Shown: in pieces, positions 1 through 38,949 of the stretch
Layout: every line of letters begins with the position of its first letter
How positions within the stretch are numbered: the stretch's first letter is position 1
Source: Candidatus Moraniibacteriota bacterium
Lineage (GTDB): Bacteria > Patescibacteriota > Minisyncoccia > Moranbacterales > UBA2206
NCBI GenBank assembly: GCA_030679985.1
Contig: JAUXSI010000003.1
Location: 1 to 38,949 of the forward strand
Direction of reading: 5' to 3'
Length of the DNA stretch: 38,949 nt
The notes under the pieces: model-generated
The model's database searches: none
The model's input: only the letters and a program-made list of their open reading frames with translations
What the model was told of the DNA's origin: nothing
Translations under genes and position numbers: made by a program

Positions 1-570
1 GCGGCCATCGATCAAAAGCAAGGAAATAATTTTCCGATCAATCTCGGTGAGTTTGATTTTTTCCGTAGTTCCACCGGACAGAGCGAATTTTTGAAATTCA
101 TTCGCTTTGCCGACTAAATAGGTGCGAGGGAATTTCACAAAGCCAAGGCCGATGAAAATGTCCGACAGGGTGATATATTGGCCGTATTTAGAGAAAATAT
201 CTTGCAGGATTTCATTGTGATGGAAAATGTCCCGGCTGATGATGGCGATCAACACATCAGCGTAGCCATCAGCGCGCTGGATGATCGGAATGTTCTGGTG
301 AGTGTTGAAATAGGCATACATCTCAGTTTCCTTGTCTTTGGTTAGGCCAGCGAATTTCAGCCAATAGCCCCAAAAAAATGAATAATCCAATTTGTCGTAG
401 TCGGTGAAAGCCCAAAAGTGCTTAATGAAGCCTTTTTCCATCATCTGCTCAAAATGGTATTTCACAACTTGCGGAGTGGAACCAATAACGCGGGCGACTT
501 CGGAAAAACTGGCCCGGCCGTCCTTGTCCAGTTCAAAAAGGATTTTTTTGTCGAGTTCTGTAAGGTTCAT
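1..570 (-). CDS. Lrp/AsnC-family transcriptional regulator, 3' part beyond the window
   Basis: The minus-strand frame is open from an ATG at 570 to the left edge, giving the first 190 residues. It begins MNLTELDKKILFELDKDGRA followed by a winged helix-turn-helix (about residues 4-55, with FSEVARVIGSTPQVVKYHFE spanning the recognition helix), the classic N-terminus of Lrp/AsnC (feast/famine) regulators. About residue 172 a second motif, LTEIDRKIISLLLIDGR, starts another HTH of the same type, so the protein probably has two HTH units around a ligand-binding-like middle. No SD precedes the ATG; a good promoter lies at 597-625. Its ligand and targets cannot be told. It may bind the shared divergent promoter region. 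Confidence 0.8.
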   Translation of the reverse strand, partial: MNLTELDKKILFELDKDGRASFSEVARVIGSTPQVVKYHFEQMMEKGFIKHFWAFTDYDKLDYSFFWGYWLKFAGLTKDKETEMYAYFNTHQNIPIIQRADGYADVLIAIISRDIFHHNEILQDIFSKYGQYITLSDIFIGLGFVKFPRTYLVGKANEFQKFALSGGTTEKIKLTEIDRKIISLLLIDGR

Positions 571-596
571 TTTTTAAATCTTATATTTATAAGTCA

Positions 597-625
597 ATTT
601 TAGCACAGAATTACTAAAATATCAA
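597..625 (-). promoter_or_regulatory. Sigma70-type promoter of the Lrp/AsnC gene
   Basis: On the minus strand TTGATA (620-625) is followed by a 17-nt spacer and TAAAAT (597-602), with TGC directly upstream as an extended -10. The predicted transcript starts about 20 nt before the ATG at 570. Confidence 0.6.
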
Positions 626-633
626 GCAATCTC

Positions 634-662
634 TTGAAATATTGTCCGAATGGTGCTATACT
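634..662 (+). promoter_or_regulatory. Sigma70-type promoter of the first small-gene module
   Basis: TTGAAA (634-639), a 17-nt spacer and TATACT (657-662) point rightward. It stands back to back with the Lrp/AsnC promoter, the two -35 boxes being only 8 bp apart, so one bound regulator could affect both directions. Confidence 0.65.
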
Positions 663-694
663 ACGGAGTCATGATAGGAAAAGGAGAAGAAATC

Positions 695-748
695 ATGATG
701 CCAGCACATTTACAATCACCTCACAAAACTTCACCCACTTATGGGTAA
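695..748 (+). CDS. Possible 17-codon leader peptide
   Basis: An ATG at 695 sits 5-10 nt after AAAGGAGAAG and reads MMPAHLQSPHKTSPTYG before TAA at 746. The ribosome site nearly repeats the one of the next gene (AAAAGGAGAAG in both). It is the first ORF of the transcript predicted from 634-662. It could be a translated leader or only a by-product of a duplicated ribosome site. No attenuator-like hairpin follows directly. Confidence 0.3.
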   Translation: MMPAHLQSPHKTSPTYG

Positions 749-771
749 AAATTTAGAAAAGGAGAAGTACT

Positions 772-1344
772 ATGATCCAGATAGTAAAATTTGATACTAA
801 CCCCACCGAAAATCCAGAAGAAGTTATTAGTTACTCTCGTAATGTTGTAAATGCCTCTTCGGGTATTGGTATGAATGAACTGAAACAAGTTGTTGAGGCA
901 TGCATCCCATGGGTTAAAAATGATAAAACTATTACCTATAAAATTATCATACATACCAATCGCTATGAATGCCCTTGCTGTAATACCGATATCTCTGCTC
1001 TGGTTAGGGTGCATTGCGAGGGAGCTATGGTAAAAGAGTGTGATGGGGTGAATGGTCTTTATGTAATTGGAATCCATCCTGATCATGGTGGCTGCAAGGT
1101 TATTGTTGAAAAACTTTCTGCCACAATCATTTATCAGGGTCGCTCAAGCTATCTCCCTAAAAAAGATTATGCTGCTGATCCTAAGGTGCATAAAGACCTT
1201 GAAGATAAGTATGCATCAATTGCGGAAATAGCTCGGAAAAATCCAAACAGGGCTATTCTGGTTGATGGTATTGAAACCAGAGAAGATCTTGATGGTCTAG
1301 TTAAAACAACCATTGAGAAAATTTCCACTGAGGGGGGTGATTAA
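772..1344 (+). CDS. Hypothetical protein with CPCC motif
   Basis: A 190-residue protein with a strong ribosome site (AAAGGAGAAG, 6 nt before ATG). I do not recognise a family. It carries a Cys cluster C67-P-C69-C70, then H81-C82, C90, H102 and C108, which could bind zinc or another metal. The rest is mixed alpha/beta with a charged C-terminus (about 130-190, predicted helices). No signal peptide or membrane helix is visible, so a cytosolic location is inferred. It is the first full gene of a three-gene module reading rightward to the terminator at 1983. Its AT-rich base use and canonical SD differ from the core genes of the window, suggesting acquired DNA. Confidence 0.6.
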   Translation: MIQIVKFDTNPTENPEEVISYSRNVVNASSGIGMNELKQVVEACIPWVKNDKTITYKIIIHTNRYECPCCNTDISALVRVHCEGAMVKECDGVNGLYVIGIHPDHGGCKVIVEKLSATIIYQGRSSYLPKKDYAADPKVHKDLEDKYASIAEIARKNPNRAILVDGIETREDLDGLVKTTIEKISTEGGD

Positions 1345-1350
1345 GGTTTG

Positions 1351-1380
1351 GGCAAGGAAGTTGAATCTAACTTTCTTGCC
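1351..1380 (+). terminator. Hairpin after the 190-residue gene
   Basis: GGCAAGGAAGTT (1351-1362) pairs with AACTTTCTTGCC (1369-1380) around a 6-nt loop, with one G-U pair. No clear T-run follows (TCTCTC), so it may be a processing or partial termination site. A second weaker stem (GAGTTCAC with GTGAATTC, about 1389-1411) follows. Confidence 0.4.
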
Positions 1381-1465
1381 TCTCTCATTGAGTTCACCAG
1401 GGTAGTGAATTCATAGGAGAAAATTCTTTAAAAACTTAATAAACAATAATTTGGGAGAGAAAAAC

Positions 1466-1639
1466 ATGGATACCCTTAAGATTTTGCTGTGGATATTGGG
1501 AGTTGTATTAACAATTTTTCCAATTGCTGTTATGGCAAGAGTTATCGTTGACGGTGAAAAAATTGATTGTCGTGTGTGGAAAATAACGATAGTGGCATGG
1601 ACTTTTGTTGGTGTGATATTTATTTTATTGAATCACTAA
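1466..1639 (+). CDS. Small two-helix membrane protein
   Basis: A 57-residue protein starting MDTLKILLWILGVV. I chose the ATG at 1466 because GGGAGAG lies 6 nt upstream; a TTG further up at 1451 overlaps that site. It has two hydrophobic helices (about residues 3-24 and 38-55) joined by a short polar loop with Asp, Glu and Lys, so it is probably an inner-membrane hairpin. No family is recognised. Small hydrophobic proteins in accessory modules can be toxins, holin-like proteins or membrane partners, but nothing here decides between these. Confidence 0.5.
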   Translation: MDTLKILLWILGVVLTIFPIAVMARVIVDGEKIDCRVWKITIVAWTFVGVIFILLNH

Positions 1640-1694
1640 CAAATAATTAAATGCCCGCACCCGAGGCCAAAGATAAATATCGGGGGGAGGAAGA

Positions 1695-1976
1695 ATGGTT
1701 ACAAGGGAAGAAGTAGAAAAGATGATTGCGCTTTTAAATAAGCGCATTAGGGTTTATTCAATGAATCCCAGCTTGCCGGTGGATGATAGAAAATTATCTT
1801 TCGAGCTTGGCAGTGAAGTTGATATGCACTGTATAATTTTTCAATCAATAATAGCGTGCACAATAGGATTTAGAGAATTATTTGAGTTGCCAACAAACAT
1901 AGTAAATGTTGGTAGCAAGGGAAGTAGTCAATCCGTTACCATAGATTTAAAACTTCTGAAGGAGTACGTCGAATAA
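1695..1976 (+). CDS. Hypothetical small protein
   Basis: A 93-residue protein led by a strong ribosome site (GGGGGGAGGAAGA, ATG at 1695). It begins MVTREEVEKMIALLNKRI, a predicted helix, then has mixed polar and hydrophobic sequence with two Cys (C46, C55) and ends in a helical tail. No membrane segment or known domain is recognised. It is the last gene of the first small-gene module and is followed within 10 nt by a strong terminator. Confidence 0.5.
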   Translation: MVTREEVEKMIALLNKRIRVYSMNPSLPVDDRKLSFELGSEVDMHCIIFQSIIACTIGFRELFELPTNIVNVGSKGSSQSVTIDLKLLKEYVE

Positions 1977-1982
1977 AATCAT

Positions 1983-2019
1983 ACCCCAATTCAGTTAGTG
2001 TACTGAGTTGGGGTTTTTA
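1983..2019 (+). terminator. Rho-independent terminator of the first small-gene module
   Basis: A 13-bp stem (ACCCCAATTCAGT with ACTGAGTTGGGGT, one G-U pair, 1983-2014) is followed by TTTTAT. The T-run merges directly into the relic of the nfo 3' end on the other strand, as at 4776-4808. Confidence 0.8.
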
Positions 2020-2091
2020 TTTCCCGCGAAAGGATTTTAGGAGAGTGATATTAGCCATGACTTTTCCGTGTTCGGTTTTGATGATGCAAGA
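2017..2091 (-). pseudogene. Relic of the 3' end of an endonuclease IV (nfo) gene
   Basis: The minus strand reads IIKTEHGKVMANITLL then KSFRGK and stop, matching the C-terminus of the intact Nfo encoded at 4807-5631 (ILETEHEKVIADIALL then KSFRGK, stop). The DNA from 2014 to 2040 is identical to 4804-4830 over 27 nt, and similarity continues with scattered changes to about 2088. An in-frame stop (2092-2094) and unrelated AT-rich DNA follow, so about 250 N-terminal codons are missing. It is either a duplicated and decayed nfo or a target-end duplication left by insertion of the intervening DNA. Confidence 0.75.
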
Positions 2092-2140
2092 TTATTAACA
2101 AAGATTATAATAACTGTGTATCATTAAAATTAACTCGTTG

Positions 2141-2170
2141 GTCAATTTTATGCATATGCACATATTTGAC
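2141..2170. promoter_or_regulatory. 30-bp palindrome, copy 1 (candidate operator)
   Basis: The architecture is GTCAA, 5 nt, TGCATATGCA, 5 nt, TTGAC. An identically spaced copy lies at 2886-2915. Together they bracket the PaaX-like gene, which is the natural candidate to bind them. A minus-strand promoter-like TTGACC within this copy points toward the nfo relic. Confidence 0.55.
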
Positions 2171-2208
2171 TAATTGGTAGATAAGAAGGATATTTGATTT
2201 AGTGAAGT

Positions 2209-2826
2209 TTAATTTAAGTTGAATTTTTTCTTGAGGTAATTTTCATGCAGAAGTTTTTCGGCGGTGATGATCTCGATATATTTTTGGACGCTGAAGGATT
2301 CGGCGACAAAAAGAATCTCATCCTCGCATTCATAGGGGCAGACCCAAACGCTTTTTTGCATCTGGTAAAAACCCAGTTTTTTTATTTTTTCTCGCAAGGC
2401 ATTGCGTGCCTGGTTATATATCTTAGGGCTGGTGGGTATATCAAAAATCAGAATCCGCCATTTTTCATCCCAGCGCTTCGGTTTGGTTATCCTCAATGTC
2501 TCAAAACAAAATTCGCGGACCCGCTCAGTGCCCTTATTGGTGAGGCGGACTCTTGTTTTGGCGTTACCCTCTTTAATGATTTCAATTAGGTTTCTTTTCT
2601 TGAGGTTATAGATAGCATTTTGAAGCTGTTTTGGATTGTATTTATGAAAATGCTTTTTCTTTTTTGTGGCCAGCAAGATGCCGGGAGCAAGTGCTCCGGC
2701 GAAGACAATTCCGCCTAGCGCCAATGTCATTAATAAAAATTTACCGGCAGTGGCAGTGAAGGTGTCGGATTCGATGAAATTTTCAAGCAGGTCCTGTGAT
2801 TTTTTTGAAAAGGAAATTTTTTGCAT
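2209..2826 (-). CDS. PaaX-like regulator with Cas2-like domain and N-terminal hydrophobic segment
   Basis: A 205-residue protein. Residues about 60-115 form a winged-helix region (NPKQLQNAIYNLKKRNLIEI, then RVRLTNKGTERV). Residues about 120-195 (KWRILIFDIPTSPKIYNQAR, then SVWVCPYECEDEILFVAESF) match the ferredoxin-like, Cas2-related domain found in PaaX-type regulators. Unusually, residues 29-53 are strongly hydrophobic and could span the membrane, followed by KKKK. The gene is read from an ATG at 2826 with no SD. A promoter with -35 TTGACT inside the 2886-2915 palindrome, 17-nt spacer and TATTGT suggests autoregulation. The Cas2-like domain does not imply a CRISPR system; none is seen. Confidence 0.7.
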   Translation of the reverse strand: MQKISFSKKSQDLLENFIESDTFTATAGKFLLMTLALGGIVFAGALAPGILLATKKKKHFHKYNPKQLQNAIYNLKKRNLIEIIKEGNAKTRVRLTNKGTERVREFCFETLRITKPKRWDEKWRILIFDIPTSPKIYNQARNALREKIKKLGFYQMQKSVWVCPYECEDEILFVAESFSVQKYIEIITAEKLLHENYLKKKFNLN

Positions 2827-2885
2827 TGCTTAATCTATATTTAAATCAAAAATATACCACAACAATACTAACAAACCGTATTTTA

Positions 2886-2915
2886 GTCAATATTGTGCAT
2901 ATGCATATAATTGAC
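2886..2915. promoter_or_regulatory. 30-bp palindrome, copy 2 (candidate operator)
   Basis: GTCAA, 5 nt, TGCATATGCA, 5 nt, TTGAC, with the flanks TTTA and TAAA extending the dyad to about 38 bp. It lies 60 bp upstream of the PaaX-like start and contains that gene's predicted -35 box. Confidence 0.6.
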
Positions 2916-2981
2916 TAAATGATTATTTTTTAAAGATTGGGATTGGTTATGTCGGGTAAATTGAGATGGGAGAATGTTTTT

Positions 2982-3803
2982 TTATTTCCAATAAGTATCA
3001 TCTTTTTCAGTCGGCTCGGAATTTTGCGGGTTTTTGTTGTTGAAATCCATGTCGCCCCAGAATTTACTGATGTTCCAGAGGAGATTGTAAAAAGCTTTCA
3101 TGGAACGAGTATAGTCAGTGCTTTCAATGATGAAACCAAAGCCTTCTTTTCGAGTACTAATGACAGCTACTTTGTTGTCCCAAATAGCCATGGTGTTGGG
3201 AATATCGAGGCCTGGCGGAGAAAATTTTACGCGGCGGTAGGTTTTGTCAAAAGTTGTCGGGTCTAGGTATTTGTAAGTGTCCACTTGTTGCTCGGTGATT
3301 TGGATGGAGCGGATCCAATATTTTTCCTTGGCTCTTTTTTCGATGTATTCTTCTAGAAACTTTTCACCCACTGTGTCCATGACCGCCCGAATAGGCGAAA
3401 CCCAATCAATTTTTTTGGTGGTGGTTTCGAGCGCTAGATTATAAATTTGTCGGAGTCCGTCTCGGCCTTCGTAATAAGTTATCTTAGGTTTTATATTTCC
3501 GGTATTGTTTAATGATTTCAATTCAGGGAGGATGTGATTCAGAAGCCGTTCCTTTTCTTTGATATTTTTTTTGAGTTTTTCTGGTCCGGAAGCGATGTAT
3601 GTTTTCCTTTTACCCTTGATGGATTCAGTAATCAGACCCATCGGCTCAAGTTTTTTCAAAATCTCATAGACCGTACTGCGCTTAATGTCAGCCTTTTCGG
3701 CCAAGTCCTGGATATTGGTCGGCCCAAGTTCAAGAGCGGCCAAGTATATTTTGGCTTCTTTTTCTTCCAGGCCGATAGATTGTAGGTCTTTTTCTAGACT
3801 CAT
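2982..3803 (-). CDS. TrmB-family transcriptional regulator
   Basis: 273 residues from the ATG at 3803 (MSLEKDLQSIGLEEKEAKIY). The N-terminal winged helix (about residues 10-70, GPTNIQDLAEKADIKRSTVY) is typical of TrmB regulators; a helical linker (about 75-105) and a C-terminal PLD-like sensor region (about 110-255, YYEGRDGLRQIYNLA) follow. A longer frame starts at 3842, but the promoter at 3814-3842 covers that ATG, so the start at 3803 is preferred and the transcript would be nearly leaderless. It is divergent from the module at 4029. TrmB proteins usually sense sugars or other small molecules; the ligand here is unknown. Confidence 0.8.
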   Translation of the reverse strand: MSLEKDLQSIGLEEKEAKIYLAALELGPTNIQDLAEKADIKRSTVYEILKKLEPMGLITESIKGKRKTYIASGPEKLKKNIKEKERLLNHILPELKSLNNTGNIKPKITYYEGRDGLRQIYNLALETTTKKIDWVSPIRAVMDTVGEKFLEEYIEKRAKEKYWIRSIQITEQQVDTYKYLDPTTFDKTYRRVKFSPPGLDIPNTMAIWDNKVAVISTRKEGFGFIIESTDYTRSMKAFYNLLWNISKFWGDMDFNNKNPQNSEPTEKDDTYWK

Positions 3804-3813
3804 ATTTACTGCT

Positions 3814-3842
3814 ATTTTAGCAAACAACGACAAAATTGTCAA
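3814..3842 (-). promoter_or_regulatory. Promoter of the TrmB-like gene
   Basis: Minus-strand TTGACA (3837-3842), 17-nt spacer, TAAAAT (3814-3819). The predicted start of transcription falls only a few nt before the ATG at 3803. Confidence 0.75.
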
Positions 3843-3910
3843 TATTTAGAGCGATATAAGGCTTATTTTAAAGCAATATTGTGAATATATCAATAAAATA
3901 CACGAAATTA

Positions 3911-3939
3911 TTGACATTTTGTTGATTTGGGAATATAAT
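3911..3939 (+). promoter_or_regulatory. Perfect-consensus promoter of the second small-gene module
   Basis: TTGACA (3911-3916), 17-nt spacer, TATAAT (3934-3939). It faces away from the TrmB promoter 69 bp to the left, an arrangement in which TrmB could control both. Confidence 0.8.
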
Positions 3940-4028
3940 AGCTCGTTAAGATGAAAAATCTTAATATAACTCAGGAAGTTTTTTAATAATTAAACAGGCA
4001 GCAGACTTAAAGTGCAAGGAGATTTGCC

Positions 4029-4235
4029 ATGACAGAGAAGAGGCAATTTGTAATGAGGTTATTTTCTGCTAATGATACTGGGAGAGAAATTCATAATTGT
4101 AAATGTGTAGTTGCAATTATGGATAAGGTTATTCAATCTATTTATCTTGGCATGGAGAATGAGTTGTTTTTCAAAATAAACGAGCTTGATAAAGAAATTC
4201 AGGCAAGGGCCATAGATGCTATTAATAAAAACTGA
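4029..4235 (+). CDS. Hypothetical small protein
   Basis: 68 residues with an ideal ribosome site (AAGGAG, 8 nt before ATG). It starts MTEKRQFVMRLFSANDTGRE and is mostly helical in its second half (INELDKEIQARAIDAI). There is one Cys pair (NCKC). No family is recognised. It is the first gene behind the consensus promoter at 3911-3939 and lies 13 nt upstream of the receiver-like gene, so the two are probably co-translated. Confidence 0.5.
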   Translation: MTEKRQFVMRLFSANDTGREIHNCKCVVAIMDKVIQSIYLGMENELFFKINELDKEIQARAIDAINKN

Positions 4236-4248
4236 GAAGGAGGTTGCT

Positions 4249-4743
4249 ATGAAAATTTTAGTTATCGAAGACAATCCTATTCATCAAGAAGCTGCAAGAA
4301 AGCAGTTATCAGATCATGACCTAACTATTATGGAAAGTTTCATTGATTTCTTTGAGACATTTCGTGATTGTTGGCATGACAAACCAAGTATGAATCTTGC
4401 AGAATTTGATATTGTATTAACCGATGTAAATCTTCCTTCGCCTCATGATGAAGAAGTTTGCGTTGAAGCAGCCACTGGTCTCGTAATTGTATTAAAAGCA
4501 TTGCAGTATGGAGTAAAGAAAATTGGAATCATTACAGATGCAAATCATCATCAAGATGCTATTGGCAAAGCATTTGATCTTTGGATGGGATCTTCTAATG
4601 GCGCCCCTTTTACTGTGGGCGATGTAATGATTTATCCGGAATGCTACAATGCATTAATTGTGGAGGATGAAAAATTAATAAAAAACTGGAAGGGCTTAAT
4701 GGAGGGATTACTTAGTGGTAAGCATATTAATAATCAACGATAA
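4249..4743 (+). CDS. Stand-alone response-regulator receiver-like protein
   Basis: 164 residues from the ATG at 4249, chosen because AAGGAGG lies 6 nt upstream. The start MKILVIEDNPIHQEAARKQL is a receiver-domain beta1-alpha1 with the acidic pair E7-D8, and FDIVLTDVNLP places the phospho-acceptor at D59. A strand IGIITDANH supplies a Thr near the expected position, but the usual Lys-Pro pair is not evident and an insertion of about 10 residues follows alpha1. There is no output domain and no histidine kinase nearby. It may be a degenerate or phosphorylation-independent receiver. Confidence 0.6.
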   Translation: MKILVIEDNPIHQEAARKQLSDHDLTIMESFIDFFETFRDCWHDKPSMNLAEFDIVLTDVNLPSPHDEEVCVEAATGLVIVLKALQYGVKKIGIITDANHHQDAIGKAFDLWMGSSNGAPFTVGDVMIYPECYNALIVEDEKLIKNWKGLMEGLLSGKHINNQR

Positions 4744-4775
4744 TCAACGATAATCAAGGCTAATAAAAATAAATC

Positions 4776-4808
4776 AGCAGGGAGCTTAATATAGCCCCTG
4801 CTTTTTTT
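4776..4808 (+). terminator. Rho-independent terminator of the second small-gene module
   Basis: AGCAGGG (4776-4782) pairs with CCCTGCT (4796-4802), followed by a run of T that runs into the stop codon of nfo on the opposite strand. Upstream the 10-bp unit TAATCAACGA is repeated about 2.7 times (4731-4757) across the stop of the receiver-like gene. Confidence 0.75.
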
Positions 4809-5631
4809 ATTTCCCGCGAAAGGATTTTAGAAGGGCGATGTCGGCTATGACTTTTTCGTGTTCGGTTTCGAGGATCATGTCGATATTTTGTTTTTCGGCG
4901 AAGGCGACGATTTTTTGAAAAGCTGCGGCGCCGATGAGGCCTTCGCTGATGTGGGCGTGGCGGTCTTTTTTGGAACCACACTCCGTCATTGAGTCGTTGG
5001 CGTGGATGAGCTTGATTTTGTCGAGGCCGATTTCGGAATCGATTTGTTGCAAGGTTTTTTCAAAGTCACGCCAATCATAGCTGGAAGCGAAGGAATGTTG
5101 GGTGTCGACGCAGATACCGTTCATTTTCGGATGGTTCACACTTTTGATGATTTCCGCGATTTGGGAAAAAGTCGAGCCGATTATTTTTCCAGAGCCGGCG
5201 CTGTTTTCGATGAGGAGTTCGGCGGATCCGGCATAGCCATCCAGGGTTTTCGTTAACATCTCGGCGGTTTTTTTGGTCGCGTCTGCTTCGGCCATGTCGC
5301 CGGCGCTGCCGAGATGGGTCATAACGTATCGGGCGCCCAGGAGGCTCGCACGCTCCAATTCATCGCGCACGACGGAAACTGAACCGTAGCGGATGCGGTT
5401 GTTGGCGGAAGCGAAATTTATGTAGTATGGAGTATGAATTACAAAATTAGTTAGTTTATTTTTTTTCATTTCTGCGGAAAATTTTTCTAGAATTTCCGGA
5501 GTGAGTTCGGGGGCTTTGCCGCCTTGCGGGGAGCGGGTGAATATCTGAAAACATTCCGCGCCTAAATCAAAGGCTCTTTGAGGAGCATTAAAAATCCCTT
5601 GGGCGATGCTTACATGGCAGCCTATATTCAT
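4807..5631 (-). CDS. nfo: Endonuclease IV (AP endonuclease)
   Basis: 274 residues, the usual length. Nfo cuts DNA 5' of abasic sites during base excision repair and uses three metal ions. All nine expected metal ligands can be placed: H66 (VIHTPYY), H106 (THLGS), E142 (IENSAG), D176 and H179 (CVDTQH), H210 (IHANDS), D223 and H225 (KKDRHAHI) and E255 (ILETE). The protein therefore looks intact and active. It starts MNIGCHVSIAQGI at 5631 without an SD. Its 3' end is duplicated as a relic at 2017-2091. It is a single gene, with an element with inverted repeats upstream. Confidence 0.95.
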   Translation of the reverse strand: MNIGCHVSIAQGIFNAPQRAFDLGAECFQIFTRSPQGGKAPELTPEILEKFSAEMKKNKLTNFVIHTPYYINFASANNRIRYGSVSVVRDELERASLLGARYVMTHLGSAGDMAEADATKKTAEMLTKTLDGYAGSAELLIENSAGSGKIIGSTFSQIAEIIKSVNHPKMNGICVDTQHSFASSYDWRDFEKTLQQIDSEIGLDKIKLIHANDSMTECGSKKDRHAHISEGLIGAAAFQKIVAFAEKQNIDMILETEHEKVIADIALLKSFRGK

Positions 5632-5745
5632 TTTATTAGGATTAGTGTTTATGGATATATTCTAGCATATAATTACAGCGCTAAATTTTCCTAATGGAAA
5701 ACTTCAATGCGCCATTTTCTTTGGCGGCAAAGAAAGTGGCAAAAA

Positions 5746-5765
5746 CCTGCCTGCCGGTAGGCAGG
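5746..5765. repeat. Dispersed 20-bp palindrome, copy A
   Basis: CCTGCCTGCCGGTAGGCAGG, one change from the perfect palindrome at 5882-5901. It abuts the left arm of the inverted-repeat element and is followed by GAAAC, as is copy B. Confidence 0.8.
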
Positions 5766-5881
5766 GAAACCGCCAGCACCGGCTCGTGCTGTCTAAATTC
5801 TCAGCTCCTGAGCTAAAATTTCCGAAAAGGCTAAAAGGAAATCCCTCGGGAAATTTATTAACGCTCATACGCTGGAATTTA

Positions 5882-5901
5882 CCTGCCTGCCGGCAGGCAG
5901 G
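5882..5901. repeat. Dispersed 20-bp palindrome, copy B (perfect)
   Basis: CCTGCCTGCCGGCAGGCAGG, a perfect 20-bp palindrome. Related copies are at 5746, 19053 and 31891, all between genes. Confidence 0.85.
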
Positions 5902-6217
5902 GAAACGCACTACGCCAAGGTGCGGAAGTTTTTTTAGCGTTTGAAAAAAAGGTATTCCTGCACTAGCGGAATACCAAGCTACAAATTGAAATTTAGGAGC
6001 GTTAAAAAATTACCTACTAACAATCTTTTGGTATTTTTGGGAATTTTAGCGAGTAAATTGAAAATTTGTCTTGGTATGTAGCCGTGCAGCCTTTTTCTTT
6101 TTTGCCACTTTTCTTTTGGGAAAAGAAAAATGGCGCATTGAGTTTTTTTGATAAGAAAAACTGGTGGTGTAACCCGATGTTAATTTAAAAAATAAAAATC
6201 TAAAAGTATTGAATTTT

Positions 6218-7177
6218 TTACACTATTTCCCAACCAGTCTCTGTTTCTTTGATGGTACCTTTGATTTCAAAGCCGCTCGCGAGCTTGTGGCCGCCGCCGC
6301 CGAATTGGGCGGCGATTTTGGAAACGTCGACGCCTTTGTATTCTTCGCTGCGCAAGCTGCCTTTGATGGTCCCGTTCTCCCGTTCAGAAAGGATGAGGGC
6401 GAATTTGGTGCCGGGGACGGTATTGAGGATGCTGGAAACCTGGGCGATGTCTTCGGTTCCGGCCTCGCATTCCTCCAAGTCTTTTTGGGTCAGGACCGAA
6501 GCGATCATTCCGTTAGTCGGGTTTATTTTGGCTTTTTCAAAGGCCTTGCCCCACAGTTTCAAAGTGGAGATATTTTTGTTGGCGAAAGTGGTTTCGACGA
6601 TTTTGGAGATCGGGGCGCCTTTTTTCATCAGTTGGGAAGCGATTTCCATAACTTTCGAGGTGGTGTTGGAATGTTGGAATGATCCGGTGTCGGACATTAT
6701 GCCGAGCATCAGGAAAGTGGCCATCTTGCGGTTAATGTCGATTTTATTGAATGCGAAAAAATCATAGATGATTTCACAGACCGATGAGTAGCTGGCATCG
6801 ATGATGTTGATGTCGCCCCGGATGGTGATGTCGGGATGGTGGTCGAGGATGGCGACGATCTGGTTGTCTTGGATCAAATCCGCTATCTTATGGAATCCTC
6901 GTTCCACGCTGTCAGCCGCGATGACCAGGTCGTATTTTTTCAAATCGAGATTTTCGGGGTTGATGAAATCTTCCTCGGAAAGCGATTTGAGATAGTCGGG
7001 AAATGGATCGTAGCAGGCGATTTCGACGATTTTTCCGAGGTTACGGATGTATTCGTACAGGGCCATAACGGAGCCGGTAGTGTCGCCATCGGGACGCGAA
7101 TGGGCGAAAAGCAGAATCGTTTGCGATTCCTTGATGACGAAATTAAGGGTGTTGAATTCTTGTTTGAAGTTTTGCAT
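6218..7177 (-). CDS. nrnA: DHH-family oligoribonuclease / pAp phosphatase (NrnA)
   Basis: 319 residues. NrnA degrades short RNA oligonucleotides and dephosphorylates 3'-phosphoadenosine 5'-phosphate. The DHH domain shows HSRPDGDT (26-33), AADSVERG (about 87-94), DHH (112-114) and a GIMSDTGSF motif (about 158-166), all metal-site signatures. The DHHA1 domain has FGGGGHKLASGF near residue 290. All catalytic motifs are present. It follows rbfA, as in the widespread infB-rbfA-nrnA order, but an intrinsic terminator stands between the two genes. No SD is visible; the start MQNFKQEFNTL is the only sensible ATG. Confidence 0.92.
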   Translation of the reverse strand: MQNFKQEFNTLNFVIKESQTILLFAHSRPDGDTTGSVMALYEYIRNLGKIVEIACYDPFPDYLKSLSEEDFINPENLDLKKYDLVIAADSVERGFHKIADLIQDNQIVAILDHHPDITIRGDINIIDASYSSVCEIIYDFFAFNKIDINRKMATFLMLGIMSDTGSFQHSNTTSKVMEIASQLMKKGAPISKIVETTFANKNISTLKLWGKAFEKAKINPTNGMIASVLTQKDLEECEAGTEDIAQVSSILNTVPGTKFALILSERENGTIKGSLRSEEYKGVDVSKIAAQFGGGGHKLASGFEIKGTIKETETGWEIV

Positions 7178-7189
7178 AAAGTTGCCTAT

Positions 7190-7219
7190 AAAAAAGGCGA
7201 CTGGTGTCGCTTTTTTTTT
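7190..7219 (-). terminator. Bidirectional hairpin between rbfA and nrnA
   Basis: GCGAC (7197-7201) and GTCGC (7206-7210) form a stem with TGGT loop, bounded by A6 on one side and T9 on the other. In the direction of the operon it ends in a T-run 12 nt before nrnA, with no room for a new promoter, so it should attenuate nrnA. Confidence 0.6.
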
Positions 7220-7224
7220 GGATT

Positions 7225-7554
7225 TTATATTTGTTTCAGGAGTTTTTCGATCTCATCGGCCTTGGATTCGGTCAGGTCGGTTATGAATTGGATTTTCGGC
7301 AAGGGGCGCATATGGAGTTTTTTGTTGAGCGCGCCCTGGATGCGGTAGAGTTCTTTCGTGAGGGTTTTTTCCACATAATCGATTTCTTTTTCCGGAAAAA
7401 CACTTACGAATATACGAGTATAGCGGAGATCGGGCGTGGTGTCAACTTTGGCGATTGTCACGAAAACCCCGCTTTTAAGAGAGAGTTCCTTGAGGATGAT
7501 ATCGTTCACGTGCTGTTTGACCAGCTCGTTTATTTTAGTGGTTCGTTGGGACAT
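7225..7554 (-). CDS. rbfA: Ribosome-binding factor A
   Basis: 109 residues. RbfA binds the 30S subunit and helps mature the 5' end of 16S rRNA. The sequence has the KH-like RbfA fold: helix RTTKINELVKQHVNDIILKE, strand SGVFVTIAKVDTTPDLRYTR with the conserved D-L-x-x-A/T pattern, then PLPKIQFITDLTESKADEIE at the C-terminus. Its length is normal for a short RbfA. It lies between infB and nrnA, in conserved order. It is separated from infB by a 127-bp AT-rich spacer full of AAATTT-type inverted repeats. No SD is seen. Confidence 0.92.
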   Translation of the reverse strand: MSQRTTKINELVKQHVNDIILKELSLKSGVFVTIAKVDTTPDLRYTRIFVSVFPEKEIDYVEKTLTKELYRIQGALNKKLHMRPLPKIQFITDLTESKADEIEKLLKQI

Positions 7555-7681
7555 AAAGGATAATTTTAAATTTTAAATTTTCAATCAATTTTAAATTATA
7601 AAATGATTAAATTTTTAAAATTTGTGAATTGAGATATTCAGATTTCAATTAAAATTTAAAATTTGTAATTTAAAATTCTAT

Positions 7682-9463
7682 TTATAAGGTTTGTTTTTTC
7701 ACTTCTTCCGTATAGCAAACCAAGGTATCGCCTTCTTTGATTTTTGTTTCGCCGTCGAAGGTGATGCCGCATTCGTTGTTTTTGGCGATTTCATCGACAT
7801 CGACTTTGTTTTGCTGCAGGTTGACCAGCTTGCCCTTGCCGATGACATTCTCGGCGCGCATAACTTCGATCAAGCAGCCTTTGGCGATTTTCCCGGAGAT
7901 CACTTTGCCGCCGACGATCATATCTTTCTTGCCGGTTTTGAAGAGCGCCAAAACATTCATCTTGCCGAACTCGGTCCTTTCGACGGATGGCGGAAGCATT
8001 TCAGTCAGCCTGTTTTTGATGTCGGTCACCAATTCGTAGATGATTTTGTAATTTTTTATCTCGACGTTGCTCGCCTCGGCCATCCTTTTGGCGACGGGAG
8101 TCGTTTCGACGTTGAAGCCGAAAAGAATCGCTCCGGAACTTTGGGCCAATCTGACATCCGATTCGGTCACGTTGCCCACGCCGACGCTGATATAATCGAT
8201 AGCCACCTCGTCCGATTTTATTTCCGACAGGATTTGCTGGATCGCTTCAAGAGAGCCTTGCACGTCGGATTTGAGAAGGATATTCAGTTTCTTGATTTTT
8301 TCGTCCGCGATGGTCTTGTAAATCTTTTGGGCGCTCAGTTCTCCGATCTTTCCGGAAAGCCCCCGGTTGCCCGCCCGCATCGCTTCAAGTCTGGCTAATG
8401 ATTTTCCACTGACCACCTGCAAGATGTCGTTGGTGTTGGAAGTCGCGTTAAGGCCGATCAGGCTGATTGGGGTGGAAGGACCGGCTTCGGCCAGGCGTTT
8501 GCCGCTAAAATCCTCGATTCTCCTCACCCGGCCATGGGCTGAGCCGGCGATGATGTCTTGTCCTTCGCGGAGCGTGCCGGTCTTGATGAGGATGGTGGCC
8601 ACCGGACCTTTCTGAGGATCAAGGTGTGATTCGAGGACGACGCCTAAGGCATCGCGCTTGAAGTCGGACTTAAAATCCTCAACCTCGGCTACTAATAGGA
8701 TATTTTCCAATAATCCGTCAATCCCGATGTTCTGTTTGGCGCTCACTTCCGAGCAAAGAACTTGTCCGCCCCAGTCTTCGACCAGGATGCCTTTTTCTGC
8801 CAGCTCTTGCTTGACGCGTTGGATATTGGCTTCAGGCTTGTCGACTTTGTTGATGGCTACGATAGTCGGGATTTTTTTCGCCAAAAGATATTCGATAACC
8901 TCCTTGGTCTGCGGGCGCACGCCGTCATCCGCCGCCACGACCAGGACTGCGATATCGGCGATGGATACGCCACGTTCGCGCATAGCGCTGAAAGCCTCAT
9001 GTCCGGGAGTATCGACGAAGGTTATTAATTTACCCTTTTTCTTAGCTTGGTAGGCGCTGATATGTTGGGTAATTCCGCCGGATTCCTTGGCAGCCACGCT
9101 GGATTTCCGGATGGTGTCCAACAGGGTCGTCTTTCCATGGTCGACGTGGCCCAATATCGTCACGACTGGCGGACGGATTTGCAGAACTTCGCCGGATTCC
9201 CCTTCTTTTTTCAATTGCTCAATCAGTTTTTCCAGGGTCATCGTTTCGCCCGTTTCGACGATTTCCTCCTGGGCGTCAAAACCAAGATCCTGGGCGATGA
9301 TGGAAGCCGTTTCAAAATCGATCTGCTCGTTGATGGTGGCCAGGATGCCGTTTTTCATCAGTTCGGTAATGACGGTTCCGAGCGGCAAGTCCAAGATTTC
9401 GCTGAATTTTTTGACAGTGACTGAGGCAGGGATGGATATTTTTTTAGATGTAGGTTCTGACAT
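7682..9463 (-). CDS. infB: Translation initiation factor IF-2
   Basis: 593 residues, short for IF-2 because most of the variable N-terminal region is missing. IF-2 is the GTPase that brings initiator tRNA to the 30S subunit. An IF2_N helix bundle lies at about 10-60. The G domain has GHVDHGKT (105-112), DTPGHE (151-156) and NKVD (205-208). Domain II, domain III (DVQGSLEAIQQIL) and the C-terminal tRNA-binding domain (IKEGDTLVCYTEE) follow. It begins 5 nt after DUF4446 and precedes rbfA. The start MSEPTSKKISIPAS has no SD. Confidence 0.96.
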   Translation of the reverse strand: MSEPTSKKISIPASVTVKKFSEILDLPLGTVITELMKNGILATINEQIDFETASIIAQDLGFDAQEEIVETGETMTLEKLIEQLKKEGESGEVLQIRPPVVTILGHVDHGKTTLLDTIRKSSVAAKESGGITQHISAYQAKKKGKLITFVDTPGHEAFSAMRERGVSIADIAVLVVAADDGVRPQTKEVIEYLLAKKIPTIVAINKVDKPEANIQRVKQELAEKGILVEDWGGQVLCSEVSAKQNIGIDGLLENILLVAEVEDFKSDFKRDALGVVLESHLDPQKGPVATILIKTGTLREGQDIIAGSAHGRVRRIEDFSGKRLAEAGPSTPISLIGLNATSNTNDILQVVSGKSLARLEAMRAGNRGLSGKIGELSAQKIYKTIADEKIKKLNILLKSDVQGSLEAIQQILSEIKSDEVAIDYISVGVGNVTESDVRLAQSSGAILFGFNVETTPVAKRMAEASNVEIKNYKIIYELVTDIKNRLTEMLPPSVERTEFGKMNVLALFKTGKKDMIVGGKVISGKIAKGCLIEVMRAENVIGKGKLVNLQQNKVDVDEIAKNNECGITFDGETKIKEGDTLVCYTEEVKKQTL

Positions 9464-9468
9464 TTGAT

Positions 9469-9981
9469 TTATTTTTTTATACCGGATGAATTAGCTAATT
9501 TGATGACCTGTTTTTCTTCTTCTGTCAGTGGATATTTTTCCGATTCCCCGTTGTTGACGGTTTTGGAATATATCCGGGTGCCTTCGCGGGTATAGAGAGA
9601 GGAGATTACCAGGCCGTTGTTTTTTCCATTGAGCAGGGCGATCGCGAAGCTCTGATCCCCCCCGACTTCCTTAAATGGATTAAAGCGGATCATCGCGAAT
9701 TTATGCAAACTTCGGTGCGCCAACAGATTGATTTGGTTTGATATGTTATATAATTCTTGTATGTCCTTATCAAGCGCCTTGATGGCCCTGGAATGGTTGA
9801 TGACGACATCCTCTATGCTTTTGACGTTATTGCCGGAAAAAAAATCAATGCTGCGCTGGCGCATTATTTTGAGGCTCCGATTCAGGAAAAAATTCCAAAT
9901 GACCAAAATAACGACTATCAGCGACAATGCTGCAACGATAAAAGGTTCGTACCGGGCCAATAGGGTTAGGATATTTTGCAT
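9469..9981 (-). CDS. DUF4446-family membrane-anchored protein
   Basis: 170 residues. An N-terminal helix (about 13-36, FIVAALSLIVVILVIWNFFL) anchors it in the membrane. A predicted coiled coil follows (about 40-85), then the DUF4446 core (FAMIRFNPFKEVGGDQSFAI, then LYTREGTRIYSKTVNNGESE). The core's GGDQSFAIALL and YPLTEEEK patterns are the family hallmarks. The function is unknown. It heads the infB operon and its stop is 5 nt from the infB start, so it is co-transcribed with translation genes. Confidence 0.85.
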   Translation of the reverse strand: MQNILTLLARYEPFIVAALSLIVVILVIWNFFLNRSLKIMRQRSIDFFSGNNVKSIEDVVINHSRAIKALDKDIQELYNISNQINLLAHRSLHKFAMIRFNPFKEVGGDQSFAIALLNGKNNGLVISSLYTREGTRIYSKTVNNGESEKYPLTEEEKQVIKLANSSGIKK

Positions 9982-10080
9982 AGAAAAGCCTTAATTACTT
10001 ATTAAAGCTAACATTTATATGCGGTTATGTAAAGCCGGAGCCGGTTATGGATTGGCGCAGATAGGCCGGAAGCGAAGTGA

Positions 10081-10170
10081 TGGCGGAAGCGGAAGGATTC
10101 GAACCTTCGGAACCGTTTCCGGTTCAACACTTTTCGAGAGTGCCCCTTTCAACCGCTCAGGCACGCTTCC
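10081..10170 (-). tRNA. tRNA-Ser(CGA)
   Basis: A complete class II tRNA on the minus strand. The acceptor stem GGAAGCG pairs with CGCTTCC, and CCA is encoded. The anticodon loop CTCGAAA gives CGA, reading UCG. A long variable arm GAACCG-GAA-CGGTTC and T loop TTCGAAT are present. It lies between two divergent transcription units. Confidence 0.93.
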
Positions 10171-10178
10171 ATCTATCT

Positions 10179-10207
10179 AATCTAGCCTACTTTTCAAATG
10201 TTATCAA
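10179..10207 (-). promoter_or_regulatory. Promoter of tRNA-Ser
   Basis: Minus-strand TTGATA (10202-10207), 17-nt spacer, TAGATT (10179-10184), ending 8 bp before the tRNA 5' end. Confidence 0.6.
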
Positions 10208-10274
10208 CTTGCCGGATTGCCGGAACGCCGATTTTGTTGTAAAATAAAAACAGTAAATATTTTTTTGTAAACAA

Positions 10275-10859
10275 ATGATAGTGGGCAATATGGCCGGAGA
10301 CAATGATTTCCAAGCGGGCCAAGCTTTCAATGTCAGATTTGTCAATCCGGAGGCGATCGTGGGGAAACTTGACTTTGCGCCGGGAAATATCGTAGCGGAT
10401 TTCGGTTGCGGCAGCGGTTATTTTTCTTTGCCGATCGCGAAAAAAATCGGGGAGCAGGGAATCGTGCATGCTTTAGACATCCTTCCGTCCAGCCTTGAAA
10501 CTGTCAGCAGTCAAGCCAAAGTCAGGGGCATAACCAATATTCTTGTCCGGCGGGTGAATTTGGAAAAGGAAGGCGGTTCAAAATTGGCTGATCGCAGTTG
10601 CGACTGGGTGGTTATGAAAGATATGCTTTTCCAGAATAAGAACAAGATGACGGTGCTTTCCGAAGCCCGAAGGATATTGAAAGACCAAGGCAGGATATTG
10701 CTTATCGAATGGAATGATAATGACGTTTCTATCGGCCCGGACAAAAGTTTGCGGATTTCCAAAGAAGCTTTGACGGAGGTCATCCAGAAATCCGGATTGG
10801 GAATCTTGGAAGAAATCCCCGTCAGCAATTTCCATTACGGCTTAATACTTGCCAAGTAG
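10275..10859 (+). CDS. Class I SAM-dependent methyltransferase
   Basis: 194 residues. Motif I VADFGCGSGYFSLPIAKKIG (about 40-59) binds S-adenosylmethionine, motif II includes VHALDILPSS, and a later strand is DWVVMKDMLF, followed by EARRILKDQGRILLIEW, the usual beta5 region of UbiE-like enzymes. The substrate is unknown. The upstream region has no SD; an alternative in-frame ATG is at 10290. The stop is 3 nt before the lipoprotein gene, so the two are co-transcribed, and the pilin-like array follows with gaps of about 15 nt. The methyltransferase may act in the same envelope process, which is inference. Confidence 0.85.
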   Translation: MIVGNMAGDNDFQAGQAFNVRFVNPEAIVGKLDFAPGNIVADFGCGSGYFSLPIAKKIGEQGIVHALDILPSSLETVSSQAKVRGITNILVRRVNLEKEGGSKLADRSCDWVVMKDMLFQNKNKMTVLSEARRILKDQGRILLIEWNDNDVSIGPDKSLRISKEALTEVIQKSGLGILEEIPVSNFHYGLILAK

Positions 10860-10862
10860 GAT

Positions 10863-12227
10863 ATGAAAAAAAACATATTATTGCCATTTTTCTTGATAGC
10901 GGGGCTCCTGGTTCTCTCCGGATGCGGTTTGAAACAGGCCAATCCGAAGCAATATACCATAAATCTTGAAATATGGGGCCTTTTTGACGATACGGATGTT
11001 TTCAGGGATATTTTCGACGCCTACGCGAAAACCAATCCCAATATCGGGACGGTCACTTATAAAAAATTAAGCCCGGACACATACAAGAAGGATTTGGTGG
11101 ACGCTTTGGCTTCCGACCAGGGACCGGATATTTTCCTGATCCATAACGATTGGTTGCCGGGTTTTGAAAAGCTGGTCTATCCCGCTCCTCCGGAAATATT
11201 GAACGAACAGCGGTTCCGCGATAATTTTGTCGATGTGGCGGCGCAGGATTTTATAACCCAGGGCCTGGTGGGGGCTGCGCCTCTGACCGTCGATTCATTG
11301 GGTTTATTTTATAACAAGGATCTTTTCAACGAGGCTGGCATCACTTCGCCGCCGCGGAACTGGATCGAGTTTGTCGAGGCGGCCAAGAAGATGACCAAAA
11401 TCGACGCGCAAGGCCAGATTATCCAATCCGGAGCGGCGATGGGCACGGCGGCCAACATCAACCGCGCGACCGACATACTGAACCTGTTGATGTTGCAAGG
11501 CGGAACGGAAATGGTCGATTTGGTGGATCGCAAAGCGAAATTCGACCAATATGTGAGCCAGGGCGATTCCAATGTTTCGCCGGGTGAAAACGCTTTGAGT
11601 TTTTATACGCAATTTGCCGATCGCGGTTCGGCGGTCGTGCCCTATGTCTGGAATCCGCGGATGCACTATTCTATCGACGCTTTCAGTGAAGGGACATTGG
11701 GAATGATGTTCAATTATTCCTGGCAGATGGAAGTTCTGGCCAGCAAGTCGCCTAAATTGAATTATGCCGTGGCACCGGTTCCGCAGTTTGCGGGCAGTCC
11801 GCAGGCCAACTTCGCCAATTATTGGGGCTATGCCGTAGCTAAAAAAAGGACGCCGGATACGCGCGGCACCGATCCGGCTGAAGCGGCGAAGGTTACTAAT
11901 GACGTACGGGCGGCGGAAGCTTGGAAATTCTTAAGTTTTCTGACGACCGCGCCGACGGCGCCTGGATTCGATCCGGCTATAGATTATCTGACGAAAACCA
12001 ATAAACCGGCAGCCAGACGGGATCTGATTGAAAAGCAGAGGGCGGACGTGCGATTGGGAGCTTTCGCGCAAGGCAATCTGATTGCCAAGGATTGGTATCG
12101 CAGCAATCCTGATGCCGTTGAGGCTTTGTTCTTCCAGATGATCGACCAGGTCAATCGGGGGCAAGTTTCGACGCGGGACGCGATCAAAGCGGCGGCGATC
12201 ACCGTCACGCAGATGATGAACCAATAG
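10863..12227 (+). CDS. Extracellular solute-binding lipoprotein (family 1)
   Basis: 454 residues. The lipobox LVLSGC places the lipid-modified Cys at 21. The mature part has the family 1 (sugar) binding-protein pattern: INLEIWGLFDDTDVFRDIFD, then DQGPDIFLIHNDWLPGF, VDSLGLFYNKDLFNEAGI and PPRNWIEFVEAAKKMTK. It should bind a carbohydrate-like ligand outside the cytoplasmic membrane. No ABC permease or ATPase gene accompanies it. Instead it stands between a methyltransferase and VirB2-like proteins, so it may deliver ligand to a distant transporter or serve in surface recognition. Length and domain completeness look normal. Confidence 0.88.
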   Translation: MKKNILLPFFLIAGLLVLSGCGLKQANPKQYTINLEIWGLFDDTDVFRDIFDAYAKTNPNIGTVTYKKLSPDTYKKDLVDALASDQGPDIFLIHNDWLPGFEKLVYPAPPEILNEQRFRDNFVDVAAQDFITQGLVGAAPLTVDSLGLFYNKDLFNEAGITSPPRNWIEFVEAAKKMTKIDAQGQIIQSGAAMGTAANINRATDILNLLMLQGGTEMVDLVDRKAKFDQYVSQGDSNVSPGENALSFYTQFADRGSAVVPYVWNPRMHYSIDAFSEGTLGMMFNYSWQMEVLASKSPKLNYAVAPVPQFAGSPQANFANYWGYAVAKKRTPDTRGTDPAEAAKVTNDVRAAEAWKFLSFLTTAPTAPGFDPAIDYLTKTNKPAARRDLIEKQRADVRLGAFAQGNLIAKDWYRSNPDAVEALFFQMIDQVNRGQVSTRDAIKAAAITVTQMMNQ

Positions 12228-12242
12228 GAAATTTATTTTTTT

Positions 12243-12704
12243 ATGGCGCTTATGAAAAAAATTTTGACATCCGGTATCGCAATTTTGGTTTTGTGTTTGG
12301 CTTTCTCACCCTGGACAGCCGCTTTGGCGCAGACTTTGCCAGGCGGATTGGTGCCGTGCGGCAATGGGAACGATCCGTGCACGCTGTGCCATTTCATCAT
12401 TGGATTCTATAATATGGTGGGCGTTATGCTGAAGCTGGTCGTCACCGCGGCTTTGGCGGGAATTTTCATTTCCGGGGTGATGTATATCATTTCGGCCGGG
12501 GATGAAACGATGATGACGGGCGCCAAAAATTTCCTGAAAGCCAGCATAACAGGTTTCGTGGTGGTGTTGGGTGCTTTCCTGATTGTGAATGTGACGATGT
12601 GGGCGCTGTCGGCGAAAGACTCCAATGGTGACGGCGTGTCGGATATGGGCGTCGGACAAGCTGGGTGGTTTTCATTCACCTGTTCGACTGAATCGTTAAA
12701 ATAA
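12243..12704 (+). CDS. VirB2/TrbC-like small membrane protein 1
   Basis: 153 residues. A signal peptide (about 1-29, ending AALAQ) precedes a short Cys-containing segment (CGNGNDPCTLC). Two membrane helices follow: about 56-85 (MLKLVVTAALAGIFISGVMY) and 95-120 (ITGFVVVLGAFLIVNVTMWA), separated by the polar loop SAGDETMMTGAKNFLKA. This two-helix plan with G-x-x-Y-I and a charged loop is that of VirB2/TrbC pilin-like proteins. A tail with DSNGDGVSD could bind calcium. Start at 12243 or 12252. It is the first of five such genes. Confidence 0.75.
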   Translation: MALMKKILTSGIAILVLCLAFSPWTAALAQTLPGGLVPCGNGNDPCTLCHFIIGFYNMVGVMLKLVVTAALAGIFISGVMYIISAGDETMMTGAKNFLKASITGFVVVLGAFLIVNVTMWALSAKDSNGDGVSDMGVGQAGWFSFTCSTESLK

Positions 12705-12720
12705 TTTTTTTAATAAGTCT

Positions 12721-13662
12721 ATGCGAAGCAGTAAATATTTTTTTGGGATAATTTTTTTAGCAGGGGTTTTGTTTTTTTCCGTCGGATTGGCTCAGGCGGT
12801 GTGCGTGCGAAGCGTGAATGTCAACGGAGCAGTCGGAAATTGCTGTGACAACAATCTTAACCAGCAAGAATGTGACGCGGTCACATACGGAACGCATACT
12901 TGGGCGGATACCTGCCCCCAATTCGTGCCTTCCTGCGGATTTCCAGCTGCAACCGTCCCATCTGCACAAGTCCCGCTAGGATCTTCCCATACTCAAACTG
13001 TTCCTGCTCCTGCGAATTCTCTGGCTCCTGCGCATACGCCAACCACTTCAACAACGCCAGGCGTTGAAAACTCTCTTGCTCCTTCGCACAAATCGACTTC
13101 GGCCAATACCGCTGCTACCGGCACGACCGTCACCACGACTTTCGTCAATCCGATCCGTTTCAGTACGGTTTCGGAGGTGGTGGGTGCGTTGCTCAGTAAT
13201 TTGAAAGGCATCATTGCGACGGTAGCTATTTTGTTCATCGTCATCGGAGGCGTGATGTATATCCTGTCAGGCGGGAACGAAAAGACGATCACGACCGCCA
13301 AAAACACGATCACTTCCGCGTTGATCGGCTTGGCCATCGCGTTGGCCGCGCCGACATTTTTGAAAGAGATACAAAACATCTTGGGCGGCGGATCAGGCGC
13401 CAATCCGGACGAGCTGGTCAACAACGCGCTGACGTTGAACCAGATCGCGATGCGGACATTGAATTTGTTATTGTCGATAACCGGTATCCTTGCTATAATC
13501 GGATTAGTGATCGGAGGCTCATATTATTTCACGGCTTATGGCGATGAGAAGCGGGCGGAAACCGGCAAAGGCATCATCACTTCGGCGATAATCGGAATCG
13601 TGATCGTGATGGCGGCCCTGATAATCGTCAGGCAGATCGCGTCGCTTCTAGGGGTAAGCTAG
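12721..13662 (+). CDS. VirB2/TrbC-like membrane protein 2 with two pilin-like units
   Basis: 313 residues. A signal peptide (1-26, ending AQA) is followed by a Cys-rich region (about 27-75) and a Pro/Thr/Ala-rich linker with repeated NSLAP-H motifs (about 76-140). Two VirB2-like units then occur in tandem, about 155-222 (ILFIVIGGVMYILSGGNEKT) and 238-312 (IIGLVIGGSYYFTAYGDEKR). The tandem arrangement is unusual, as pilins normally have one unit. It lies 16 nt after the previous pilin-like gene, within the same likely operon. Confidence 0.75.
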   Translation: MRSSKYFFGIIFLAGVLFFSVGLAQAVCVRSVNVNGAVGNCCDNNLNQQECDAVTYGTHTWADTCPQFVPSCGFPAATVPSAQVPLGSSHTQTVPAPANSLAPAHTPTTSTTPGVENSLAPSHKSTSANTAATGTTVTTTFVNPIRFSTVSEVVGALLSNLKGIIATVAILFIVIGGVMYILSGGNEKTITTAKNTITSALIGLAIALAAPTFLKEIQNILGGGSGANPDELVNNALTLNQIAMRTLNLLLSITGILAIIGLVIGGSYYFTAYGDEKRAETGKGIITSAIIGIVIVMAALIIVRQIASLLGVS

Positions 13663-13728
13663 GCCCGGGTATGATAAAAGACAGATTGGGAATAAAATAA
13701 AAAATCAAAATAGAAAGGTAGGTGCAAT

Positions 13729-14088
13729 ATGAAAAATAAAATCAGGGCGTTTGCGTCAGCCGTCTCAGTGATGGCGATGGCTCTTCCGATGCTTGTTTCC
13801 GCGGCCGCGTTCAAAGCGCCGACGGGGACCGGCTTGCCGGAAGGCAGCATCACGGGCATCATCACCAACATAATGAATTGGTTGCTGATGCTGGTCGGAA
13901 TCATCGGTGTGATCGGTTTTGCGATCGCGGGTATCCTATACCTGACGGCGGCTGGAGATGAAGGCCGGATAGATACCGCCAAAAGCGCGATGCTATATTC
14001 CATCGTAGGAGTTATCGTCGCGATCATCGGTGTCGTAGTCATCAAAGCGGCGCAAGGTTTATTGAGCGGAACAAGTTCGACTTTCTAA
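13729..14088 (+). CDS. VirB2/TrbC-like small membrane protein 3
   Basis: 119 residues, the minimal form of the family. A signal peptide (about 1-26) is followed by GLPEGSITGIITNIMNWLLM, helix one ending in a GILYL segment, the loop TAAGDEGRIDTAKSAM, and helix two (SIVGVIVAIIGVVVIKAAQG). An AGGTAGGTG ribosome site is visible upstream of ATG. The motif GLPEGSITGII is nearly identical in the next protein, showing recent duplication. A strong terminator follows. Confidence 0.8.
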   Translation: MKNKIRAFASAVSVMAMALPMLVSAAAFKAPTGTGLPEGSITGIITNIMNWLLMLVGIIGVIGFAIAGILYLTAAGDEGRIDTAKSAMLYSIVGVIVAIIGVVVIKAAQGLLSGTSSTF

Positions 14089-14104
14089 TCGCGATTTCCA
14101 TATC

Positions 14105-14137
14105 AAAAAGCAGCCTGTGGATAACTGGCTGCTTTTT
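14105..14137 (+). terminator. Rho-independent terminator
   Basis: AAAAAGCAGCC pairs with GGCTGCTTTTT around an 11-nt loop, 17 nt after the stop of the 119-residue pilin-like gene. Confidence 0.85.
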
Positions 14138-14165
14138 CATTTGCGGGGAGCTGAATATTTTTTAA

Positions 14166-14180
14166 AAAATATGGTATAAT
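14166..14180 (+). promoter_or_regulatory. Extended -10 promoter of pilin-like genes 4 and 5
   Basis: TATAAT at 14175-14180 preceded by TGG gives an extended -10. It overlaps an upstream in-frame ATG (14179), which argues that translation really starts at 14278. Confidence 0.6.
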
Positions 14181-14277
14181 GCAAGCAGGTTACCGGATAC
14201 AAAAAAACAATAAAATAAATATTAAAATAAACCCGGCCGGATATGCGCAAAAACAGATCCGACAGGTTGTACAAAAA

Positions 14278-14745
14278 ATGAAAAAGTTTTTCAGAGTGGT
14301 GTCGGTTTTCGCGCTGGCTGTAGCGATGATGTTTCCCGCGGTTTCTTTGGCGGCTGACCAGTGGGGATTCGGTATCGGCAGCGGAGGCGTGTCCGGAGGC
14401 TATTCCGGCAGTAGTGGATCTTTCGGGTTTAATGTGGGCAATTCAAGCGGGATCGGCAGCGGGTGGAATCCCGGCAATCTTTCCGGTTTCGGCTTGCCGG
14501 AAGGTAGTATCACCGGCATCATTGTGAATATCCTAGATTGGCTTCTGTTCATCTTCGGACTTTTGGGAATCATCGGCTTCTTGATTTCCGGCATAATGTA
14601 TATCCTGGCTTCCGGAAATGACGATATGATCGAGAAAGCCAAAAGCGGGATGAAATTTTCGATCATCGGCGTCTTGGTCGGTTTGTCCGGTGTGGTGATT
14701 ATCCGGGCGATCGACGCGATTTTGGCCACCGGCTATACTATCTAA
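14278..14745 (+). CDS. VirB2/TrbC-like small membrane protein 4
   Basis: 155 residues from the ATG at 14278 (MKKFFRVVSVFALAVAMMFP), chosen because the upstream in-frame ATG lies inside the -10 box. A signal peptide (1-26) is followed by a Gly/Ser-rich stretch (about 27-72) absent from protein 3, then GLPEGSITGIIVNILDWLLF, a GIMYI segment, the loop LASGNDDMIEKAKSGM and a final helix. The Gly/Ser stretch may be a flexible surface spacer. Confidence 0.8.
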   Translation: MKKFFRVVSVFALAVAMMFPAVSLAADQWGFGIGSGGVSGGYSGSSGSFGFNVGNSSGIGSGWNPGNLSGFGLPEGSITGIIVNILDWLLFIFGLLGIIGFLISGIMYILASGNDDMIEKAKSGMKFSIIGVLVGLSGVVIIRAIDAILATGYTI

Positions 14746-14763
14746 TTTTTTTAAAAAATATAA

Positions 14764-15432
14764 ATGAAAATAAAAAAAGAAATAATTTTATTTTTTCTAT
14801 TGGTGGTAGTCGGCTTGGCATTTTCTAAAAATATTTACGCGGCTTGCGTTGCGGGAAGTCCGTGTACGCTGGATAATCCAGTAGATGGAAGCTTTGTCGG
14901 AAAATGTACTCCGGAAGGAGCATGTTTCCCAGTGACTACGGGCTCGGCGGCTTCGGAACTGACGGCGGAGGACAATGCTATAAATGATTTGTTGCGTCCA
15001 GGTTCATCTTCAACTACACCGACAGATGAAGCTGTGAATGATTTTTTACATCCGACCTCGACTGTTAATTCAAATAGTTTGCCAGGATCATCGCAGGTTA
15101 ATAATTTAAATAGCCTCCCAGGAGCTACTAAGGTTACGCCAGCGGAAGGCGTGCATATTCCCACCGCAGCTGAAACCGGTTTGTCCGATGTTGGCATCAA
15201 GGCACTTCTGATGAGTCTGTTGCGGTGGCTTCTGGGTATTGTAGGCGTGATAGCCTTGATCGGGTTTGTGATTTCCGGCATCCAATACATAATTTCCAGC
15301 GGAAACGAGGATATGGCGAAGACCGCCAAGCAGAATATGACGAATGCCATCATTGGTATCGTAGTGGTGATGGCTTCTTTGGTGATTATCCAGGCAATCG
15401 ATTATGCTTTGCGCGGATATTCAGTTTTTTAG
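14764..15432 (+). CDS. VirB2/TrbC-like membrane protein 5 with long linker
   Basis: 222 residues. A signal peptide (1-26, ending YA) is followed by a Cys-containing segment (CVAGSPC, then CTPEGAC) and a Ser/Thr/Pro-rich linker of about 85 residues with repeats of NDLLRPGSS / NDFLHPTST and NSLPGSS / NSLPGAT type. The C-terminal unit (about 145-220) has LLGIVGVIALIGFVISGIQY, the loop ISSGNEDMAKTAKQNM and a last helix. It has the same pilin-like core as the others with a distinct exported head, and ends at a strong terminator. Confidence 0.78.
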   Translation: MKIKKEIILFFLLVVVGLAFSKNIYAACVAGSPCTLDNPVDGSFVGKCTPEGACFPVTTGSAASELTAEDNAINDLLRPGSSSTTPTDEAVNDFLHPTSTVNSNSLPGSSQVNNLNSLPGATKVTPAEGVHIPTAAETGLSDVGIKALLMSLLRWLLGIVGVIALIGFVISGIQYIISSGNEDMAKTAKQNMTNAIIGIVVVMASLVIIQAIDYALRGYSVF

Positions 15433-15447
15433 TAAAATTGAAAAAAG

Positions 15448-15489
15448 AAAAAGCGCTGTCGTTGGCAGAGGCCAGGCAGCGCTTTTTTT
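15448..15489 (+). terminator. Rho-independent terminator
   Basis: AAAAAGCGCTG (15448-15458) pairs with CAGCGC plus T7 (15477-15489). It ends the pilin-like array and, being flanked by A-runs, can also serve the minus-strand gene that stops at 15505. Confidence 0.8.
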
Positions 15490-15504
15490 GTGGCTAATCG
15501 GAGA

Positions 15505-16407
15505 TTATCCGACCCGCCACATTTTAAAGGCAATTTTTCGGTTGTCGAACCACTCTCCGCTGCCCTCATTAGCAGAGAAGGATACAAAAAACGTGCCGTT
15601 GGGGCGACCATTCATAAGAATGTCCCCTCTGTAGCATCCGTTTGCGAAGTCTCCCTCGTAAGTGGTGCCATCGGTCGCCCGCATAGTTATATGCGAGCCG
15701 TTCTTTGCCACCGACAACTGTGTTTCCCACCTTTCTCCATCTCTAGAAAAGCGGATGGTCCAGGTTTCCGGAGTCGGCGATGTTACTGCCGGCGGGACTG
15801 TGGCTGGCGTTGCACCAGCATTGACAGCGGCCGGCACAACTACTGCTGGCACTACTGGGGCCACTTTCGCCGCCTTTTTTACGGGCGGGGTGGTGGCCTT
15901 GGCTGGCGCCTGGGTCTTGGCCGGGGTGGCGGGAGTCGGCGGCTCGTCGCCAGAGACGACGGCGCGGACCTTCCTCCCTTCCGCAGAAAGTTTTTGGATG
16001 TAATCCATAGCTTCCTGCGTCTTTCCGTCCTCGAGCAGCTTGGCGACCTCATCCGCCGCCTTGTCTTCCTTGACCTGCTGGAAGAGGAGGGCGGTGGCCT
16101 TGGCCGTGGCGGCTGGCGTAGACACGGAGGCGGCCACCTTCGTGTCTAAACTTGTCCATGGATGCTCCGTGGACAAACTGAACGGCAGATGGCCGTTCAG
16201 CTGCTGCCAGACCGGCGGCGCTGCCAGGACGACCGCGACCGTAATCGCGGCTGTCAGGGCTGGTCTGAGCCAGTCTGCGGCGTTCAGGGCCCAAACTACG
16301 AGCCCGATGCCGGTAATGGCGACTGCCGAGATAATCCACCAGGACCATCCCAGGTTGATTCCGATCGCCAAAAAACTCCCAAATACTACATATGCCAGTG
16401 TTTCCAT
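15505..16407 (-). CDS. Membrane protein with Ala/Pro/Thr linker and exported C-terminal domain
   Basis: 300 residues from the ATG at 16407, chosen because AGGAG lies 8 nt upstream; a longer frame to 16461 has no ribosome site. N-terminal hydrophobic helices cover about 5-25, 28-45 and 48-65. A helical part (about 95-150) is followed by an Ala/Pro/Thr/Val-rich linker (about 155-215) and a C-terminal beta-rich domain (TWTIRFSRDGERWETQLSVA, then GTTYEGDFANGCYRGDILMN) with a MORN-like YEGDF pattern. Function unknown. Its richer GC and clear SD set it apart from neighbours. It is convergent with the pilin-like array. Confidence 0.7.
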   Translation of the reverse strand: METLAYVVFGSFLAIGINLGWSWWIISAVAITGIGLVVWALNAADWLRPALTAAITVAVVLAAPPVWQQLNGHLPFSLSTEHPWTSLDTKVAASVSTPAATAKATALLFQQVKEDKAADEVAKLLEDGKTQEAMDYIQKLSAEGRKVRAVVSGDEPPTPATPAKTQAPAKATTPPVKKAAKVAPVVPAVVVPAAVNAGATPATVPPAVTSPTPETWTIRFSRDGERWETQLSVAKNGSHITMRATDGTTYEGDFANGCYRGDILMNGRPNGTFFVSFSANEGSGEWFDNRKIAFKMWRVG

Positions 16408-16507
16408 GGCATTTTCTCCTTTGGCCCGTGGGCCTAAATTTTTAAGGTACCGGGCCGCCAATCGACCCGTTACCAGTTAATTTGAAAATGGGTACTGATA
16501 ACTTACT

Positions 16508-16536
16508 ATACTAGCATAAAATGAGGGAAAAATCAA
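16508..16536 (-). promoter_or_regulatory. Promoter of the minus-strand membrane protein gene
   Basis: Minus-strand TTGATT (16531-16536), 17-nt spacer, TAGTAT (16508-16513) with TGC before it. The remaining intergenic DNA to nusA holds only AGGACAAATA-type repeats and the nusA promoter. Confidence 0.55.
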
Positions 16537-16600
16537 GGTTGGGGCGGTTTTAGGCTGATTTGAGGCTTAAAAGGGAGGGGGATTTTTGGGAATGGTTCGA

Positions 16601-16635
16601 TACGACTCAATAGGGCATTATAGGACAAATAGGAC
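16601..16635 (+). repeat. ATAGGACAAATA-type repeat, copy upstream of nusA
   Basis: TACGACTCAATAGG then TATAGGACAAATAGGAC. The same words in the same order recur just after nusA at 18046-18086, so nusA is bracketed by related intergenic repeats. Confidence 0.5.
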
Positions 16636-16664
16636 GGATTGGGATGGCTATCCTTCAGATGGGA

Positions 16665-16692
16665 TTGACAAATTGTGTGATTCTGCTACACT
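16665..16692 (+). promoter_or_regulatory. Promoter of nusA
   Basis: TTGACA (16665-16670), 16-nt spacer, TACACT (16687-16692), giving a leader of about 105 nt. Confidence 0.65.
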
Positions 16693-16803
16693 GAAGATGC
16701 AGTTTGACGAGTGTTTGGTCCGCGGGAGCGGGCTTTTATTTTTAAACAATTAATCGTAAGAGGACGAATTGGACCGAGAGGGCCTATCGTCGTAAGAAAA
16801 GTT

Positions 16804-18045
16804 ATGGCTAAGAAAAAAACAAGCGTGGCGGAAGATGCACAATCGAGCCGATTGGGCGATTTTGGCAGCGCGATTACGCAGATTTGCGAGGAAAAAGGCA
16901 TCTCAAAGGAAAAAGTGATCGAGACGATCGAGGCGGCGCTGGCGGCGGCCTATAAAAAGGATTACGGCAAAAAAGGCCAGAACATCAAGGCGGTTTTTGA
17001 TGAAAAGACCGGCAGTGCGAAGTTTTTTCTGTTGAAAGAAGTGGTGGATGAAACCACCCGGGAATTTGTCGAGGAGAAAGAAGAAGGCGAGGAGGCGCCA
17101 ACTACGCGCATGGAAGCTGAACCGGTCGAAGGCGAAGAAAGGTTGCTGCGCTATAATCCGGAGCGTGATCTGACGGTGGAAGACGCGAATAAGCTGGAAA
17201 GCGGCGCCAAAGTCGGCGATGTGATCGAAATCGGACTGGAACAACATCAGGATTATGGACGCGTGGCGGCGCAGACTGCCAAACAAGTCATCATCCAGCG
17301 CATCCGGGAAGCGGAGCGGGATTCGAGGTTTGAGGAATATAAGAACCGCGAAGGTGAAATTATCGCCGGAGTGGTGCAACGGGTTGAAGGGCGCAATGTT
17401 TTCATCGATTTGGGCAAGTCGGTCGGGGTTTTGTTCCCATCCGAGCAGGTGCCAGGCGAAAACTACCGGGTCGGACAAAGGTTGAAAGTATATTTGGCGA
17501 AAGTGGAGGCCGGTTCGAAAGGACCTGGCATCACTTTGAGCCGCATCCACGGCGAGATGATCCGTCGATTGTTCGAATTGGAAGTGCCGGAAATTTTTGC
17601 GGGCACGGTGGAGATCAAATCCATCGCGCGGGAGGCCGGCGAGCGGACTAAACTTGCGGTAGCTTCCAGTGAAGCGGGCATCGATCCGATCGGATCGTGC
17701 GTCGGACAGAAGGGTACGCGGGTCCAGGCGGTTATCGATGAATTGGGCGGAGAAAAAATCGATATCATCCTGTGGAATGAGGATATCGCGAAATTCATCG
17801 CGGCAGCCCTTTCGCCAGCTAAGGTTTTGAAAGTGGATGCCAATGAGGATTTGAAAGAAGCGACGGTTTCCGTGCCGGACGACCAATTGTCTTTGGCGAT
17901 CGGCAAGAAAGGCCAGAACGTGCGTTTGGCGGCTAAATTGACCGGCTGGAAAATTGATATTTTGGGAGTCAAACCGGCTGGAGAAACTGCGGCTGAAGAT
18001 GAAGCGGAGAATGTTTCTGACGGGGATGTTGCGGATGAGAAATAA
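16804..18045 (+). CDS. nusA: Transcription termination/antitermination protein NusA
   Basis: 413 residues from the ATG at 16804 (MAKKKTSVAEDAQ); an upstream frame exists but reads unlike NusA and has no ATG near a ribosome site. NusA binds RNA polymerase and nascent RNA to control pausing and termination. An N-terminal domain (about 15-140), S1 domain (about 170-240, GEIIAGVVQRVEGRNVFIDL) and two KH domains (GSCVGQKGTRVQAVIDELGG and LAIGKKGQNVRLAAKLTGWK) are complete. There is no rimP upstream and no infB downstream, so the usual rimP-nusA-infB order is broken. A Glu/Ala-rich tail ends the protein. Confidence 0.95.
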   Translation: MAKKKTSVAEDAQSSRLGDFGSAITQICEEKGISKEKVIETIEAALAAAYKKDYGKKGQNIKAVFDEKTGSAKFFLLKEVVDETTREFVEEKEEGEEAPTTRMEAEPVEGEERLLRYNPERDLTVEDANKLESGAKVGDVIEIGLEQHQDYGRVAAQTAKQVIIQRIREAERDSRFEEYKNREGEIIAGVVQRVEGRNVFIDLGKSVGVLFPSEQVPGENYRVGQRLKVYLAKVEAGSKGPGITLSRIHGEMIRRLFELEVPEIFAGTVEIKSIAREAGERTKLAVASSEAGIDPIGSCVGQKGTRVQAVIDELGGEKIDIILWNEDIAKFIAAALSPAKVLKVDANEDLKEATVSVPDDQLSLAIGKKGQNVRLAAKLTGWKIDILGVKPAGETAAEDEAENVSDGDVADEK

Positions 18046-18086
18046 TACGACGCAATAGGACAAATAAGACTAATAGGACAAATAAA
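18046..18086 (+). repeat. ATAGGACAAATA-type repeat, copy downstream of nusA
   Basis: TACGACGCAATAGGACAAAT, then AAGACTAATAGGACAAATA: two tandem ATAGGACAAATA units in the 47-bp gap to ppaC. Compare 16601-16635. Confidence 0.55.
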
Positions 18087-18092
18087 ATCAGT

Positions 18093-19022
18093 ATGAAAAA
18101 AACGATAATTATCGGACATAAAAACCCGGATACCGACTCGATCGTTTCCAGTCTGGTGGCGGAACATTATTGTAAAAACGTCCTCAGGCTCGAGGCTAAG
18201 GCGTATCGGGCGGGCGAAATCAACAATGAAACGAAATTCGTGCTGGATAAATTTTCAGCGCTTGCGCCCCAGTTATTGAAAAAAATAAAAGGGGACGAAG
18301 ATTTCGTTTTGGTCGACCATAATGAATTGAGCCAAGCGGCGGACGGTTTGCAAATCGGGCAAATCAAGCGGATCATCGACCACCATAAAGTGAATTTGCA
18401 GACGGAGGCCCCGATTTTTTTGCGGGTTGATCCGATCGGCAGCACCGCTTCGGTTTTAGCCAGGATGTATGGCGAAGCCGGCAAGAAAATCCCGGCCAAT
18501 ATCGCGAAACTTATTTTAGCGGGGATATTGTCGGACACGCTGGATCTCAATTCTCCGACTGCGACTGAAGCGGACAGAAAGTTGGTGAAGGAGCTGAACA
18601 AAATCGCCAAACTGGATTTGAAAAAATTCGTGGCGGAATTGTTCGCGGCCAAATCCAGCCTGAAAGGGATTTCCCTGGAAACGCTCATCACGCAGGATTA
18701 CAAGACATTTGAAATGGGCGCCAGCAAGGTGGGTATCGCGGCTTGGGAGACGACCGATCCCAAAAGCGTAACCGTCCAAAAAGAAAAAATACTGGAATTG
18801 TTGGCGGGAAAAAAGGCCGCAGACAAACTGGACCATATCGTTTTTATGCTGGTGGATATCGTAGCACAGAATAGCATACTGTTTGTTGTGGGAGAGAAAG
18901 AGGAAGATATTTTGCGGAAAGTTTTTGGAGGTGAAGTCGCGAACAGAGAAATGTTTTTGCCGGGCGTGGTTTCGCGCAAAAAACAGATCGTGCCGCGATT
19001 GACGGAGGCGTTAAGCAAATAA
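18093..19022 (+). CDS. ppaC: Manganese-dependent (family II) inorganic pyrophosphatase
   Basis: 309 residues, the normal family II length. It hydrolyses pyrophosphate in the cytosol, pulling biosynthetic reactions forward. The DHH domain shows GHKNPDTDS (8-16), VDHNE (74-78) and IDHH (95-98), which hold the metals. The C-terminal DHHA2 domain carries the SRKKQ signature (294-298) that binds substrate. All key motifs are intact, and no CBS insert is present. The start MKKTIIIGHKNPDTDS has no SD. It follows nusA after a short repeat-filled gap and may be read from the nusA promoter. Confidence 0.95.
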   Translation: MKKTIIIGHKNPDTDSIVSSLVAEHYCKNVLRLEAKAYRAGEINNETKFVLDKFSALAPQLLKKIKGDEDFVLVDHNELSQAADGLQIGQIKRIIDHHKVNLQTEAPIFLRVDPIGSTASVLARMYGEAGKKIPANIAKLILAGILSDTLDLNSPTATEADRKLVKELNKIAKLDLKKFVAELFAAKSSLKGISLETLITQDYKTFEMGASKVGIAAWETTDPKSVTVQKEKILELLAGKKAADKLDHIVFMLVDIVAQNSILFVVGEKEEDILRKVFGGEVANREMFLPGVVSRKKQIVPRLTEALSK

Positions 19023-19052
19023 TTTAAATCAAAAATCCAAAATCTCAAATTC

Positions 19053-19072
19053 CCTACCTACCGGTAGGCAGG
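19053..19072. repeat. Dispersed 20-bp palindrome, copy C
   Basis: CCTACCTACCGGTAGGCAGG, a variant of the 5882-5901 palindrome. It lies in a 157-bp AT-rich spacer between ppaC and tig that also has an AAAATTCAAAA / TTTGAATTTT inverted repeat. Confidence 0.7.
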
Positions 19073-19179
19073 CAAATAAACTACAATGACCAAAATCTAA
19101 AATTCAAAAATAGTTTTGAATTTTGAAAATTGAAATTTATTTGCTATTTGTAATTTTGAGTTTGTAATTTATAAAAAAT

Positions 19180-20466
19180 ATGATGATCAAGAAATTGCCA
19201 AAATCATTAGTTGAATTCGAAGTCACCATCGCTTGGGCGGATTGGGAAAAATATCTGGACCAGGCGGCGGCGGAAGTATCGGAAGAGATAAAAATTCCTG
19301 GTTTCCGTCCGGGCAAGGCGCCCCGGAACCTGGTGGAACAAAAAGTCGGCGTGGGCGTGCTGCTCAATAACGCGGCGGAAAAAGCCGTGCAGAAAAGTTA
19401 TGCCAGTTTTGTCACGCAAGAAAAATTGGATGTGATCGGATCGCCGAAAGTCGAAGTCGAAGAATTAGCGGCGGAAAAGGATCTGACGTATAAGGTTACC
19501 GTGGCTGTGATGCCGGCGGTAGCGGTCAAAGACGGGTACAAGAAAGAAATCAAAAAAATCAACGAGGAATTCGCCAAGAAACCTGTCGAAGCGACGGAAG
19601 AAGAAATCAAAAATGAGCTGGATCAGCTGGCCAATAGCCGGGTCAAATTGGTGACCGTGAACCGCGCGGTGGCTAAAAATGACAGTGCGGAGGTCGATTT
19701 TTCAGTTTCGGTCGATGGCAAGGTGATCGAAGGCGGCGAGAGTAAAAACCACCCGCTGGTAATCGGCAATAATGTTTTTATCCCTGGTTTTGAAGACAAC
19801 TTGATCGGAATGCAGGCTGGAGAAGAAAAAGAATTCGAATTGGCGTTTCCGGCGGATTATCACAAGAAAGATTTGGCTGGAAAAAATGCGACTTTCAAGG
19901 TCAAGGTCAATCTGGTCCAAGAAAGACAGACGCCGGCAGTCGATGATGATTTTGCCAAATCATTGGGCAGTTTTGAGAATCTGGAAGCCTTGAAGAAAAA
20001 TATGAAAGAGGGGATCGAACATGAAAACCAACATAAGCTGGGCGAAGAGAGGCGGACGCGATATTTGGATAAGATAGTGGAAAATGTCGAAGCCGACCTG
20101 CCGGAAGTGCTGGTTGAGGAAGAAACCAAGAAGATGCTTTTGGAATTCGAACAACAAGTCCGATCGATGGGGATGGAATTGGACCAATATTTAGCCCAGC
20201 TCAAGAAAGAAAAGTCCGATCTGGAAAAGGATTGGCAACCGCAAGCCGTGAAAAGGGTCAAATCGGCCCTGGCTCTCAAGGAAATCGTGAAGTCGGAGGA
20301 GATCAAGATTGACGCGGCGGAGATCGAGGCTGAAATGAACAAGACCGTGCAATATTATAAGAACGTGAAAGACTTCGACAAGAATATCGACATGGAAAGA
20401 TTGTATTCATATACGAAGGGCGTGCTGGAAAACGAGGCAGTATTCAAGATGTTGGAAAAGATTTAG
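19180..20466 (+). CDS. tig: Trigger factor
   Basis: 428 residues. Trigger factor is the ribosome-bound chaperone with peptidyl-prolyl isomerase activity. The ribosome-binding domain holds the signature GFRPGKAP (41-48). A FKBP-like PPIase domain spans about 155-250 (DSAEVDFSVSVDGKVIEGGE, then FIPGFEDNLIGMQAGEEKEF), and the helical C-terminal substrate-binding domain runs to the end. It is complete. It precedes clpP; tig and clpP are adjacent in many bacteria, though usually with clpX next, which is absent here. No SD. Confidence 0.95.
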   Translation: MMIKKLPKSLVEFEVTIAWADWEKYLDQAAAEVSEEIKIPGFRPGKAPRNLVEQKVGVGVLLNNAAEKAVQKSYASFVTQEKLDVIGSPKVEVEELAAEKDLTYKVTVAVMPAVAVKDGYKKEIKKINEEFAKKPVEATEEEIKNELDQLANSRVKLVTVNRAVAKNDSAEVDFSVSVDGKVIEGGESKNHPLVIGNNVFIPGFEDNLIGMQAGEEKEFELAFPADYHKKDLAGKNATFKVKVNLVQERQTPAVDDDFAKSLGSFENLEALKKNMKEGIEHENQHKLGEERRTRYLDKIVENVEADLPEVLVEEETKKMLLEFEQQVRSMGMELDQYLAQLKKEKSDLEKDWQPQAVKRVKSALALKEIVKSEEIKIDAAEIEAEMNKTVQYYKNVKDFDKNIDMERLYSYTKGVLENEAVFKMLEKI

Positions 20467-20588
20467 GAATTTTTAATTTTATAAATGGATGTTAATTTTT
20501 TAAACAAAGTTTTTCTAAATGCCGGTTTAGATGTTAAGAAATTTATAGCATTATTTATAAAATTACAAAATTAAAAATTATAAAACTT

Positions 20589-21188
20589 ATGAAAAACAAT
20601 AATATAACCAATCAATACCTGATTCCTACCGTCATCGAAAAGACCAGTTATGGCGAGAGGGCGTATGACATCTATTCGCGGCTGCTTAAGGACAGGATAA
20701 TTTTCCTGAGCGGTCCGATCGATGATATCACGGCCAATAGTATTATCGCGCAGCTTTTGTTTTTGGATTCCCAATCGGACAAGGAGGATATCAAATTATA
20801 TATCAATTCTCCGGGCGGGCAGGTGACTTCGGCCTTGGCGATTTATGACACGATGCAATATGTGAAAGCGGACGTTTCCACGATCTGCATCGGGATGGCG
20901 GCTTCAGCCGCGGCTTTGCTGTTGACGGCCGGAGAAAAGGGCAAGCGCATTATTTTGCCGAACGGGGAAGTGCTGATCCACCAGGTTATGGGCGGGGCGC
21001 AAGGACAGGCGACCGATATCGCCATTCACGCCAGCCATATCCTGCGGATGAAGAAACGTTTGAATGAAATAATGGCCAAACATACCGGACAATCGTTTGA
21101 CAAGGTGGAAAAAGATGCCGAACGCGATTATTTTATGACAGCTGATGAGGCCAAAAAGTACGGGATAGTGGATAAGATCATCAAATAG
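20589..21188 (+). CDS. clpP: ATP-dependent Clp protease proteolytic subunit
   Basis: 199 residues, full length. ClpP forms the tetradecameric chamber that degrades proteins delivered by Clp ATPases. The catalytic triad is S106 ([12 protein letters not shown]), H131 (VLIHQVMGG) and D180 ([12 protein letters not shown]). The N-terminus [20 protein letters not shown] is typical. It follows tig after a 122-bp AT-rich gap bracketed by inverted repeats and ends at a perfect-palindrome terminator shared with gpmI. No Clp ATPase gene is in the window. Confidence 0.96.
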
Positions 21189-21218
21189 TTTTTCGATTAA
21201 AAGATGCTTGGATAAGTT

Positions 21219-21252
21219 AAAAAAAGCTTTCTGATATCAGAAAGCTTTTTTT
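21219..21252. terminator. Perfect-palindrome bidirectional terminator between clpP and gpmI
   Basis: A7, GCTTTCTGAT, ATCAGAAAGC, T7: a 17-bp perfect dyad with A-run and T-run, able to end transcription from both converging genes. Confidence 0.9.
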
Positions 21253-21335
21253 AAATTTCAAATTTAAAATCACAAATGACAAATAAAATAAAAATACATC
21301 CGACTTTTATTATTGTCTGATGTATTTTTCAGAAA

Positions 21336-22892
21336 TTATTTCAACAGTGGCAATAAGCTTTCCCCGGTCATTTCTTCAGGTATCTCTATGTCCATCAAAT
21401 CCAGGATGGTGGGCGCTATGTCGCTCAGGAGCCCTTGCGGTTCTCCGGTAACGCCCGGCGTGCCTTCGCGGTGGTTTTCACTGGTCGCGAACCAAAGCGG
21501 AACTGGGTTGATGGAATGTTCGGTGTTGATTTCTCCGGTCATGATGTTTTTCACTTCCTCGGCGTTGCCATGGTCGGCCGTTATCAGCAGGCACCCTTTT
21601 TTCAACAATACGGCCGGAACCAATCTTTCCAGGGACCGATCAATAGCTTCAACGGCCTGGATGATGGCTTTTTCATTGCCGGTATGTCCGACAATGTCGG
21701 CATTGGCGTAGTTCATCAGGATGAAATCATATTTTTCTTTCTCGATGACCTCGATGACTGTATCGGTCAATTCTTCGGCGCTCATTTCAGGAGCAAGATC
21801 GAAGCTGGCGACATTTTTGGAGGGGATGATCATCCGGTCTTCCTTCGGAAAAGCGTCTTCTTGCCCGCCGTTGAAAAAATAAGTGACGTGGGCGAATTTT
21901 TCAGTTTCCGCGATGCGCAGCTGGCTTTTTTTGTTTTTACTGAGGATGTTGCCCAGGCAATTGGTGATTTTGACCGGAGGAAAAGCGATGTCCGCCGGTA
22001 GCCCGTCTTCATATTGCGTCATAGCCACGAAATCAAGATTTTTAAGCGCGGTCCTTTTGAATTTCATAAAGCTTGGTATGATGAAGGCCTCGGAGATTTG
22101 CCGGGCGCGGTCTTCGCGATAGTTGAAGAATATCACCGAATCATTGTCTTTGATGGGTCCGACCGGATCTCCCTGTTCGGTGATTGTGGCCGGCTCGATG
22201 TATTCATCGAAAATTTCCTTTTTGTAGGATTCTTGCAAATAGGCCACCGGATCGGCGATTTTCAGTCCTTCACCTTTGACCATCGCGTCGTATGCTTTTT
22301 GGATCCGATCCCAGTTGTTGTTGCGGTCCATGCCGAAGTAGCGCCCGCCGATGGAGGCGATTTTCCCAACCCCGTATTCGGACATTTTTTTCTGAAGGGC
22401 GGTGACGGATTCGACTCCCGAGTCCGGAGCGCAATCCCGGCCATCTGTGAATATGTGGATGAAAACATTCCGTACTTTTTGGTCGCGGGCCATTTCCAGC
22501 AGGGCATAGAGGTGTTCGACATGGGAATGTACGGCGCCTTTACCGACCAAGCCCATCAGGTGCAGGGCGGAATCGTTCCGATTGGCGCTGTCCATAGCTT
22601 TCAGAAAGACTTGGTTGCGGTAGAATTCCCCGTTCTGGATGGCCATAGCTATCCGCGGCAGGCTCTGGTAGATTATTTTGCCAGTGCCGATGGTCGTGTG
22701 GCCGACTTCTGAATTGCCTGGCTCGCCCCAGGGTAGGCCGACGGAAATCCCGGCTGCCTGAAGGGCCAGATTGGGGTAGAAATTATTGAGCTTGTCGATT
22801 GTCGGAAGGTTGGCTTGGGCTATGGCGTTGCCCTTGGGGCTCTTTCCGATGCCCCAGCCGTCAAGAATAATCAAAACTACTGGTTTCAACAT
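21336..22892 (-). CDS. gpmI: 2,3-bisphosphoglycerate-independent phosphoglycerate mutase
   Basis: 518 residues, normal length. It interconverts 3- and 2-phosphoglycerate in glycolysis using two Mn ions. D11 (LDGWGIG) and the phospho-acceptor S61 (GNSEVGH) are present; the substrate-binding insert has FTDGRD, GGRYFGMDR and REDRAR. The C-terminal metal site shows MNYANADIVGHTG and TADHGNAEE. Everything needed for activity is visible. It is monocistronic on the minus strand, converges with clpP and diverges from rny. No SD; start MLKPVVLIILDGWG. Confidence 0.96.
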   Translation of the reverse strand: MLKPVVLIILDGWGIGKSPKGNAIAQANLPTIDKLNNFYPNLALQAAGISVGLPWGEPGNSEVGHTTIGTGKIIYQSLPRIAMAIQNGEFYRNQVFLKAMDSANRNDSALHLMGLVGKGAVHSHVEHLYALLEMARDQKVRNVFIHIFTDGRDCAPDSGVESVTALQKKMSEYGVGKIASIGGRYFGMDRNNNWDRIQKAYDAMVKGEGLKIADPVAYLQESYKKEIFDEYIEPATITEQGDPVGPIKDNDSVIFFNYREDRARQISEAFIIPSFMKFKRTALKNLDFVAMTQYEDGLPADIAFPPVKITNCLGNILSKNKKSQLRIAETEKFAHVTYFFNGGQEDAFPKEDRMIIPSKNVASFDLAPEMSAEELTDTVIEVIEKEKYDFILMNYANADIVGHTGNEKAIIQAVEAIDRSLERLVPAVLLKKGCLLITADHGNAEEVKNIMTGEINTEHSINPVPLWFATSENHREGTPGVTGEPQGLLSDIAPTILDLMDIEIPEEMTGESLLPLLK

Positions 22893-22946
22893 AAAGGTTG
22901 GTTTTTATTTTTAGCTACTTAGAAATAATATCATTTTAGCTTGGCT

Positions 22947-22975
22947 TTGACAAAAAGCTCCTGATGTAATAAGAT
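22947..22975 (+). promoter_or_regulatory. Promoter upstream of rny
   Basis: TTGACA (22947-22952), 17-nt spacer, TAAGAT (22970-22975). Transcription would begin just at the outer stem of the structured leader and run about 270 nt before rny. Confidence 0.7.
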
Positions 22976-22982
22976 TTCAGTG

Positions 22983-23250
22983 TGTCCTCACGCCGTTTAT
23001 TCCGAATCAAATAAATCAAATAAGAAATTTTTTGGCTTATTTCGGGGAAAACGGCGCGAGGACAAATTTAAATAATTGTTTAAACCGATTCATTTATTGA
23101 TAAATTGTGCAAAAAAGGCTGTTATCTTCCGATAAGCCTGGATTTGTCTTGGAAGTCCGTGGAAAGCTTTCCAAAGATGTCCGCTACGCACTGGAAATAT
23201 AAGGATGATCACTATCAATATTATTTATCAACTGAATAGAAAAAAATACC
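22983..23250 (+). ncRNA. Long structured leader of rny (candidate cis-regulatory RNA)
   Basis: This gene-free 268-nt stretch opens with a long stem: TGTCCTCACGCCGTTT (22983-22998) pairs with AAACGGCGCGAGGACA (23049-23064), one mismatch, enclosing smaller stems CCGAA/TTCGG and AAATAAG/CTTATTT. After an AT-rich bridge, AGGCT-TTATC/GATAA-GCCT (about 23116-23140) and TTGGAA/TTTCCAA hairpins follow. No T-run terminator is seen, so it is more likely a 5' leader than an independent small RNA. Confidence 0.45.
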
Positions 23251-24768
23251 ATGGAAATCATAATTGGCGTTTTAAGTCTGGCTATCGGGGCATCTTCCGG
23301 CTACTACATACGGCAGGTCATCGCTAAAAATCAATTAGATACGGCGGAGGCCAAGGCCTCGAAAGTCATTGAAGAATCTGAAAAAAAGGCGCAAGAAGTC
23401 GTTATCGAGGCGAAAAGCAAGGCAGTAAATATTCTTGAGGAAGCGAAAAAGAAGGAGCTTGACAGGGAAAAGCAAATAATGCGCTTGGAAGAGCGCTTAG
23501 AAAAAAGAGAAACCACTCTTGATAGCAAGATGGATGAGATTGAGCGTGGGCGGGCGATGCTTGAGAAAAAGGCTGAAGAAATCAGGCAGATTCGCAAAGA
23601 AGTCGAGGAAACGCGCAATCAGGAATTAAAAAGACTGGAAAAAATAGCCGGACTTTCCAAAGATGAGGCGAAAAAAGTCCTTTTGCAGTTGACTGAGGAA
23701 GAGAACCGGGACGTCATCGCGAAAAAAATCAGGGATATGGAGGCGGTCGGACAGGAAGAATTGAATAAAAAGGCCAAAGACATAATGACTTCGGCGATCC
23801 AGAAATACGCCGGCTCCCATTCGGCGGACGTGACGACCAGCACGGTCAGCATCCCTTCCGACGAGGTCAAGGGGCGGATCATCGGACGCGAAGGACGGAA
23901 CATCAAGGCGCTTGAGAGGTTGACCGGAATCGAGATTATCGTCGATGACACTCCGGAAGCGATCGTGATTTCCGGATTTGATCCGATCAGGCGGGAAATC
24001 GCCAAAATCGCCATTGAAAAATTGGTCGGCGATGGACGGATCCATCCGACCAAGATTGAGGAGGCGGTGGAGTTCGCCAAACAAGAAATCAACAATAAGA
24101 TACGGGAAGCTGGCGAAGCGGCCGCATATGACGTGGGCGTGGCGGGCCTGGAGCCGAAGCTCATCCAGATTCTAGGCCGCTTGCGCTACCGGACAAGTTA
24201 TGGACAGAACGCGCTCCTGCATTCCTTGGAAGTGGCGCATTTGTCCGGTGCCCTGGCTTCGGAATTGGGTGCGGATGTTTCAATCGCCAAGAAAGCCGGA
24301 TTATTGCATGACATCGGCAAAGCTATCGATCATGAAGTCGAGGGCACCCATGTTGAAATCGGCATCAAAATCCTGCAGAAATTCAATATCGGCAAGGACA
24401 TTATCGATGCGATGAAGCCGCATCACGAAGACTATCCGTTTGAAAGCCCGGAATCGATGATAATCGCGGCGGCAGACGCTATTTCCGCCAGCCGTCCAGG
24501 CGCGCGCAAGGACACTTTGGAAAATTATTTGAAAAGACTGGGCGAATTGGAAGATGTGGTCAATTCGTTTGAGGAAGTGGAGAAGAGCTACGCGATCCAA
24601 GCCGGAAGGGAAATCAGGGTTTTTGTCCGGCCGGATAAGATCGATGATCTTGGCGCGATAAAATTGGCGCGGGCTATCGCGGATAAAATAGAGAAGGAAC
24701 TCAAATATCCGGGCGAGATCAAAGTCAATGTCATCCGTGAAACGCGGGCGATGGAAGTGGCCCGATAA
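23251..24768 (+). CDS. rny: Ribonuclease Y
   Basis: 505 residues. RNase Y is a membrane-anchored endoribonuclease that starts mRNA decay. An N-terminal membrane helix (about 3-22) leads into a long coiled coil (about 30-180, Lys/Glu heptads), a KH domain with GRIIGREGRNIKALE (208-222), the HD domain with LLHDIGK (H353-D354) and a C-terminal domain. All are complete. The ATG has no SD. It is preceded by an unusually long structured leader, which could allow feedback control by the enzyme itself. Confidence 0.96.
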   Translation: MEIIIGVLSLAIGASSGYYIRQVIAKNQLDTAEAKASKVIEESEKKAQEVVIEAKSKAVNILEEAKKKELDREKQIMRLEERLEKRETTLDSKMDEIERGRAMLEKKAEEIRQIRKEVEETRNQELKRLEKIAGLSKDEAKKVLLQLTEEENRDVIAKKIRDMEAVGQEELNKKAKDIMTSAIQKYAGSHSADVTTSTVSIPSDEVKGRIIGREGRNIKALERLTGIEIIVDDTPEAIVISGFDPIRREIAKIAIEKLVGDGRIHPTKIEEAVEFAKQEINNKIREAGEAAAYDVGVAGLEPKLIQILGRLRYRTSYGQNALLHSLEVAHLSGALASELGADVSIAKKAGLLHDIGKAIDHEVEGTHVEIGIKILQKFNIGKDIIDAMKPHHEDYPFESPESMIIAAADAISASRPGARKDTLENYLKRLGELEDVVNSFEEVEKSYAIQAGREIRVFVRPDKIDDLGAIKLARAIADKIEKELKYPGEIKVNVIRETRAMEVAR

Positions 24769-24784
24769 GGGGGTTTGCCGACTA

Positions 24785-24814
24785 TTGCTTTATTTGAAAC
24801 AAAAAGAGTATAAT
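24785..24814 (+). promoter_or_regulatory. Promoter of the HU gene
   Basis: TTGCTT (24785-24790), 18-nt spacer, TATAAT (24809-24814). The leader is about 95 nt. Confidence 0.65.
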
Positions 24815-24857
24815 AGACTAAGTGAATCGCTTAGATTAAGCGGAGCTAAATAAATAA

Positions 24858-24890
24858 ATCCCACAAACCCGCCCGTAGCGGGAATGGGAT
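24858..24890 (+). promoter_or_regulatory. Nested hairpin in the HU leader
   Basis: ATCCCA/TGGGAT encloses CCCGC/GCGGG. An upstream CTAAG/CTTAG stem lies near 24816-24835. The hairpin ends about 14 nt before the ribosome site and has no T-run, so it may stabilise the mRNA or modulate translation. Confidence 0.4.
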
Positions 24891-24914
24891 AAACTAGAGA
24901 GGCAGGTGAGAATT

Positions 24915-25196
24915 ATGATAAATGTAAACAAGGATGCTTTGGTTTCCGCTATCGCGGCAAAAACTGAGCAATCCAAGAAAGACATTGAAATGGTCATCGA
25001 CACGATGGTGGAAGAGATAACCAAATCTTTGCAAGCTGGCAACAAGGTTACATTGACCGGATTTGGAACTTTCAAAGTTTCAGCCCGCGCGGCCAGAATT
25101 GGTATCAATCCTCAAACCAAAGCCTCGATTGAAATTCCTGCGATGACCGTACCGAAATTCACCGCTGGAAAAGCGTTGAAAGAAGCTGTGAAATAA
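24915..25196 (+). CDS. hup: HU-family DNA-binding protein
   Basis: 93 residues from the ATG at 24915, the usual HU length (an in-frame GTG at 24906 would add three residues). HU bends DNA and compacts the nucleoid as a dimer. MINVNKDALVSAIAAKTEQS is the N-terminal helical dimer region and VTLTGFGTFKVSARAARIGI the signature, followed by the beta-arm NPQTKASIEIPAMTVPKFTAG with its conserved Pro. An AGGTGAG ribosome site precedes the ATG. It is monocistronic between its own promoter and terminator. Confidence 0.95.
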   Translation: MINVNKDALVSAIAAKTEQSKKDIEMVIDTMVEEITKSLQAGNKVTLTGFGTFKVSARAARIGINPQTKASIEIPAMTVPKFTAGKALKEAVK

Positions 25197-25249
25197 TCAT
25201 CTTTCGAATAAACCTTTTCTTTGCTATTATATTGGAAAGAGATGGCGAT

Positions 25250-25278
25250 AAAATCCTCCTGAACGGAGGATTTTATTT
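25250..25278 (+). terminator. Terminator of the HU gene
   Basis: AAAATCCTCC (25250-25259) pairs with GGAGGATTTT (25265-25274), then ATTTTG. Just beyond, CCGGCGCGCGCCGG (25291-25304) is a perfect palindrome abutting the stop of the opposite gene. Confidence 0.85.
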
Positions 25279-25304
25279 TGGCGGCGATATCCGGCGCGCG
25301 CCGG

Positions 25305-26582
25305 TCATTTCCGGATAAATTTGAGATATATCACGTATTCTTTCGAGCGGGATCCGAACGATTCAAAAATCAGCGGCGGATCTTCTCTTCCGAGTTTTTC
25401 CGGCAAGTGCGGATAGAGGCTGGCTGAATTGTTCCCGGACGTTTCAAGCAAAGAAAATGTTCCCGAACTCGAATCGGCGACGCGGATTTTGCCATCCGGC
25501 GGATTTTCGTTAGGCAGGTTCGACGGTTCTTCCGACTCCATCCAAGCGATGCTTGATTTTCCATCATCATCAATTCCGATGCTTGGAAAAAATTGGTTTA
25601 TGCTGGAAGGGGCGACGGTGATTATTTCCGACCAAGCGCCGTTTTCCAAAGAGCGATAAACGATTTGGGAATATCCGGAAGCGTCCTGCGATCTCCAGGC
25701 GATATGCAATTTACCGTTCGGACCTAGCGCCGCGCTGACATGCCTGGAATCGGAAACGGGATCGGAAACGGCTTGCCAGCCGTTCCATGATTCCCCGCTA
25801 TCGTCCGACCAGCCATGCTGGATTTGTTGCCGGTCATCGCTGTTGCCGAAAGAAGAATACATCAATAAGTGCAACCGACCGGATCGTTCCTGCACGATTG
25901 TCGGCCGCGATTGCGTATTATCAGGGGTTGTCCGGACGTTTTTCCAGTGGATCCACGTCGCGCCTCCGTCATCCGAGCGGGAAAATTTTATCTGCTGTTT
26001 CGGGTGGTTGGCGTCTTTCCCTTCCCAGACTGCGAACAGCACGTCATTGTCGCCGACCAGGAGGTGGGGATGTTCCTGCCAATAATCTTCGCCGCCATAG
26101 CCGTCTACCGGCGCGATATTTTTCCAGGATGACCACGTCGCGCCTCCGTCAATCGAGCGGGAATATTTGATCTGGCGGTTGTCGATCTCACTGTCCGAAT
26201 CAGCACCATACCATATGACATGGACGCGGTCTTTGGAATCGATGTCGATAGAAGGCACTCGTTGGTCGGATTTTTTGCCGACTGCGGCGATCGGCACATC
26301 TGTCCCGGAAGCCAGCCATTCGTTTTTTTGCCGGCTTATTTTGGCTACGAATATCTCTGATTTGCCCCGGTATTTTTTCCGGTAAGCCGCAAAAATATTA
26401 CCAGCGGAGTCGACAGCGATCTTTCTTTGTCCGGAATATCCCAGCCCTCTCAGATCTTCGGTCGCGTCGATCCGTACTTCGGTTTCCTGGGCTGTTTTAC
26501 GCAAAGCGTAGATTAAAACCGCGGACAAAAACGATGCCGACAACAGGGTGACTATCAAGGATGTTTTTAGATGGGGACGCAT
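25305..26582 (-). CDS. Membrane-anchored Asp-box (BNR/sialidase-like) repeat protein
   Basis: 425 residues. An N-terminal helix (about 8-27) anchors it, and the rest should be extracytoplasmic. Asp-box motifs SRSIDGGATW (141-150), SRSDDGGATW (201-210) and a degenerate SDDSGESW (about 259-266) alternate with strands such as RVHVIWYGA, VLFAVWEGK and KLHIAWRSQ, giving a six-bladed beta-propeller like sialidases and BNR proteins. The sialidase active-site Arg triad cannot be confirmed, so a binding role is as likely as catalysis. Its start is 6 nt after the polymerase-epimerase fusion, so it is the third gene of the polyuronate operon. Confidence 0.75.
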   Translation of the reverse strand: MRPHLKTSLIVTLLSASFLSAVLIYALRKTAQETEVRIDATEDLRGLGYSGQRKIAVDSAGNIFAAYRKKYRGKSEIFVAKISRQKNEWLASGTDVPIAAVGKKSDQRVPSIDIDSKDRVHVIWYGADSDSEIDNRQIKYSRSIDGGATWSSWKNIAPVDGYGGEDYWQEHPHLLVGDNDVLFAVWEGKDANHPKQQIKFSRSDDGGATWIHWKNVRTTPDNTQSRPTIVQERSGRLHLLMYSSFGNSDDRQQIQHGWSDDSGESWNGWQAVSDPVSDSRHVSAALGPNGKLHIAWRSQDASGYSQIVYRSLENGAWSEIITVAPSSINQFFPSIGIDDDGKSSIAWMESEEPSNLPNENPPDGKIRVADSSSGTFSLLETSGNNSASLYPHLPEKLGREDPPLIFESFGSRSKEYVIYLKFIRK

Positions 26583-26588
26583 AGCGGA

Positions 26589-29342
26589 TCATTTATTGGT
26601 TATGTGCGCATCTTTTTTATTTTCAAAAGGTTTGAGGTTGTTGTAGAACGTGTTTTCCGAAGCGTTCTGGAGCGAAATCCCCAGTCCGTTATTTTTGACC
26701 GTGTTGTTTATTAGGGTATTTCCACGCGCTTCCTGGTAGAGATGGAAACCGCTTGCGTTGGATAATATTCGGTTGTTTTCGAGATAGTTGGCGGAAGAGT
26801 CGCGGTTTATCCGGATGCCTTGTTTGTTGCCGTAAAGGTTGTTCGCTAAGACGATATTGTTATTTGATTCGTAAATCGCAAGACCATCCGTATTTTGGTA
26901 GGCGGTGTTGTCGATTACGATATTGCGGTCGGACAGCTTGTGCAACATTATGCCGTGGAGCCGGTTTTGGAAGGATATGTTTTCGGAAATAGTGTTGTTA
27001 TAGCATCTCTTGGAAAGTATTATGCCGTGCGTGCCGTTGCTGAAAGTGCGGTTGCGGCTGATCAACATATTGTTGGAATCATCGTGCGGGTCGATGCCAT
27101 ATCGGATATTGTTGAACACTTGATTATCCTTGATGACGGCTCCGGTGACGCCGAAAGTATAGATACCGAAATAATTATCATGGATGGAGCTGTTGATTAC
27201 TGAACCGGTCAAAAGATTATCTTTGAATTTCCCGCTGGTTATTTTCCAAGACAGTCCGTATGATCCGCCGAAAGGACCTCCCCGCCTAGGCAAGCCTTCA
27301 TAACCCAAATAGGCTATTTCCGAATCGATGATATCCATCCGCCCGCTGCCTTTGGCGACTATGTGGCTGCGTCCGGTCGCATATTCGATATCCGGCGCTC
27401 CCTTGTTTTCATCCCACGAGGTGATTTTTATGCCTGAGATGAGGATGTTGCCGCCTTGGGAGCGGATCCAAATATGTCCGGCATCATCGCTTTTGAGTTT
27501 GAGATAATCCGCCTCGCGCTGATCCAAAACCAGGGTGACATTTTTTCCGATGTAAAGATTGGAGCGCAGGATCCATTCGCCTGGGCCGGTTTCCTCCAGC
27601 GGTACGGAATTATCCAACAACGCCCGTCGGATTTTGGACAAGGTGACGACGCTTCCGGCATTTTTCACGTGGATCGTGTTGGATTGCGCGTTGAAAAATA
27701 TGACAGGCGGTTGGCGGAAGTTCCGACTGTCCAAGAGTATGTCCGGGTCGAGGGGGTTTTGCAATTCCCTAACCGGAACCATTATTTTTCTACCAGCCGG
27801 GATGAGATTAGGATTGGCGATGGGCGCATTATGTTCATAGGTGATCGTGGATATCGAGCCGATATTGAATTTGTTCCGCAATAAGCCCAATGAGTCTCCC
27901 GGTTGTATCGTGTAAAAACCATACGCGTCGCCGGATATTCTAGCAAGAATAGCTTCCTTTTTTTGAAGTATCTCAAAGGTAGGGATTGAATCCAGTTCTG
28001 GGGATTGGGCGGAGGTTGCCCCGTTTTCCTTGGAAAGAGCCGGCTGGTATAAATTTTTTTGCGAATAAAGAGAAACTGCGCTGAAATATCCAGCCAGGAT
28101 GAAAAATAACCCTAAATAGGCGGCCATCTTTTTTAGCGGGGAAACTTTTTTCAAGCGGCTATCATCCCAACGGGTAATCCAACCTTGTTGGCCTACGGTC
28201 AGGAGGGCATATATCTTGATTACGGCCGAAACGAATGTGAACAGTACATAATGGGGCATAATCAGGATGTCGTCGGGATATTTTTTCAGATGCCCGTAAA
28301 TTTTGATGGAACGGCTTATGATCCACCAAGCCAGAAAAATCGGAATGATTTGCCAATATCCGCGGCTTATGGCTACGAAAAAATAAACAGGACCCAAAAG
28401 CAACGTGAAGGGCTGGAAAAACCGGTCGATCATATGGAACGCCAGGATTTTGTTTCTTCTCCATACCCAACTTTCCGACAAGGTTTTCAGGTCGGAGCGC
28501 CAGCTATTCCGGTTCCAGCGGACGAATTGTTTTAGGAATGGGGAAATTTCCCCGAAGCCGGGTGTGGAGACTACGGCGTCCTGGACGTATCTGACTTTCC
28601 ACCCGGCCTTTTGGACCAGGCGGGTGAGGGTCTTATCATCTCCGCTGATGACGTTTTGTCCGAGGAATTTTTCTTCTACCAATTCATCGGTATGTTGGAT
28701 GATTGCGGATCTGCGATAAACCGCCGTCCGGCCGGACAAACAAGTCAGGGCGTCTCCGAACGCGGCCAAAAATGGCATCTCGTTGAGATAACGATTGTCC
28801 AGATGTATCTGAAAGAGTTTTTTGGACAGGGTGTCTGGCACGTAAACGTTTTGGCGGGTGGCGACTCCGCCGACTTTCGGGTCGGAAAAGGGGCGCAGTA
28901 CCTTGCTTTTGATCGGTTCGGTCCAGATGGTATCGCTGTCGACCAGAGCTACGAATTCCGTTGTTGCCAGCTTGATCCCGTCCGCTAAAGCCGGACGTTT
29001 CCCCGGCTTTGAAGTGATCAGAAGTTTGGCAGTCGCGTTTTTTTCGGCGAATTTCCGGAATATCCCGATACAATCCTTATCCGAGTGGTCGATTACGGCG
29101 ATCAACTCATCAGGATTCCCGTTCAATTGCCAGAAATACAGAGCCGCTTCGAATACCGCGGGCTTTTCGTTGTAAACAGGAACGATTATCGCAAGCGTTC
29201 CCTCGCGGAGCTGTCCATCCGGCAACCGATAAAAGAGAGCGATGATTTTTTTGAGCAACCAAACCGACCATCTCCAAATGCCGATTATTCCAAGGGGAAC
29301 AAGGAATAACGCCAAGTCGCCGTACTGTTTGATTTCCTCCAT
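26589..29342 (-). CDS. Fused GT2 polysaccharide synthase - LysM - mannuronan C5-epimerase-like protein
   Basis: 917 residues. After a membrane helix (about 10-35) a GT2 domain (about 48-300) shows DSD (135-137), SGDD (233-236) and Q272-F-V-R275-W276, the processive-synthase signatures of hyaluronan synthase and Alg8. Further membrane helices lie at about 309-345, 362-384 and 406-424, with GWITR (387-391) before the last. A LysM domain (about 476-524, YTIQPGDSL to IPAGRKIMVPV) and a right-handed beta-helix (about 540-905) follow. The helix holds YGIDPHD (748-754), the catalytic signature of AlgG/AlgE mannuronan C5-epimerases, then THGIILSKRC. I infer that one protein polymerises, exports and epimerises an alginate-like chain. 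Epimerase specificity is not proven. Confidence 0.85.
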   Translation of the reverse strand: MEEIKQYGDLALFLVPLGIIGIWRWSVWLLKKIIALFYRLPDGQLREGTLAIIVPVYNEKPAVFEAALYFWQLNGNPDELIAVIDHSDKDCIGIFRKFAEKNATAKLLITSKPGKRPALADGIKLATTEFVALVDSDTIWTEPIKSKVLRPFSDPKVGGVATRQNVYVPDTLSKKLFQIHLDNRYLNEMPFLAAFGDALTCLSGRTAVYRRSAIIQHTDELVEEKFLGQNVISGDDKTLTRLVQKAGWKVRYVQDAVVSTPGFGEISPFLKQFVRWNRNSWRSDLKTLSESWVWRRNKILAFHMIDRFFQPFTLLLGPVYFFVAISRGYWQIIPIFLAWWIISRSIKIYGHLKKYPDDILIMPHYVLFTFVSAVIKIYALLTVGQQGWITRWDDSRLKKVSPLKKMAAYLGLFFILAGYFSAVSLYSQKNLYQPALSKENGATSAQSPELDSIPTFEILQKKEAILARISGDAYGFYTIQPGDSLGLLRNKFNIGSISTITYEHNAPIANPNLIPAGRKIMVPVRELQNPLDPDILLDSRNFRQPPVIFFNAQSNTIHVKNAGSVVTLSKIRRALLDNSVPLEETGPGEWILRSNLYIGKNVTLVLDQREADYLKLKSDDAGHIWIRSQGGNILISGIKITSWDENKGAPDIEYATGRSHIVAKGSGRMDIIDSEIAYLGYEGLPRRGGPFGGSYGLSWKITSGKFKDNLLTGSVINSSIHDNYFGIYTFGVTGAVIKDNQVFNNIRYGIDPHDDSNNMLISRNRTFSNGTHGIILSKRCYNNTISENISFQNRLHGIMLHKLSDRNIVIDNTAYQNTDGLAIYESNNNIVLANNLYGNKQGIRINRDSSANYLENNRILSNASGFHLYQEARGNTLINNTVKNNGLGISLQNASENTFYNNLKPFENKKDAHITNK

Positions 29343-29351
29343 ATGTTTTAT

Positions 29352-30323
29352 TTAATAATTCGCAAAAGAAGGGCTGTACTTTTTGGAATACAGGCGCTTG
29401 GGTTCGTTGAGCGTCTGGATCTTTTTGAGGCTGTCATTTTCCAAAGATCCTTTCAACAAATCATTTGTCCGGATAACCCCTTTCAGCACGGGCAGTTCGA
29501 AATCCAATTCTTCCGAAGTCCAATTGAGAAAGGCCATAGTGTCTTTAGGCAGGCATGATCCGCTGAAGGGGCCGAAATTCCTGGTTCCGTATTCCGGATT
29601 CCACATCGCTTCCGCGCTTTTCAAAACCGTCTTGAAAACCAGGTCCGAGTTGAGTTGCAGCCGGTCTCCAACCATCCGCATCTCATTGAAAAAAGATATT
29701 TTGGTAGCGTTGAGCAGGTTGTGCACATATTTCATCATTTCGGCTTCCTTAAGTGACATATGATAAATCGGCGCATCGAAATCTTCATACACCTTGCCAA
29801 GCAACAGTCCGGAAAGTTCATCGTCGGCTCCGATAACGACGACCCAGGGGTGGGCATAATCTTCGTCCGCGCTGATTTCACGGAGAAATTCCGGATTCAT
29901 GCAAACGCCGAAATCCTCCGTAACTTTTTTTCCGGAAAATTTTTCCAAGATGGGGATGAGTTTTTTTTCGATAGTCCCGGGCGGAACCGTGCTGCGGATG
30001 ACCACCAAAGGGAAATCGGCCGTCGTTTTCCGCAGCGCTTTGCCGACTTCTTTGGCGGCCGCTTCGATATGGCGCAAAACCACATGTCGCCGTACGGTCG
30101 GAGTCCATACGCTCAGCATGAAAATGTCAAAATCATCGTCGGTTTCGGCGATGGTCTCGATGTGGCGGGCGGCATAGCCAGCGCTAGCCAGGTTATTGAT
30201 GACCTTCGCCTGTACGTCGAAAAAAACAACCTTATGGCCTTTTTGCAGCATCCCTTTGCCAGTGGCTCGGCCGACAAAACCGCTGCCGACGACGGCGATC
30301 CTTTTGGAAAGTTGCTTTTTCAT
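29352..30323 (-). CDS. UDP-glucose/GDP-mannose 6-dehydrogenase family protein, C-terminal domain missing
   Basis: 323 residues from the ATG at 30323 (MKKQLSKRIAVVGSGFVGRA); a GTG at 30362 would add 13 without a ribosome site. The NAD-binding Rossmann motif VGSGFVGRATG, STVPPGT, MNPEFLREISA and the catalytic GSCLPKD (Cys257) are present. Enzymes of this family oxidise UDP-glucose to UDP-glucuronate or GDP-mannose to GDP-mannuronate. The usual C-terminal nucleotide-sugar-binding domain of about 120 residues is lacking; only 66 residues follow the Cys. It leads the operon, 9 nt from the synthase-epimerase gene, so GDP-mannuronate supply (AlgD-like) is inferred. Confidence 0.82.
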   Translation of the reverse strand: MKKQLSKRIAVVGSGFVGRATGKGMLQKGHKVVFFDVQAKVINNLASAGYAARHIETIAETDDDFDIFMLSVWTPTVRRHVVLRHIEAAAKEVGKALRKTTADFPLVVIRSTVPPGTIEKKLIPILEKFSGKKVTEDFGVCMNPEFLREISADEDYAHPWVVVIGADDELSGLLLGKVYEDFDAPIYHMSLKEAEMMKYVHNLLNATKISFFNEMRMVGDRLQLNSDLVFKTVLKSAEAMWNPEYGTRNFGPFSGSCLPKDTMAFLNWTSEELDFELPVLKGVIRTNDLLKGSLENDSLKKIQTLNEPKRLYSKKYSPSFANY

Positions 30324-30495
30324 ATGGTTGCTGGAACCTGTACGCAAGTACGTTTCCGTCACACGCCATAAAATCCCGTTACGACCCGCCGCTGAAGAAA
30401 TCGATTATGATCATATTGATTGACATAAGTTAGCGCGCTGTTTTTTCGTTTGGAATTTTAAAATCACATAACGAAACAAACTGGCTGACAGGCTC

Positions 30496-30525
30496 TTGTT
30501 AAAATTATTACCTCTTTAGTACAAT
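30496..30525 (+). promoter_or_regulatory. Possible upstream promoter of the PL7 lyase gene
   Basis: TTGTTA (30496-30501), 18-nt spacer, TACAAT (30520-30525). It lies in the 386-bp divergent region between dehydrogenase and lyase. I see no coding frame there; a TTTCGTT/AACGAAA inverted repeat lies at about 30455-30475. Confidence 0.4.
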
Positions 30526-30617
30526 CGCCAGCTTTTTTTATTTTCGAACCGGCTTATTTTATGCCGCCGGGAAGTCCTAGTCGGTTTTTGCTGATAAAAA
30601 ACGGCCAAAAACGGCGC

Positions 30618-30646
30618 TTGACATATTTTCCGGCCGGATTTATAAT
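30618..30646 (+). promoter_or_regulatory. Perfect-consensus promoter of the PL7 lyase gene
   Basis: TTGACA (30618-30623), 17-nt spacer, TATAAT (30641-30646). A TTGCGG/CCGCAA hairpin (about 30657-30678) lies in the leader. High expression is expected unless a repressor acts. Confidence 0.85.
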
Positions 30647-30709
30647 TTTGCCACCATTGCGGACGATTTTGCCCGCAAGGATCAGCCGATAATAAACAAT
30701 AAAAAAAAT

Positions 30710-31630
30710 ATGAAAAAAAATTTAAACATGTATCTGGCGTTACTTATGATCATCCTTCCGATCGGAGGATTTTTTTTGTATCAGAATTTTTTTACGGCGG
30801 GCGTGGCTGAAATCGCGGAGGCGAAAAAGAGCGTGTCGGACCAGAAAAGCGCGGATGCGCCCCTGACTGCGCAAGCCGAGCCGGAAACCGGACAAGGGGC
30901 CGAACAGGAAGCCGTGGACATCGAACCGGCTGTCGCCAATGAGGCGGCTGTCGTCCGGACTGGGTGCTCGTATCCTTCCCAAATCCTGGATCTGGCTGAG
31001 TGGAAACAGACTTTGCCGACCGGTTCTTCCAAAAAACCGGTTGAAATAAAACAAGCATCACTCGCATCGTACTCGCTGAATCCGTATTTTTTCCCGAACG
31101 CCACTTGTGACGGAGTGGTTTTCCGGGCACCGGTCAACGGGGTCACGACCAGCGGTTCCGGCTATCCCCGTTCCGAGTTGAGGGAAATGAAAGACGGCGG
31201 AAAAACTTTGGCGAGTTGGTCGACAAGCTCCGGCACGCACTCGATGTTTATCGACCAGGCGATTACCGCCGTGCCCAAGACCAAAAAACACGTGGTCGCC
31301 GGCCAGATCCACGACGCGGATGACGATGTCGTGGTCGTGCGTTTGGAATATCCCAAGCTTTTCGTGGATATCAACGGCAAGACCGGACCGACGCTGGATC
31401 CGAATTATACTTTAGGCAAAAGATTCACGGTCAAATTCGTGGCCGCCAACGGCCAGATCAAAATCTATTACAATGGCAGCGCAACTCCGGCTTATACGAT
31501 GGACAAAAAAAGTTCGGGGAACTATTTCAAGGCCGGCGCCTACACCCAATCCAATTGTTCCAAGGAAAAATCTTGCAGTGACAGCAATTTCGGAGAAGTG
31601 GTCATCCACAAGCTCACGGTGCAGCACTAA
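30710..31630 (+). CDS. Membrane-anchored PL7-family alginate lyase
   Basis: 306 residues. An N-terminal anchor (about 8-28) and a Ala/Glu-rich spacer (30-82) hold a PL7 jelly-roll catalytic domain (about 88-305) outside the membrane. All three PL7 signatures are present: RSELR (154-158), QIH (199-201) and YFKAGAYTQ (272-280), which supply the catalytic Arg, Gln, His and Tyr. Such enzymes cut alginate by beta-elimination. Two or more Cys pairs (for example C283 and C289) could form disulfides. It is divergent from the synthase operon and may trim or release the cell's own polymer, or attack foreign alginate. Confidence 0.9.
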   Translation: MKKNLNMYLALLMIILPIGGFFLYQNFFTAGVAEIAEAKKSVSDQKSADAPLTAQAEPETGQGAEQEAVDIEPAVANEAAVVRTGCSYPSQILDLAEWKQTLPTGSSKKPVEIKQASLASYSLNPYFFPNATCDGVVFRAPVNGVTTSGSGYPRSELREMKDGGKTLASWSTSSGTHSMFIDQAITAVPKTKKHVVAGQIHDADDDVVVVRLEYPKLFVDINGKTGPTLDPNYTLGKRFTVKFVAANGQIKIYYNGSATPAYTMDKKSSGNYFKAGAYTQSNCSKEKSCSDSNFGEVVIHKLTVQH

Positions 31631-31656
31631 TCGGATTTGTTGGGATGCGATAATAT

Positions 31657-31685
31657 AAAAGCACGTCTCTGCAAGACGTGCTTTT
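31657..31685 (+). terminator. Terminator of the PL7 lyase gene
   Basis: AAAAGCACGTCT pairs with AGACGTGCTTTT around CTGCA, 27 nt after the stop. Confidence 0.88.
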
Positions 31686-31725
31686 AGGAAAGTGAAGCGG
31701 ATAGGGTTGGTTCGATTTTCCCACC

Positions 31726-31782
31726 CAACGCAAAAAGTTACCCTGACGGATAACTTTTTTTGACTGAGCGGGTAGGGGGAAT
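31726..31782. repeat. 57-bp direct repeat, copy 1: tRNA-Gly 3' end plus terminator
   Basis: Identical over 57 bp to 31933-31989. It includes the last about 16 nt of the tRNA-Gly gene and the downstream AAAAAGTTA/TAACTTTTT terminator. The copies are offset by 207 bp, and the DNA between them carries a CCTGCCTGCC palindrome and no gene. Confidence 0.85.
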
Positions 31783-31890
31783 TCCGCGTCGTCCGCGGCG
31801 GACTCCTTGTCCTGGGCAGCGCCAAATCCTCGCTCGCTCGAATTTGTCGACATTCGACTGCGTCGCGGCGACTTGTCTCATTTCTGCCCA

Positions 31891-31910
31891 CCTGCCTGCC
31901 GGTAGGCAGG
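31891..31910. repeat. Dispersed 20-bp palindrome, copy D
   Basis: CCTGCCTGCCGGTAGGCAGG, identical to the copy at 5746-5765. It lies between the two copies of the tRNA-Gly 3'-end repeat. The surrounding 31686-31973 stretch has no credible gene. Confidence 0.8.
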
Positions 31911-31932
31911 TTCGATTCCCCATCCTATCCCT

Positions 31933-31989
31933 CAACGCAAAAAGTTACCCTGACGGATAACTTTTTTTGACTGAGCGGGTAGGGGGAAT
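31933..31989. repeat. 57-bp direct repeat, copy 2: at the intact tRNA-Gly
   Basis: This copy is joined to the complete tRNA-Gly gene; the other (31726-31782) has only its 3' end. The AAAAAGTTA/TAACTTTTTTT dyad within should terminate tRNA transcription on the minus strand. Confidence 0.85.
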
Positions 31990-32045
31990 CGAACCCCCCT
32001 CCTCAGCTTGGAAGGCTGATATAATAGCCACTATACGACACCCGC
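31974..32045 (-). tRNA. tRNA-Gly(TCC)
   Basis: Minus-strand tRNA with acceptor GCGGGTG pairing to TACCCGC (one G-U), anticodon stem TCAGC/GCTGA and loop CTTCCAA, giving TCC for GGA. T loop TTCGATT is present. CCA is not encoded (CAG follows), so CCA must be added. Confidence 0.93.
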
Positions 32046-32067
32046 TGGATTTTTTAATAACATAGGT

Positions 32068-32096
32068 ATTGTATAATCAATTTCGGCAAAAGTCAA
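32068..32096 (-). promoter_or_regulatory. Promoter of tRNA-Gly
   Basis: Minus-strand TTGACT (32091-32096), 17-nt spacer, TACAAT (32068-32073). Confidence 0.7.
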
Positions 32097-32099
32097 TCG

Positions 32100-32128
32100 T
32101 TGACCAGAAACGGATAAAAAGGTAAATT
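32100..32128 (+). promoter_or_regulatory. Sigma70-like promoter of the NtrC-type activator gene
   Basis: TTGACC (32100-32105), 17-nt spacer, TAAATT (32123-32128), back to back with the tRNA-Gly promoter. Confidence 0.5.
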
Positions 32129-32185
32129 TAGCAATGATAGTATGAATGATAGCACATTAAAATTTAAATATGGAGGTATAGTAGC

Positions 32186-33181
32186 GTGAATATAAACGAA
32201 CAAAATGAGACAGGACTAAGAGTTTTGCCAGGTTATGACAATCACGGGCTGGTCGGGAGTTATTTCCGCCGGTCCATCCTGCCGGACTTAAAAATGTTGG
32301 CGCCGGCTGATATTACGGTGCTGATACAAGGCGAGCCGGGGACAGGTAAAGAGCTGGTTGCCGAGAACCTGCACAGACTAAGTGGACGGACGGGTGGCTT
32401 CGTGGTATTCAACTGCAGCGCCATTCCGGAAAGTCTTTTTGAAAGCGAGCTGTTCGGGCATATGAAAGGAGCTTTCACTGGAGCGACGGCGAATGTCGAA
32501 GGCAAAGTAAAAATGGCACAAGACGGAACTTTGTTTTTTGATGAAGTTGGAGATTTGCCGCTTCTATTGCAACCTAAGCTTCTTCGTTTGATCCAGAATG
32601 GGGAGGCGCCGAAGGTCGGCGCGATGACTACTAGGAGAATAAAGACACGGGTGGTGTCAGCCACCAATAAAAATCTCAAGGAGCTTGTCGATGCGAAGTT
32701 GTTCCGGCAAGATCTTTATGATCGGCTAGCGGGAAACACCATCGAGATTGTCCCATTGCGGGAGCGTCTATATGACTTACCCGTATTGATCGATCACTTC
32801 ATAGATTGTTTTTGTGCCGCATACGGCAAAAACAAGGGGGATATGGCAGGGATAGCCAGCAGTCTTTTGGCGCAAGGAGCCGAACATTATTCCTGGCCAG
32901 GCAATGTCCGCGAACTGCGCAATTTCATCGAGAATTGTGTAATTTTCGGCAGAAACGTCCGTATTCCTAATGATGACAGTATCATTATGGATAACATTGC
33001 CGCATCCTCCGAAAAACGTGAAGATTTCTCGGTGAAGTCGTTGGATTTCTACCTGGAAACCGCCCGTTTGCAAAATTATCTGCTGCACAGAGTACTTGAA
33101 GAAACCGGCGGAAACAAGCGCCGGTCCGCGGACATTCTGGGTATTACGGAAGCCACCTTATATAGGTGGCTTAAAGGATAG
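32186..33181 (+). CDS. NtrC-type sigma54 activator without sensor domain
   Basis: 331 residues from a GTG at 32186 with TGGAGGT 8 nt upstream. The AAA+ domain (about 20-250) has Walker A GEPGTGKE (49-56), the sigma54-contacting loop GAFTGA (95-100), Walker B LFFDE (116-120), FRQDLYDRL (173-181) and WPGNVREL (237-244). A Fis-type HTH closes the protein (about 298-330, NKRRSADILGITEATLYRWL). There is no receiver, PAS or GAF domain, so control must come from elsewhere, as in PspF. An intact GAFTGA implies a sigma54 partner, which most CPR genomes are thought to lack. It is flanked by tRNA genes and ends at a terminator. Confidence 0.9.
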   Translation: MNINEQNETGLRVLPGYDNHGLVGSYFRRSILPDLKMLAPADITVLIQGEPGTGKELVAENLHRLSGRTGGFVVFNCSAIPESLFESELFGHMKGAFTGATANVEGKVKMAQDGTLFFDEVGDLPLLLQPKLLRLIQNGEAPKVGAMTTRRIKTRVVSATNKNLKELVDAKLFRQDLYDRLAGNTIEIVPLRERLYDLPVLIDHFIDCFCAAYGKNKGDMAGIASSLLAQGAEHYSWPGNVRELRNFIENCVIFGRNVRIPNDDSIIMDNIAASSEKREDFSVKSLDFYLETARLQNYLLHRVLEETGGNKRRSADILGITEATLYRWLKG

Positions 33182-33196
33182 GAGAGACAGTATGGC

Positions 33197-33234
33197 AAAA
33201 ATGCCACCCCCGCATAGACGGAGGTGGCATTTTT
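33197..33234 (+). terminator. Terminator of the NtrC-type gene
   Basis: AAAAATGCCACC pairs with GGTGGCATTTTT around CCCGCATAGACGGA, 16 nt after the stop; it also faces the end of tRNA-Pro. Confidence 0.85.
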
Positions 33235-33240
33235 AAATTG

Positions 33241-33311
33241 TCGGGGTGCAGAGACTCGAACTCTGACTACTTGGTCCCAAACCAAGCGCGCTACCATTAC
33301 ACAACACCCCG
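33241..33311 (-). tRNA. tRNA-Pro(TGG)
   Basis: Minus-strand tRNA with acceptor CGGGGTG/CACCCCG, anticodon stem CTTGG/CCAAG and loop TTTGGGA, giving TGG for CCA codons. T loop TTCGAGT is present. The 3' CCA is not encoded. Confidence 0.92.
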
Positions 33312-33325
33312 CAGGCTACCTGTAA

Positions 33326-33354
33326 ATAGTATATCCTTATGGGCATTTAGTCAA
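33326..33354 (-). promoter_or_regulatory. Promoter of tRNA-Pro
   Basis: Minus-strand TTGACT (33349-33354), 17-nt spacer, TACTAT (33326-33331). Confidence 0.65.
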
Positions 33355-33409
33355 TATCGGGTGGAAATGAGATAATATGTCCGTTGGATTGTATTTTATA
33401 TACAGAGGT

Positions 33410-34630
33410 ATGGAAAATTATTTCAATAATCGAAAGAGATCTTTTTTGATGCGGGCTAATGTCCCATTTAGCGCCGCGGTTTTAATTATGCTCGCTTTGT
33501 CAGGCGGCGTGTTGTATTTGTTGGATAGTGGCCTGGATGGGATAACTGAACAAACGGCTTATACGGGCGTTTTTGTTAATCGCACTGATGCTAGCGCGGT
33601 TCCGATCCGGGAAGATAATATAGTCCGGCATTTTTCTCCTGGGCCGATTTCAATGGCGCTGGTAAAGAGCAATGGTTGTGTCGCGGATGGTTTTTTGTCC
33701 GGTTACGGCGGCCGGACCGGAGAGGCGGTCAAGATGATTAATCGGTCGAAATGCGTCTATCTCCACCGCGCGTTGGAAACATGGCTCAAGCCACCGAATT
33801 TCGAGAAGGCGTTCGGTATCATGGAAGAAGTCGAAAAAAGGCCGATCATATACGGGATGTTCTTAGCTGAAGCGATTTCAATGCGGAAAGAATATGATGA
33901 CCCGATCCTGGACCAGGAGCACCGCTTCGACCAGATGTGCCGGGAAGGTACCAAGGGGCGTTGGGGCGACGAAACTTGCATTCCAAGTATCCAGAACGTC
34001 GAATATCGACGCTATTTGAAAGCGGTGACGCGCCGAGCGATGGATCTGGGCATCCAGAGTTTCATGTTCGGACAAATCCAATTGCAAGACGAGCATCCTA
34101 ACTTTGAAGAAACCGAAATAAAAAAGGTTCTGGATGATATGCGGAGCTATGCCAAGGAAAGGGATATGGAAATCATTATCGGAGCACAGACGGATGATGT
34201 CACTGATGAAAAATATCTCAAGCTTTTCGATTACATAGAGGGCGGGGTTGGAATTGATAATTTGGGCAACGTGGAAGATCAACCTTGCTTCAGCGGGCAC
34301 TCGAGCTGCTGGGCGTTGTTGTGGGATAAAAAATACAGCTCCAAAGCGAACAATGTCCTTTTGCATCTCGATTGGAGCGGATTCACTTGGGATGATATGG
34401 GGGTTTTCGCGCGGATGCCGCAAGAAAGGAGGATTAAGACCCTGGACAGTCTGTATAAGAAGTTCACTTCGCAGAAGATGGGGTTTATGATGCCGTTTTT
34501 GGCGGTGCTGAACAAGGAAAATAACGGCTGTTACGGCCCGAATAAAAATTTTTATTCCCCAAGCGATAAATTCAAATGCAAGGATGAAGGATATATAAAC
34601 GAAATTATGAAAGATGTCGTGGTGCGCTAA
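33410..34630 (+). CDS. Membrane-anchored protein of unknown family, possible TIM-barrel fold
   Basis: About 406 residues from the ATG at 33410. The frame opens at 33377, but that ATG overlaps a likely -10 (TAATAT, 33373-33378); an ATG at 33449 is also possible. A basic N-terminus (NNRKRSF) and hydrophobic helix (VPFSAAVLIMLALSGGVLYL) anchor it. The outer part alternates strands and helices: RPIIYGMFLAEAIS, IQSFMFGQIQL, MEIIIGAQT, YIEGGVGI, NVLLHLDWSG and MGFMMPFLAVL, which resembles a glycosidase-like TIM barrel. Acidic residues at strand ends (AEA, HLDW) could be catalytic. No family is recognised. It may act on surface polysaccharide near the polyuronate locus. Confidence 0.65.
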   Translation: MENYFNNRKRSFLMRANVPFSAAVLIMLALSGGVLYLLDSGLDGITEQTAYTGVFVNRTDASAVPIREDNIVRHFSPGPISMALVKSNGCVADGFLSGYGGRTGEAVKMINRSKCVYLHRALETWLKPPNFEKAFGIMEEVEKRPIIYGMFLAEAISMRKEYDDPILDQEHRFDQMCREGTKGRWGDETCIPSIQNVEYRRYLKAVTRRAMDLGIQSFMFGQIQLQDEHPNFEETEIKKVLDDMRSYAKERDMEIIIGAQTDDVTDEKYLKLFDYIEGGVGIDNLGNVEDQPCFSGHSSCWALLWDKKYSSKANNVLLHLDWSGFTWDDMGVFARMPQERRIKTLDSLYKKFTSQKMGFMMPFLAVLNKENNGCYGPNKNFYSPSDKFKCKDEGYINEIMKDVVVR

Positions 34631-34693
34631 AGCGTTTCTTTTCGCACAAAGGCGATTCGGTCTCGGGTAAGGATTATTTTTCCATCCGGTCGG

Positions 34694-34705
34694 ATATGTT
34701 AGTAT
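34694..34705 (+). promoter_or_regulatory. Extended -10 before the amidase gene
   Basis: TGT plus TAGTAT (34700-34705) ends 6 nt before the ATG at 34712, which would give an almost leaderless transcript. Confidence 0.4.
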
Positions 34706-34711
34706 GAAAAT

Positions 34712-35461
34712 ATGAAAATTCGGATGATAAAAATTTTAATAGGCATCTTTTTGGTCGGCGGCGTGTTTTTTGCCGCTTTGTTTTATGGCGGATTTTCCGA
34801 TCCGGATAAGACGACGATCGATCTGGAAGATAAATCGGATGCGGTAGCCGATGAAGTGGCTGGGACAGGCGAGGTTGCCAAGTCGGAAGAAGTTCCGGCA
34901 GAAGCACCGGCAGACGTGCTACCGGAAAGTCCGATAACGGCCGCGCTTCCGGAAAAAAAAGATCCGATTGCCAAGGAAGCACCGGCTAAAAAAACCGGCG
35001 CACTCAAAATTGTCGATAAGTTGGTGGATTTCGGCTATGAGAAGGCTTCTAAAAGAAATATCGATACGATTATCATCCATTCTTCATATGACGCCCTGGG
35101 AAGCGATCCTTTCAGCGTCAGCGGCATAATCAAGGAATATGAAGCCTACGGCGTTTCAGCCCACTACCTGATCGCCAGGGATGGCGTGGCATATCGGTTG
35201 GTGGAAGACCGGAACATTGCCTATCATGCCGGAGTCAGCCAGGTTCCGGACGGCCGGACAGGCGTGAACGGTTTTTCTATCGGTATTGAACTGATAAACA
35301 CGAAGAAAGATGAATTTACGGAGGCCCAATATGCGGCGCTCCAAAAATTGATCGATCGGATAAAAAGTGAACATAAGATAAAATATGTCCTGGGGCATAA
35401 CCAGATCGCGCCTGGCCGAAAAGACGATCCGTGGAATTTTGATTGGGATGAGCTGGATTAG
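34712..35461 (+). CDS. Membrane-anchored N-acetylmuramoyl-L-alanine amidase (amidase_2)
   Basis: 249 residues. An N-terminal anchor (about 6-27) and an acidic/Ala/Pro spacer (about 30-95) hold an amidase_2 domain (about 100-249). H123 (IIIHSS), H229 (LGHNQIAPGRKDDP) and D239 are the likely zinc ligands; H172 (YHAG) and E193 (GIEL) complete the fold. It should cleave the amide bond between N-acetylmuramic acid and the stem peptide, outside the membrane. No SD is seen; a -10 box sits just upstream. It could act in cell division, cell-wall turnover or attack on a partner cell. Confidence 0.9.
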   Translation: MKIRMIKILIGIFLVGGVFFAALFYGGFSDPDKTTIDLEDKSDAVADEVAGTGEVAKSEEVPAEAPADVLPESPITAALPEKKDPIAKEAPAKKTGALKIVDKLVDFGYEKASKRNIDTIIIHSSYDALGSDPFSVSGIIKEYEAYGVSAHYLIARDGVAYRLVEDRNIAYHAGVSQVPDGRTGVNGFSIGIELINTKKDEFTEAQYAALQKLIDRIKSEHKIKYVLGHNQIAPGRKDDPWNFDWDELD

Positions 35462-35577
35462 GGCTTGATAAAAGCCATAAATCGAATCGTGAAATTTTGC
35501 CGATATCGACCCTGTACTATTTTTACGTTTGTTGGTATGATGTATAGCGCTAATTTAAAAATAAATCAAAATACACT

Positions 35578-35970
35578 ATGGAAGTGAAAAATAAATTCGG
35601 GAAAATCTTGACCGGTTTTGCCGGCGCGTCTTTCGTGGCGACTGCCGTGATGGGAATAAAAATCGGAGAGGATAACAAGCGGATCGCGAAGCTCGAAGAA
35701 GATTTGAACGGATATAATTCTTCGATGGCGGAAGTTCTGGATACCCAGAAGCAGATTATCTCCGGGCGGGAGGCTATCCTGGATAATCTGGCCAAAGCGG
35801 CGGCACCGGAGACTACGAAAAAAGTCACAAGTCAAACGGTGGTTCCCGGCAAGACAGTCACACAGAAAGTGCCCGTAGCCACCAAAAGTTCTTCGAAATC
35901 ATCCTCTTCCAAATCAACCAGTTCGTCCTCCTCATCTTCTAAATCAAGTAAGACCACCGGGACTTCATAA
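35578..35970 (+). CDS. Small membrane protein with coiled coil and Ser-rich tail
   Basis: 130 residues. A hydrophobic N-terminal helix (about 10-28, LTGFAGASFVATAVMGIKIG) is followed by a predicted coiled coil (about 30-72, NKRIAKLEEDLNGYN) and a low-complexity tail in which Ser and Lys dominate (about 103-130). No family is recognised. The plan suggests a membrane-tethered, surface-exposed or periplasmic protein. It lies 116 nt after the amidase and 19 nt before the acidic repeat protein, so it may belong to the same unit as the latter. Confidence 0.6.
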   Translation: MEVKNKFGKILTGFAGASFVATAVMGIKIGEDNKRIAKLEEDLNGYNSSMAEVLDTQKQIISGREAILDNLAKAAAPETTKKVTSQTVVPGKTVTQKVPVATKSSSKSSSSKSTSSSSSSSKSSKTTGTS

Positions 35971-35989
35971 ATCCACGAATATATAACAT

Positions 35990-36418
35990 ATGAAAACAAT
36001 AATAGCTAGGATAGGGATGGTCGGACTGCTTTTTTTAGCAGGTTTTGCCTGGGCGGTTTTCCCTCCGAAAGTCCCGCAGGTGCCGGTCCACGTGGCGGTG
36101 GCTGACGATGGCGAAGAGGATGAGGAGCACGAGGAAGATGAGCGCGATGAAGATGAAGAGCATGAGGATGATGATGAATATGAATCGGAAAAAGAGGATC
36201 AGCCGATAGTCGAAGAAGAGGATGAGGTGAAAATAGAATACGAGTTCGTGACGCAGAAATTGCCGGATACGGTCGTGGATACGGTCGTGGAAATTCCGCG
36301 TTATGACAGCGATGGCGACGGGTTGTATGACGATGAGGACCCGCATCCGGACATCAATGAATTCCTGATCGTCAAGGATGATAATTTGAATGGATTAGAT
36401 GATAGGTATGAACGATGA
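35990..36418 (+). CDS. Exported acidic protein with calcium-binding repeat
   Basis: 142 residues. A signal peptide (1-22, ending WA) precedes a very acidic region (about 40-85, almost all Asp, Glu and His), then VTQKLPDTVVDTVVEIPRYD and a thrombospondin-type-3-like calcium motif DSDGDGLYDDEDPHPD near residue 105. It should be exported and bind divalent cations. Its stop overlaps the start of apbE by 11-20 nt, so the two are translationally coupled, and a similar calcium repeat occurs in the reductase-like protein downstream. This ties it to the redox module. Confidence 0.7.
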   Translation: MKTIIARIGMVGLLFLAGFAWAVFPPKVPQVPVHVAVADDGEEDEEHEEDERDEDEEHEDDDEYESEKEDQPIVEEEDEVKIEYEFVTQKLPDTVVDTVVEIPRYDSDGDGLYDDEDPHPDINEFLIVKDDNLNGLDDRYER

Positions 36419-37358
36419 AAAATTTACCAGGATCAATGATGCTTTCCAGTGTATGGGAACCGCTGTCGCGGTGGAAATAACCGTCGCTGACGCAGTCGAT
36501 GCGGCTGGCAAAGCCAGAAAAGCCATCGGGGGCATCAAAGATATTTTTGCGGAAAATGAGAGGATCTTCAGCCGCTTTGATCCGGACAGCGAACTGTCCA
36601 GAATCAATGCCAATATCGGAAAGAGGATGGGCGTGTCGGAGAAAATGTTTGAAGTATTGGAGTTGTGCCTCAAATTTTATGAACTTTCGGAGGGTTATTT
36701 CGATCCCCGGGTTTTAGAAAATTTGGAAAAGATCGGTTATGACAGAGATTTCAGAAGCAATGATTTGAACCGGGACGGCAATCAGGCGATTGAATTGTCG
36801 AAAATCACGGGTGGGCTGGCGGATGATTTGGTCCTGGATCCGGATGGCAATTCCATCATGGTGAAAAAAAGAATCGACACTACCGGCATAGCGAAAGGGT
36901 ATGCGGTCGATGAGGTAGCTAGGTTTTTGGAACAGCAGGGATTTGCGGATTTTATCGTCGATGCCGGAGGGGATATGCAGGCGCGCGGAATCGATGCGGA
37001 TGGTGCGAGGTGGACAGTGGATATTGAAGGTATGGAGGCGGGCAAGCTCAGGCTCAAGCTGGATGACGAGGGTGTCGCCACTTCCGGCATCAGCCGGAAA
37101 AGGTGGATCGTGGGAGATAGGAAATTCCACCATCTGGTGAACCCGAAGGATCCAGAAAATTTCTCCTATGACATCAAGACCGTCACGGTCATCGAGAAAA
37201 AAACCGTTGAAGCTGATGGTCGCGCCAAAGTATTGGTCTTGATGGGCAAAGAGAAAGGAATCGGATTTGCCGACAGAAATAACATCAAGGCTTTGTTTTT
37301 GGACTATCGGGGAAATGTTTATTTGTCAAAAGCGATGAAGGAAAAAATTTTAAATTAG
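36399..37358 (+). CDS. apbE: FAD:protein FMN transferase (ApbE)
   Basis: 319 residues (an ATG at 36408 would give 316). ApbE attaches FMN to Ser/Thr of exported redox proteins with Mg. The family motifs are FQCMGTAVAVEIT at the N-terminus, RIDTTGIAKGYAVDEVARFL, FIVDAGGDMQARG, ATSG and HHLVNPKDP, which bind FAD and metal; VEADGRAKVLVLMG stands where A-D-x-x-A/S-T is usual. No signal peptide or lipobox is seen, which is odd, as most ApbE act outside; the protein may work in the cytosol or be exported otherwise. No FMN acceptor motif (D-x-x-S/T-G-A-T) is found nearby. Confidence 0.9.
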   Translation: MIGMNDEKFTRINDAFQCMGTAVAVEITVADAVDAAGKARKAIGGIKDIFAENERIFSRFDPDSELSRINANIGKRMGVSEKMFEVLELCLKFYELSEGYFDPRVLENLEKIGYDRDFRSNDLNRDGNQAIELSKITGGLADDLVLDPDGNSIMVKKRIDTTGIAKGYAVDEVARFLEQQGFADFIVDAGGDMQARGIDADGARWTVDIEGMEAGKLRLKLDDEGVATSGISRKRWIVGDRKFHHLVNPKDPENFSYDIKTVTVIEKKTVEADGRAKVLVLMGKEKGIGFADRNNIKALFLDYRGNVYLSKAMKEKILN

Positions 37359-37379
37359 ATGTGGTCCATCCTTATTTAA

Positions 37380-38264
37380 TTGGTTAAATGGAATCGATTG
37401 AAAACTGGAAAATTAAAATTCAAGACCGTTGTCCTGGCCGTGGCGCTTTTGGCGATGAGTTTCCCTGCGGGTATCGCTACGGCGGAAAATAATGTGGATT
37501 ATGGCGATCAAGTCGTCATTGATAGCGATTTGGACGGTCTCACGGATCAAGCGGAGGTGCAAATCTACGGCACTGATCCAATTAATCCGGATACCGACGG
37601 CGACGGGATACTTGATGGGGCGGAAGTCGTGCGTGGCACAGATCCGCAAGATGCCGATGATCCGGCCACGGCTTTGGGCGAGAATATCGCCGGCAATTTG
37701 GGAGATGAAACTCCCTGGGCTTGGTATGTCGTCCGCGCGTCCGGGTTCGTAAGTTTCGGATTTTTGTGGATCACTATCTTTTTGGGACTGGCTATCAGGA
37801 ACCCGTGGCTTAAAAAATTTATCGAACCGGCATACAGTTTCGATTTCCATTGCTTTACGGCCGCCGCCGCCGTTTTTTGGACGCTGGTCCATGGCGCGGG
37901 TTTGCTTTTCGATGAGTCGATCGGTTTCGGAATCAAGGACGTGGCGATTCCATATTTTTCCCAAGCCACGATTATCGATACGGACTACCTAGCTCTCGGC
38001 ATCATGGCTTTCTATATGATGGCGATTATGACCGTCACGTCATATCTGCGCCAGCATATAAACCATTGGTTGTGGCGCGTGTTGCATTTCTTGAATCCGT
38101 TGGCGTTTATTTTCGCGGTAATGCACGGATACCAGAATGGTACGGATATGAAAAACGTTTATATCGCCGGCGCCTATTTGGCCTCTTCCGCCGTGCTAGT
38201 GCTGGTTTATCTTTCCAGCCTAGTCGCGGTTATCTGGGGAAAATTCAACAAAAAATCCGCATAA
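37380..38264 (+). CDS. Ferric-reductase-like transmembrane protein with exported calcium repeats
   Basis: 294 residues from a TTG at 37380 (another TTG at 37398). A signal sequence (about 14-35) precedes calcium-type repeats (DSDLDGLTDQAE and DTDGDGILDGAEV, about 48-85), then a membrane domain (about 112-288) with at least five helices. Paired His H157/H171 and H236/H249, spaced 14 and 13 residues, are the bis-haem ligands of ferric-reductase/MsrQ-like domains. It should pass electrons across the membrane. No flavin/NADPH domain is attached. With ApbE just upstream (21 nt), a flavin-linked extracytoplasmic electron path is inferred. Confidence 0.8.
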   Translation: MVKWNRLKTGKLKFKTVVLAVALLAMSFPAGIATAENNVDYGDQVVIDSDLDGLTDQAEVQIYGTDPINPDTDGDGILDGAEVVRGTDPQDADDPATALGENIAGNLGDETPWAWYVVRASGFVSFGFLWITIFLGLAIRNPWLKKFIEPAYSFDFHCFTAAAAVFWTLVHGAGLLFDESIGFGIKDVAIPYFSQATIIDTDYLALGIMAFYMMAIMTVTSYLRQHINHWLWRVLHFLNPLAFIFAVMHGYQNGTDMKNVYIAGAYLASSAVLVLVYLSSLVAVIWGKFNKKSA

Positions 38265-38287
38265 ACCTTCCATATGGACCGCCCAAG

Positions 38288-38316
38288 TTGACACCAAAAT
38301 CGGGCGGTGGTATAAT
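38288..38316 (+). promoter_or_regulatory. Perfect-consensus promoter before the last gene
   Basis: TTGACA (38288-38293), 17-nt spacer, TATAAT (38311-38316). An ACCGCCC/GGGCGGT dyad (about 38279-38309) spans the -35, and could also end transcription of the preceding gene. Confidence 0.8.
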
Positions 38317-38322
38317 TTCCAA

Positions 38323-38642
38323 TATTAAAATCACGCAGAGGTTCCATAGGCGGACATAAAAACTCCGCAAAAAAAATAACCAGGAAGACGCGATCCAATT
38401 CGGGCAAGAAGATGGACGTTTTTTGTATATTGGTAAAATCCGGCAATCCAGGGAAAGTCCCGGGATAAGCGCGGAGTAATCAGGATAAAAAGTTATTTAG
38501 TTGTTTGACAATTTGATCGGAGTTAAAGTATTTGTCAGACAATGGGGTAAAAATTTTGGATGTCGTCCGGATCTCTAAAATTTTTATCCCATTGGGGGAT
38601 CAAAACAAAAAAAGCCTTGCACAAGGGCAAACGGAGGAATGC
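38323..38642 (+). ncRNA. Long structured leader or small RNA region
   Basis: About 320 nt lie between the consensus promoter and the next start codon with no credible frame. Stems seen are GCGGA/TCCGC (38350-38368, followed by A8), TTGACAA/TTTGTCA (about 38505-38537), an 18-bp stem CAATGGGGTAAAAATTTT (38540-38557) with 38577-38594, and GCCTT/AAGGGC (about 38613-38628) just before the SD. It may be a cis-regulatory leader or a separate small RNA. Confidence 0.45.
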
Positions 38643-38949
38643 ATGAGAAGATCGATGAGCGTTGTGCGCGAATCCCGCGCGAAAATCGGATATCGCGAAG
38701 TTCGCGATATCCTGGGGGAGAATTTCGTTTCACCTGAGGATATCGGACAGGTGAGCGGGATACATTATGGCAAGAAATTATTAAGGCAGTTTATCGAAAC
38801 TCTCCCTGCTGAAGATGTTGTGTGTTGGCTTCGGGACAATGATTATGTGTTAATTTCTGGGCCGCCTTTGCCAATGTTGCTATCAGGCATTTATCAAGCG
38901 CTTGGAGTCCCGATTCGGCTGGTGAGAATCGGAAAACGGACGTTTTCCC
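38643..38949 (+). CDS. Hypothetical protein, truncated by the window end
   Basis: An ATG at 38643 with GGAGG 5 nt upstream opens a frame that stays open for 102 codons to the edge, starting MRRSMSVVRESRAKIGYREV. Phrases such as EDIGQVSGIHYGKKLLRQFI and DVVCWLRDNDYVLISGPPLP are seen; I do not recognise a family. No signal peptide is visible. A competing ATG at 38639 in another frame stops within about 32 codons. The canonical SD and long leader resemble the accessory genes at the left end of the window. Confidence 0.6.
   Translation, partial: MRRSMSVVRESRAKIGYREVRDILGENFVSPEDIGQVSGIHYGKKLLRQFIETLPAEDVVCWLRDNDYVLISGPPLPMLLSGIYQALGVPIRLVRIGKRTFS

Follow-up and report, generated by a model that had tools for sequence, protein, structure and literature searches.

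A candidate one-protein alginate-type polysaccharide synthase/epimerase in Candidatus Moraniibacteriota and other CPR bacteria

The stretch of DNA analysed here (the window) comprises 38,949 nucleotides of contig JAUXSI010000003.1 (GCA_030679985.1) from a Candidatus Moraniibacteriota bacterium, and computation alone yielded our observations, which cover the open reading frame (ORF) and how far it is conserved, the identities and folds of its domains, its catalytic motifs, the neighbouring genes and the GDP-mannose supply genes. The window encodes a 917-aa fusion protein (26589..29342, minus strand) in the order GT2 synthase, membrane helices, LysM and AlgG-type C5-epimerase, and its ORF is read from 29342 to 26589 with an ATG start and no internal stop. 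The initial annotation had described a single polypeptide with synthase and C5-epimerase, and this is borne out, with the minus strand, absent from that description, now added. The motifs also lie where they had been placed (DSD 135-137, QFVRW 272-276, GWITR 387-391 and YGIDPHD 748-754). On the same strand, a gene for a short NDP-sugar 6-dehydrogenase of the GDP-mannose/UDP-glucose type (29352..30362, minus strand), the first of the presumed operon, ends 9 bp upstream of the fusion, and a gene for a membrane-anchored beta-propeller (BNR) protein (25305..26582, minus strand) follows 6 bp downstream. Divergent from this synthase operon is a gene for a PL7 alginate lyase with a hydrophobic N-terminus (30710..31630, plus strand). 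Ahead of the lyase gene lies a perfect 12/12 sigma-70 consensus, TTGACA-N17-TATAAT (30618..30646, plus strand), a putative promoter recognized by consensus match alone, which may give the lyase an expression of its own, apart from that of the synthase operon.

The synthase half has the features of a processive HAS/NodC-like GT2, including DxD, (E/D)D, QxxRW, a gating motif and membrane helices. Its catalytic domain (residues 50-278; 28509..29195, minus strand; Pfam PF13641, E 2.6e-20) carries the DSD, SGDDKTLT and QFVRW motifs, and WITRW (residues 388-392; 28167..28181, minus strand) corresponds roughly in position to the gating loop of HAS/NodC. Across 23 aligned family members, DSD, SG(D/E)DKxLT and QxxRW are retained, with DCD replacing DSD in one protein (L033). 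When the PDB was searched by sequence, hyaluronan synthase 7sp7 was matched over residues 110-398 (E 2.7e-12), and in Foldseek searches of the PDB with the predicted model, hyaluronan synthases came second to AlgG (E 6.9e-17; TM-score of target 0.59-0.67). The NodC family model scored 102 bits on this half, under its cut-off. The GT2 synthase of the initial annotation was confirmed; among the sequences compared it is nearest to hyaluronan synthase/NodC, rather than a demonstrated Alg8. The Chlorella virus HAS, Xenopus HAS1 and NodC share the GT2 fold, the motifs and a C-terminal membrane region with the CPR protein, whereas the latter has one helix past the gating motif and an extra tail, predicted to lie outside, of about 470 residues. 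No evidence for alternating GlcNAc/GlcA was found in the CPR fusion.

The tail (residues 547-917; 26592..27704, minus strand) combines the right-handed beta-helix fold and the DPHD motif of AlgG-type mannuronan C5-epimerases, and the beta-helix was also matched by Pfam. AlgG (4nk6) was the PDB sequence match over residues 582-864 (E 4e-29) and the top Foldseek match of the model (E 1.5e-17; TM-score of target 0.73 for 4nk6 and 0.77 for 4ozz), which supports the reading of the YGIDPHD tail as an epimerase module both by sequence and by predicted fold. The tail is nearer to the periplasmic AlgG than to AlgE4/AlgE6. Since the AlgG equivalog model NF038177 gave only a partial match (567-845) of 130.8 bits against a cut-off of 700 bits, the tail is a distant relative of AlgG and not an orthologue. 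The catalytic motif (D751, P752, H753, D754; 27081..27092, minus strand) aligns with the DPHD of AlgG, in which we take His319 to be the base and Arg345 to provide charge neutralisation; the PDB entry 4nk8 is described as a D317A mutant of AlgG. Lys778, the neighbour of a conserved Arg779, aligns with the Arg345 position. DPHD is found in 22 of the 23 members and DTHD in the remaining one (L055), so that the Asp, the His and the second Asp are present in all 23.

The AlphaFold2 model of the fusion, built with 23 sequences, had a mean pLDDT of 87.8 (88 when rounded) and, as described above, resembles AlgG crystals and hyaluronan synthase; with a pTM of 0.54, the inter-domain arrangement is uncertain. 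In the model, the chain runs from an N-terminal helix through the GT2 domain, a group of three helices and the loop with WITRW to a long helix (402-443); next come a stalk of low confidence (433-454), the LysM-like unit (474-523) and the beta-helix (547-915). The last hydrophobic helix (28014..28139, minus strand) is predicted to run from inside to outside. Summed over 23 sequences and equal lengths, K+R number 108 before and 58 after this helix, a K/R-rich loop precedes it in most homologues, and no strongly hydrophobic stretches were found beyond it in the 23 sequences. As the GT2 domain would be cytosolic and a single helix with more K+R before it follows WITRW, the tail is predicted to lie outside, the placement on which the reading in the initial annotation depended. 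The LysM-like domain (residues about 474-524; 27771..27923, minus strand) is weak. Pfam LysM was absent from the window protein at E 0.01; the SafA-type LysM model (TIGR02899) matched residues 479-523 (E 1.6e-4), and the LysM protein Ecp6 (4b8v) was matched at E 4e-4 to 6e-4 with the single sequence and at E 2.2e-8 with the family profile. A weak LysM domain is present about where it had been annotated (476-524), but its holding of the complex to peptidoglycan was not upheld as a clearly conserved feature, because Pfam detected LysM in 11 of the 23 members and missed it in about half of the family. Anchoring by LysM is the weakest part of our reading.

Further fusions of this kind, which the initial annotation had proposed to look for, were found in many CPR lineages. 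In a survey of 380 phylum genomes, a profile search confirmed the fusion in three; the two full-length fusions beyond that of the window were both in WWE3 genomes, one of which (G242, MEWB01000001.1) is complete, curated and on a single contig. A scan of genome contigs gave 23 intact full-length fusion ORFs, one of which (L038) extends to the end of its contig, on 21 contigs from Parcubacteria, Moranbacteria, Levybacteria, Curtissbacteria, Daviesbacteria, Amesbacteria, Roizmanbacteria, Woesebacteria, WWE3 and other MAGs. The window protein was aligned end to end with 22 unbroken homologues at 40-58% identity, after L031, an apparent near-copy of L030, had been excluded. In a quick tree, the GT2 halves of the fusions formed one clade separate from archaeal GT2s (SH-aLRT 88), which is consistent with a single old fusion event. 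Two contigs (L030, 1107-7923; L034, 2965-9862) each carry two diverged tandem fusion copies flanking one dehydrogenase gene, and these copies possibly have differing products. Contigs filed as Chloroflexi and Dehalococcoidia (L041 and L045) bear CPR-like cassette genes, by either binning contamination or transfer, and the GT2 of L045 is without a detectable epimerase.

Stand-alone GT2s paired with a short dehydrogenase were seen in Nitrososphaeria (L049-L053) and haloarchaea (L054, L056), and these archaeal GT2s are 42-45% identical to the synthase half of the fusion (43-45% for Nitrososphaeria). A beta-helix protein near the GT2 in Nitrososphaeria has 30% identity over 390 aa to the fusion tail and is without DPHD, and the Nitrososphaeria dehydrogenase has Leu where UDP-glucose enzymes have Leu. 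For these two reasons, we rejected the idea that the archaeal genes are the complete system in unfused form; they are relatives, though not demonstrably of the same pathway. The best plasmid match, a GT2 on a Streptomyces plasmid, was also rejected as the same system, its neighbourhood being without epimerase or dehydrogenase.

The neighbours of the fusion recur with different frequencies. The dehydrogenase is beside or near the fusion on 20 of the 21 contigs with intact fusions, PL7 on nine and a propeller homologue on four; in the WWE3 genome G242 the three genes are in the order propeller, dehydrogenase, fusion. The window lyase is above the Pfam cut-off (PF08787, E 5.3e-44) and bears RSELR, QIH and YFKAGAYTQ, in agreement with the PL7 patterns R(S/T)EL(R), Q(I/V)H and YFKAGxY. 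Among the PL7 proteins of the contigs, RSELR and QIH (QVH in one) are retained, and YFKAGxY is found in more than half. As PL7 was above the cut-off in only one of the 380 phylum genomes, that of the window, background frequency does not account for its repeated presence next to the fusion. In the propeller protein (model pLDDT 82), a single N-terminal helix precedes the beta-propeller, whose nearest folds, with identities of about 10-16%, are those of GH145, PL27 and PL25 enzymes, a likeness of fold only.

The dehydrogenase and the sugar supply bear on the identity of the substrate. At about 300 aa, the dehydrogenases of this family are short and have no C-terminal domain, only PF03721 and PF00984 being matched by Pfam. 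The best PDB match was GDP-mannose 6-dehydrogenase 1mfz (E 1.9e-42), with UDP-glucose dehydrogenase close behind (1.9e-40). Of the published signature residues of GDP-mannose dehydrogenase (Arg122, His217 and Ala263; PMC4794789), the first position is Arg in the window enzyme (8 of 20 CPR members), while the second is Asn and the third is Pro in all 20. The catalytic Cys in CLPKD, Lys210 and Asn214 are kept, but these are not decisive for GDP-mannose since they are largely common to UDP-glucose dehydrogenases. Likewise, the Ala263 site does not settle the substrate, because brown-algal GDP-mannose dehydrogenases (GMDs), which are short (315-320 aa) and biochemically active, have Pro at the same place (PMC4782291). 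The best match of the algal GMDs was reported to be a Woesebacteria protein (40%; PMC11468063), and the cassette is present in a Woesebacteria contig (L039). Reading the sugar from the dehydrogenase residues was given up, as the signature gave a mixed answer. The genome of the window encodes a bifunctional mannose-1-phosphate guanylyltransferase/mannose-6-phosphate isomerase (GMP-PMI), which scored 485 bits against a cut-off of 373, together with a mutase of the phosphomannomutase type. GalU-like and RmlA-like enzymes are encoded as well, so the supply permits but does not prove GDP-mannose. No GDP-mannose supply genes were found in the WWE3 genomes. In the complete genome G242, which carries the cassette, there were zero matches to NTP_transferase (PF00483), and thus no supply route can be seen there for either GDP-mannose or UDP-glucose.

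Taken together, the fusion is probably a one-protein alginate-type polysaccharide synthase/epimerase, and our best reading is a self-contained enzyme with a HAS-like polymerase, serving a cell that has no exporter in an outer membrane. The dehydrogenase encoded upstream would make GDP-mannuronate, and the cytosolic HAS-like GT2 domain would polymerise a uronic acid, most likely mannuronate, into a chain that may be threaded through the membrane channel of the synthase itself. Outside, the AlgG-type beta-helix, carried on a flexible stalk with the LysM-like domain, would convert part of the mannuronate to guluronate, and the membrane-anchored PL7 lyase and beta-propeller may trim or hold the product. 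We infer the substrate, the outside tail, anchoring by LysM, the roles of lyase and propeller and the coupling of epimerisation to chain exit, which is plausible; the sugar, the coupling and the role of LysM are the most uncertain points. In favour of the alginate-type reading are the dehydrogenase, PL7 lyase, GMP-PMI and phosphomannomutase-type mutase in its context, the end-to-end conservation of the fusion, the AlgG and hyaluronan synthase matches of the model, the predicted topology and the near-invariant GT2 and DPHD motifs. Against it are Asn at His217, Pro at Ala263, the missing C-terminal domain of the dehydrogenase, its close PDB scores for the GDP-mannose and UDP-glucose enzymes, Lys778 at the Arg345 position of AlgG, the lack of NTP_transferase matches in the complete WWE3 genome and the pTM of the model.

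Several of these points would also fit a different uronan, such as a glucuronan-like polymer made from UDP-GlcA, in which the HAS-like synthase would reflect the substrate and the beta-helix would be a C5-epimerase (GlcA to IdoA) or a lyase. The nearest relative of the GT2 half, hyaluronan synthase, uses UDP-GlcA, the dehydrogenase is without the His217 of GMDs, GalU-like and RmlA-like nucleotidyltransferases are in the genome, and the propeller fold resembles the glucuronate-linked GH145/PL27/PL25. However, the epimerase is AlgG-like with DPHD, the lyase is a PL7 with alginate-lyase motifs, the dehydrogenase shares its Pro with the proven brown-algal GMDs (PMC4782291), and index 215 of the window dehydrogenase is Arg, of the GDP-mannose type; we consider this alternative unlikely. 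Quite improbable is a beta-helix that is inactive or a structural chain-binding domain fused to the synthase. The DPHD-less tail homologue of Nitrososphaeria may itself be such a domain, and Lys778 could be taken in the same sense, but the conservation of DPHD in 22 of the 23 members, and of its charged residues and His in all, is unexpected for a dead domain. Still a little less probable is a cell-bound, capsule-like product held by LysM and propeller, with a tail that tethers as much as it edits and with no free exopolysaccharide. It is compatible with the alginate-type synthase/epimerase, all outside enzymes of the cassette have a membrane helix or hydrophobic N-terminus, and no AlgE-type exporter was found (G000, G242, G309); on the other side, no gene for attachment to an acceptor was identified in the cassette and LysM was undetected in half of the family. 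Finally, although the chain is broken in three related MAG loci (L042, L043 and L044), there is practically no chance that a frame error or misassembly joined two adjacent genes, as had been a concern, since the junction is spanned by 22 further intact homologues, among them that of a complete curated genome, and the fusions form one clade; the fusion is genuine and chance is likewise excluded.

With the alginate system of Pseudomonas/Azotobacter, the CPR system has in common a GT2 synthase, an AlgG-type C5-epimerase, a sugar dehydrogenase and an alginate lyase, as well as phosphomannomutase and a GMP-PMI of the AlgA type. In contrast to the Alg8-Alg44 polymerase, periplasmic AlgG and AlgK/AlgE export of that system, synthase and epimerase are on one chain in CPR, the synthase is HAS/NodC-like, the PL7 lyase has a hydrophobic N-terminus and the dehydrogenase is short. 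In the fusion genomes G000, G242 and G309, we found neither a PilZ partner, as in the c-di-GMP-controlled Alg8-Alg44 polymerase, nor a match to the outer-membrane porin AlgE (PF13372). CPR cells are thought to be without an outer membrane, so both absences are expected. The outline resembles Alg8-Alg44-AlgG, but the fusion does not belong to that system. The secreted AlgE epimerases of Azotobacter and the mannuronan C5-epimerases of brown algae have a beta-helix with DPHD like the CPR tail; they are secreted or wall enzymes unfused to a synthase, whereas the CPR tail is fused. By published description, SjGMD1/2, the brown-algal GDP-mannose 6-dehydrogenases (315-320 aa), are like the CPR dehydrogenase in being short, in CLPKD and in a Pro five residues ahead of the catalytic Cys (PMC4782291).

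Every part of the fusion is already known, and the single synthase-epimerase chain is the element for which no description was found in the literature searched; the open-licence PMC literature gave nothing relevant on alginate in CPR/Patescibacteria/Parcubacteria or on synthase-epimerase fusions. If our reading is correct, very small genomes encode a self-contained machine that makes and edits an alginate-like polymer with no c-di-GMP partner and no outer-membrane exporter, which would be a candidate for producing alginate from a single gene. Brown algae have no validated mannuronan synthase so far (PMC11468063), and a polymerase that shares its chain with an epimerase whose type is known offers an experimental way in to a mannuronan synthase other than Alg8. 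A bolder and less likely possibility is that CPR have a second, Alg8-independent alginate pathway with polymerase and epimerase on one chain, and that the alginate genes of brown algae are related to, or derive from, those of this prokaryotic lineage, in which case the GT2 half would point to the algal mannuronan synthase.

Elsewhere in the window, a protein of 417 aa whose N-terminus includes a hydrophobic stretch (33377-34630) had no Pfam or NCBIfam match. At 12243-15432, an extracellular solute-binding protein is followed by several small membrane proteins, and three of the ones scanned match the type IV secretion pilin family. At 35578-38264, two small ORFs without a confident family precede a gene for an ApbE-type flavin transferase; next comes a ferric-reductase-like membrane protein that bears TSP3 repeats, and this region is a possible extracellular flavin/electron-transfer module.
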